From: Acidobacteriota bacterium
GTDB taxonomy: Bacteria > Acidobacteriota > Terriglobia > Bryobacterales > Bryobacteraceae
NCBI GenBank assembly: GCA_025354525.1
Contig: JANXMS010000558.1
Location: 1-38,320 of the forward strand
DNA: 38,320 nt
Direction of reading: 5' to 3'
The translations under genes were made by a program, and so were the position numbers. The notes under the pieces were generated by a model. That model saw only the letters and a list, made by a program, of their open reading frames with translations. It ran no database searches and was not told the DNA's origin. This document shows positions 1-38,320 of the stretch, piece after piece; the first letter of the stretch is position 1; every line of letters starts with the position of its first letter.

Positions 1-69
1 CACCACACCCAAACTGATGTAGTCTGTGATTCGACTTCCCGCAGGCAACTGGGCAATGGTTCGCGACAT
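1..69 (-). CDS. IS4-type transposase, N-terminal fragment (cut by window edge)
   Basis: The minus strand opens with ATG at 69-67 and reads 23 codons to the window edge without a stop, beginning MSRTIAQLPAGSRITDYI. From memory this resembles the N-terminus of IS4-family transposases common in acidobacteria, which carry an IS4 N-terminal domain before the DDE nuclease domain. A GGAGAG ribosome-binding site lies about 8 bases upstream of the ATG. Further upstream a small inverted repeat, CTGTT-CTAA-AACAG (82-95), could lie in the element end, but the terminal repeat cannot be fixed because only one end is visible. The identification rests on a short peptide; the rest of the gene is outside the window. 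Confidence 0.6.
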   Translation of the reverse strand, partial: MSRTIAQLPAGSRITDYISLGVV

Positions 70-154
70 CCTAAAGCTCTCCTGTTCTAAAACAGAATAG
101 CATCAGAATGTTTCTTAAATGACGAGTATTGGGTTTAGACCGGGCACTCCGAAA

Positions 155-838
155 CTAAATCAACTTGCCGATGGGCAGAATGGCCCAGCCGTCGGCGCGC
201 AGACGGTGCAGAATTGTGGCTACGGCGGCGACGGTTTGGTTGATATCGGGGTTGGGGTCGGTGCCTCGACCGTCGTGGAGGCAGATGATGGCACCGTTCT
301 CCGCGGCGCTCGTGACGCGGTTGGCGATTTGGGCGGCGGGGAGCTTCCAGTCTCGAGCAAGGCAAGTCCACATTACGCCTTGGAGGGCGAACTCGGCTTG
401 GACTTGGCCGAGCCCCCACCAGCGGACGCCGAACGGGGCTCGGAACCAATGCGGCGTGGTTCCATGAACGTCGGTGAGCAGTTGCTGGGTCCGGCCGATT
501 TCTTCGCGCATAGTGGCTCGGGAGGCGAAATCGAGGCGTCGGTGGGACCAGGTGTGGTTGCCGATTTCGTGACCAGCGGCGGAGACGGCGCGGGCGAGTT
601 CGGGGTGGCGTTCGACGTTTTGGCCGCATTCAAAGAACGTCGCGGTGGCGTCGGCTTGGGCGAGGAGATCGAGGATGGCGGCGGTGCCGGGAGAGGGGCC
701 GTCGTCGAAGGTGAGGGCGACGGCTTTCTGGGTTCGTTTTCCGCGCCAGACAGACGGGGCCAGCAGTTGAGAGGAGCGTCCGCGGACGGCCCAGGCGGCT
801 CCGCCGACGGCGGCGAGAGCGCCGACTTCGGCGATCAT
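155..838 (-). CDS. Polysaccharide deacetylase (NodB domain)
   Basis: This 227-residue protein is a carbohydrate esterase family 4 (NodB homology) deacetylase, expected to remove acetyl groups from chitin-, peptidoglycan- or exopolysaccharide-type sugars. Visible motifs are TFDDGP (43-48, catalytic base and metal Asp), HEIGNHTWSH (metal His95 and His99), RAPFG, a DW pair and LHDG near the end (catalytic His). The N-terminus is a short hydrophobic Ala/Gly stretch, possibly a membrane anchor. The reading frame is open upstream to 916, but the ATG at 838 is chosen because it overlaps the stop of the preceding gene as ATGA, the usual sign of translational coupling. No product-specific substrate can be inferred. 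Confidence 0.88.
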   Translation of the reverse strand: MIAEVGALAAVGGAAWAVRGRSSQLLAPSVWRGKRTQKAVALTFDDGPSPGTAAILDLLAQADATATFFECGQNVERHPELARAVSAAGHEIGNHTWSHRRLDFASRATMREEIGRTQQLLTDVHGTTPHWFRAPFGVRWWGLGQVQAEFALQGVMWTCLARDWKLPAAQIANRVTSAAENGAIICLHDGRGTDPNPDINQTVAAVATILHRLRADGWAILPIGKLI

Positions 839-2073
839 CGGTCGAGGCCGGTGACGGCGTGGTCGCCGGTCACCGCGAAGCGGCCTGGGGGGGAGATGAG
901 GGTGAAGTAGGACCAAGGGCCGGGTACCCAGGGGAATTTTGCGATGACGGATTCGTCGATCTCGACGCCGAGGCCGGGCGAGCGGGGCACGACGAGTTCA
1001 CCGGCTTCGATGACGAGCGGCTCGCGGAGCATTTCCGTCGCGAGGGGGAACGGGTACATGAACTTGCGGTTTGGTTGGGAGTAGAGCGGGTACTCCAGCC
1101 ACTCGACGACCTGTTCGGGCCAGCAGACGCCGAGTTGGGCGGCGGCGACGAGTTCGAGGTCGCTGCCCCACGCGTGGAAGGCGAAGCGGAGGCCTTCTTG
1201 CTCGACAGCGTCGAAGATTCGGCGACCGAGGGCGTAGCCGCCTTGGCAGACGACGTCCATTTGAACGAAGTCGACGCAGCCGCCTTCGATGAGGTCGAGG
1301 AAGCCATCATAGGAGGATTCATGCTCTCCGCTGGCTACGGGGACCAGACCGGCATCGCGGAGCGTTCGATAGGCCGCGTGGTCGGCGGGGGGGAGGGGTT
1401 CTTCGAGCCAGGTCAGCTCGGATTCGTTCATTTGCTCGGCGACGCGGTGGATCGTTTCGGGGGCGTAGGAGCGATCGCCCATGCGCCACCAGGCGTGGGC
1501 GTCGACCATGAGGCCGAACTCGGGTCCGGTGGCGGCGCGCATGGCTTTGACGGCGGCGACGTCGGCTTCGGGGCCCGCGGCCGGCCGCATTTTATACGCG
1601 GAAAAACCGAGTTGCTGGCACAGGGCGGCTTCGGCGGCGTAGCCTTCCGGAGATTGATACATGCCGGACGAGCCGTAGCACTTGATACGGTCGCGGATGC
1701 GGCCCCCGAGAAGTTCCGAAACCGGCACTCCGTGGGCCTTTCCGACGAGATCGTAGAGGGCGACTTCGACGGTGCCGTAGAGCTTGGCGGTTAGCGGGCT
1801 GGGGCGGAGGGATTGCTGAAACTGGACTCGAAGGGCGTCGATGTCGCCGAGCAGGCGGCCGACGAGCCAGGAGGCAATTATTCCGTTGATCTGTTCGGAA
1901 GCGTCTCCGCTACCGGGGCCGGGTCCGTAGCCGACGAGGCCGTTTTCGGTCTCGACGCGGATGAGCATCGCGTCGCGCTTTAGGATCTGGCGAGTGCCGC
2001 CAAAAAACGAAAGCTCGACCGGCTGGGGGAATACATAGGAGAGAAGGTGCGCTTGCACCGAGCGAATCCGCAT
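835..2073 (-). CDS. Enolase-superfamily enzyme (mandelate racemase / muconate lactonizing type)
   Basis: This 412-residue protein has the two-domain layout of the mandelate racemase/muconate lactonizing enzymes, which abstract a proton alpha to a carboxylate with a Mg2+ ion. Metal ligands are readable in order: Asp191 (VDAHAWW), Glu224/Glu225 (WLEEPL) and Glu250 (SGEHE). His300 in FHAWGSD is the likely general base/acid on the barrel. The position usually written KxK reads K161-M-R163, so the second lysine is arginine, which argues for a sugar-acid dehydratase-like or unassigned subgroup rather than a classic racemase. It is translated ahead of, and overlaps by 4 bp, the deacetylase, hinting at sugar catabolism. 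The substrate is unknown. Confidence 0.87.
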   Translation of the reverse strand: MRIRSVQAHLLSYVFPQPVELSFFGGTRQILKRDAMLIRVETENGLVGYGPGPGSGDASEQINGIIASWLVGRLLGDIDALRVQFQQSLRPSPLTAKLYGTVEVALYDLVGKAHGVPVSELLGGRIRDRIKCYGSSGMYQSPEGYAAEAALCQQLGFSAYKMRPAAGPEADVAAVKAMRAATGPEFGLMVDAHAWWRMGDRSYAPETIHRVAEQMNESELTWLEEPLPPADHAAYRTLRDAGLVPVASGEHESSYDGFLDLIEGGCVDFVQMDVVCQGGYALGRRIFDAVEQEGLRFAFHAWGSDLELVAAAQLGVCWPEQVVEWLEYPLYSQPNRKFMYPFPLATEMLREPLVIEAGELVVPRSPGLGVEIDESVIAKFPWVPGPWSYFTLISPPGRFAVTGDHAVTGLDR

Positions 2074-2096
2074 ACGTGTTCCAGCATAGCTAAATC

Positions 2097-2131
2097 AAAA
2101 AAATGGCCGGGCGTCAAAGTGACACCCGGCC
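2097..2131 (-). terminator. Rho-independent terminator of the molybdopterin-binding gene
   Basis: Read on the minus strand, a 12-bp stem (GGCCGGGTGTCA / TGACGCCCGGCC, one G-T pair) closes a CTT loop at 2131-2105 and is followed by A and seven T residues. It lies 56 bases after the stop codon of the gene ending at 2187 and before the start of the next minus-strand gene at 2073, so it separates two transcription units. Confidence 0.9.
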
Positions 2132-2186
2132 TCCTACCGCACCACAAGCCTCTCGGAGGTGAGGCTAGTGGGTCGGTTGAGAAATT

Positions 2187-3158
2187 CTAGCTTAAGAGGC
2201 CGCCGTGGCCCAATCCGGCGATCTCCCAACCGGAGATGCGGTATTTGGCCAAAAGGGCGGGTAAAATTAGGTCGACGACGTTCATTTTAGCCGAACGGAA
2301 GCAGCCCGGGGCGGAAATAATCGGAATTTCATCTTTATAGCCCATAAGAAGTAGGCTGCCGGGTTCCACGGGGGCGAGAAAGCGTTCGAGGTGGCACCCG
2401 ATGCGGGCCATGGCGCGACCAACGACGTCTTCGGGCCCAGCGGGAGCGGTGGTGGAAGCCACCAGGATCACCGCTGGCTTTGCTCGGATCAGATGCTGGA
2501 GCGCGCGAGCGACGACCGCTTCGTCTTCTAACGCGCTGAGGACGAAGTTAGAAGTTGCACCGAATTTCTCCAGGCGCTGGCGCATGACATTTTCAAACAG
2601 TTGGCGGGCTCGATCACCGGCGACGGGATCGGTGTAGAGGACGGCGGCTTGGGGATCCTGCATGGGGCGGGCCTGGAGAATGGGGCCGCGCTCGCGGAGG
2701 ATGGAGATTACCGCTTCGAGTTCGGGCGCGGCGACAGCAAAGGGGGTGGATTTTACCGTGGCGACGCGCTGGCCGGCGGTGGCGTAGCTGAAGTTCGTAA
2801 GCGTGGCGATGACGATGGACGCGGTGCAGTTGATCTGCTTAAGAAGTTCATCGTCAACGAGAAGGCAGCAATCCTGAGTGGCAAAGAGGTTGGCTCGTCC
2901 GCCGGCGGCAGGCCGGATCTCCAGAGCCCCGCAGCCAATGGCGGTGGCCACCTGCAGCACCGCTTCGTCTTCGGTGACTTCGCCCTCGTCTAAGGAGGTG
3001 ACCCAAACCTCGGCCATGCCTTCGGTCTCAAGGAGGCGGACATCTTCCTCATTCAAGATATGCCCCTTAGCGAGGAGCTTCTTGCCGCCGGGTCGAAAAA
3101 TCGTGCAGCAGAGAATTCGTCCGGTGGACTCGCGGACATCGACGGTGAGAGCTTTCAT
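2187..3158 (-). CDS. Molybdopterin-binding (MoCF-type) domain protein
   Basis: This 323-residue protein resembles stand-alone molybdopterin-binding proteins containing the MogA/MoeA-type MoCF domain. The C-terminal half carries the pattern of that fold: a strand ending in AVILVASTT, an acidic PEDVVGRA segment, then GSLLLMGYKDEIPIISAPGC, which matches the substrate-binding loop region. The N-terminal half is a different domain of about 150 residues that I do not recognise. Such proteins are expected to handle molybdopterin or bind it as sensors; no other molybdenum-cofactor gene is in the window. It is monocistronic, with a hairpin terminator downstream and a 281-bp upstream spacer containing a TATAAT. 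The general family is fairly secure, the exact role is not. Confidence 0.7.
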   Translation of the reverse strand: MKALTVDVRESTGRILCCTIFRPGGKKLLAKGHILNEEDVRLLETEGMAEVWVTSLDEGEVTEDEAVLQVATAIGCGALEIRPAAGGRANLFATQDCCLLVDDELLKQINCTASIVIATLTNFSYATAGQRVATVKSTPFAVAAPELEAVISILRERGPILQARPMQDPQAAVLYTDPVAGDRARQLFENVMRQRLEKFGATSNFVLSALEDEAVVARALQHLIRAKPAVILVASTTAPAGPEDVVGRAMARIGCHLERFLAPVEPGSLLLMGYKDEIPIISAPGCFRSAKMNVVDLILPALLAKYRISGWEIAGLGHGGLLS

Positions 3159-3187
3159 ACTTGCCTCTTTAAAACAAAATAATACTG

Positions 3188-3230
3188 ATCTGAATTGATA
3201 TACAGATGGGATACTTTGTTGCTGATTATA
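3188..3230 (-). promoter_or_regulatory. Candidate promoter -10 and operator-like dyad upstream of the MoCF gene
   Basis: On the minus strand a perfect TATAAT occurs at 3230-3225, about 67 bases before the ATG at 3158; no good -35 hexamer is seen 16-18 bases upstream. Between it and the gene lies an inverted repeat ATCTG-N10-CAGAT (3188-3207), placed where a repressor would block transcription. The remainder of the 281-bp spacer (3159-3439) shows no coding sequence. Confidence 0.35.
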
Positions 3231-3393
3231 CAGACAGGTGGCGTTTGTCGTACATAAGTTCTCTGATTATTTTTGAGTTCATTTGCGGGTAATGCACGGA
3301 GGCTAACGAATGTAGTTGTGAAGCGAGGAGATGGGGAGGGTAGTACTATACCTGTGAGTTTTGTTGCAAGTATTCCTAGTTATACGTTGGTAC

Positions 3394-3438
3394 TATCGAT
3401 CGATAATGCCCCCATTTGGGGGTATTCTTAATACCCCC
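3394..3438 (-). repeat. Overlapping alternative hairpins after the N-acetylglutamate synthase gene
   Basis: Directly after the stop codon at 3440 the minus strand folds as GGGGGTATT-AAG-AATACCCCC (3438-3418, perfect 9-bp stem). The CCCCC arm (3422-3418) can instead pair with a GGGGG at 3413-3409, so two hairpins are mutually exclusive. A 12-base palindrome TATCGATCGATA follows at 3394-3405. There is no T tract, so simple intrinsic termination is doubtful, though the position fits the 3' end of the arginine operon. Confidence 0.5.
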
Positions 3439-3439
3439 C

Positions 3440-3967
3440 TTAAGGGGCGAGGGCCTTCAGCATAGCTATCTCATCACACGCTTGAAACTTCGGGCACCGA
3501 AGGCAATCTTTCCAAGCCTTTAGCGGCAATTCCCCGCGGTCGACGACTTCGTACCCTAATTTTCGGAAAAAGCCATCGACGTAGGTAAAGGCGAAAAGCG
3601 TACGGAGACCGAAGGCAATGGCCTCTCTTTCGAGAGATTCGAGTAGTTGTCGCCCTAGGCCGTGCTGTTTCCAGCCCGGGTCGACGGCGAGGCTGCGAAT
3701 TTCAGCGGCCAGCGGGCTATAGATGTGCAGGGCGGCGCAGGCGACGAGCCTGGAGCCGGCATATATTACGGTAAAATCGCGAATATTTTCCGCCATTTCA
3801 AACTCGGTGCGAGGGAGCATTATCCCCTTGGCGGCGTAATCGTTGATAAGGCCGAGAAGCGGCCCAATGTCCTTGAGAGGGGCACTTCTGAGTTCGGTTG
3901 GGCCTTCCCCATACTCGGAAGGCACGAACGAGCGTGGTGCGGCGATCGAGATGAGGGGGCTGTTCAT
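3440..3967 (-). CDS. argA: N-acetylglutamate synthase, short GNAT type
   Basis: This 175-residue protein is a single GNAT acetyltransferase domain, expected to acetylate glutamate with acetyl-CoA as the first step of arginine synthesis. The acetyl-CoA pyrophosphate loop is visible as QHGLGRQL after the strand EIRSLAVDP, and the C-terminal segment WKDCLRCPKFQACDE with three cysteines is typical of the short N-acetylglutamate synthases that lack the kinase-like domain. Its ATG follows the argB stop codon with no gap (TAAATG), so it is the third gene of argC-argB-argA and probably translationally coupled. The symbol is functional; some authors reserve argA for the long form. Confidence 0.85.
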   Translation of the reverse strand: MNSPLISIAAPRSFVPSEYGEGPTELRSAPLKDIGPLLGLINDYAAKGIMLPRTEFEMAENIRDFTVIYAGSRLVACAALHIYSPLAAEIRSLAVDPGWKQHGLGRQLLESLEREAIAFGLRTLFAFTYVDGFFRKLGYEVVDRGELPLKAWKDCLRCPKFQACDEIAMLKALAP

Positions 3968-4741
3968 TTATCCTCTGACGAAGCGGGTTCCGACGGGTTC
4001 CTGGGCTAGGAGTCGGGCGACGATATTGACGGCCCCGCCGGGAGCAATGACGACCTCTTCGACCCCGCCTAGAAGGGCGTCAGCGGCGGCGTTGAGTTTG
4101 GCCTGCATCCCGCCCGTGGCGACGCCGGTTTCGATGAGCGCGCGGCTTTCGGCAAGGGTGAGGACGGGGATAACGTGGCCGGAGGCGTCTTTAACGCCGT
4201 CGACGTCGGTGAGGAAGAGGAGCTTAGAGGCTCGGTAACCGATGGCGCACGCGACGGCCATTTGGTCGGCGTTGACGTTATAGATATTGCCGAGGCGATC
4301 TCCGGCGACGCAGGCGACGACGGGGAGGAGGTGGCCGGCGGTGAGGACTTCGAGCACAGCGGGGTTAGAACGGATGACCCGACCGACGGCACCGAGTTCG
4401 GGGCGGAGCTGCTCGGCTTCGGTGAGCCCGGCATCAATGCCGCTGAGGCCGACGGCTTGCGCACCGGCGGCTACAAGGGAGGCGACGAGGAGGTGGTTGA
4501 CCGTGCCGGCGAAGACCTTCAACACGGCATCGAGCACTTCGGGTGTGGTGACGCGGAGACCTTCGACGAAATGGTTTTCGACGTTGCGTTCGGCGAGGAA
4601 GCGGGTCATCTGCTTGCCTCCGCCGTGGACGACGACGGTTTCCGGATTGGCGGCAAAGGCTTGGGCGAGTTGGGCGCTGATGGCCGAGCGGGAGGCCGCA
4701 TCGTCGAGAAGCGTGCCGCCGAGTTTGATGAGCAGTCTCAT
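3968..4741 (-). CDS. argB: Acetylglutamate kinase
   Basis: This 257-residue amino-acid kinase phosphorylates N-acetylglutamate with ATP, the second step of arginine synthesis. It starts with the phosphate-binding strand LLIKLGGTLL (Lys6), followed by HGGGKQMT for substrate and phosphate binding, NVNADQMA in the middle and LLFLTDVDGVKD, then the ATGGMQAKL segment with the catalytic lysine. The length is that of the short, arginine-insensitive type; I see no N-terminal helix of the kind found in feedback-inhibited hexameric enzymes, which is an inference. The ATG overlaps the argC stop as ATGA, and the stop abuts the argA start. Confidence 0.95.
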   Translation of the reverse strand: MRLLIKLGGTLLDDAASRSAISAQLAQAFAANPETVVVHGGGKQMTRFLAERNVENHFVEGLRVTTPEVLDAVLKVFAGTVNHLLVASLVAAGAQAVGLSGIDAGLTEAEQLRPELGAVGRVIRSNPAVLEVLTAGHLLPVVACVAGDRLGNIYNVNADQMAVACAIGYRASKLLFLTDVDGVKDASGHVIPVLTLAESRALIETGVATGGMQAKLNAAADALLGGVEEVVIAPGGAVNIVARLLAQEPVGTRFVRG

Positions 4742-5718
4742 AGCAGGCCCTGCGTTTCGGGGAAGCCGAGAATGAGGTTCATGTTTTGGATGGCTTGGCC
4801 GGCGGCACCCTTGACGAGATTGTCGATGGCGGCGACGACGATGCCCCGTTTGGTACGGCCGTCGAAGACGACGCCGATGTCGCAGAAGTTGGTGCGGGCG
4901 ACGGCGCGGAGGTCGGGGACCTTGCCGGGTTCGTAAATGCGGACGAAGGGTTCGTCGGCGTAGCGGGTTTCGTACATGCCGACGATCTCGGCTGCGCTTT
5001 TGAGATCCGAGGCGCGGAAGTAGATGGTTTCGAGGATGCCGCGGTGGACCGGGATCAATTGGGCGGCGAAGCTGAACTCGGCTTCGCGGAGGCCGGTATT
5101 CTGAAGGACTTCGGCGACGTGGCGATGGTAGAGCAACGAGTAGGCCGAGAAGTTTTCGGTGACTTCGCAGAAGTGGGTGGCGAGGCTGGCTTTGCGTCCG
5201 GCGCCGCTGACGCCGCTTTTTGCGTCGCAGACGACGCCAGCTTGGCGGTCGATGACATCGACGAGAGGGACGAGGGCGAGGCTGGCGGCGGTGGGGTAGC
5301 AGCCGGGATTGGAGATGAGGCGTTTGCCGACGGCGTCGGCGCGGTTGAGTTCGGGGAGGACGTAGGCGGCTTCGGCGAGCAGTTCGGGCTGGGTGTGCTC
5401 TTCTTTGTACCAGCGCTGGTAGTTTTCGGGGGTGCCGAGGCGGAAGGCTCCGGAAAGGTCGACGATTTTGGCACCGGCGGCGAGGTAGCCGGGGGCGAGA
5501 TCCATGGAAACTTCGGGCGGGGTGGCGAGGAAGATGCCGTCGAGGGAGGCAGCAGCGACGGCTTCGGCGGAGGCTGACATGGTGGCCTGGCCTTTGACGG
5601 CGGCCGCCTCTTCCCGGTGCTCCATGAGAAACACTTCGACGTCGGCGTGACGACTCAGCAATTGAACCAACTCTGCGCCGCTATAACCTCGAAAACCAAC
5701 GATTCCAATCTTTTTCAT
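4738..5718 (-). CDS. argC: N-acetyl-gamma-glutamyl-phosphate reductase
   Basis: This 326-residue enzyme reduces N-acetylglutamyl phosphate to the semialdehyde with NADPH, the third step of arginine synthesis. The N-terminus has the dinucleotide-binding pattern GIVGFRGYSGAEL, and the catalytic cysteine lies in SNPGCYPT. The later segments GVSGAGRK and HRHVAEV and the C-terminal NLVKGAAGQAIQNMN are typical of the family. It is the first gene of the three-gene arginine operon. No clear Shine-Dalgarno is seen before the ATG; instead an AT-rich palindrome resembling ARG boxes ends 4 bases upstream, suggesting direct control by an arginine repressor. Confidence 0.95.
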   Translation of the reverse strand: MKKIGIVGFRGYSGAELVQLLSRHADVEVFLMEHREEAAAVKGQATMSASAEAVAAASLDGIFLATPPEVSMDLAPGYLAAGAKIVDLSGAFRLGTPENYQRWYKEEHTQPELLAEAAYVLPELNRADAVGKRLISNPGCYPTAASLALVPLVDVIDRQAGVVCDAKSGVSGAGRKASLATHFCEVTENFSAYSLLYHRHVAEVLQNTGLREAEFSFAAQLIPVHRGILETIYFRASDLKSAAEIVGMYETRYADEPFVRIYEPGKVPDLRAVARTNFCDIGVVFDGRTKRGIVVAAIDNLVKGAAGQAIQNMNLILGFPETQGLL

Positions 5719-5721
5719 GGC

Positions 5722-5751
5722 TGATTAATTATTCATCCCAATGAATAATTA
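5722..5751 (-). promoter_or_regulatory. Candidate ARG-box operator / AT-rich palindrome before argC
   Basis: A perfect 11-bp inverted repeat, TAATTATTCAT-CCCA-ATGAATAATTA (5726-5751), fills the gap between the upstream gene stop and argC. The segment 5722-5735 (TGATTAATTATTCA) matches the ArgR/AhrC half-box layout TnAAT-wwww-ATTnA with one mismatch. The ATTCA and TGAAT of the palindrome are spaced 6 bases apart, as at the junction of two tandem ARG boxes. The second box is poorer. Its position just before argC fits arginine repression; an alternative is a weak transcription-end hairpin for the zinc-ribbon gene. Confidence 0.45.
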
Positions 5752-5757
5752 TACCAT

Positions 5758-6222
5758 TCAGCGCGGTCGACTGTTGCTTTGCTCGTTCACGCTGCGGTCG
5801 GCCATTTCGCCGACGATGGGCAGACGGATGAGTTCGTTCGCGGAGGTTTTGACAAGCATCAGAATCCAGGTGGCGAGGAGGCCGAGCTCTAAAATCGGGA
5901 TCATGCGCCGGAGACCGGAGACGCGCATGACCGGATCGAGGGCGACATGAACGATCATCCAGGCCACGAAGAGGTAGAGACCTTGAAAGGCGTGGAAGCG
6001 CACTAAACGGTCGGTACGGAAACGCGCGGTGGAGAGGATAACGAGGCTCATGATCCAGCCCACCCACGGGACGTAACAGAGTATCGACGCATTGCGGGGC
6101 TTGAGGAAGACTAAGGGGTCGGAGCCCGTCGCGGCCGCGGTGATGGGCTGCGCGGAGCCGCAATCTTGGCAGAACGCCGCGGCGCTTTGGACTTGAGTTC
6201 CGCACTTTGTACAAAAGGGCAT
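5758..6222 (-). CDS. Zinc-ribbon membrane protein (DUF4870-like)
   Basis: This 154-residue protein begins with a zinc ribbon (CTKCG at 4-8 and CQDCG at 18-22) followed by a Ala/Thr linker and three hydrophobic segments: ASILCYVPWVGWIMSLVIL, a FHAFQGLYLFVAWMIVHVAL helix and an ELGLLATWILML helix. The segment RFHAFQGLYLF resembles the DUF4870 (Tic20-like) membrane family, in which a short zinc ribbon is often attached. The function is unknown. It lies upstream of argC on the same strand with a 39-bp gap and could be cotranscribed, but the palindrome between them may insulate the operon. Confidence 0.75.
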   Translation of the reverse strand: MPFCTKCGTQVQSAAAFCQDCGSAQPITAAATGSDPLVFLKPRNASILCYVPWVGWIMSLVILSTARFRTDRLVRFHAFQGLYLFVAWMIVHVALDPVMRVSGLRRMIPILELGLLATWILMLVKTSANELIRLPIVGEMADRSVNEQSNSRPR

Positions 6223-6296
6223 TGGCTGCCTCCCTATTCTGTTCTACGTATCCGGGGCTTGCGATGTTCCTGCTGTGTTCAGTAGCATGGGCAACG

Positions 6297-7295
6297 ATGA
6301 AATCCTTATCAGCCCTTCTCTTGATCTCGTTGACGGCTCTCCAGCTTGCTGCTGCTGAGAAAACGCTCGACATTTATTTTATCGATGTTGAGGGCGGTCA
6401 GGCGACTCTGATTGTTACCCCGGATAAGCAGTCTCTGCTAGTGGATACGGGTTGGCCGGGATTTGACGACCGGGACGCGGATCGGATCGTGAAAGCGGCG
6501 AAGAGAGCCGGGCTGAAGAAAATCGACAACTTGGTGATCACCCACTACCACCGGGATCACGTGGGCGGAGTTTCCCAACTGTTGCAGAAGATGCCGGTTG
6601 TGAACTTCATCGACCACGGGCCGAACCGCGAGACCGACCGGGCGGCGGAGCAGTTGATGGCCGCGTATACGAAATCGGCAGCGACGGGCCAGCGGAGGTC
6701 GGTGAAGCCGGGGGATCTGATTCCGTTGAAGGGGGCGGAGGTGAAGGTGGTCAGCGCCGATGGGGAGGTTTTGAGCGGCGCGGGGGCGAAGAACCCGCAC
6801 TGCAGCGAAGCAAAGAAGGAGGCGGATCCGACGGAGAACGCGCGGAGCCTTGGGTTCCTTTTAACTTTTGGGAAGTTCAAGTTCGTTGATCTCGGCGACC
6901 TAACGTGGAATAAAGAGCTGGAGTTGGCTTGCCCGGCGGATCGCTTGGGGGCGGTGTCGGTATACCTGACGACGCACCATGGGGCGGACACTTCCGGGCC
7001 GAAGGGGATGGTCCACGCGCTGCGGCCGCAGGTGGCAATTATGAACAATGGCTCGAAGAAAGGCGGGTCGGCGGCGGCTTGGCAGACGGTGAAGGCGTCG
7101 CCGGGACTCGAAGACATTTGGCAGCTTCATTACGCGATTGCAGGCGGGAAGGAGAACAACGCTCCCGACGCGTTTTTGGCCGATGTGGACGAGTTCGGAT
7201 CGGGCAACTATTTGAAGGTAAGCGCGAGCAAAGACGGTTCGTTTTCCGTATTCAACTCGCGGAACAAGTTTACGAAGACGTACCGGGCCCGGTAA
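6297..7295 (+). CDS. Secreted MBL-fold metallohydrolase (ComEC/Rec2 C-terminal type)
   Basis: This 332-residue protein has a signal peptide (MKSLSALLLISLTALQLAAA, cleavage before Glu) and a metallo-beta-lactamase fold resembling the extracytoplasmic domain of ComEC. The metal motif THYHRDH gives His83, His85, Asp87 and His88; the next ligands are probably in DLGDLTW and TTHHGADTSG. Stand-alone exported proteins of this type are presumed phosphodiesterases or nucleases; the substrate is unknown. ATG at 6297 is preferred over upstream in-frame ATGs at 6207 and 6264 because it starts directly at the signal peptide, although its Shine-Dalgarno is weak. The 3' end overlaps the end of sbcC by 26 bp in convergent orientation. 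Confidence 0.85.
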   Translation: MKSLSALLLISLTALQLAAAEKTLDIYFIDVEGGQATLIVTPDKQSLLVDTGWPGFDDRDADRIVKAAKRAGLKKIDNLVITHYHRDHVGGVSQLLQKMPVVNFIDHGPNRETDRAAEQLMAAYTKSAATGQRRSVKPGDLIPLKGAEVKVVSADGEVLSGAGAKNPHCSEAKKEADPTENARSLGFLLTFGKFKFVDLGDLTWNKELELACPADRLGAVSVYLTTHHGADTSGPKGMVHALRPQVAIMNNGSKKGGSAAAWQTVKASPGLEDIWQLHYAIAGGKENNAPDAFLADVDEFGSGNYLKVSASKDGSFSVFNSRNKFTKTYRAR

Positions 7296-10092
7296 TTCGG
7301 GTCGTGCTGCCGCGAGTGCCGGGGACCACTTCGAGGCGGAGGGGGATGCGTTCCTTCATGTCGGCAACGTGGGATATGAGGCCAACGAGGCGCCCGCTGC
7401 GCTGGAGGTCGGCGAGCGTGTTCATGGCGAGGTCGAGGACTTCGGGGTCCAGAGTGCCGAAGCCTTCGTCGACAAAGAGAGAGTCAAGCCGAATGCCGCC
7501 GGTCGTAGCTTGGACGACGTCGGAGAGGCCGAGAGCGAGCGAGAGGGAGGCGAGAAACATTTCGCCTCCGGAGAGGGTTTCGACGCCGCGCATGACGCCG
7601 GTGTAGTAGTCGCGGACTTTGAGTTCGAGCCCTTTGGCGCCGGGGGGATGGTGGAGTTCGTAGCGGCCGTTGCTCATGCGGCGGAGGCGGATGGTGGCGG
7701 CGGCGAGGACGTCGCGGAGGAACGAGATTTGGGCGTACTCCTGCAAGCTGAGCTTGCGGGAGTTGTCGCCTCCGACGACCTTGGCCATGCGGCCGACGGT
7801 GCGGTATTCGGCTTCGACGAGGGCTCCGGCCTTGAGGAGCCGGTCGAGTTCGGTAGCGACTTTTTGGAGGCCTTCGCGTTCTTGGAGACGTTTGCCGCGC
7901 TCATCGGTGACCCGGGTTGCGTGAGCGGCGGCTTGGGATTTGCGGGCGTTTGCGGTGGCGAGGTCGGGTGGGGTGAGGCCGGTGACGGCGACTTCCGCGG
8001 CGGTGGCGCGGGCGCGGTCGGCGGCCAACTGCTCGCGGAAAGCGCGAATTTGGGCGGCCAGCTTTTCCTGCTTTTCCTTGGGTAGACGGGCGAGGGAAGC
8101 TCTGGCGGCGTCGGGAAAGTGGGCTGCGGCGAGGGCGGCTTCGGCGGCTCGATGGGAGGCTTCCCAAAGCCGGGCGGCGTCCTTCGCGACGTGTTCGGTG
8201 GCGGCTTCGGTGGCGGCGGCGGCCACGGACTCGTTGCGGGCTTGGGATTCGGCGGTGCGGGTTTCTTCGAGTTGGCGGTCGAGCGCGTCGATCTTGCGGG
8301 CGAGTTCGCCGATGGCGCGTTCGAGGGCTCCGGCGGCGCGGAGTTCGGCAGGGACTTCGCCTTCCTCCTTAGCGAGAAGCGTGGCGAGGCCGTACCAGTG
8401 TCGATGGAGTTCGGCGGCTTGGTTTTGCAGGGCTTCCACGGCGAGGCTGATGCGTTGGGCGAGCAAGTTAGCGTACTCGGTTACAGCGGAACGGCTTTGC
8501 TTTTCGTCCTTCTGCGCCTGTTGATAGAGGGCTTCGGCGTTGGCCGGGAGGTCGGGGGGAAGGGCGGCTAGTTGTTCGCGGAGGACGGCGGCCTGCTCAG
8601 AGAGCTTTCGCCAGCCGGTGCTGGTGCCTGATTGGTGGCCAGCGGGGTTGGGGTGGTCGGTGGAGCCGCAGACGGGACAGGGTTCGCCAGGGTGGAGGCG
8701 CTCGGCGAGGGCGGCGGCTTCGGCCTGCTCAGCGGCGGCGGCTTGGGGGCCGACGTGGGCGAATTCCGCTTGCCACTTGTCGAAGTTGCGGCGGTGTTCG
8801 TGGGTTCGTTTGGCTTCGATCGCAGCGACGGTTCGGTCGGTGGCTAGCGCGGCCAGAGGTTCGAGCGCGGGGAGTCTGGCGTCGATGACGGTGCGTTCGG
8901 CGAGTTTGGTGGAGACGATTTGTTCGGCTTCGCGGAACTGTTTTTCGGCGAGGTGGGCGGACTCTCGTTGGGCGACGAGCCGATTAACGGTCGGGCGGAG
9001 GGATTCCAAGCGGGATCGTTCGCCGACGAAAAGGTCGCGAGCGGGCCGCGCGGCTTCGGCGTCGCCGAGGGCGGCGATCGAGTGCTCCAGGGCGACGATG
9101 GCGGAGGCGGTTCGCTTGCGGGCGGCTTCGTGGCGAAGGGTGATGTCGTGGCGCTCTTTGGCTCGGGCGGCGAGGGCTTCGAGGGCTGGGCAGACGGTGT
9201 CGGCGCGGGCGGCGGCGGTTAGGGTGGCTTCAGTGATGGCGACGGCATCCAGACGGGCTTCCTGCTCGGCTAGCGTCTTCGTGGCGTCCGTCAGTTCGTT
9301 GAAGAGGCGCTGGCGGAGGGTGGCTTCGGCGAGGGCTGCGTCGGCGACGGCGACGGCCTTTGCCGCCTCGGCGGCGGATTGTTCTAGCGCTGCGATCTGG
9401 TCCGCTTGAGCGTTTAGCTTGGCGGTGAGGTCTTCGACGGTGGGGCAACCGGCGATATCGAGATGGGTCTTTCGCCGGGTTTCGAAATCGAGGAATTTGG
9501 CTCCGAGGTCTTTGGCGCGATCCTTCAGCCCGTCTTCGATGCGGCGGTAAAGGTGGGTTTGGAAAAGAACGGCGAGGATGCTTTCGCGTTCGCTGGGTTT
9601 GGCGAGGAGGAAGCGCTGGAACTCACCCTGGGGCAGGAGGACGACTTGGCGGAACTGGTCGTCCTTGAAGCCGAGGAGTTCGGTGACGCGGGCGGTGACG
9701 TCGGTGACTTTGTTTTCGAGGAGATGGTCGGTGCCGTCCCAGAGGTGGGCTTCGGGTTGCTTAGTGGTGAAGCCTTCACTGTGCTTTTTGGGAAGGTCCT
9801 GAATGGGCGAGCGTTGGACGCGATACTGCTTGCCGCCCAGGGCGAAGGAGAAGGTGACTTGGGTGGAGGTTTTGGGGTCGGCGAAGTCGCTACGAAGGGT
9901 CCGGCCGCTGCGGAGGCCGCCGGAGGAGTCGCCGTAGAGGGCGAAGCAGATGCCGTCGAGGATGGACGTTTTTCCGGCACCGGTGGGGCCGCTGATGAGG
10001 AAGAGGGGCGCTTCGCCGAGGCGGGTGAAATCGATGGTTTCCGTGCCGGAGTAGGGGCCGAAGGCCTGCATCGTGAGGCTGAGGGGCTTCAT
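7270..10092 (-). CDS. sbcC: Exonuclease SbcCD subunit C (SMC-like ATPase)
   Basis: This 940-residue protein is the ATPase subunit of the SbcCD (Rad50/Mre11-type) nuclease that opens DNA hairpins and processes blocked ends. It has Walker A GPTGAGKTS (about 35-43), two long Ala/Glu/Arg-rich coiled-coil arms, a central zinc hook EPCPVCG (about 468-474), the ABC signature LSGGE, and Walker B LDSLFVDEGFGTLD (about 866-879). The ATG at 10092 overlaps the sbcD stop as ATGA; the frame is open 22 codons further upstream, but the start within the overlap begins the canonical MKPLSLTMQAFGPY. The family often has this sbcD-sbcC order. Confidence 0.96.
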   Translation of the reverse strand: MKPLSLTMQAFGPYSGTETIDFTRLGEAPLFLISGPTGAGKTSILDGICFALYGDSSGGLRSGRTLRSDFADPKTSTQVTFSFALGGKQYRVQRSPIQDLPKKHSEGFTTKQPEAHLWDGTDHLLENKVTDVTARVTELLGFKDDQFRQVVLLPQGEFQRFLLAKPSERESILAVLFQTHLYRRIEDGLKDRAKDLGAKFLDFETRRKTHLDIAGCPTVEDLTAKLNAQADQIAALEQSAAEAAKAVAVADAALAEATLRQRLFNELTDATKTLAEQEARLDAVAITEATLTAAARADTVCPALEALAARAKERHDITLRHEAARKRTASAIVALEHSIAALGDAEAARPARDLFVGERSRLESLRPTVNRLVAQRESAHLAEKQFREAEQIVSTKLAERTVIDARLPALEPLAALATDRTVAAIEAKRTHEHRRNFDKWQAEFAHVGPQAAAAEQAEAAALAERLHPGEPCPVCGSTDHPNPAGHQSGTSTGWRKLSEQAAVLREQLAALPPDLPANAEALYQQAQKDEKQSRSAVTEYANLLAQRISLAVEALQNQAAELHRHWYGLATLLAKEEGEVPAELRAAGALERAIGELARKIDALDRQLEETRTAESQARNESVAAAATEAATEHVAKDAARLWEASHRAAEAALAAAHFPDAARASLARLPKEKQEKLAAQIRAFREQLAADRARATAAEVAVTGLTPPDLATANARKSQAAAHATRVTDERGKRLQEREGLQKVATELDRLLKAGALVEAEYRTVGRMAKVVGGDNSRKLSLQEYAQISFLRDVLAAATIRLRRMSNGRYELHHPPGAKGLELKVRDYYTGVMRGVETLSGGEMFLASLSLALGLSDVVQATTGGIRLDSLFVDEGFGTLDPEVLDLAMNTLADLQRSGRLVGLISHVADMKERIPLRLEVVPGTRGSTTRITGPGTSS

Positions 10093-11144
10093 TGTGCAAG
10101 CTCCGCGATGATGGCTTCGTGTTCGGCGGTGGGGGCCTCGTTTTGCACGTACTGCCAAAAGCTCGCGAACATGGCTTGGGGGTTGGCGGCGGGGATGATG
10201 GCGTCGTCGCCGGTGGAGTCAAAGACGCGCGGGGCGAGGCCCAGGAAATGGGGGTAGCGATCCTGGAGGCGGCGGGCGACGTCGGGGATGAGGCCGGAGT
10301 CGGTGAGGGTGAAATAGAGGTAGTCGTCGCTGCGCGGGGCTTGGAGGAGTTGATCGAAGGAGGCTTCAATGCAGCGGAGATCGTGGCGGGGGGAGAGGGG
10401 GAACTCTTCGATGCCATGGCCAAGGGTGACGAGGGTAACGGATTTTTTCTGATGGGCTTCGCTCGTGCTGTATTTGAGCAGGGAGCCGGAGTAGCGGGGA
10501 ATGCCGAGGGTTTGGGGTTGGTGAAGGTGGCCGAGGGCTCCGTAAGCGTAGCCCTGGAAGGCGTTGACGCCGACTTGGCCGGCGGTGCCGACGGAGAGAG
10601 GCCGTTCGGATTCGGATTCGACGCCGCCGGCGACGAAGGCGTGGGCGATGGCGACGGCGGGGCCTTGGGCGGGACGGAAGCGATGAAGGAGGAAGGCGAG
10701 GGCCGAGTGGTGATCCTGCCCGGTGTATTCGGGGAAGGCGCTGCGGACGCTGGCGGGTTCGGCAAAGGGGATGGCGACGAAGGTCGTGTCGGCGACGGTG
10801 ACGATGCCGGTGGATTCGACGGCGCCGAACAGATGCAGCCCTTGGTGGCGGAGGAGACGGGCACCGAAATCGAGGCGTTGTTGGCTATCGTGGTTGCCGC
10901 CGATGGCGAGGATGGGGACGCGGCAGCGGGAGGCGAGTTCGTGAAACGTGTCGTCCAATAGAGAGACGGCGTCGGCGGGGGGGAAGGCGCGGTCGTAGAG
11001 ATCGCCGGCGATGACGATTGAGTCGGGCTTGGTATCGACGGCGAGGTCGATGAATTGGCGGAGGACGTGGGCTTGGTCGTCGAGGAGGGAGTGGTTGCCG
11101 AGAACGCGGCCCAAGTGCCAGTCGGCGGTATGCAGAAAGCGCAT
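10089..11144 (-). CDS. sbcD: Exonuclease SbcCD subunit D (Mre11-like nuclease)
   Basis: This 351-residue metallophosphoesterase is the nuclease subunit of SbcCD. Motifs run in order: HTADWHLGR (Asp8, His10), IVIAGDLYDRAFPP, IGGNHDS, and later IAHAFVAGG and YGALGHLHQPQ, which supply the two-metal site. The C-terminal part after about residue 270 is the capping/dimer region. The start MRFLHTADWH is the standard one. It is the first gene of the sbcDC operon and is divergent from the zinc-ribbon gene at 11176, so a promoter must lie in the 31 bp between or inside the 5' end of either gene. Confidence 0.95.
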   Translation of the reverse strand: MRFLHTADWHLGRVLGNHSLLDDQAHVLRQFIDLAVDTKPDSIVIAGDLYDRAFPPADAVSLLDDTFHELASRCRVPILAIGGNHDSQQRLDFGARLLRHQGLHLFGAVESTGIVTVADTTFVAIPFAEPASVRSAFPEYTGQDHHSALAFLLHRFRPAQGPAVAIAHAFVAGGVESESERPLSVGTAGQVGVNAFQGYAYGALGHLHQPQTLGIPRYSGSLLKYSTSEAHQKKSVTLVTLGHGIEEFPLSPRHDLRCIEASFDQLLQAPRSDDYLYFTLTDSGLIPDVARRLQDRYPHFLGLAPRVFDSTGDDAIIPAANPQAMFASFWQYVQNEAPTAEHEAIIAELAQ

Positions 11145-11175
11145 TAAGTTGTTAGAGTAGCTTGGTTAAGGTTGC

Positions 11176-11454
11176 ATGGACGAACGACAATATTTTATCG
11201 AGAGTAACACCACGCGGCCGGCGAACCTTTATTGTCCGTTTTGTCGGACGAGCGGGGGGTACGAACTACGCTATTTGCTGCGGAAAAAGCGGGATCGGTT
11301 GCCGGCGGGGGGCGACGAGCGGGATCGGGCGAAGTTTGCGAAATCGCAGAGTTACCTGGTTTTGCTAGATGATAAAGTTCGGTGTGGGAACGCTCGCTGC
11401 CGAAAGACGTTTGAAATTACGGGCCTGAAGACGATGTCGTTTCTAGCGGAGTAA
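11176..11454 (+). CDS. Small zinc-ribbon protein, function unknown
   Basis: This 92-residue protein carries two cysteine pairs, Cys20-x2-Cys23 (YCPFC) and Cys70-x4-Cys75 (CGNARC), about 47 residues apart, which looks like a split zinc ribbon around a Lys/Arg-rich middle (RKKRDRLPAGGDERDRAKF). The basic middle could bind nucleic acid; this is inference. I do not recognise a named family. A TAAGG Shine-Dalgarno precedes the ATG. The downstream cupin gene starts 3 bp after its stop, so the two are probably one operon. Confidence 0.7.
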   Translation: MDERQYFIESNTTRPANLYCPFCRTSGGYELRYLLRKKRDRLPAGGDERDRAKFAKSQSYLVLLDDKVRCGNARCRKTFEITGLKTMSFLAE

Positions 11455-11457
11455 ATT

Positions 11458-11823
11458 ATGCCTGAATTGATTGCGCAGCCGACGCGGGTGACGGCGGCGG
11501 GGAATAAGCCGAAGCTGATCGACGAGTACGTGGGGCGGGTGAACACGGGAACAGAGGGGCTGAGCATTGCCCATATGCGGTCTCCTGGGGGTTGGGTGGA
11601 GCCGGGGCAGCGGCCGGAGTTTGATGAATATACGGTGGTGTTGCGGGGGGCGGTGCAAGTGGAGTTTGACGGGGGCCAGATGGTGGTGAGTGCGGGGCAG
11701 GGGGTGTTGACGCGGGCGGGGGAGTGGATTCGGTACAGCACGCCGGGAGAAGAGGGGCCGGGGTATATTGCTGTTTGTCTGCCGGCGTTTGCGCCGGGGA
11801 CGGTGCGCCGGGATGAAGCCTAA
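11458..11823 (+). CDS. Small single-domain cupin protein
   Basis: This 121-residue protein is a single cupin barrel. The first cupin motif is degenerate (SPGGWVEPGQRPEFDEYTVVLRGAVQVEFDG) and the second appears as GVLTRAGEWIRYSTPGEEGPGYIAVCLPAF. The usual metal-binding histidines of motif 1 are replaced (EPGQ, EFDE), so a metal site is not certain. The function is unknown; such proteins are commonly small-molecule-binding or isomerase-like. It follows the zinc-ribbon gene by 3 bp. Its 3' end overlaps the apparent original start of the PEP-CTERM pseudogene. Confidence 0.78.
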   Translation: MPELIAQPTRVTAAGNKPKLIDEYVGRVNTGTEGLSIAHMRSPGGWVEPGQRPEFDEYTVVLRGAVQVEFDGGQMVVSAGQGVLTRAGEWIRYSTPGEEGPGYIAVCLPAFAPGTVRRDEA

Positions 11824-12646
11824 GGGGAAATATTTCAGCGGTCGAAAACTTTTGCCCTCGGCGAGACGCGCACTGTTTCTCTCTCTTTGCTCTTGCGTCA
11901 ATGGGCGCGGCCGCCATTGGTCCTGACGCTTTCGGCTACACCGCTTTTAGTACGCGGTTCAATTTTGTGAACATCTCGTGCACGGGAACGACTATTCTTG
12001 CCAACAACAACGACACCGCCCAAAGCGTAGGCATTGGGTTTAACTTTGGGTTTTATGGAAGCACCCAGACGAGCGCCTTTGTGAGTTCGAACGGGATGCT
12101 CGCGTTTGGAAGTTCGATTAGTTCCCTTACTCCACGGAATCTCGCGACGACCAGCCCTCCAAACTAACGTACCTGTCATCGCGGTGCTGTGGGACGACTG
12201 GACCACCGTAAAGAGCACGTATCCGGCATCGGACGCTGTTTGCACGCAGACGGTGGGGGTCCCTGGAAGCCAGCAGTTTATTGTGCAGTGGAACAATACG
12301 TTCGGCTGTTGCCCCGTAGGAACCCAGCCACTGGTTTTCCGGGCGATCCTGCTTGAGGGTTCGGGGAACATACTGCTGCAATATCAAAAGGTGTTGAGTG
12401 GGGTTGGGCTACAGAGTAGAGCTGGCGACAACGGCGACAACGGCTCTTCGGCGGCGGTGGGAATTCGCGATGTTGACGGCCAGCTGAACGGTCGCAATCC
12501 GCATTGGTCCTTTTCGCCCGGCACGGCGGTGATTGCGAACGAGTCGGCGATTCTGTTCAGCACTTCGACCGCGGTTCCAGAGCCGTCCACGTTCCTGTTG
12601 CGTGGCGTTGCTGCCGGCGCGGAAGCGGCGTAAAGCTAGTGACTAG
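11813..12646 (+). pseudogene. PEP-CTERM-anchored secreted protein, broken by three frameshifts
   Basis: The pieces of one exported protein are spread over three frames. An ATG at 11813 opens a basic N-region and hydrophobic stretch (MKPKGKYFSGRKLLPSARR). The signal-peptide core then continues in the next frame (FSLFALASMGAAA) into a beta-rich body ending near 12165. The body resumes in the third frame (VPVIAVLWDDW, then GIRDVDGQLNGRNPHWSF) to the sorting motif VPEPSTFLL at about 12577-12603. The expected C-terminal tail VALLPARKRRKAS is found only after a third shift, ending at TAG 12644-12646. All shifts go +1. The body is a beta-sandwich-like domain seen in acidobacterial PEP-CTERM proteins. 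The first shift falls near a (TC)4 repeat. Decay is more likely than sequencing error, but the latter is possible. Confidence 0.75.
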
Positions 12647-12717
12647 GCTGGCTGTGCTAAGCTCAAAAATTGGTTTGACGACCAAATATTCCCTACAGTT
12701 TTGGAGGCAGGGTTTTC

Positions 12718-13869
12718 GTGGCAGAAGGTATACGTCATATTTTTACTTCCGAGTCGGTAACGGAAGGTCATCCCGATAAGATGGCCGACCAGATTTCCGA
12801 CGCCGTTTTGGATGCCGTTCTCACAGACGATCCGACAGGCCGCGTTGCTTGTGAGGTTCTGGTTACCACCGGCATTTGTCTGGTGGCGGGCGAGATCACG
12901 ACGACGACCTACGTCGACGTGCCGAAGTTGGCGCGCGAGGTGATCGCTCAAATCGGATTCACCGATGCGGCGATGGGCTTCGACGCCAAGACTTGCGGCG
13001 TGTTGAACGTGATCCAGGCGCAGAGCCCGGACATCGCGATGGGCGTGGACACCGGCGGCGCCGGCGACCAGGGCCTGATGTTTGGCTACGCTTGTACGGA
13101 AACGGAAGAGCTGATGCCGCTGCCGATCACCTTGGCACACAAGTTGGCTCGTCGGTTGAGCGAATCGCGCAATTCGAAAGAGTTGGCGTGGTTGCGCCCG
13201 GACGGCAAGAGCCAAGTTTCGGTGGAGTATGTCAACGGGCAGCCCGTGCGCATTGATGCGGTGGTTGTTTCGACGCAGCACGATGATGCGGTGAGCACCG
13301 AAGAGCTTCGCGCGGAAGTGAAGAAAAAGATCATCGACGTCGTGATTCCGGCGAGTATGGTGGATTCGGGTACGAAGTACCACATCAACCCCACGGGTCG
13401 CTTCGTGATCGGCGGGCCACACGGCGATACGGGCTTGACGGGTCGGAAGATCATTGTTGACACGTACGGCGGAATGGGTCGTCACGGCGGCGGCGCTTTC
13501 TCTGGTAAAGACCCGACGAAGGTAGACCGTTCGGCTTGCTACATGGCTCGCTATGTGGCGAAGAACTTAGTTGCCGCTGGATTGGCGACGCGCGTGGAAG
13601 TGCAGTTGGCTTACGCGATCGGCGTGGCTGAGCCGGTATCGGTGAACGTTAACACGTTTGGTACGGGCGTTTTGGACGAGGAGAAGATTGTGGGCTTGAT
13701 TCGCTCGCACTTCCCGCTGACTCCGAAGGGTATGATCGATCATCTCGATCTGCGCCGTCCGATCTACCGTGCGACTGCGGCGTTCGGCCATTTCGGCCGG
13801 AACGAATTCCCGTGGGAGTCCACTGCGAAAGCCTCCGATTTGCGGGCTGACGCTGGGCTTACCAGCTAG
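12718..13869 (+). CDS. metK: S-adenosylmethionine synthase
   Basis: This 383-residue enzyme makes S-adenosylmethionine from methionine and ATP. Typical motifs are [23 protein letters not shown] at the N-terminus (ATP-binding His18), the GAGDQG loop followed by [12 protein letters not shown], the basic [13 protein letters not shown] segment, and the phosphate-binding [16 protein letters not shown] loop. The start codon is GTG at 12718 with a GGAGG Shine-Dalgarno 11 bases upstream; the length matches the family. It is followed after 18 bp by the SAH-hydrolase homologue and then tig, forming a plus-strand cluster. I see no SAM riboswitch in the 70 bp upstream. Confidence 0.97.
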
Positions 13870-13887
13870 TTTCGTCTGAGGAACCCT

Positions 13888-15081
13888 ATGGCCACGAACG
13901 CGGATCCGATTGTCGATTTCGACATCCAGGACCTCGGCTTGGCCGAGTCTGGGAAGCGGCGTATCGAGTGGGCGTTCCAATCGATGCCGGTGCTGCAAGC
14001 GATTCGCAAGCAGTTTATCAAGGCGCAACCTCTGGCTGGGTTTCGAGTGGCGGCTTGTCTGCCGGTTGCTCCGGAGACGGCAAATTTGATGGTGACGTTG
14101 CGAGACGGAGGCGCTCAGGTAGTCCTGAGCGCCTCCGATTCGTTTATGCGGCAAGACGATGTGGTGGCAGCGTTGGCGAAGGACTACGGGATCGCCGTGG
14201 TGAGTTTGGCGGACGCGCTGGCGACGGAGCCGCATTGGGCGCTGGATCATGGTGGTTTGCTGTTGCGCGATGCGCCGGCGAGCTTGCTGGGGGCGACGAT
14301 GGACAGGGCGACTTCGCGGGAATTGGCGTTTCCGGTGATCGCGGTGGACCAGGCGCAAACGTCGCATTTGTTTGATCATCGATACGGCGCGGGGCAGTCG
14401 GTGATTGACGGGATTTTGCGGGCGACGAATTTATTGCTGAGCGGTTTGACGGTGGTGGTGGCGGGTTATGGGTGGTGTGGGAAGGGGATTGCGACGCGGG
14501 TGCGGGGGATGGGGGCGAACGTGATCGTCACCGAGATTGACCCGATGCGGGCGCTGGAAGCTTTGATGGATGGCCATCGGGTGATGTCGATGCCGGAGGC
14601 GGTGGCCTTAGGACATTTGGTGATCACGGCGACGGGGAACAAGAACACGATTGGCCGCGACCATATTGACAAGATGAAGAGCGGGGCGATTTTGGTGAAT
14701 TCGGGGCACTCGCCGGTCGAGATCGACCTAGGCGCATTGGACCGCGTCGCATCGAGCCATCGACCGATTCAGGATTTGGTGGAAGAGTACGTTTTACGGG
14801 ACGGGCGGCGGGTTTACGTATTGGCGCAGGGACAACCGATTAACGCGGCGGCGGCGGGCGGACAGCCGGCGACGGTGCGGGATATCAGCTTGGCGAACCA
14901 CGCCTTGGCGCTCGAATATTTGAGCAAGAATTACACGACTATGCAGCATCGGGCGCATGCGGTGCCCGAGGAGATCGACCGTCAGGTGGCGCGTCTCAAG
15001 CTTGAGGCGCTCGGTTTGAAGATTGATCGGCTGACTCCGGAACAGGAAGCCTATTTGGCGAGCTGGCCGGAAGCAAATTAA
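13888..15081 (+). CDS. S-adenosylhomocysteine hydrolase homologue with altered active site
   Basis: This 397-residue protein is homologous over its whole length to adenosylhomocysteinase of the shorter bacterial/archaeal form. The NAD domain is well kept: GYGWCGKG at 193-200, VTEIDP and NSGHSPVEID with His274. The substrate domain is not. By motif alignment with the human enzyme, His55 is Pro59, Asp131 is His121, Glu156 is Asp139, Lys186 is Ser159, Asn191 is His164 and His353 is Gln326; only Asp190 (Asp163) remains. The STQDD loop reads FMRQDD. It may therefore be a pseudoenzyme or act on another substrate, despite its metK neighbour. The start has a GAGGA Shine-Dalgarno. Homology is certain; the normal ahcY activity is doubtful. 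Confidence 0.9.
   Translation: MATNADPIVDFDIQDLGLAESGKRRIEWAFQSMPVLQAIRKQFIKAQPLAGFRVAACLPVAPETANLMVTLRDGGAQVVLSASDSFMRQDDVVAALAKDYGIAVVSLADALATEPHWALDHGGLLLRDAPASLLGATMDRATSRELAFPVIAVDQAQTSHLFDHRYGAGQSVIDGILRATNLLLSGLTVVVAGYGWCGKGIATRVRGMGANVIVTEIDPMRALEALMDGHRVMSMPEAVALGHLVITATGNKNTIGRDHIDKMKSGAILVNSGHSPVEIDLGALDRVASSHRPIQDLVEEYVLRDGRRVYVLAQGQPINAAAAGGQPATVRDISLANHALALEYLSKNYTTMQHRAHAVPEEIDRQVARLKLEALGLKIDRLTPEQEAYLASWPEAN
14106..14137 (+). repeat. Perfect 14-bp hairpin inside the SAH-hydrolase-like gene
   Basis: CGGAGGCGCTCAGG, a TAGT loop and CCTGAGCGCCTCCG form a perfect 14-bp inverted repeat in codons 73-83. It is followed by GATTCGTTTATG, so there is no proper T tract. It coincides with the stretch where the protein departs from the conserved STQDD loop. 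Confidence 0.85.
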
Positions 15082-15093
15082 GATAAGGATTCC

Positions 15094-16395
15094 ATGGCAT
15101 TACTCGAAGGTTGCAAGCACGAAGTAGAATTGACCGTCCCATTGCTGACGATTGCGGACGAGACGGATAGGGCGGTCGAGAAGATCCGCGCGAAGGTACA
15201 GCTGCCGGGGTTTCGTCCGGGCAAGGTGCCGGCGTCGCTGATTCGGCAGCGTTTTCAGAGCGAGATCCGTCAGGACGTGATGGAAGCGGCGATTCCGAAG
15301 GTATTCCACGAGTACGCCACGGCGGAGAAGCTGCAAGTTGTCAGCCAGCCGAACGTGGTGGAGATGAAATGGGAAGGGAATGAGCCGATGTGGTTCAAGG
15401 CCCAATTTGAAGTGGCCCCGGAGTTTGAGCTCGAAGACAACTATCGCGGGATCACGGTGCCGTATGCGCAGCCGGTGGTGGAGGACGCGAAGATCGAAGA
15501 GCGTCTGGTGACTTTGCAGCAGCAGAAGGCGGAGTATGTGAACGTGGATCCGCGGGCGTCTGAGATCGGCGACCATGTGCTCGTAGAGTTGGAGAGTTTG
15601 AGCGGCGCGGCGCAGCCGATCAACGAGAAAGAGGTTGCCCTTGAGTTGGGTGCCGAGATGACTTTGGCGGCGTTCAACGAGAACGTTGTGGGCATGGAAC
15701 CGGGCGATGAGAAACAGATGGAAATCGTGTACCCGGAAGACTATGGGGCGGAGAATCTAGCGGGCAAGACAGTTAATTTTCGGGTGAAGTTGACGACGAT
15801 TCGGCGGAAGGAGCTTCCGGAGTTGAACGACGACTTTGCGCAGGATCTGGGCGACTTCAAGACGCTGGACGAGTTGCGGGAAGCGATTAAGCGGTCGATG
15901 CTTTCCGAACGGGAACGCGAGGCGCAGGGCGCGTCGCGGGAGAAGTTGCTGGACGGGTTGGTGGCGCTGTATGATTTCCCGATTCCGGAAGTTTTCGTGG
16001 AGCGGCAGATTGAGAGTTCGCTGGAGCAGCGGCTGCGTGGACTGGCCGAACAAGGCATTGACCCGCGGAAGCTGAATCTGGACTGGACCAAGCTGCGGGC
16101 GTCACAAGTGCCGCAAGCGACCAAAGACGTGCGGGCTTCGCTGTTGCTCGAGCGGATAGGGGAGCGGGAGGCGATCCACGCGACTTCGGAAGAGGTGGAT
16201 GCCGAGGTGAACCGGATCGCTCGTCAGGAGCGGGAAGCGGTGGCTTCGGTGCGGCGTCGGTTGGAGAAAGAAGGGGTGCTCGGGCGAATTGCCGGGCACA
16301 TCCGGACGGAGAAGATCCTGGCATTCTTGTTTGAGCAGGCAACGAAAGTGGCACCGGATCCTGAGGTTTTGGCTATCGAGGCTCCGGCGGAGTAG
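15094..16395 (+). CDS. tig: Trigger factor (ribosome-associated chaperone / peptidyl-prolyl isomerase)
   Basis: This 433-residue protein is trigger factor, which binds the ribosomal exit tunnel and shelters nascent chains. The ribosome-docking signature GFRPGKVP is at 39-46. The peptidyl-prolyl isomerase domain spans roughly 145-245 (IGDHVLVELESL through VNFRVKLTTI) and the helical substrate-binding C-terminal domain starts at LPELNDDFAQDLGDFKTLDEL. An AAGGA Shine-Dalgarno lies in the 12-bp gap after the preceding gene. The usual downstream clpP-clpX is not present; decayed DNA follows instead, so this is probably the end of the cluster or a rearranged one. Confidence 0.95.
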   Translation: MALLEGCKHEVELTVPLLTIADETDRAVEKIRAKVQLPGFRPGKVPASLIRQRFQSEIRQDVMEAAIPKVFHEYATAEKLQVVSQPNVVEMKWEGNEPMWFKAQFEVAPEFELEDNYRGITVPYAQPVVEDAKIEERLVTLQQQKAEYVNVDPRASEIGDHVLVELESLSGAAQPINEKEVALELGAEMTLAAFNENVVGMEPGDEKQMEIVYPEDYGAENLAGKTVNFRVKLTTIRRKELPELNDDFAQDLGDFKTLDELREAIKRSMLSEREREAQGASREKLLDGLVALYDFPIPEVFVERQIESSLEQRLRGLAEQGIDPRKLNLDWTKLRASQVPQATKDVRASLLLERIGEREAIHATSEEVDAEVNRIARQEREAVASVRRRLEKEGVLGRIAGHIRTEKILAFLFEQATKVAPDPEVLAIEAPAE

Positions 16396-16875
16396 GCGAG
16401 GGTTTGTTTTTCCAGGCTTCGTTTCTGACGAGCCATTGGTTGTTGAGGCGGATCATGGTCACCTTGCCCGACGCAGTTTTTGGCCGTCGAGCCCGGTGAC
16501 CGTGAGGAAGACGTCGTCCCCGACGATCTTGGAGGGTTCCAGGGTTTGCATCGTTTCGAGGATCTTGGGCCCTTCGGGGCTCTCGATGGCCATGGCGGGC
16601 TTTTCGGAGTCGACGGCCTTTACGCTTTCGCGAAGGGCGGTGACGTAGGCGAGGGAAGCTTTGGTAACGGGGGAATTGGCGGCGGCGGAGCCGTCGGCAG
16701 GGTTGGGGGCGCTTCTACGATAGGCTTTTCAATTTCGGTGTCGACCGGGATATTGAGAGGGCGCAGCGGGGGACAGGCTACCTTTGACGCGGCTATGGGC
16801 GGGTTAGAGATTGAAGGGGTTGGGGAAGCGGGAGCCGGAGAGTTCGAGCTCGATGCCGTGGAGGTTGCCTTCGCT
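16373..16875 (-). pseudogene. Broken minus-strand gene: Pro-rich linker and small C-terminal domain
   Basis: No intact gene lies here, but minus-strand coding sequence is readable in pieces. A Pro/Ala/Ser-rich frame covers about 16875-16690 (including NIPVDTEIEKPIVEAPPTLP). It switches frame at a run of CCG/CCC into a domain segment (VTKASLAYVTALRESVKAV, then ILETMQTLEPSKIVGDDVFL) ending at TVTGLDGQK. It switches again at an A5 tract near 16475 to ASGKVTMIRLNNQWLVRNEAW and stops at TAG 16375-16373, 23 bp inside tig. A further frame at 16875-16804 reads GNLHGIELELSGSRFPNPF and stops. I do not recognise the family. At least two frame breaks make it a likely pseudogene. Confidence 0.55.
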
Positions 16876-16927
16876 TTAGTTTCTTAGTGCCCGGTCTAAT
16901 GCCCTCCCCCGGCTTTCAGGCGGGCCG

Positions 16928-17310
16928 AACTACGTGGTGTGGATCACCACAAGTATCACTACAACGTATTGAAACGGAGCGTCGCGGAGCGAACGCGCGA
17001 CTTGATCCGGCGGATCTGCGAAGCACGGGATGTAACGATAGTGTGGGGCGCAGTCTCGCCAGACCATGTCCATATGCTCTTGCCGGTACCGCCGGATCTG
17101 TCGCCGTCGAAGTTGGTGTAATGCGTAAAAAGGGCGGTCATCGCGAAGGCTGCAAGACGAATTCCGCGAACTCAGGAAGCGCTCTTGGGGGCAGCCTCTG
17201 TGGGCCGGTGGATGAGAACACAGTCCGAGAGTAGATCGAAAACGAGAAGTGGGATGAAGACGACCAAGGGCTCAAGATCACCGCGTGTTTGGCGACAATT
17301 AGAAACGGCC
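16928..17310 (+). pseudogene. tnpA: IS200/IS605-type transposase (Y1/HUH) remnant
   Basis: Pieces of a TnpA of the IS200/IS605 family, which moves single-stranded DNA with a tyrosine and an HUH motif, are readable in successive frames. NYVVWIT (16928-16948) shifts to KYHYNVLKRSVAERTRDLI, reaching SPDHVHMLLPVPPDLSPSKLV with the HVH metal motif. A TAA at 17119-17121 then interrupts, a frame shift leads to GRSSRRLQDEFRELRKRSWG, and after further breaks the C-terminal IENEKWDEDDQGLKIT is seen near 17233-17280. The N-terminus is missing. Upstream, an imperfect palindrome around CCCCCGGCTTTCAGGCGGG (16906-16924) may be a remnant of the element end. The copy is clearly inactive. Confidence 0.8.
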
Positions 17311-18016
17311 GAAACGACAACTACCAAAGTCGACTTGCCACCGGCGGAGGGTGCTCCCGTGGCTTCATGCCCACCTGGGATGGCGCAATCCGCTAAATCC
17401 TGGGGCTTGGGGCAAAGCCCCATCTCAATCAACGCCCAGCGGCATCTGTTGAATTCACATTAAAACACCTGCTGATGGTGCTGCAAAAGTAATTGTCGTT
17501 AGAAGCGGTTCCTAATTGTCGCCCATCAACCGCGCTCGCGGAGCCTTCAGGCGGCTTTAGCCGCGCCCAGCGACTTTCAGTGCGGGTGTGTTTCGGCTCG
17601 ACTGAAACCGGAGAGGTATCGAGTTGAGGTAAGGACGTCCTGGGGGCTTCCCGGCGCTGTGTATTTTGCGGGTCAACCGTCTTGCAACCAAGTCGAGCGG
17701 CGCTCCGAAGGACTCGCCAGACGGCCATGGGCCCGCTTTGCGGTCGAATCGTGCGGTCTCGTCTCCGAAGCCAAGCAGGCCGACGGAGATCGGGTCGATA
17801 GTCCTCACTGCCTCCAAACTCCCCGCCCGCAGGGCGGAACCAATCCGTTAAGGCCAGCGGCAATCCTCATGATCACGCTGAACCAAGACAGGTGCATGGA
17901 AGCGCAGGGGAGGAGTAAGCAGGTTAGGCGAGGCATATCGGACAGGGGCGTAATTTGAGGGCGAAATCTATCAGGGTGCCATCCGATTCTGAGCGGGGCG
18001 CGTAAGAGCTAGTACG
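17311..18016 (+). other. Non-coding stretch with a hairpin; no supported gene
   Basis: About 700 bases between the IS200 remnant and the next gene hold no gene I can support. A hairpin GCGGCT-TT-AGCCGC (17551-17564), close to a GCCTTCAGGC palindrome at 17543-17552, resembles the subterminal palindromes of IS200-type or REP elements and may mark the right end of the remnant. A minus-strand frame at 17817-17557 has a protein-like stretch (SVGLLGFGDETARFDRKAG) but no recognisable family or ribosome-binding site. Confidence 0.5.
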
Positions 18017-18814
18017 ATGCGACTACTTCACCTTCTTCCTACCGTGGCCTTAGGGGCCGCTTTGATCCTGCAGCCCGCGGCGGCGCTGGCTGAGACGGCC
18101 TATGCGCTGGACTCTCGGAGCCTGCTTTTGCGTTTCGACACGAACTCGCCGGGGTTTGTGGAGAGCACGCAAGTGATCCGGGGATTAGCGCCGGGCGAGT
18201 CGATCCTCGGCATCGACTTCCGGCCGGCGAACGGGACCCTCTATGGGCTGGGGAGCACAAGCCGCCTGTACGTGATTGACGTGATGACTGGACAAGCGCG
18301 GGCGCTGGGAACGGGGCCGTTTGCTCCAGCGCTGGAGGGCACCGAGTTTGGTTTTGATTTCAACCCGACGGTGGACCGCATTCGCGTGGTGAGCAACACG
18401 GGGCAGAATTTGCGGTTGCATCCGGACACGGGGGCGACGGCGGCGGTGGACATGCGTTTGAACGGGGACGGGATGGCGCGGCCTACGGTGGTGGCGGCGG
18501 CGTATACGAACTCGGTGGCGGGGGCGACAACGACGACGCTCTATACGATTGACGCGGAGACGCGGGCGTTGCAGACACAGGTGCCGCCGAACGATGGGAA
18601 GCAGAATGTGGTGGGGATGTTGAACATCGATATGTCGGAACTGGCGGGGTTTGATATCTCGCCGACGACAGGGATGGCGTATGTGGCGACGCGGGTGCGG
18701 GGGAGCAATGCTTCGGCACTGTACCAGGTGAATTTGATGAGTGCGACGGCACTGCTGCTGGGTGTGTTTGATCGAGCGGATCAGGTTTCGGGGTTGGCGT
18801 TGCCGACTCGATAA
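18017..18814 (+). CDS. Exported DUF4394-type protein
   Basis: This 265-residue protein has a signal peptide (MRLLHLLPTVALGAALILQ, cleavage near AALA-E) and one domain resembling DUF4394, a beta-propeller-like repeat family. Typical segments are YALDSRSLLLRFDTNSPG, ILGIDFRPANGTLYGLGSTS, FGFDFNPTVDRIRVVSNTGQN and GFDISPTTGMAYVAT. The function of the family is unknown. It stands 36 bp before the CorA-like gene on the same strand but has no strong Shine-Dalgarno at its ATG and no clear functional link with it. Confidence 0.85.
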   Translation: MRLLHLLPTVALGAALILQPAAALAETAYALDSRSLLLRFDTNSPGFVESTQVIRGLAPGESILGIDFRPANGTLYGLGSTSRLYVIDVMTGQARALGTGPFAPALEGTEFGFDFNPTVDRIRVVSNTGQNLRLHPDTGATAAVDMRLNGDGMARPTVVAAAYTNSVAGATTTTLYTIDAETRALQTQVPPNDGKQNVVGMLNIDMSELAGFDISPTTGMAYVATRVRGSNASALYQVNLMSATALLLGVFDRADQVSGLALPTR

Positions 18815-18850
18815 AGCGGGGCGTCTACACTGGATAGAAGCGAACGCCGC

Positions 18851-20524
18851 ATGTCCAGACAGGTGCTCCATCTCCATACGTATTTTCTCTTCCCGTTTGT
18901 GATTGAACGGGAGGTGGTGGCCGACGCGCATCCGGAGCATTGGAGGGCGCAGCGAACGTGGATTGACGGCGTGGACGATTTTGTTCAGGCCGAGAGCAGT
19001 GCGGCCAAGCGGACACCGCTTGTGGCGCATCTGGGGCCTTGGCGGCGAGTCTCTTACGGTCAGTTTGACCAGGACTCGCCGGCCTACCAGGACATGGTGT
19101 TCTTTCATCCGTTTGTGCGGCGTGTGTTTTTTGACGTGAAGGCGGGGTGTGATGCGACGCGCGAGCAGGAGACGATGGTCCGCTGCTACGAGATGCCGTT
19201 GCCGAGCACAGAGAAGGTGCAGTGGACGGCGTCGGTGCCAAACCGACGGCAGGTGACGGTGGACGTCACGGACTTGCGGCTGTTCTTGTTTGCAAACGGG
19301 GTGGGGATTTTGTCGGTGGGGGTGGAGAAGTTCGACCTTCCGTTTGGCGAGGCGCTGTGGGTGAACGAGATGATGCGGAAGGTGTATCCGACGAGCGGGC
19401 GGCAGCGTCGGGAGGGCCGGATTCCGCATCTTTCGCGGATGCACATTGGGGGCACGACACTGACCGAGGAGACGTTCGAGGGTGGGGCGCTCGTGAGCTT
19501 TCAGCCTCCTTTGTCGCGGGTGATTCGGGATCTGCTTTATTTTTTGGACTATGGGCGGCGGGAGTACGAGCAGATTTTTGACGAGCGGATGATTGTGTAT
19601 TCCTACGTCGCGGTGGAGCCGGCAGAGGAAGGGGAGAGCTTCGTTAACAGCGATGAGCTGCAGGTGATGTTGAGCCGTTTTCTGTATGTGGATCGTAATG
19701 GGGACGACTTTCGGTATGACCCGTTATTTATGCGGGAGCAGATGAAGGAGCACCTATACACGCGCTGGGCGCATGAGGGGACGTACTACGGATTCACCCG
19801 GTATTCGAATGTAACGCTGTCGTTTGGGGTGTCGGATCGGGGCGACCATCTGATGCGGGAAGGGGCGTTGATCCATCGGATGTTTGTGACGCGGTACTAC
19901 CTGATGGCGGTGGTGGCGTTGTTCTATCGGGCGGCGTTGTTGGACTTTACGGAGAACATCGCCCTGGTATCGCGGCGGTTGTATTTGGACTTACAGAGCG
20001 GGGCGTTGACGCGGCAGAACATGGAGATTGCGACGGATCTGCGGAGTGATTTCCTGAACTTTTCGAACTACTGGTACTTCACGAAGCTGGCGAATAAGGA
20101 CGAGGAGATTGAGCACTTTGCGCAGCAGTGCAAGGCGTTTCGGGTGGAGGAGTTGCGGAAGGAGATCCAGGAGGAGCTTGAGAGCATGAACGCGTCGATT
20201 TTGGAGTTCAACCAGAGCCGGTCGACGGATGCGGTGAACCGGTTGGCGGTTTTGAGCATGATCTTCGGTGCGGGCGCGGTGTTGACTGGATTCTTTGGGA
20301 TGAATTTTGGGCGGGAGTTTGGGGCGCTGTTTTTTGAGGCGACGCCGGGGCGGGAGTGGATCCACTATGCGTCGGTGATTGCGGTATCGTTGATTGCGAT
20401 GGGGACGATTGGATTTGGGGTGTTTCTGGTGACGTCGAATTGGCGGGATTACCGGTCGATTTTGCGGGGGCGTCATGCGCGGCGGCGGGCGCATCGGTGG
20501 TTTAGTATTCGAAATCGTGGCTGA
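18851..20524 (+). CDS. Divergent CorA-like membrane protein
   Basis: This 557-residue protein has a large soluble N-terminal region without signal peptide and a C-terminal part with the CorA layout. A long helix (about 435-465) leads into a first membrane segment (LAVLSMIFGAGAVLTGFF), then GMN at 483-485, then a second segment (ASVIAVSLIAMGTIGFGVFL) and a short basic tail rich in Arg/His. GMN after TM1 is the selectivity signature of CorA/Mrs2 Mg2+ channels. The soluble region is much longer than in housekeeping CorA, and I do not recognise it, so transport is inferred only from the pore. The next gene starts 9 bp downstream, suggesting one operon. No ion specificity can be stated. Confidence 0.7.
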   Translation: MSRQVLHLHTYFLFPFVIEREVVADAHPEHWRAQRTWIDGVDDFVQAESSAAKRTPLVAHLGPWRRVSYGQFDQDSPAYQDMVFFHPFVRRVFFDVKAGCDATREQETMVRCYEMPLPSTEKVQWTASVPNRRQVTVDVTDLRLFLFANGVGILSVGVEKFDLPFGEALWVNEMMRKVYPTSGRQRREGRIPHLSRMHIGGTTLTEETFEGGALVSFQPPLSRVIRDLLYFLDYGRREYEQIFDERMIVYSYVAVEPAEEGESFVNSDELQVMLSRFLYVDRNGDDFRYDPLFMREQMKEHLYTRWAHEGTYYGFTRYSNVTLSFGVSDRGDHLMREGALIHRMFVTRYYLMAVVALFYRAALLDFTENIALVSRRLYLDLQSGALTRQNMEIATDLRSDFLNFSNYWYFTKLANKDEEIEHFAQQCKAFRVEELRKEIQEELESMNASILEFNQSRSTDAVNRLAVLSMIFGAGAVLTGFFGMNFGREFGALFFEATPGREWIHYASVIAVSLIAMGTIGFGVFLVTSNWRDYRSILRGRHARRRAHRWFSIRNRG

Positions 20525-20533
20525 GGTGAACTT

Positions 20534-22042
20534 ATGGCGAGAACGGCGATTATTGTGTTCCACGGGATCGGCCAGCATCAGGAGTTCGATACGTTGGAGG
20601 GGGTGGCGCAGGCGCTGTTAGACCGAGAGGGCGGGGATGGAGGGGTGACGGTGAAGCTGGTGGAGACCGGGGAGCGGGCGGTGGCGGCGGCGACGGTTCA
20701 GTTGGGGGGAGAGCCGGTGGATTTGTATGAGGCGTACTGGTCACCTTGGACGAAGGGGAAGGCAGGGCTACTTACGATTTTCTGGTTTTTATTGCTGGCG
20801 GGGGGGCGGGGGCTGTCGACGATTTTGTTTCGGGGGGCGAAGTTTCAGAGGTTTCTGTTTGGGAGGGCGGAGGAGTTTCGGCTGTCGCTCGGGACCGGTT
20901 TTGTGCTGGCGTTTGTGATGGCGTTTGTAGTGGCGATTTTTGCGACGGCGGGGGCGCTGATGTGGGTGGCGGTTGGGTATGGGACGGCGGTGATGGGGCT
21001 GCCGCTGTTCGACCAATGTTTTCTGCGGGATCTACGGACGTGCCTGTACGTCTTGCTTCTGATTGGAGCCGCCTGGTTGGGTGTTTTTGGGGCGTTGGCG
21101 GTTGTAAGTCGCGGGAAGCTGCCGATGGTTTTGAACGTTGTTTTGGGCGGGTACATGGTCTCTACGGTGGCGGGGTTGGTGCCGCTGGGCATGTGCGTGC
21201 GACGGCACTGGATGGGGCATGAGAATAGGCCATGGCCGCGGAGTTGTGGGGTTGAGAGTCTGGACCCTTGGCTGGATTGGGTGGCCCCTCCGAACTCGTT
21301 GCTGCGGCCTTATTCGGATGATGCGACGTTGGGATGGTTTGTTCTGACGCTGATTGCTTTGGTGGTGGGGTTGGGCTATTTCTTTGTGATTCGGGAGCGG
21401 TTTACGGCGTACATGGGAGACGTTGTGGCGTATTTGGGGGCTTATCGGATCAACGAGTACTACGAAGTTCGGGAGCAGATTCGGCGGCGGTGTTTGGCGT
21501 TGGCGCGGGTGGTGATGGACCGGCAGGACAAGTCGGGCAAACCGTTTTACAGCAACGTGGTGGTGGCTGGTCACTCGTTGGGGACGGTGATCGGGTATGA
21601 CACGATGAACGCTTTGTTGCGGGACAGCCCGGAGACGGCGGGGCGGATCAGCGCGTTTTTGACGCTGGGATCTCCACTGGACAAAGCGGCATTTTTGTTT
21701 CGGACCGATAGCGGGACGGGGCTCTCCGTTAGGACGCGATTGTTGGGGGCGCTTCAGCCGATGATTTCCGATCGGGAGTTACGGGAACGGGTGCCGTGGG
21801 TGAACTTCTATTCGGGGTTGGACCCGATTAGTGGTTCGATTGAATACTACGATCCGCCTTCTTGGGGGACGGCTTGGACGGGTCGGGTGGTGAACGTGGT
21901 GGATCGGCGGTCGTCAATTCCGGTGGAGGCGCATACTCGTTATTGGGGGCATGGGGAGGTAGGGGAGGTGTTGTGGATGATGGCGCAGCCGGGCAAGTTT
22001 TCGGCGGCGGATATTCGAGAGAGAGCGGGTGCGATGAAGTAG
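20534..22042 (+). CDS. Membrane-embedded alpha/beta hydrolase (lipase-like)
   Basis: This 502-residue protein combines an alpha/beta-hydrolase with an inserted membrane region. The N-terminus IIVFHGIGQHQ (His10-Gly-Ile-Gly) supplies the oxyanion loop. Three to five hydrophobic segments follow (GLLTIFWFLLLAGG, GFVLAFVMAFVVAIFATAG, TCLYVLLLIGAAWLGVFGAL, and another near LGWFVLTLIALVVGLGYFF). The nucleophile elbow is VVVAGHSLGTV with Ser348; candidate Asp lies in FYSGLDPISG, and His467 in EAHTRYWGHGEV. A lipase or esterase acting on a membrane lipid or acyl group is plausible but unproven. A GAGGTG Shine-Dalgarno precedes the ATG. Its stop abuts the stop of the convergent metallopeptidase gene. 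Confidence 0.8.
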   Translation: MARTAIIVFHGIGQHQEFDTLEGVAQALLDREGGDGGVTVKLVETGERAVAAATVQLGGEPVDLYEAYWSPWTKGKAGLLTIFWFLLLAGGRGLSTILFRGAKFQRFLFGRAEEFRLSLGTGFVLAFVMAFVVAIFATAGALMWVAVGYGTAVMGLPLFDQCFLRDLRTCLYVLLLIGAAWLGVFGALAVVSRGKLPMVLNVVLGGYMVSTVAGLVPLGMCVRRHWMGHENRPWPRSCGVESLDPWLDWVAPPNSLLRPYSDDATLGWFVLTLIALVVGLGYFFVIRERFTAYMGDVVAYLGAYRINEYYEVREQIRRRCLALARVVMDRQDKSGKPFYSNVVVAGHSLGTVIGYDTMNALLRDSPETAGRISAFLTLGSPLDKAAFLFRTDSGTGLSVRTRLLGALQPMISDRELRERVPWVNFYSGLDPISGSIEYYDPPSWGTAWTGRVVNVVDRRSSIPVEAHTRYWGHGEVGEVLWMMAQPGKFSAADIRERAGAMK

Positions 22043-25000
22043 TTAGGGGGGGATTTGCCAGGCTCCGAGGGGTTTCCAGGTGCTGTTGACGGCGCTGGAG
22101 TTGAGGGCTCCGAAGACGATTCGGGGGCCGGCGAAGGCGGGCTTGAAGACGGTGTTCAGATTGAGGGTGAGGGCGTTACCGGCGACGGTGGCGCTGGAGC
22201 CTTGGGCGTTGATGCGGCACTGGGAGTTTTCGAGGAAGCCGGAGCCGGAGAGGGGCATGGCGGTGGCGAGGTTGCCGTCGCCGTTATCGGGGAAGAGGAG
22301 CAGGAGATTGCCGGGTCGGAAGTAGGCGACGTAGCAGGCGCGGTTGGCGTCGACAGAAGAGTTGACGAGGAGCCAGGTGGTTTGGATGTTGGTGGCGTTG
22401 GTCGCGTCGAGGAAGGTGGCGGTGAGGGTGGAGGTGGCGTTGGCGCCGGTGGTGGGGGAGAGGGCGTTGGCACGCGGCAACGGCGGGGTGGTCTCGGGTA
22501 GGGCGGAGACTCCCTGGGGCTGCCAGCCGGAGTTTTGTTCGGTGACGGAGCGGGCGGCGAGGTAGATGACGCGGTTGCCGGAGAAGGCGCCGGAGAAGCT
22601 GATGTTGAGGGTAAGGGTAAGTTCCGAGTTGGTGGTGGAGACCGATGAACCGGCGGAGAAGATGGTGCATTGGCTGTTGCTGACGGAGCCGGTGGCCCCG
22701 AGAGTGAGGGCATTGGAGAGGCCGGCGTCGGGGCCGGCGTTGTTGACGAGGTAGAGAACGCGCTGGGGCTGGGAGAAGGCGATGTAACAGGCGTTGCCGC
22801 CGTCGAGGGCGCGGTTGATGAGCGCGTTGAGGACGCCGAGTTCCTGGATGCCGGCGGGATGGGAGAAGCGGAGGGTGATGGTTTGAGAGGCGCCGGAATG
22901 AAAGAGGGGGCCGGTGGAGGAGACGGTGGGGACGACGGGCGTGGGGACGGGGGTGAGGAGTGCTGTGAGAGAGGTGGTGACGGCGACATTGGGAGTGAAA
23001 GAGGCGAGGGAGACGTAGTAGATGCCGGGTTGGAGGGGCGGGTTAGAAGCTGGAGTGATGACTATGGTTTCGTCGCCGGTGAGGGACTCGCTTTTATGGT
23101 CTGCCTGGACGGTGCCGGAGAGGAGGACCGGTGGGGTGCCGCGTCGGACGAAGAGGTCGATGTCGACGTTAGGGGTTTGGGTGCGGAGCCGGATTTCGAG
23201 GCGGGTGGTGCCGATGGGGACGGTGATTTGGCGGTTGAGCGCGGAGCTGTTATAGAACTGGGCGGTGGTGCCGGAGGGGAGGTTCAGGATCGACGGGGTG
23301 TTGTGGAGGAGGGCGAGGAAGCCGGGGGCGGAGTTGAGGAGTTTGAGGGTGAAGGAGCCTTCGGCGGCGGAGGGAAAGGTGGTGGCCTCAATGGTGTAGG
23401 TGCCGGTGGTGGGGAGGGTCAAAAGGCCGGTGGCGTTGGGGATGGCGGAGTTGAGGTTGCCGGCGGAGTCGTCGTCTTCGGCGAGGATGTTGCCGGCGGG
23501 ATCGAGGAGGTAGAGGTAGGTATCGAGGGTGGGGGATTCGAGGACGATCTGGACCGACTGGCCGGCGATGCCGGAGAAGGTGAAGCGGGCGGCGTAGGTG
23601 CCGGGTGGGCGGAAGGTGGACCGGCAGGGGTTGGCGGCGGAGAGGGTGCCGGAGACGGTGACGCCGATGGTGAGGGGGGACGGGGCGCAGTTGGCGAGGG
23701 CGGCTTGATTGACGGTGAGGGTGCGGCCGGCGATGGTGACGGTGCCGGAGCGGGCGGCGGCGGTGTTATTGGCGGCGAGGTCGAGGCGGACGTCGGCGTT
23801 GCCGGCACCGGAGGAGTTGGAGGCGACGGCGATCCAGGAGGCTTGGGAGACGGCGGTCCAGTTGCAGCCGGCGGCGGTGGAGACGGCGACATTGCGTTGT
23901 GCGGCGAGGGCGGCTTCGGAGAGGGTGGTGGGGTTAATGGAGTAGGTGCAGGCGACGGTGGGGAGGATGGTGGTTAGGGTGAAGGCGCCGGTGGCGGTGG
24001 CGTCGAAGGCGGTGGTCTCAATGAGATAGGTGCCGGTGGTGGGGAGGGTGATAAAGCCTGAGTTGGCGGGGATGCGGCTGTTGAAGTTGCCGCCGCCGTC
24101 GTCGTCTTCGGCGAGGACGGTACCATCGGGGCGGACGAGATAGAGATAGGCGTCGAAGGCGGTGGAAGTGAGTTGGAGGGCGACCTGTTGACCGGCGTTG
24201 CCGGCGAAGGAGTAGCGGGCGGCGCGGGTGTTGCCACGGAGGGGGCTGATGCAGCTATTGGCGGAAAGGGCGGCGGAGGTGGTGGTTCCGAGGGCGAGGG
24301 GGGCGGTGGAGCAGGAGATGGTGAAGGCCTGTTCGACGATGTGGGTGGTGCCGCCGATCTGGATAGCGCCGCGGCGGAGGGTGCCGGAGCCGTTGGCGGC
24401 GACCTGGTAGTTGAGGGTGGCGTTGCCGGGGGCGGAGGCGGGGGAGAGGCCGGTGATCCAGGAGGCTTGGGAGACGGCTTGCCAGGGGGCGGATGTGGTG
24501 ATGGCGACGGAGAAAGCTCCGCCGGCGACGGGGACGGAGCGGGTGGACGGGCCGAGGACGATGGGAACGGCGGTGCCGCCACGGGGGCGAAAGGATTCAA
24601 TGGTGGGGGCGGAGAGAGTGAAGGTTTGGGCGGCGTCGGCGCTGTTGGGATTGCTGGCGGGGAGGCCGATGGGGCGGCCGAGGACGAGGATGTCGGGGGA
24701 GGAGAAGTATGGCTGGGTGGGGCAATCGGCGTTGGCGCATTGATAGGCCATGATGTCGCGGAAGAAGGGCTGGGCTTCGGTGGACTGGTAGCCGAAGGAG
24801 TAAGAGAAGAGGCCTTGGCTTGCGTTGGCGCGGTCGTGGGCGGAGCCCATGTTATGGCCGAGTTCGTGGGCGAAGGAGATGTTACGCCAGAAGGTGGGGG
24901 ATTCGGTGATGGTGACGCTGTAGGCGTTGCGGGCAAAGCTTTGGTCGTTCGAGTTCATGATCCAGGCGATGCCGCCGCAGTCGCCGCGGAGGACCCAGAG

Positions 25001-25831
25001 GCTGACGAGGTCGGCGCCGGTTTGATCGCGGAGGGCGGGGACGTCGTCCATGACGCCGTCGGTGGGGTTGGTGATGCGGTCGAGGGCGGTGGAGCAGGAG
25101 CCGTTTTCGGTGTAGGTTACCTCGCGGGTACCGACGAGGTTGATGCGGAGGGCGAGGCCGGAGTTGGCGTAGGCTTGGTTTGTGAAGGCGACGGTTTCGC
25201 GGATTTGGTTTTCGATGGCGGCGGGGCTGCCGGCGGCGGTTTTGGCGGCGGCGGAGTAGACGACGAGGACGTCGAGGATGCTGGCGGGTCCGGGGAGTTG
25301 GCGTTCGGGGAGGGGGGATTCGGCGGTGGCTTGGGCTTGAGGAGCGTGGGGGGAGGGGCATTCGAGGCGGAAGGAGGCGGGGTCGACTTCGGTGATTTCG
25401 GCTTGGTTGACGGAGCCGGAGATGTCGAAGATGCGGCCGGCGCCGGTGGCGAGGTAGCCGTTGAGTTGGCCGTCGGTGATGGCGAGGCTGAAGGAGCCGG
25501 GGAGGGTTGTGTCGACGGTGCCGGTCCAGGATACGGAGGCGGATTCGGGCCAGAACTGGGCGTTTTGGATGGAGACGGGGAGGTCGAGGCCGGGGGCGAC
25601 GTTGAAGCGGAGGCGGACGGGTTTGCCGAGGCGTTGGGCTGCGGCGAAGTGGGCGACGGAGGAGGGGGCGAAGAGTGATTCGGCGAGGGTGGCGCGGTAG
25701 GTGGGGCGGAGGGCTCGGCGGGTCGAATTGGGGGCGGGAGTGAGGCGATCGAAGGCTTGGGGCGGTTGGGGCTGAGCGGCGAGGGAGGCGGCGAACAGGC
25801 AGAGAAGGGCGAGCCGACGATGCACGGGCAT
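22043..25831 (-). CDS. Secreted reprolysin-like metallopeptidase with BACON, PPC and repeated C-terminal domains
   Basis: This 1262-residue protein has a signal peptide (MPVHRRLALLCLFAASLAA) and an M12B-type zinc protease domain: ILDVLVVYSAAAKTAAGS starts the catalytic core and HELGHNMGSAHD (322-333) binds zinc, followed by the methionine turn region RDIMAY. After about residue 400 there are two alternations of a BACON-like domain (VSQASWI occurs twice) and a PPC-like domain (DAYLYLVRPDG and DTYLYLLDPAG, each followed by LAEDDD). A third PPC-like region follows, then two copies of a roughly 140-residue domain with an LxNxLIN/ACY and SNSQC pattern. It should be exported and cut or bind extracellular proteins. 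It is convergent with the hydrolase gene, with no spacer. Confidence 0.9.
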   Translation of the reverse strand: MPVHRRLALLCLFAASLAAQPQPPQAFDRLTPAPNSTRRALRPTYRATLAESLFAPSSVAHFAAAQRLGKPVRLRFNVAPGLDLPVSIQNAQFWPESASVSWTGTVDTTLPGSFSLAITDGQLNGYLATGAGRIFDISGSVNQAEITEVDPASFRLECPSPHAPQAQATAESPLPERQLPGPASILDVLVVYSAAAKTAAGSPAAIENQIRETVAFTNQAYANSGLALRINLVGTREVTYTENGSCSTALDRITNPTDGVMDDVPALRDQTGADLVSLWVLRGDCGGIAWIMNSNDQSFARNAYSVTITESPTFWRNISFAHELGHNMGSAHDRANASQGLFSYSFGYQSTEAQPFFRDIMAYQCANADCPTQPYFSSPDILVLGRPIGLPASNPNSADAAQTFTLSAPTIESFRPRGGTAVPIVLGPSTRSVPVAGGAFSVAITTSAPWQAVSQASWITGLSPASAPGNATLNYQVAANGSGTLRRGAIQIGGTTHIVEQAFTISCSTAPLALGTTTSAALSANSCISPLRGNTRAARYSFAGNAGQQVALQLTSTAFDAYLYLVRPDGTVLAEDDDGGGNFNSRIPANSGFITLPTTGTYLIETTAFDATATGAFTLTTILPTVACTYSINPTTLSEAALAAQRNVAVSTAAGCNWTAVSQASWIAVASNSSGAGNADVRLDLAANNTAAARSGTVTIAGRTLTVNQAALANCAPSPLTIGVTVSGTLSAANPCRSTFRPPGTYAARFTFSGIAGQSVQIVLESPTLDTYLYLLDPAGNILAEDDDSAGNLNSAIPNATGLLTLPTTGTYTIEATTFPSAAEGSFTLKLLNSAPGFLALLHNTPSILNLPSGTTAQFYNSSALNRQITVPIGTTRLEIRLRTQTPNVDIDLFVRRGTPPVLLSGTVQADHKSESLTGDETIVITPASNPPLQPGIYYVSLASFTPNVAVTTSLTALLTPVPTPVVPTVSSTGPLFHSGASQTITLRFSHPAGIQELGVLNALINRALDGGNACYIAFSQPQRVLYLVNNAGPDAGLSNALTLGATGSVSNSQCTIFSAGSSVSTTNSELTLTLNISFSGAFSGNRVIYLAARSVTEQNSGWQPQGVSALPETTPPLPRANALSPTTGANATSTLTATFLDATNATNIQTTWLLVNSSVDANRACYVAYFRPGNLLLLFPDNGDGNLATAMPLSGSGFLENSQCRINAQGSSATVAGNALTLNLNTVFKPAFAGPRIVFGALNSSAVNSTWKPLGAWQIPP

Positions 25832-25942
25832 GAGCGAGTTTGGCTTATTCTGAAGGGGATTGCAAGAGGCGCATTTGGGCAGAGCTTCGCCGCGCCGGGC
25901 AGATTTTCGAGTTGGCCGGTCGGGCCGAGCCGACTTTTTGGG

Positions 25943-26737
25943 TTAGTAAGGGGGCTCCGGTTGGTCCGAAAACGCGTTGCCTTCGACGCTGGAGCCTGCG
26001 GCGCGGACTAACGGCTTGGCTGGGCGCTGCTGAACGGGGCTCCAGCCGGTTTCGAGTTGGCTTCGCTCGTCGGCTTGGGGTGCAACTTCTTGTTTGTTTG
26101 CTTCATTTTCGGCTTCCTGTGATTTGAATATGTCGTCGACAGGGCCGACGTCAGGCCCGAGGTATTCGGTACGGGGCCGAACCGGCGATTTGGGCATTGG
26201 ATTGAGTTTTCGGAGCATATTTAGCTCTCGGAGACTGGCATTGATGAGCCGGGCGAGGGCGGCTTCTTCCCTTTGGAGTTGCTGGGGCATTTTCGAATCG
26301 AAGGACATCCGGGTGGCACTGATCAGATCGACGGCACCGACCAGATGGGCACCCAGCCCGGGGTGCTCGATTTCGCGAACCTCACTGAGGCAGGCTTCGA
26401 GTTCGAGAGTTTGGAGTTTTGAGTTGCGAACCATGCGCCATTGGGCGTCGACAATTCTTTGGACGATACCGTATTCGACACGGTCTCTGGGTGATATGTA
26501 GCGCGAGTATTCGGCCATCATACTGCGATATTCGGCCGCGCCTTCGCCGGAGAGCATGGCGAGCCCACAGGCTCCGGTGAAGTCGACGACGACGGTTCGG
26601 CTGCCATTTTTGAGGCTGTTCAGCCGAGAGTTCATTTTGCCGGCCTCCGTTTTTGGTCCGGTGCTTTTTTGGGCGTTTTGACGGTTGCTTTCAGCGCGAC
26701 GGGCTTTTTTTTCTTCGTCGGTTAGTTCCTGCGACAT
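25943..26737 (-). CDS. Hypothetical protein with NR-x-NAQKSTGPKT N-terminus
   Basis: This 264-residue protein starts MSQELTDEEKKARRAESNRQ, followed by NAQKSTGPKTEAGKMNSRLNSLKNG. This NAQKSTGP motif followed by a short basic stretch marks an uncharacterised protein family that I recall as abundant in acidobacteria and planctomycetes, often in accessory DNA. The middle is helical and the C-terminus is low-complexity and charged. The ATG at 26737 is chosen, although the frame is open further upstream, because an AAGGAG Shine-Dalgarno lies 9 bases before it. A strong hairpin sits in the leader. The function is unknown; nucleic-acid binding is only a guess from the basic N-terminus. Confidence 0.75.
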   Translation of the reverse strand: MSQELTDEEKKARRAESNRQNAQKSTGPKTEAGKMNSRLNSLKNGSRTVVVDFTGACGLAMLSGEGAAEYRSMMAEYSRYISPRDRVEYGIVQRIVDAQWRMVRNSKLQTLELEACLSEVREIEHPGLGAHLVGAVDLISATRMSFDSKMPQQLQREEAALARLINASLRELNMLRKLNPMPKSPVRPRTEYLGPDVGPVDDIFKSQEAENEANKQEVAPQADERSQLETGWSPVQQRPAKPLVRAAGSSVEGNAFSDQPEPPY

Positions 26738-26764
26738 GTTGGAAACTCCTTTTGGAAATAGAAA

Positions 26765-26792
26765 CGCCCTGCCTGGTAGCCAGGTCAGGGCG
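26765..26792 (-). promoter_or_regulatory. Leader hairpin before the NAQKSTGP gene
   Basis: On the minus strand, CGCCCTG-A-CCTGG-CTA-CCAGG-CAGGGCG makes a 12-bp stem with one bulged base, ending 27 bases before the ATG at 26737 and followed by a weakly T-rich run (GTTTCTATTT). It resembles an attenuator or RNA stabiliser. A possible -10, TACAAT, lies upstream at 26818-26813. Confidence 0.5.
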
Positions 26793-27208
26793 TGGTTGCT
26801 TTCGCTGGTTTGATTGTATCCTATGCGTTCCAAATATCGGGGGGTCGGGTGAGGGTGAAAAGTGGGCCTATGTAATTAAAAACAATGGAGTAAAAATAAA
26901 TGTGAATTGCTTGTGATGGATTGACGGGAGGAGGCAAAAAAGGTCGAATTCTGGTTGCTGATGAGCTTAGGAGGCTTGGGGCAGGGCCGTCCGGCTTTGC
27001 GCTTCTGCTCGGCTGATCTGGAAATGGAAAACCAACTCTCTCCGGGAAGGGGTCCGGAAATCGGGGCTTTGCACGGATTCTTCTATGCGGGCAGTCCAGG
27101 TGTGGAAGTTGGGGCGGCGGCGGTGCTTCGACGCCATTTTCTGAGCCGATCATCACTGTGCTGCCGACTCGCCTTCAATCGCTTCGCGACGTCGGGTTGG
27201 GTCAAACC
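26793..27208 (-). other. Intergenic stretch without a supported gene
   Basis: Between the NAQKSTGP gene leader and the PrimPol fragment no gene is supported. The segment 26868-26920 is strikingly AT-rich for this genome and could contain a promoter or the edge of the integrated element. A minus-strand frame here is proline-rich and has no recognisable domain. Confidence 0.5.
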
Positions 27209-27781
27209 TTACTTTTCGATATATTTCCGCAGCGCCGTCATCATCTGCGACTGGAGCCGCGGGTTCCGGTGCTCGGTGTGCGAAAAACCGAAATCGATGG
27301 GGAGATTGTTGCTGCTGTGGGTGATATTCGTCGAGGACTCGATGATCGTATCGCCCGTAATCGGATCGGCCAGCTTCACCGAAATGCTTTGCGGGTCCGT
27401 GCGGTAAAAGTGATGCGAAGCCCGCGCCGATGACCGCCCGAAGACAAAACCCGTCGGCGGCAGAAACGTCGGGGCCAGAGCCAGCGCTTCTGAAGAGTCC
27501 AGATCGACATCCGTCAATCCACCCTTGCCGAGCTTGATTCCGCAGTTGTTCTCGGCATTGAAGTCGGCGGCGGTGAACTCCCGCGAGGGCCAATTGGCCG
27601 TCGAAGGCCTCTTGGAACGAAGGCCAAGCGGCACCACGTCCAATCCCATGCCCAGGTACTCCGCAACCCGCGGACGGATGTCGAACGACGGGTGCGATGT
27701 AGGCGAGTTATCATTGAGAGTCGAGACACGCGTCCGCTCACCCCCCGTTTGCACCGGGGGGTTTGTTGGTGTGATTTGCAT
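27209..27781 (-). CDS. Truncated PrimPol-type bifunctional primase/polymerase N-terminal domain
   Basis: This 190-residue reading frame matches the start of the bifunctional primase-polymerase domain of plasmids and integrated elements. YLGMGLDVVPLGLRSKRPST, the NCGIKLGKGGLTDVDLDS stretch with the catalytic Asp-x-Asp, and GFVFGRSSARASHHFYRT match the conserved order. After DPITGDTIIE the expected family sequence is lost: the frame continues as SSTNITHSSNNLPIDFG and ends at about 190 residues, far shorter than full PrimPol-helicase proteins. So it is probably a truncated or shifted remnant. Its ATG lies 2 bp after the stop of the broken excisionase-like gene, as expected for a replication/integration module. 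No helicase is visible downstream. Confidence 0.65.
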   Translation of the reverse strand: MQITPTNPPVQTGGERTRVSTLNDNSPTSHPSFDIRPRVAEYLGMGLDVVPLGLRSKRPSTANWPSREFTAADFNAENNCGIKLGKGGLTDVDLDSSEALALAPTFLPPTGFVFGRSSARASHHFYRTDPQSISVKLADPITGDTIIESSTNITHSSNNLPIDFGFSHTEHRNPRLQSQMMTALRKYIEK

Positions 27782-27783
27782 GG

Positions 27784-28019
27784 TTACCTTCTCCCGCCGT
27801 TGAGTCCGGAGGCGATGAAGGTTTGTAAGTCTTCAGGACGGTATCGAACCGCCGCTTTGGGCGACCCGCCCAGTTTTGTCCAGGCTGGGCCCTTCTTAAA
27901 GAGCGCCAGTTACGGACGGTGTGGACGGAGACGCCCAGTGCTTGTGCGGCATCTCATTCCGTGAGGAGAGCCGAGGCGGCTCCTATTTCAGTAAATGTTT
28001 TAGCATTTGTGAATTCCAT
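27784..28019 (-). pseudogene. Excisionase-like helix-turn-helix gene, interrupted
   Basis: The minus strand from ATG 28019 reads MEFTNAKTFTEIGAASALLT, then an in-frame TGA, then DAAQALGVSVHTVRNWRSLR, a MerR/excisionase-type helix-turn-helix. The expected continuation GPAWTKLGGSPKAAVRYRP followed by EDLQTFIASGLNGGRR is found one frame over and ends at TAA 27786-27784. One nonsense codon and one frameshift therefore break it. The layout, two bases before the PrimPol start, is that of an integrated element control module. No SD-like site is seen. Confidence 0.75.
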
Positions 28020-28464
28020 AAATTAAATCGTTATTTCTATAACCGGATTCGTAGGAGCTGTGGAAATGTGGAGTCCTTACTAAACTATAACACTCAAATA
28101 TAGCACCGGACACTATATATGGTGGCCAGTCGCCAACGACAGTCTATCCGTTGTGCTTCTTGTCACCCACCACCGGCCGATCTAGAGCGATGTGAGAGCA
28201 TCGGCACGGTTCCCATCGGCAGACCTTGAAGACTCGACTCGCCCCCGCGAAGTATCGATATTGGCCATGCGGCTAAGTGACCCTCGGGACGGTTTTCGGC
28301 CGGTCCCTGAGAGAATTACCTTCCCCCCCTTTTTTCAAAAAAGTCAAAGTTGGAATTCTTGGGGGATAGGCCCCGGTGCGGTACGGGAACGGGACGCGGG
28401 AACAATCGCAGAGCCCCCCGTCACTCCCGCCACACGTGGCCCCGTCCCAAATTAGAGGCTAAAA
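28020..28464 (-). other. Non-coding stretch with small repeats
   Basis: No gene is supported over 445 bases. A perfect palindrome CTTTTTT-C-AAAAAAG lies at 28329-28343. A 13-base direct tandem repeat (AAATTAGAGGCTA, twice, 28449-28474) overlaps the stop codon of the neighbouring OB-fold gene, so the end of that gene has been locally duplicated. The region could hold the lost integrase or attachment site of the element, but nothing shows it. Confidence 0.5.
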
Positions 28465-28971
28465 TTAGAGGCTACAGTCTCGGAGGATGACGTAGACCAG
28501 TTTCCCGCCAACCTCACAATTGCCGGTCGCTTGCATCCCCTTGTCATACCGAGCGATGGCCGCTTCTGAGTCTCTCTCGAAAACCGCCTGAACCTTGTTG
28601 TCAAGAACCAGATATGGCTTGCCGAGTATCTCCTTCCCGATACTGGTGATCTTCCCACTCACCCGGTACTTCTTCCCCTTGTAGTTCCGCTCTGCTCTGA
28701 CCTCGTTGGCTTCGAAGTCGTCCGCAAGAGCCTCTGCCGTGATCTCGGTGTAGTAGCTCTTGGGGACATTCGTCGGGACTTTCGGTCCGCCCACTTCGCC
28801 GCCGTTCGACAGAATATTTGCCAAAATGTACGTCAACAAGGCTGCCGACGCCACGGCAACGATTATCGAGGTGCCTAAGCAGCCCTTCGCTGCTTTCGTC
28901 GGTGAACCGCAAACCACGCAATATTCCTTCTCGTCGCTCCACTTCTTGCCACAGCTTACGCATTCAACCAT
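28465..28971 (-). CDS. Zinc-ribbon / single-TM / OB-fold (tRNA_anti-like) protein
   Basis: This 168-residue protein has a zinc ribbon (CVSCGKKWSDEKEYCVVCG), one transmembrane helix (IIVAVASAALLTYILANIL) and a C-terminal OB-fold resembling the tRNA_anti-like lipoprotein family: EITAEALADDFEANEVRAE, then YKGKKYRVSGKITSIGKE. The ATG at 28971 is chosen over one 15 bases upstream because GGAGG lies 8 bases before it. It is usually seen as a membrane-attached OB-fold protein of unknown function. Its stop lies in a 13-base tandem repeat. Confidence 0.8.
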   Translation of the reverse strand: MVECVSCGKKWSDEKEYCVVCGSPTKAAKGCLGTSIIVAVASAALLTYILANILSNGGEVGGPKVPTNVPKSYYTEITAEALADDFEANEVRAERNYKGKKYRVSGKITSIGKEILGKPYLVLDNKVQAVFERDSEAAIARYDKGMQATGNCEVGGKLVYVILRDCSL

Positions 28972-29366
28972 TTCCCTTTCCTCCATCCCGTATCGCCGTA
29001 AGCAATCGCCTGGGTAACGTCCATCATAACTATGCAGCCTCGTTCGCCGTAGCACTCACCTGGAACGTCCCCCCTTTGCGCTCTATTTGGCGCTATGCCC
29101 CCCCCACGCGCGTCGGAACGCGCTCCTCATTCAACACGGCTGCCATCCGGTCGAACCCCAGGCCATCGGCCCACAGTTGCTTCACCGGACACAATCTTTT
29201 GATGTTCCCCTAGAACGGCACCATCAAAACCACCAGAACCCTCTTCTGTTATCTGAATACTCATACTCCATCGCCCGTCAGTACTTTTTCACACCACTAA
29301 CTAGCCCCCCCGTGTAAAAGCTCTTTACCCCCTCACGGGAAAGACCAGGGAGGACCCAAGAGCCCC
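28972..29366 (+). other. Non-coding stretch between divergent genes
   Basis: No gene is supported here. It is C-rich on the plus strand and contains imperfect dyads such as CCCGTG (29309-29314) with CACGGG (29335-29340). The promoter of the downstream lipoprotein gene begins at its right end. Confidence 0.5.
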
Positions 29367-29401
29367 GGGGGGGGGGCCACGCGGCCTAGTGCGGGTATAA
29401 T
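29367..29401 (+). promoter_or_regulatory. Promoter of the lipoprotein gene with G10 tract
   Basis: A perfect -10 hexamer TATAAT is at 29396-29401, 28 bases before the GTG start. A run of ten G (29367-29376) falls where the -35 hexamer should be, 17-20 bases upstream, so no normal -35 exists. Slippage in the tract could change promoter strength. Confidence 0.5.
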
Positions 29402-29428
29402 GGCGAAGACATTCGGAAGGAGGCGTGA

Positions 29429-30139
29429 GTGAGGAAAGTAGCGGCATTACTGTTTTTGTGCCTGGCGGCATGCGGAGCTCCGCCAGCCGTCTTCGGGCAA
29501 CAGCGGGAGACTGTCGAAGTCACGACACCGGGCGGGGGCAAGTTTGTCTTCAGTGAGCTCCGGTTTGACGCGACGACTGGCGAGGTGTCTGGCGTTATCA
29601 CGAACCGAACAGGCGAAAGATGGCGAACGGCGGACTTTGTGATTGATGCAGAGGCTAATTGCGATGGCCGACGTGGAGCGCTAAGTTTAAGGATTTCCGG
29701 GTCTATGGGCGTGGATCCGACCACCTTTAGCGAACGACCGAGGTGGGACCCGCCGTGGTCCGTTCGCTGCGCCGCTAAATACTTCACGGTACAGCTGGCC
29801 TCAGGCAAGTCTATCGAGCAGACTGATCGGGATGCGGTTCTGCAAAAATCCGAAGAGATTGCAAAGGAGGCAAAAAGAACAGCCGATAGGGAGGCAGTGC
29901 AAGAGCAGGCCGAGCGGTTTCGTTCAGAAGAAGAGAAGAGGATTGCGGCAAAGAAAGTGAGCGACGCGAAGGAGGCAATCGAGGAGTATTTAAGGAACAA
30001 AGCCGAAGCGGACCATCAAGCAAAGCTAAAAGCTACCTGCGTCGTTATTCGAAAGGCCACCATCGACCGCAAGGTGTCGGACCTGACCGTGCGGGAGACG
30101 CAGCAAGTCAAGGCTTGCCAAGCGCTCGGCATCTATTGA
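29429..30139 (+). CDS. Lipoprotein with Lys/Glu-rich coiled coil
   Basis: This 236-residue protein has a lipoprotein signal peptide (LLFLCLAAC, lipobox Cys at about 15), so it is expected to be lipid-anchored. Residues 27-125 form a beta-rich domain (EVTTPGGGKFVFSELRFD, GVITNRTGERWRTADFVID) that looks like a FxLYD-type fold. From about 128 to 195 it is a highly charged helical coil (KSEEIAKEAKRTADREAVQE). The C-terminal tail is small and has one Cys pair. No family is recognised. It starts with GTG at 29429, 4 bases after AAGGAGG. It lies alone in accessory DNA. Confidence 0.72.
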   Translation: MRKVAALLFLCLAACGAPPAVFGQQRETVEVTTPGGGKFVFSELRFDATTGEVSGVITNRTGERWRTADFVIDAEANCDGRRGALSLRISGSMGVDPTTFSERPRWDPPWSVRCAAKYFTVQLASGKSIEQTDRDAVLQKSEEIAKEAKRTADREAVQEQAERFRSEEEKRIAAKKVSDAKEAIEEYLRNKAEADHQAKLKATCVVIRKATIDRKVSDLTVRETQQVKACQALGIY

Positions 30140-30301
30140 CCAAAACTCCAACGCAAAGATACGCACGGTAGTGCGGACGAACGCAGCTATGCCGCACTCG
30201 CTACGGCGTCCCCATCCAAACAGGAACGTTGTACCCCCAAACTTACCCCCAAAGGCAGTTTCGAACCGGATTAACGGGGTCTTGTTGTGAGGATAAGTCC
30301 T

Positions 30302-30577
30302 TTAGAATGACAGTGGTGAACGCGGACAAAATCGAACTGTCAACCTACTGATTAAGAGATGGTAGGTTCTAACACCTTCGATCATGAGATCTGGCTCTTC
30401 TTTTGAACCAAAGCGCGCTGGATCCATGCTGATATCTTTAATGGCTTGGCTGATGAGGGCGTCCTATCGAAGTGCTGCCCGTTCGCCGAACCTTATATAA
30501 GTCCATTCCATCACATGGGACAGATCGCGGCGGAAACTGAAAGTTAGCCGCACTTGGCACGTTAAGGATTCAGCCAC
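30302..30577 (-). pseudogene. parE: ParE-type toxin, interrupted by a stop codon
   Basis: The minus strand from GTG 30577-30575, overlapping the antitoxin 3' end, reads RLTFSFRRDLSHVMEWTYIR, then FGERAALR, then TAG at codon 38 (30466-30464), then DALISQAIKDISMDPARFGS and MIEGVRTYHLLISRL. This is the order of RelE/ParE toxins. The end (TVRFCPRSPLSF) also departs from the family and stops at 30302. Truncation at residue 37 should inactivate it. Confidence 0.8.
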
Positions 30578-30872
30578 GCACTTTTTCGAAAGCCAGTTTT
30601 TGCGATACTTCTCGGCGGATCTGATTTATGAGCGTGTCAATCTCTGCCTCGGTGCTTAGAGTTAAGTAGTCGCCGTTTTCGATGTCCTCGAAGCCTGTTT
30701 TGGCCGCGGCGCGGAGCCATTCGGTTTTGGCCGCGTCCTCCTGCTCCCGCTGCTCCAAAAGGCGAAGGCCTTCGCAGACAATTTCGCTAGGGTTGCTGAA
30801 TCGACCGGAGGTTACGCTGCTCTCGACAAAACGTTCACATTGCTCGGTCAGATCTACATTGCGTGTCGGCAT
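30570..30872 (-). CDS. parD: ParD-type antitoxin
   Basis: This 100-residue protein has the ribbon-helix-helix N-terminus of ParD/CopG antitoxins (RNVDLTEQCERFVESSVTSG, RFSNPSEIVCEGLRLLEQRE), followed by an acidic helical tail that would bind the toxin. GAGGAG precedes its ATG at about 10 bases. Its last codons overlap the start of the broken parE by 8 bases, the normal antitoxin-toxin order. With the toxin dead, the antitoxin could protect against relatives or is simply a relic. Confidence 0.85.
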   Translation of the reverse strand: MPTRNVDLTEQCERFVESSVTSGRFSNPSEIVCEGLRLLEQREQEDAAKTEWLRAAAKTGFEDIENGDYLTLSTEAEIDTLINQIRREVSQKLAFEKVRG

Positions 30873-30971
30873 GGTCGAATTCTCCTCTGCGTTCGGACTA
30901 GCAGGGTTGGCGACAGGTGCGGGGAAGGGTTGGGGATTTGGCGGGTGCGGCGGGCCATCCTTTGGTCGCTA

Positions 30972-31052
30972 CTCTATGGCGGGAATCGCGAGTGCGGTAG
31001 TCTTGCGGTCGACTCGCAAAACCGGATTTGGGTCGCCGGCGCGTCTCGTGGC
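30972..31052 (+). pseudogene. Possible SBBP-type beta-propeller repeat fragment
   Basis: The plus-strand frame at 30972-31052 reads LYGGNRECGSLAVDSQNRIW and then VAGASRGVDYLS, which resembles a single SBBP/beta-propeller repeat (YGG..AVDS.NRIWVAG). No start, flanking repeats or open frame are seen, so it is at best a fragment. The rest of 30873-31083 is non-coding. Confidence 0.3.
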
Positions 31053-31083
31053 GTAGATTATCTATCTCCGATAAGGTGCCGCC

Positions 31084-34000
31084 TTAAAAGGTTAGGCGGA
31101 GGGCAAACTGCATTTGGCGGGGCGTGGAGATGGTGCCGCGGACTTTGCCGAAGTCGGGGCTTTCAAAGTTCGAGATTGGTTCCCCTAAAGTTGGAGTGTT
31201 GGTCAGGTTGAATATCTCCGCTCTGAGTTGCAGGCCGATGCGCTCCGTGAGAGCAAAGTTTTTCATCATACCGGTATCCCAATTCAGGAGACGCTGACTG
31301 GTCAGGATGGAGCGGCCGGCGTTCCCTAAACGCCACGAACCATCCGGGTTGCGGGGAGAAGCGAAGGCCGTCTGGTCGAACCAGCGATCGGCGGTAGGGT
31401 TTTTAAGAGTAGCGTCCCGGAGCCGGTCCGGCCACCAATTCCCAATGCCGGTGGCACCGAGCCGTTGCCGAGCGTTGGGGACGGTAATCGTAAAGTTATT
31501 CCCGGATTGCTGCGAAAACATGTTGGAAAGCTGCCAGCCAGCAAGCACGGCAGCAACAACTTTGTTGGGGTAGCGACCGGGGATCGCCCAGACCTGGGTA
31601 GCAATGAAGCGATGGCGCACGTCGAAATTCGAGTTGGCCCGATTCAGGTTGATGTTGCGGAAATCCATGAGACCGCCTCCGCCCGGGCCGAACTGTTCGG
31701 GTAAGTTGTCGATGGAATGGCTCCAGGTGTAGGCGGCCGAGAAGGAAAAGCCGCGGGAGAAGCGCTTCGTGGCTTCGAGGTCCAGTCCATGATAGTTGGA
31801 CTGGCCGAATGGGCTTACTAAGTCGACCGTATTCCACTGCGGGATGCGGCGGCGCTCCCGCTCGGTGGCAAAGGGGCCGGGGGCGGAGCCGTTCCAATTG
31901 TAGCTCCCTTGTAAGTAAGTGGAGGAGGAGCCGACGTAAGCGGCGGTGGCGGTGACGTCGCGGAATAGCTCTCGTTGGAGAGCGAAGTTCCATTGATAGA
32001 CAGTAGGAGCGGGAAAGCGATTTTGCCAGACGTTCCAGTTGAGGTCGTTCGGCGGGGTCTTGCCGTCGCCGAGGAACCCGGCGGGGACCCCGTTTTGGAG
32101 AAAGAAAGGAGGACGGGCGGCGGTGGACTGGGCGGTAACGGAGCGGTAAAAGGGGAAGTTTGAGATCATGCGGCTATTGGCGCCAAGTGAGCCTTGGCCG
32201 GCGAAGAAAATGCCCGCTCCCGCGCGGAGGACGGTGCGGGGGGTGAGTTGATAGGCGAGGCCGAGACGAGGAGCCCAGTTGTTCGTGTCGGTTTCCAGGA
32301 GGCCGCGGCAGGACCAGTTGGAGCCACACTCACCGCCGAGAATGACTTGGTTGAATTGGGGACCCGGGGAGATGCCAAGGTTGGACTGGTTGTTGTGCTT
32401 TTCCCACCAGGGAGAGGTCAACTCGTAGCGGAGACCTAGATTGACGGTAAGTTTTCGAGTTACTTTCCAATCGTCTTGAGCGAAGAACATGTAATTGCGG
32501 AAGCGCATTTGGCCCGGGAGGACGGTGGTCAGGGTGAAAGCGGCTGGCATTCCGAGTAAGAAGTCCGCCATGCTGATGCGAGAGAATTGGCCGTCGAAGC
32601 TGAAGTTTCCATGGGCAGAGTCGCCCCCGAAGATATCGGAGCGATTCCAGCGGAGGTCGACACCGAACTTGAAGTTATGATTACCCCGGTACCAGCTTAA
32701 GTTATTGAGCCATTGGTGGACCTGATGAACTTTGAAGTTGGGCATGGAGCCAGGCTCCCCGAGGCCCTGATAACCGATGCCTCCGGCGAGGTTGAACATG
32801 GGAAGGCCGAAGAGGTTATCGTAAGCGGGGATGCCTCGAATGCCGTACCGGGCATTGACGGCGGCCATGGGTTCGGTGGATAGTTCGCGTTTGTTCACAA
32901 CTTGGCGATTGAGCCCATAGCGGAACTCGTTGACCAGGGTGTTCGAGAGGATGCGGGTCCAACTGAAGACGCCGTTGCGGGCTGCATCGTCGTCGATGGC
33001 GCGCTCATTCGGTTGCCCGCCGCGGGCTGGGGCGGCAAAGACACTGGCGCGGAGGTTTTTCGCATTCGTGAAACTGAAGCGTCCGAAAATCTTGTCTTTC
33101 TCAGACAAATTGTGATCGATGCGGAAATCGACCTGATCGCGATCGTTGTTCCAGGGCGGGTTGTTGATGAAATTTTGGCGAGTTCCGGCACCGGCGAAAT
33201 TGGGAAGGGGCCAGAGTTCGGAGAGCTTGGCGGCGGTCGAATCGAAGCGGGCGCGGGGGATAGTATTTTGGGGGAAAGGCTGGTTGGTGGTGGGGTCGAG
33301 AAGAGTAGCGAGGCGAGTGGGGAAGATGCCGTTGCGTTCCTCGGAGGTGGGGACGATGACGAAGTCTGATTGACCGCGGCGCTGGAGCCGACGCTCCCAA
33401 CTGGCAAAGAAGAAGGTACGACTGCGGACGATGGGTCCACCGACGGTGGCGCCGAACTGGTTCTGTTTGAGGATTTCGGGATCAGCCTTGCCGTCGCGGG
33501 TCCGATCCACGTAGTTGAACGTATCGCGGGCGTCCGTTTTGTCGTTGCGAAGATACTCGTAGGCGGAGCCGTGGAACTGGTTAGTGCCGGACTTGAGATT
33601 GACAATCATGACGGCGCCGGAGTTACGACCGAATTCGGCGGAGTAGTTTGACGTTTGGACCTTAAACTCAGCGACCGCGTCGAGGGAAGGGACGACGACT
33701 TGAGCTTTTCGGTCCTGCATGCCCATGACGTTATTGTTGTTGTCGACGCCATCAATGATGAAGTTGTTTTGTGTGGCGGCCTGACCGTGGGAGTTGAAGC
33801 CACTTTCGCGGTCGCGGCCGCGGGTAGCGGGTAGGACGCCGGCGCTCATCCAGGCGAGTTGCTGGAAATTGCGCCCGTTGAGCGGGAGATTGGCGATTTC
33901 CTGCTTGCCGATGACCTTGGCGAGGGTGGCGGTTTCGGTATTGAGCAACGGGGCTTCGCCGGTGACGGCGACGGTTTCGGTGAGTTGGCCGAGTTCGAGT

Positions 34001-34302
34001 TGGAGATCGACGCGGACGCGATCCTGCGCGCTAAGGCTGATTCCCGGGCGGACGCTTTTCTTGAAGCCGTCCTTTTCGATCGTTATCGAGTAAGTGCCGA
34101 TACGGAGGGGACCGATTGTGTAGTTACCCGATGCGGAGGATTCGACGAGGCGAGTTTCATTCGTGTCGGCGTTGCGGGCGAGGATGCGGGCGCGGGGGAC
34201 GACGGCACCGGAGGCATCGGTAATGACGCCGGTGATGATGCCCATATCTTGCTGGGCGATCGCGAGCGAAGCAACGAGCAAGGAGAGAGACCCAGAGCGC
34301 AT
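31084..34302 (-). CDS. TonB-dependent receptor, Oar-like, with carboxypeptidase-regulatory-like domain
   Basis: This 1072-residue outer-membrane protein has a signal peptide (MRSGSLSLLVASLAIAQ), an N-terminal carboxypeptidase-D regulatory-like domain (ITGVITDASGAVVPRARILA, to about residue 105), a plug (about 115-240, with the typical segments LPLNGRNFQQLAWMSAGVLP and NNFIIDGVDNNNN), and a beta barrel ending in FALRLTF with the terminal aromatic residue. It should import or bind large substrates with TonB; in acidobacteria such receptors are very numerous and the ligand is usually unknown. No adjacent SusD-like partner is present. It appears monocistronic, divergent from osmC copy A. The start has no strong Shine-Dalgarno. 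Confidence 0.92.
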   Translation of the reverse strand: MRSGSLSLLVASLAIAQQDMGIITGVITDASGAVVPRARILARNADTNETRLVESSASGNYTIGPLRIGTYSITIEKDGFKKSVRPGISLSAQDRVRVDLQLELGQLTETVAVTGEAPLLNTETATLAKVIGKQEIANLPLNGRNFQQLAWMSAGVLPATRGRDRESGFNSHGQAATQNNFIIDGVDNNNNVMGMQDRKAQVVVPSLDAVAEFKVQTSNYSAEFGRNSGAVMIVNLKSGTNQFHGSAYEYLRNDKTDARDTFNYVDRTRDGKADPEILKQNQFGATVGGPIVRSRTFFFASWERRLQRRGQSDFVIVPTSEERNGIFPTRLATLLDPTTNQPFPQNTIPRARFDSTAAKLSELWPLPNFAGAGTRQNFINNPPWNNDRDQVDFRIDHNLSEKDKIFGRFSFTNAKNLRASVFAAPARGGQPNERAIDDDAARNGVFSWTRILSNTLVNEFRYGLNRQVVNKRELSTEPMAAVNARYGIRGIPAYDNLFGLPMFNLAGGIGYQGLGEPGSMPNFKVHQVHQWLNNLSWYRGNHNFKFGVDLRWNRSDIFGGDSAHGNFSFDGQFSRISMADFLLGMPAAFTLTTVLPGQMRFRNYMFFAQDDWKVTRKLTVNLGLRYELTSPWWEKHNNQSNLGISPGPQFNQVILGGECGSNWSCRGLLETDTNNWAPRLGLAYQLTPRTVLRAGAGIFFAGQGSLGANSRMISNFPFYRSVTAQSTAARPPFFLQNGVPAGFLGDGKTPPNDLNWNVWQNRFPAPTVYQWNFALQRELFRDVTATAAYVGSSSTYLQGSYNWNGSAPGPFATERERRRIPQWNTVDLVSPFGQSNYHGLDLEATKRFSRGFSFSAAYTWSHSIDNLPEQFGPGGGGLMDFRNINLNRANSNFDVRHRFIATQVWAIPGRYPNKVVAAVLAGWQLSNMFSQQSGNNFTITVPNARQRLGATGIGNWWPDRLRDATLKNPTADRWFDQTAFASPRNPDGSWRLGNAGRSILTSQRLLNWDTGMMKNFALTERIGLQLRAEIFNLTNTPTLGEPISNFESPDFGKVRGTISTPRQMQFALRLTF

Positions 34303-34433
34303 GGCCCGAATATTATCAGATCGGATCAGCGGTGTTCAAATTAGCAAGACCCGGGATGAATAACGTTAGGGGAAATGCAGAGGCTAGTGATTTCCGGGAT
34401 CGCGGATTCGGGTAAAACAGGGCGCAATAGGGC

Positions 34434-34859
34434 ATGATCACCAGAAGATCGGAAGCGGAATGGCGCGGCGGACTGAAGGACGGCGCGGGGAAGGTTAAGC
34501 TTGGGAGCGGGGTCTATGAGGGGCCCTACAATTTCTCGTCTCGCTTTGAGGGCGGGGCGGCGACGAACCCAGAAGAGCTGATGGCGGCGTCCCACGCGGG
34601 ATGCTTCTCCATGGCGTTCTCGCTGTTCCTGGGAATGGCTAACTTCACCGCGACGCGGATCCATACGACTGCGGCCGTCAAGCTGGAACAGGTCGGCGGT
34701 GGGTTCGATATCACCCACATCCAATTGACCATGGAAGCGGGGATCCCGGGCATCACCAATGACCAGTTTCAGGAGTTGGCGAAACAGGCGAAAGAGAATT
34801 GCCCGATTTCAAAGGCGCTGGCGTCTGTACCGATCAACTTGATTGCGACGCTCGCGTAA
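34434..34859 (+). CDS. OsmC/Ohr-family peroxiredoxin-like protein, copy A
   Basis: This 141-residue protein belongs to the OsmC family of thiol-dependent hydroperoxide reductases. The two redox cysteines are Cys57 (ASHAGCFSMAF) and Cys123 (ENCPISKAL), and the N-terminal strand region [20 protein letters not shown] supports OsmC over Ohr. It is about 91% identical (12 of 141 differences counted) to copy B at 36523-36948. Its 5' flank is nearly the same, with a weak ribosome-binding site. The product should reduce organic peroxides in the cytoplasm. The gene is convergent with the truncated carboxyltransferase. Confidence 0.9.
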   Translation: MITRRSEAEWRGGLKDGAGKVKLGSGVYEGPYNFSSRFEGGAATNPEELMAASHAGCFSMAFSLFLGMANFTATRIHTTAAVKLEQVGGGFDITHIQLTMEAGIPGITNDQFQELAKQAKENCPISKALASVPINLIATLA

Positions 34860-34880
34860 GAGCGCGAGGCGAAAGACGTT

Positions 34881-34937
34881 CCCTGATGGTCGCGGCTCTG
34901 TATTGGATTTTCGCTCCCTGACGGTCGCGGCTCGGTA
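34881..34937. repeat. Two 22-base repeats in copy A
   Basis: CCCTGATGGTCGCGGCTCTG (34881-34900, continuing TA) recurs as CCCTGACGGTCGCGGCTCGG (34916-34935, continuing TA) with two mismatches. They occupy the extra segment absent from duplication copy B and look like a dispersed short repeat of this genome. No other copy is seen in the window. Confidence 0.7.
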
Positions 34938-34944
34938 GCGGCTG

Positions 34945-35251
34945 CTAAAGGGGGATGTTGCCGTGCTTTTTGCGGGGCAGGGAGTCCTTTTTGTTTTCGA
35001 GCATGCGGAGGCCGCGGATCAGCTTTAGGCGGGTCTGGCGGGGCTCGATGACCGCATCAATGAAACCGTTTTCGGCGGCTACAAAGGGCGTGGCGAAACG
35101 CTGGTTGTAGTCGTCGATTTTGGTTTGGCGGGCGGCGGGGTCGTCTCGGCGAGAAAGAATATTGACGGCTTCTTCGGCTCCCATGACGGCGATTTCCGCT
35201 GACGGCCAGGCGTAGTTGAGATCTGTCCGGAGGTGCTTGGAGCCCATGACG
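34945..35251 (-). pseudogene. 3' fragment of carboxyltransferase gene (duplication copy)
   Basis: The minus-strand frame carries only the last ~102 residues of the carboxyltransferase at 36945-38320, from [20 protein letters not shown] to [16 protein letters not shown]. It differs from that copy at only about four positions. Homology stops abruptly at 35251, and the open frame continues a few codons with unrelated sequence (MRRGVQRVPEV), so there is no proper start. It is a 5'-truncated duplicate. Confidence 0.9.
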
Positions 35252-35306
35252 ACTTCAGGCACTCGCTGGACGCCTCGTCGCATTTGAGGGGGAGTGTTCC
35301 TATTTA

Positions 35307-35825
35307 TTGAGCGATCAGCAGGCCCTGATTCGAAGAGTTTCTGAGCGAGCCTTCCTACACCTGCAGCGCTCTATCGTTGCGGATCCCGAGATCCAACGGA
35401 AGTGGGAGAAAGCGTTCCACGAGGACGGGGAAGTGGGCTGTGAAAAGCTTGGAGCCGCCCATCTCTTGCTTCATGGGGTCTGGGCGTTCAAGGCGGACGG
35501 GGCACATGGACGGACAGATTTGATTTTCGGCGAACCAGTGGAGAGCTACGGCGGCCAACTGCACTTAGCAGAAGGCTTGGTTCTTACGGAGTGGAAGAAA
35601 GCCACAGAACCAAGACATATCGATAGCATTTTTGGGAAAGCGCGGCAACAGGCTGAGCAGTATGTGGGTGGTGTTCTCGGCGGCACTGAGCTGGCAGGCT
35701 ATAGATACTTGATCGTGGTGTCCAAAGACTGGCGCGCCAATCCACCCGATCAGCTTCATCAAGGAATTGTATACAAACACATCAACTTGGCGTGGGCTCC
35801 GAAAACACCTTCCAAGAACAAGTGA
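35307..35825 (+). CDS. Candidate PD-(D/E)XK nuclease-like protein
   Basis: This 172-residue protein has no recognised name, but its order of residues fits the PD-(D/E)XK nuclease fold: Glu46 in a helix (VGCEKLGAAHLLL), Asp71 (GRTDLIFGE), Glu95-x-Lys97 (VLTEWKKAT), then a helix with Gln114/Gln118 (QQAEQYVGGVL) and a strand YRYLIVVSKDW. It starts with TTG at 35307, preceded at a rather long distance by GGGGAG; another start is possible. It lies between the duplication copies and next to hicAB, in opposite orientation to hicAB. A nuclease or restriction-like role is inference only. Confidence 0.55.
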   Translation: MSDQQALIRRVSERAFLHLQRSIVADPEIQRKWEKAFHEDGEVGCEKLGAAHLLLHGVWAFKADGAHGRTDLIFGEPVESYGGQLHLAEGLVLTEWKKATEPRHIDSIFGKARQQAEQYVGGVLGGTELAGYRYLIVVSKDWRANPPDQLHQGIVYKHINLAWAPKTPSKNK

Positions 35826-35834
35826 GGGTCGGAG

Positions 35835-36266
35835 TTACGCCGCGTCTTGAATCGAGAGCGAAGCGCGCTTGCCGACTGCGGTGAGCGCGGCTTCGAGGAC
35901 TTCGAATTTTGTGTTGTGGGCGGGATCGACGATGCGGGCTACCTGTTGCCGGTGACAGCCGAGGCGTTTGGCCAGTTCGGATTGAGTGATCGCTTGGTCG
36001 CGCATGGCTTGGTAGAGCGCTAATTTGGCCACCGTCGAAGCGGAGAGATAGACGTTTGTCTGGTTTCGCTTGGGGGCGGAGGGGACCGGCAAGGGTTTTC
36101 CGGCCTCCACGTAGAAGGACAGGGCGGCGGCGAGGGCCTCGGCGGCGATTGGATTGGCGGTAGATTTGTCTTCGGCGAAGGTTTTGGCTTCGGGGACGTC
36201 GGGGAAGGAGACGCAGTAGGTTCCGTTCGAGTCGAGGACGAACTTGGCGGGATAGGTGTTGTACAT
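35835..36266 (-). CDS. hicB: HicB-type antitoxin with C-terminal HTH
   Basis: This 143-residue protein has a degenerate RNase-H-like HicB domain at the N-terminus (YPAKFVLDSNGTYCVSFPDV, EAKTFAEDKSTAN) and a helix-turn-helix at about 95-130 (MRDQAITQSELAKRLGCHRQ QVARIVDP). It should neutralise HicA and repress the operon. It is translated after hicA, 22 bp downstream. The C-terminal HTH form of HicB is common. Confidence 0.88.
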   Translation of the reverse strand: MYNTYPAKFVLDSNGTYCVSFPDVPEAKTFAEDKSTANPIAAEALAAALSFYVEAGKPLPVPSAPKRNQTNVYLSASTVAKLALYQAMRDQAITQSELAKRLGCHRQQVARIVDPAHNTKFEVLEAALTAVGKRASLSIQDAA

Positions 36267-36288
36267 GGTCTTTCTCTATTGCTGCTGG

Positions 36289-36489
36289 CTACTTCAAGCC
36301 CAGCGATTTCTTAATCGAATTCACGAGCCCGAGACCAAGGTCTTGGTTCTTCCCGTGCATTGGCAGGACGGTCTGATTCGCGCCGAGGTAAACCTTGAGG
36401 TGGCTGCCGGTTTGGGTGCCGAAGGTGCATCCCTGACCTGCGAGCCATCGCTTTAACTCTTGGCTGGTCACACTGCTAGTATGCAACAT
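36289..36489 (-). CDS. hicA: HicA-type mRNA interferase toxin
   Basis: This 66-residue protein has the small dsRBD-like HicA fold: TSQELKRWLAGQGCTF, the GSHLKVYL segment with catalytic His30, then NSIKKSLGLK. HicA toxins cleave mRNA. It is the first gene of hicAB. The start ATG at 36489 lacks a clear Shine-Dalgarno; an in-frame GTG at codon 7 is an alternative. It ends 22 bp before hicB and begins only 25 bp from duplication copy B. Confidence 0.88.
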   Translation of the reverse strand: MLHTSSVTSQELKRWLAGQGCTFGTQTGSHLKVYLGANQTVLPMHGKNQDLGLGLVNSIKKSLGLK

Positions 36490-36513
36490 TTATGTTGCTG
36501 CAGATTCAGGCGA

Positions 36514-37251
36514 CAATAGGGCATGATCACCAGAAAATCGGAAGCAGAATGGAGCGGCGGACTGAAGGACGGCGCGGGGAAGATTAAGCTTGGGAGTGGG
36601 GCCTACGAGGGACCCTACAATTTCTCGTCTCGCTTTGAGGGCGGGGCGGCGACTAATCCGGAAGAACTCATGGCGGCGTCCCACGCGGGATGCTTCTGCA
36701 TGGCATTCTCGCTGTTCCTGGGGATGGCTAACTTTACCGCGACGCGGATCCATACGACGGCGGCCGTCAAGCTGGAACAGATCGGAGGAGGGTTCGACAT
36801 TACCCACATCCAACTGACCATGGAAGCGGAGATTCCGGGCATCACCAATGACCAGTTTCAGGAGTTGGCGAAACAGGCGAAAGAGAATTGCCCGATTTCA
36901 AAGGCACTGAAAGCAGTTCCGATTGAGTTGACCGCCACCCTGGTCTAAAGCGGGATGTTTCCGTGCTTCTTGCGAGGCAGGGAGTCCTTTTTGTTTTCGA
37001 GCATTCGCAGACCTCGGATCAGCTTTAGGCGGGTCTGGCGGGGTTCGATCACCGCATCAATAAAGCCGTTTTCGGCGGCTACAAAGGGCGTGGCAAAGCG
37101 CTGGTTGTAGTCGTCGATCTTGGCTTGACGGGCGGTGGGGTCGTCGCGACGGAAGAGAATATTAACGGCCCCTTCGGCTCCCATGACGGCGATTTCAGCC
37201 GAGGGCCAGGCGTAGTTAAGATCCGTCCGGAGGTGCTTGGAGCCCATGACG
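36514..37251. repeat. Segmental duplication, copy B
   Basis: Copy B of the direct duplication (copy A: 34425-35251). It contains the second osmC and the 3' end of the complete carboxyltransferase gene. The two genes overlap at their stops by 2 bases here, while in copy A they are separated. The continuity of the carboxyltransferase gene marks copy B as the ancestral arrangement. Confidence 0.92.
36523..36948 (+). CDS. OsmC/Ohr-family peroxiredoxin-like protein, copy B
   Basis: This 141-residue OsmC paralogue keeps both redox cysteines (Cys57 and Cys123). Compared with copy A, most changes fall at the C-terminus, where copy B reads [12 protein letters not shown], plus a Ser-to-Cys change two residues after Cys57 (GCFC in place of GCFS), giving an extra cysteine beside the active site. 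It should be a thiol peroxidase. Its stop overlaps the carboxyltransferase stop in convergent orientation. Confidence 0.9.
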
Positions 37252-38320
37252 CAGTAGGCTCCTCCGTAGGCTTTACGGGTGATGACGGTGATTTTGGGGA
37301 CGGTGGCTTCGGCGTAGGCGTAGAGGAGTTTGGCTCCGTGTTTGATGATTCCGCCCCACTCCTGCTCGGTGCCGGGGAGGAAGCCGGGGACGTCTTCGAA
37401 GGTGATGATGGGGATGTTGAACGCATCGCAGAAGCGGACGAAGCGGGCCGCTTTGAGCGATGAATTGATGTCGAGGCAGCCGGCGAGGACGGCGGGTTGG
37501 TTGGCGACGATGCCGACGGAACGGCCATCGAGACGGGCGAAGGCGGTGACGATGTTGGGGGCGAAGAGTTCGTGGACTTCGAGGAATTCGGCGTGGTCGA
37601 CGACTAGGCGGAGCACGTCTTTGATGTCGTAAGGAACGTTGGAGGCGTCGGGGACGAGCGAATCGAGTTCGGGGGCGGCTCGGTCGATGGGGTCGTCACA
37701 AGGCAACTGGGGAGGGTCTTCGGCGTTGTTTTGGGGGAGATAGCGGAGGAGTTCGCGGATGTGGGCGAGGCAATCCTGGTCGGAGGGGGCGAGGAAGTGG
37801 GCGACGCCGGAGCGGGCGTTGTGGGTTTGGGCTCCGCCGAGATCTTCCTTCGAGACGTCTTCGTGGGTCACCGTCTTGATGACGTCGGGGCCGGTGACGA
37901 ACATGTGGCTCGTGTGGTCGACCATGAAGACGAAGTCGGTGAGCGCGGGGGAGTAGACGGCACCGCCGGCGCAGGGTCCCATGATGGCGGAGATTTGGGG
38001 GATGACGCCGGAGGCGATGGTGTTGCGGAGGAAGATGTCGGCGTAGCCGGCGAGGGAGAGGACTCCTTCTTGAATGCGGGCGCCGCCGGAATCGTTGAGG
38101 CCGATGATGGGGGCGCCGGTTTTGAGGGCGAGGTCCATGACCTTGCAGATTTTTTGGGCGTTGGCGGCGGAGAGGGATCCGCCGAAGACGGTGAAATCCT
38201 GGGCGAAGACGTAGGTGAGGCGACCGTGGACGAGTCCGTAGCCGGTGACGAAGCCGTCGCCGTCGATGACTTGTTCGTCCATGCCGAAGTCTCGGCAGTG
38301 GTGGCGGACTAGTTGATCGA
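36945..38320 (-). CDS. Acyl-CoA (propionyl-CoA type) carboxylase carboxyltransferase subunit, 5' end outside window
   Basis: The reading frame continues past the right edge (no start needed at 38282), so at least 458 residues are present. It is the biotin-dependent carboxyltransferase beta subunit that transfers CO2 from biotin to an acyl-CoA. Typical segments are [52 protein letters not shown] (oxyanion and CoA sites) and the second-half segments [20 protein letters not shown] and [12 protein letters not shown]. The shape fits propionyl/methylmalonyl-CoA carboxylases; methylmalonyl-CoA decarboxylase alpha subunits look similar, and substrate choice cannot be made from this part. Its 3' end is duplicated at 34945-35251. 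Confidence 0.92.

Follow-up and report, generated by a model that had tools for sequence, protein, structure and literature searches.

The gene at 13888-15081 of the window, by which we mean the whole 38,320-nucleotide stretch analysed, probably encodes a pseudoenzyme kept by selection: a non-catalytic, oligomeric and usually NAD-bound scaffold or regulator that would act with a partner in the S-adenosylmethionine (SAM) cycle. The protein, P0001, descends, as judged from sequence comparison, from the short-type (archaeal-like) AhcY that is located after metK across this acidobacterial family. It is read from one uninterrupted open frame, which lies between two other genes:

12718-13869, plus strand: metK, S-adenosylmethionine synthetase (three Pfam S-AdoMet_synt domains), which opens the run of metK, presumed dead ahcY and tig.
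13888-15081, plus strand: P0001, putative short-type AhcY pseudoenzyme of 397 aa (open reading frame, profile matches and residue comparison).
15094-16395, plus strand: tig, trigger factor, the downstream neighbour (domain content and synteny).

The stop codon of metK lies 18 nt before the start of P0001, whose ATG is preceded by GAGGA, and tig begins 12 nt downstream on the same strand. Among 60 short-type loci, metK is upstream and on the same strand in 58, and tig is downstream in 45; for the other 15, tig was not found within the stretch examined. The original prediction spoke of a SAM-cycle operon; spacing and synteny are the basis of that term, and a sequence scan for a promoter-like site serving the metK-P0001-tig run found none. 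Riboswitch control of the putative operon was rejected, as an Rfam search of the window gave no match; the region upstream of metK (12100-12760) gave none at E values up to 1, and seven other loci returned one tRNA only. Inside the P0001 gene, at 14106-14137, is a perfect inverted repeat of 14 pairs with a T-containing tail. It was discarded as a conserved terminator, being strong in two of the eight full-length sequences of the clade described below (including the nearest species) and not in the other six. Farther upstream, at 11901-12633, two overlapping frames look by eye like one exported protein ending in the PEP-CTERM-like VPEPSTFLL, possibly with a frameshift.

Full-length homology to S-adenosylhomocysteine (SAH) hydrolase (SAHH), claimed in the original prediction, was borne out by Pfam domains and solved structures. 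Both SAHH domains are present in P0001 (AdoHcyase_NAD, 2.4e-48; AdoHcyase, 4.3e-31), and solved SAHHs align to it over its length, the nearest being the short enzymes of Synechocystis, Sulfolobus and Pyrococcus, with the Thermotoga and Methanococcus enzymes next. Its named relatives come from Acidobacteriota MAGs, many of them Bryobacteraceae or Bryobacterales, plus Candidatus Sulfopaludibacter; the bacteria concerned live in soil and peat. P0001 misses the cut-off of the NCBIfam equivalog TIGR00936 (434.5 vs 497.6 bits) and passes that of NCBIfam NF004005, adenosylhomocysteinase (434.8 vs 275 bits). Intact orthologues usually have 426 residues, 29 more than P0001, and the losses fall within the substrate domain.

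The predicted structure of P0001 (pLDDT 86, pTM 0.80) has the SAHH fold, as does a control model of an intact orthologue, and its best 50 Foldseek matches were all SAHHs or SAHH-like. Two substrate-domain helices of the control (146-151 and 160-171) are missing from the P0001 model. Against the open structures 3x2e and 1b3r the P0001 model gave TMq values of 0.87 and 0.89, and against the ligand-bound 7r39 and 1li4 values of 0.83 and 0.82; the corresponding values for the control were 0.92, 0.91, 0.89 and 0.88. The open and closed states are those given in a table of PMC7765604, except for 7r39, whose state was taken from its title. A "locked open" conformation of P0001 was considered and dropped, since the control model shares the preference for open structures, though in less marked form.

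For residue comparisons we used what we take to be the human SAHH numbering (H55, E59, D131, E156, K186, N191, H301, N346, H353, M358 and Q365). Intact short-type orthologues have H, D, EETTTG, K, D, N, H and H at the compared sites. The sites in P0001 are listed here, "the eight" being the full-length sequences of its clade, window included:

14062-14064, plus strand: Pro59, replacing the catalytic His (human H55), by alignment with intact orthologues.
14248-14250, plus strand: His121, replacing Asp131, by alignment with intact orthologues.
14299-14316, plus strand: MDRATS (Met138-Ser143), replacing EETTTG, with the next helix of the intact fold lost (alignment; predicted model).
14362-14364, plus strand: Ser159, replacing Lys186, by alignment; Thr in the other seven of the eight.
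14377-14379, plus strand: His164, replacing Asn191, by alignment; His in all eight.
14464-14481, plus strand: GYGWCG, the NAD glycine loop, intact in the window by alignment; GYRWCG in three of the eight.
14707-14709, plus strand: His274, the retained gate His (H301), by alignment; the gate Phe has become Ser275.
14863-14865, plus strand: Gln326, replacing His353, by alignment; Gln in all eight.
14944-15078, plus strand: C-terminal dimerisation tail, the best-conserved region in an alignment of the eight (mean pairwise identity 90.6%).

Catalytic His55, Asp131, Lys186 and Asn191 are all absent from P0001 (Pro59, His121, Ser159 and His164). The nucleobase signature HxTxQ(E) reads PxAxE, and the His-Phe gate reads His274-Ser275. 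Arg331 (for Met358) and His338 (for Gln365) are likewise fixed in all eight. Survivors are Glu63 (E59), an acid at 139 (E156), Asp163, His274 and Asn319 (N346), together with the ribose-binding Glu216 and the NAD glycine loop. The acid at 139 (Asp in two of the eight, Glu in six), Asp163, His274 and Asn319 are kept by all eight. In the passages of PMC7765604 and PMC10978960 that treat the SAHH signature, its His has a role in the reaction and binds the 5'-hydroxyl, and its Thr and Gln/Glu bind adenine. We infer that P0001 probably lacks SAHH activity.

The individual residue calls of the original prediction (Pro59, His121, MDRATS, Ser159, Asp163, His164, His274 and Gln326) were correct. Its statement that only Asp163 and His274 remain was too strong, as Glu63, Asn319 and the acid at 139 also survive. 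An intact NAD site, also claimed there, is found in the window protein and not throughout the group: the second Gly of GxGxxG (Gly195 in the window) is Arg in L081, L082 and L083, and the other five of the eight keep GYGWCG. Thus, NAD binding may not be what is selected.

The true ahcY had been expected elsewhere, and a long AhcY with intact residues was found in the same genome (7.3 Mb, 97% complete). This protein, P0002, is the sole further AhcY found there; it is encoded on contig C114, has 478 aa and is of the long bacterial type. It is about 39% identical to P0001 in the matched part, its scored catalytic residues are canonical, and it is presumably active in SAH hydrolysis. Of the two candidates that had been named for that role, a second canonical ahcY or mtnN, the genome thus has the former; it has no match to the MTA/SAH nucleosidase family TIGR01704, in a search that matched in 12 of 14 control genomes, 7 of them above the cut-off. 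Divergent from the long ahcY is a gene (L003 512-1426, minus strand) with, by eye, ArsR-type DNA-binding and methyltransferase parts, which we take to resemble the SahR regulators of SAH recycling.

Within the genus, sampled as 19 genomes with one per species, the altered short AhcY is full length in eight, window included, and the other seven proteins are 68-93% identical to the window protein. One further genome (58% complete) has two contig-end fragments of it, nine have the long AhcY only, the short copy having been cleanly lost, and one (62% complete) gave no match. In eight of the nine genomes lacking the short copy, metK is followed by tig, with only scattered chance matches of 9-25 residues to P0001; in the ninth the contig ends first. 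In a metK tree whose bootstrap had not settled, the nine carriers form one clade (100/100) and the nine non-carriers another (100/99). The role of the short copy is dispensable in the nine species without the gene.

Where it persists, the gene is well kept, as the original prediction had it. Its frame is open, and a custom codon model applied to the eight sequences, across whose deepest split synonymous change is saturated, put omega at 0.069 overall and at 0.030-0.093 in the individual regions, all four of which stay below 0.1, with omega=1 rejected (2dlnL 1411). Three close pairs had dN/dS of 0.037/0.392, 0.030/0.525 and 0.074/0.638, or 0.06-0.12, and pairs with L037, the most divergent of the eight, about 0.16-0.21. 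With six sequences in IQ-TREE, omega was 0.063 for the short AhcY vs 0.021 for metK. Thus, the altered short AhcY is under purifying selection, less tight than that on metK. A burst of change on the clade stem was proposed and rejected: the stem omega of 0.31 in one branch model was unsupported by a smaller set, in which it was 0.18 or 0.025, the branch length having run to its bound, and a free stem was no better than one ratio (p 0.17). In that smaller set, crown omega was 0.065 vs a saturated background of 0.011; the other branch model gave 0.067 vs 0.056.

Conservation is unevenly distributed along the protein. We compared mean pairwise identities in the eight with those in 42 intact orthologues, a more diverse set, so that only the polarity of the values is comparable. 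Identity was 87.6% vs 76.4% (intact) for the N-terminal helices (residues 12-56), 63.8% vs 80.9% and 60.1% vs 75.3% for the substrate-domain halves (57-115 and 116-160), 89.3% vs 92.2% for 161-180, 84.0% vs 78.0% for the NAD domain (181-323), 72.8% vs 81.2% for 324-352, and 90.6% vs 73.4% for the C tail (353-397). By this measure, the substrate domain is eroded, and the protein retains its N-terminal helices, its NAD domain and the dimerisation tail at its C terminus. The intact set has 225 positions conserved at 95% or more. All eight keep the usual residue at 125 of these, and some of the eight depart from it at another 41; at 27 all have changed, to varying residues, at 14 all share a single new residue, and 18 positions are deleted. 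That all eight lost the usual residue at 41 positions (the 27 and the 14), with 18 more deleted, agrees with the earlier claim that the loss of most catalytic and adenosine-binding residues goes beyond chance.

Altered short copies also occur outside the clade. We scored 60 short-type copies and counted 59, leaving out L071, which a contig end truncates; the count covers only genomes that have a short copy. At least one of ten core residues is altered in 15 of 16 genomes with a long AhcY, the sixteenth (G042) having two changes outside the core only (D134S and Q365V), and in one of 43 genomes without a detected long AhcY (G039). The Fisher p for this association is 6e-12, calculated on related rows (8 of the 16 are the window's clade); independent pairs number 2 on starred (well-supported) branches and 7 on the best tree, which is not enough for a sign test. 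In G039 (locus L016; genome 82% complete), where a long AhcY was not found, Asp131 is Ser. Wherever the short copy has at least two core changes, the genome was found to have a long AhcY too, L071 not being scored; in G121 and G128 it is present as pieces at contig ends. None of the 16 complete short copies in long-AhcY genomes has internal stops.

The altered cores differ, with E156Q alone in G072, H301Y alone in G098, and H55Q and D190G in G019. Because different lineages altered different residues, the pattern argues for repeated catalytic loss. The best protein tree needs 4 label changes, of which starred branches force 1, and the best metK tree, scored for the presence of both genes, needs 7 changes, of which starred branches force 2; well-supported branches thus require no more than one or two origins.

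Outside the clade, eight copies coexist with a long AhcY (G002, G019, G042, G068, G072, G098, L069 and L072). They carry 0 to 9 core changes, and all sit between metK and tig. The long AhcY copies examined in six of these eight genomes are canonical at 20 scored sites, with Gln at E59, which is usual for the long type. We measured erosion as departures at positions 90% conserved in intact enzymes, substrate vs NAD domain. The four most altered copies show the same polarity as the window's clade: 39/82 vs 11/87 in L069, 43/82 vs 31/87 in L072, 52/82 vs 22/87 in G068 and 24/82 vs 18/87 in G002. The substrate domain is mildly more eroded than the NAD domain in G042, G098 and G072, and the weakly altered G019 lacks this polarity (7/82 vs 11/87). 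In the C tail, no altered copy examined has more than 5 of 22 conserved positions changed. For the eight copies, omegas on the terminal branches, which are saturated, were 0.025-0.157. At a separate locus (L132, about 2241-4742, on contig 28 of G290) are tandem SAHH paralogues with HxExK-like or PxExK signatures; in the second, Pro replaces the catalytic His, Gln replaces E156 and Gly replaces the gate His, so that it is possibly a further dead copy, from another family of the class.

Because catalytic residues were lost in genomes with another AhcY while frames stayed open and the scaffold was preserved, we favor a structural use of the protein. In genomes with both types, the long AhcY would hydrolyse SAH, which would leave the short copy free to become non-catalytic. 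The short copy of the window's clade has lost its His/Asp/Lys machinery and substrate-domain helices, whereas the N-terminal helices, the Rossmann NAD domain and the dimerisation tail at the C terminus have been kept. P0001 would then most likely be a partner-binding scaffold or regulator, oligomeric and usually NAD-bound, that works without catalysis. We infer both the oligomeric state and the NAD occupancy, and the SAM-cycle partner is a guess from gene order; candidates are MetK, a methyltransferase and the long AhcY, and the mode of action would resemble that of AHCYL1/IRBIT in animals. Of the three options raised in the original prediction, a pseudoenzyme is the best. A redox-sensing NAD protein is weakened by the Arg in the NAD glycine loop of three of the eight, and an enzyme for another nucleoside is weakened by the substrate domain being the least conserved in the group, although the 14 newly fixed residues still allow it.

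A wider reading, which we advance tentatively, is that the short AhcY next to metK has all along had a second job in these bacteria, one that needs no catalysis; it would have been unmasked repeatedly where a long AhcY took over the hydrolysis, the pseudoenzyme then controlling SAM-cycle proteins. This reading suggests that the second job is carried by the NAD domain and dimerisation tail.

Two other explanations seem unlikely, in equal degree. P0001 could be an enzyme for a new reaction, in which the acid at 139, Asp163, His274 and Asn319 together with His164, Gln326, Arg331 and His338 form a changed NAD-dependent site. The 14 positions at which all eight share one new residue would fit such a site, as would the four residues retained by all, but the substrate domain is the most variable part in the group, the model lacks two helices found in the intact fold, and the NAD glycine loop has Arg in three of eight. 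Alternatively, the dead short copy could be a prozyme-like subunit that joins the long AhcY in mixed oligomers and adjusts its activity. The long AhcY accompanies every short copy with at least two core changes, the dimerisation tail is the best-kept part, and a dead paralogue complexed with an active partner has a precedent in trypanosome AdoMetDC and its prozyme, as described in PMC5201418. However, the two AhcY types share only about 39% identity where they match, and the animal AHCY-AHCYL1 interaction is disputed, according to a passage in PMC12955632.

Less likely still is a redundant gene in slow decay, its frame kept intact only because an interruption would have a polar effect on tig. 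Tight metK-P0001-tig spacing, loss of core residues where a long AhcY exists and clean loss in nine genus species would all be expected of such a gene, but omega is far from 1 (0.069), the C tail is near-invariant, the 16 complete short copies in long-AhcY genomes lack internal stops, and clean deletion is tolerated, metK being next to tig in eight of the nine lacking genomes (the ninth contig ends). That P0001 is a working SAHH with residues supplied from other positions is very improbable: it passes the NF004005 cut-off and keeps Asp163, His274 and the acid at 139, but it misses that of TIGR00936, alignments offer no substitute His or Lys at the lost sites, which vary among the eight, and the helix after EETTTG is absent from the model.

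The reading of P0001 as a selected pseudoenzyme can be set against known systems. With short-type SAHHs (archaeal, Synechocystis- and Thermotoga-like) it shares the fold, domain order, NAD glycine loop and C tail, and with the metK-linked short-type enzymes of this acidobacterial family the metK-tig synteny; it differs in its replaced catalytic His, Asp, Lys and Asn, its loss of EETTTG and the next helix, and its 29 fewer residues. The automatic annotation of these genes as adenosylhomocysteinase is thus probably wrong, though the NF004005 cut-off is passed. S-inosylhomocysteine hydrolases and extremophile SAHHs are further short-type relatives, and their HxExK motif, as given in a portion of PMC10978960, is PxAxE in P0001. 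The long-type P0002 is homologous and differs in its sequence (about 39% identity), its intact residues and its position divergent from the gene that by eye is an ArsR-like methyltransferase. Among the matches listed in a search of open-licence literature, with subscription journals mostly outside its scope, no paper described a bacterial SAHH pseudoenzyme. In animals, AHCYL1/IRBIT and AHCYL2 are, like P0001, dead AHCY paralogues with catalytic substitutions beside an active AHCY, whereas P0001 is bacterial, derives from a short-type enzyme and, at 397 aa, has no N-terminal IRBIT extension. A section of PMC12955632 describes the inactivity of AHCYL proteins and the regulatory roles of dead AHCY paralogues in animals. 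On our best reading, P0001 resembles AHCYL1/2 by convergence, and the bacterial set would be an independent natural experiment beside the animal paralogues, with lineages at different stages of catalytic loss, at one locus and alongside a second AhcY, showing what part of SAHH stays when catalysis is unneeded.
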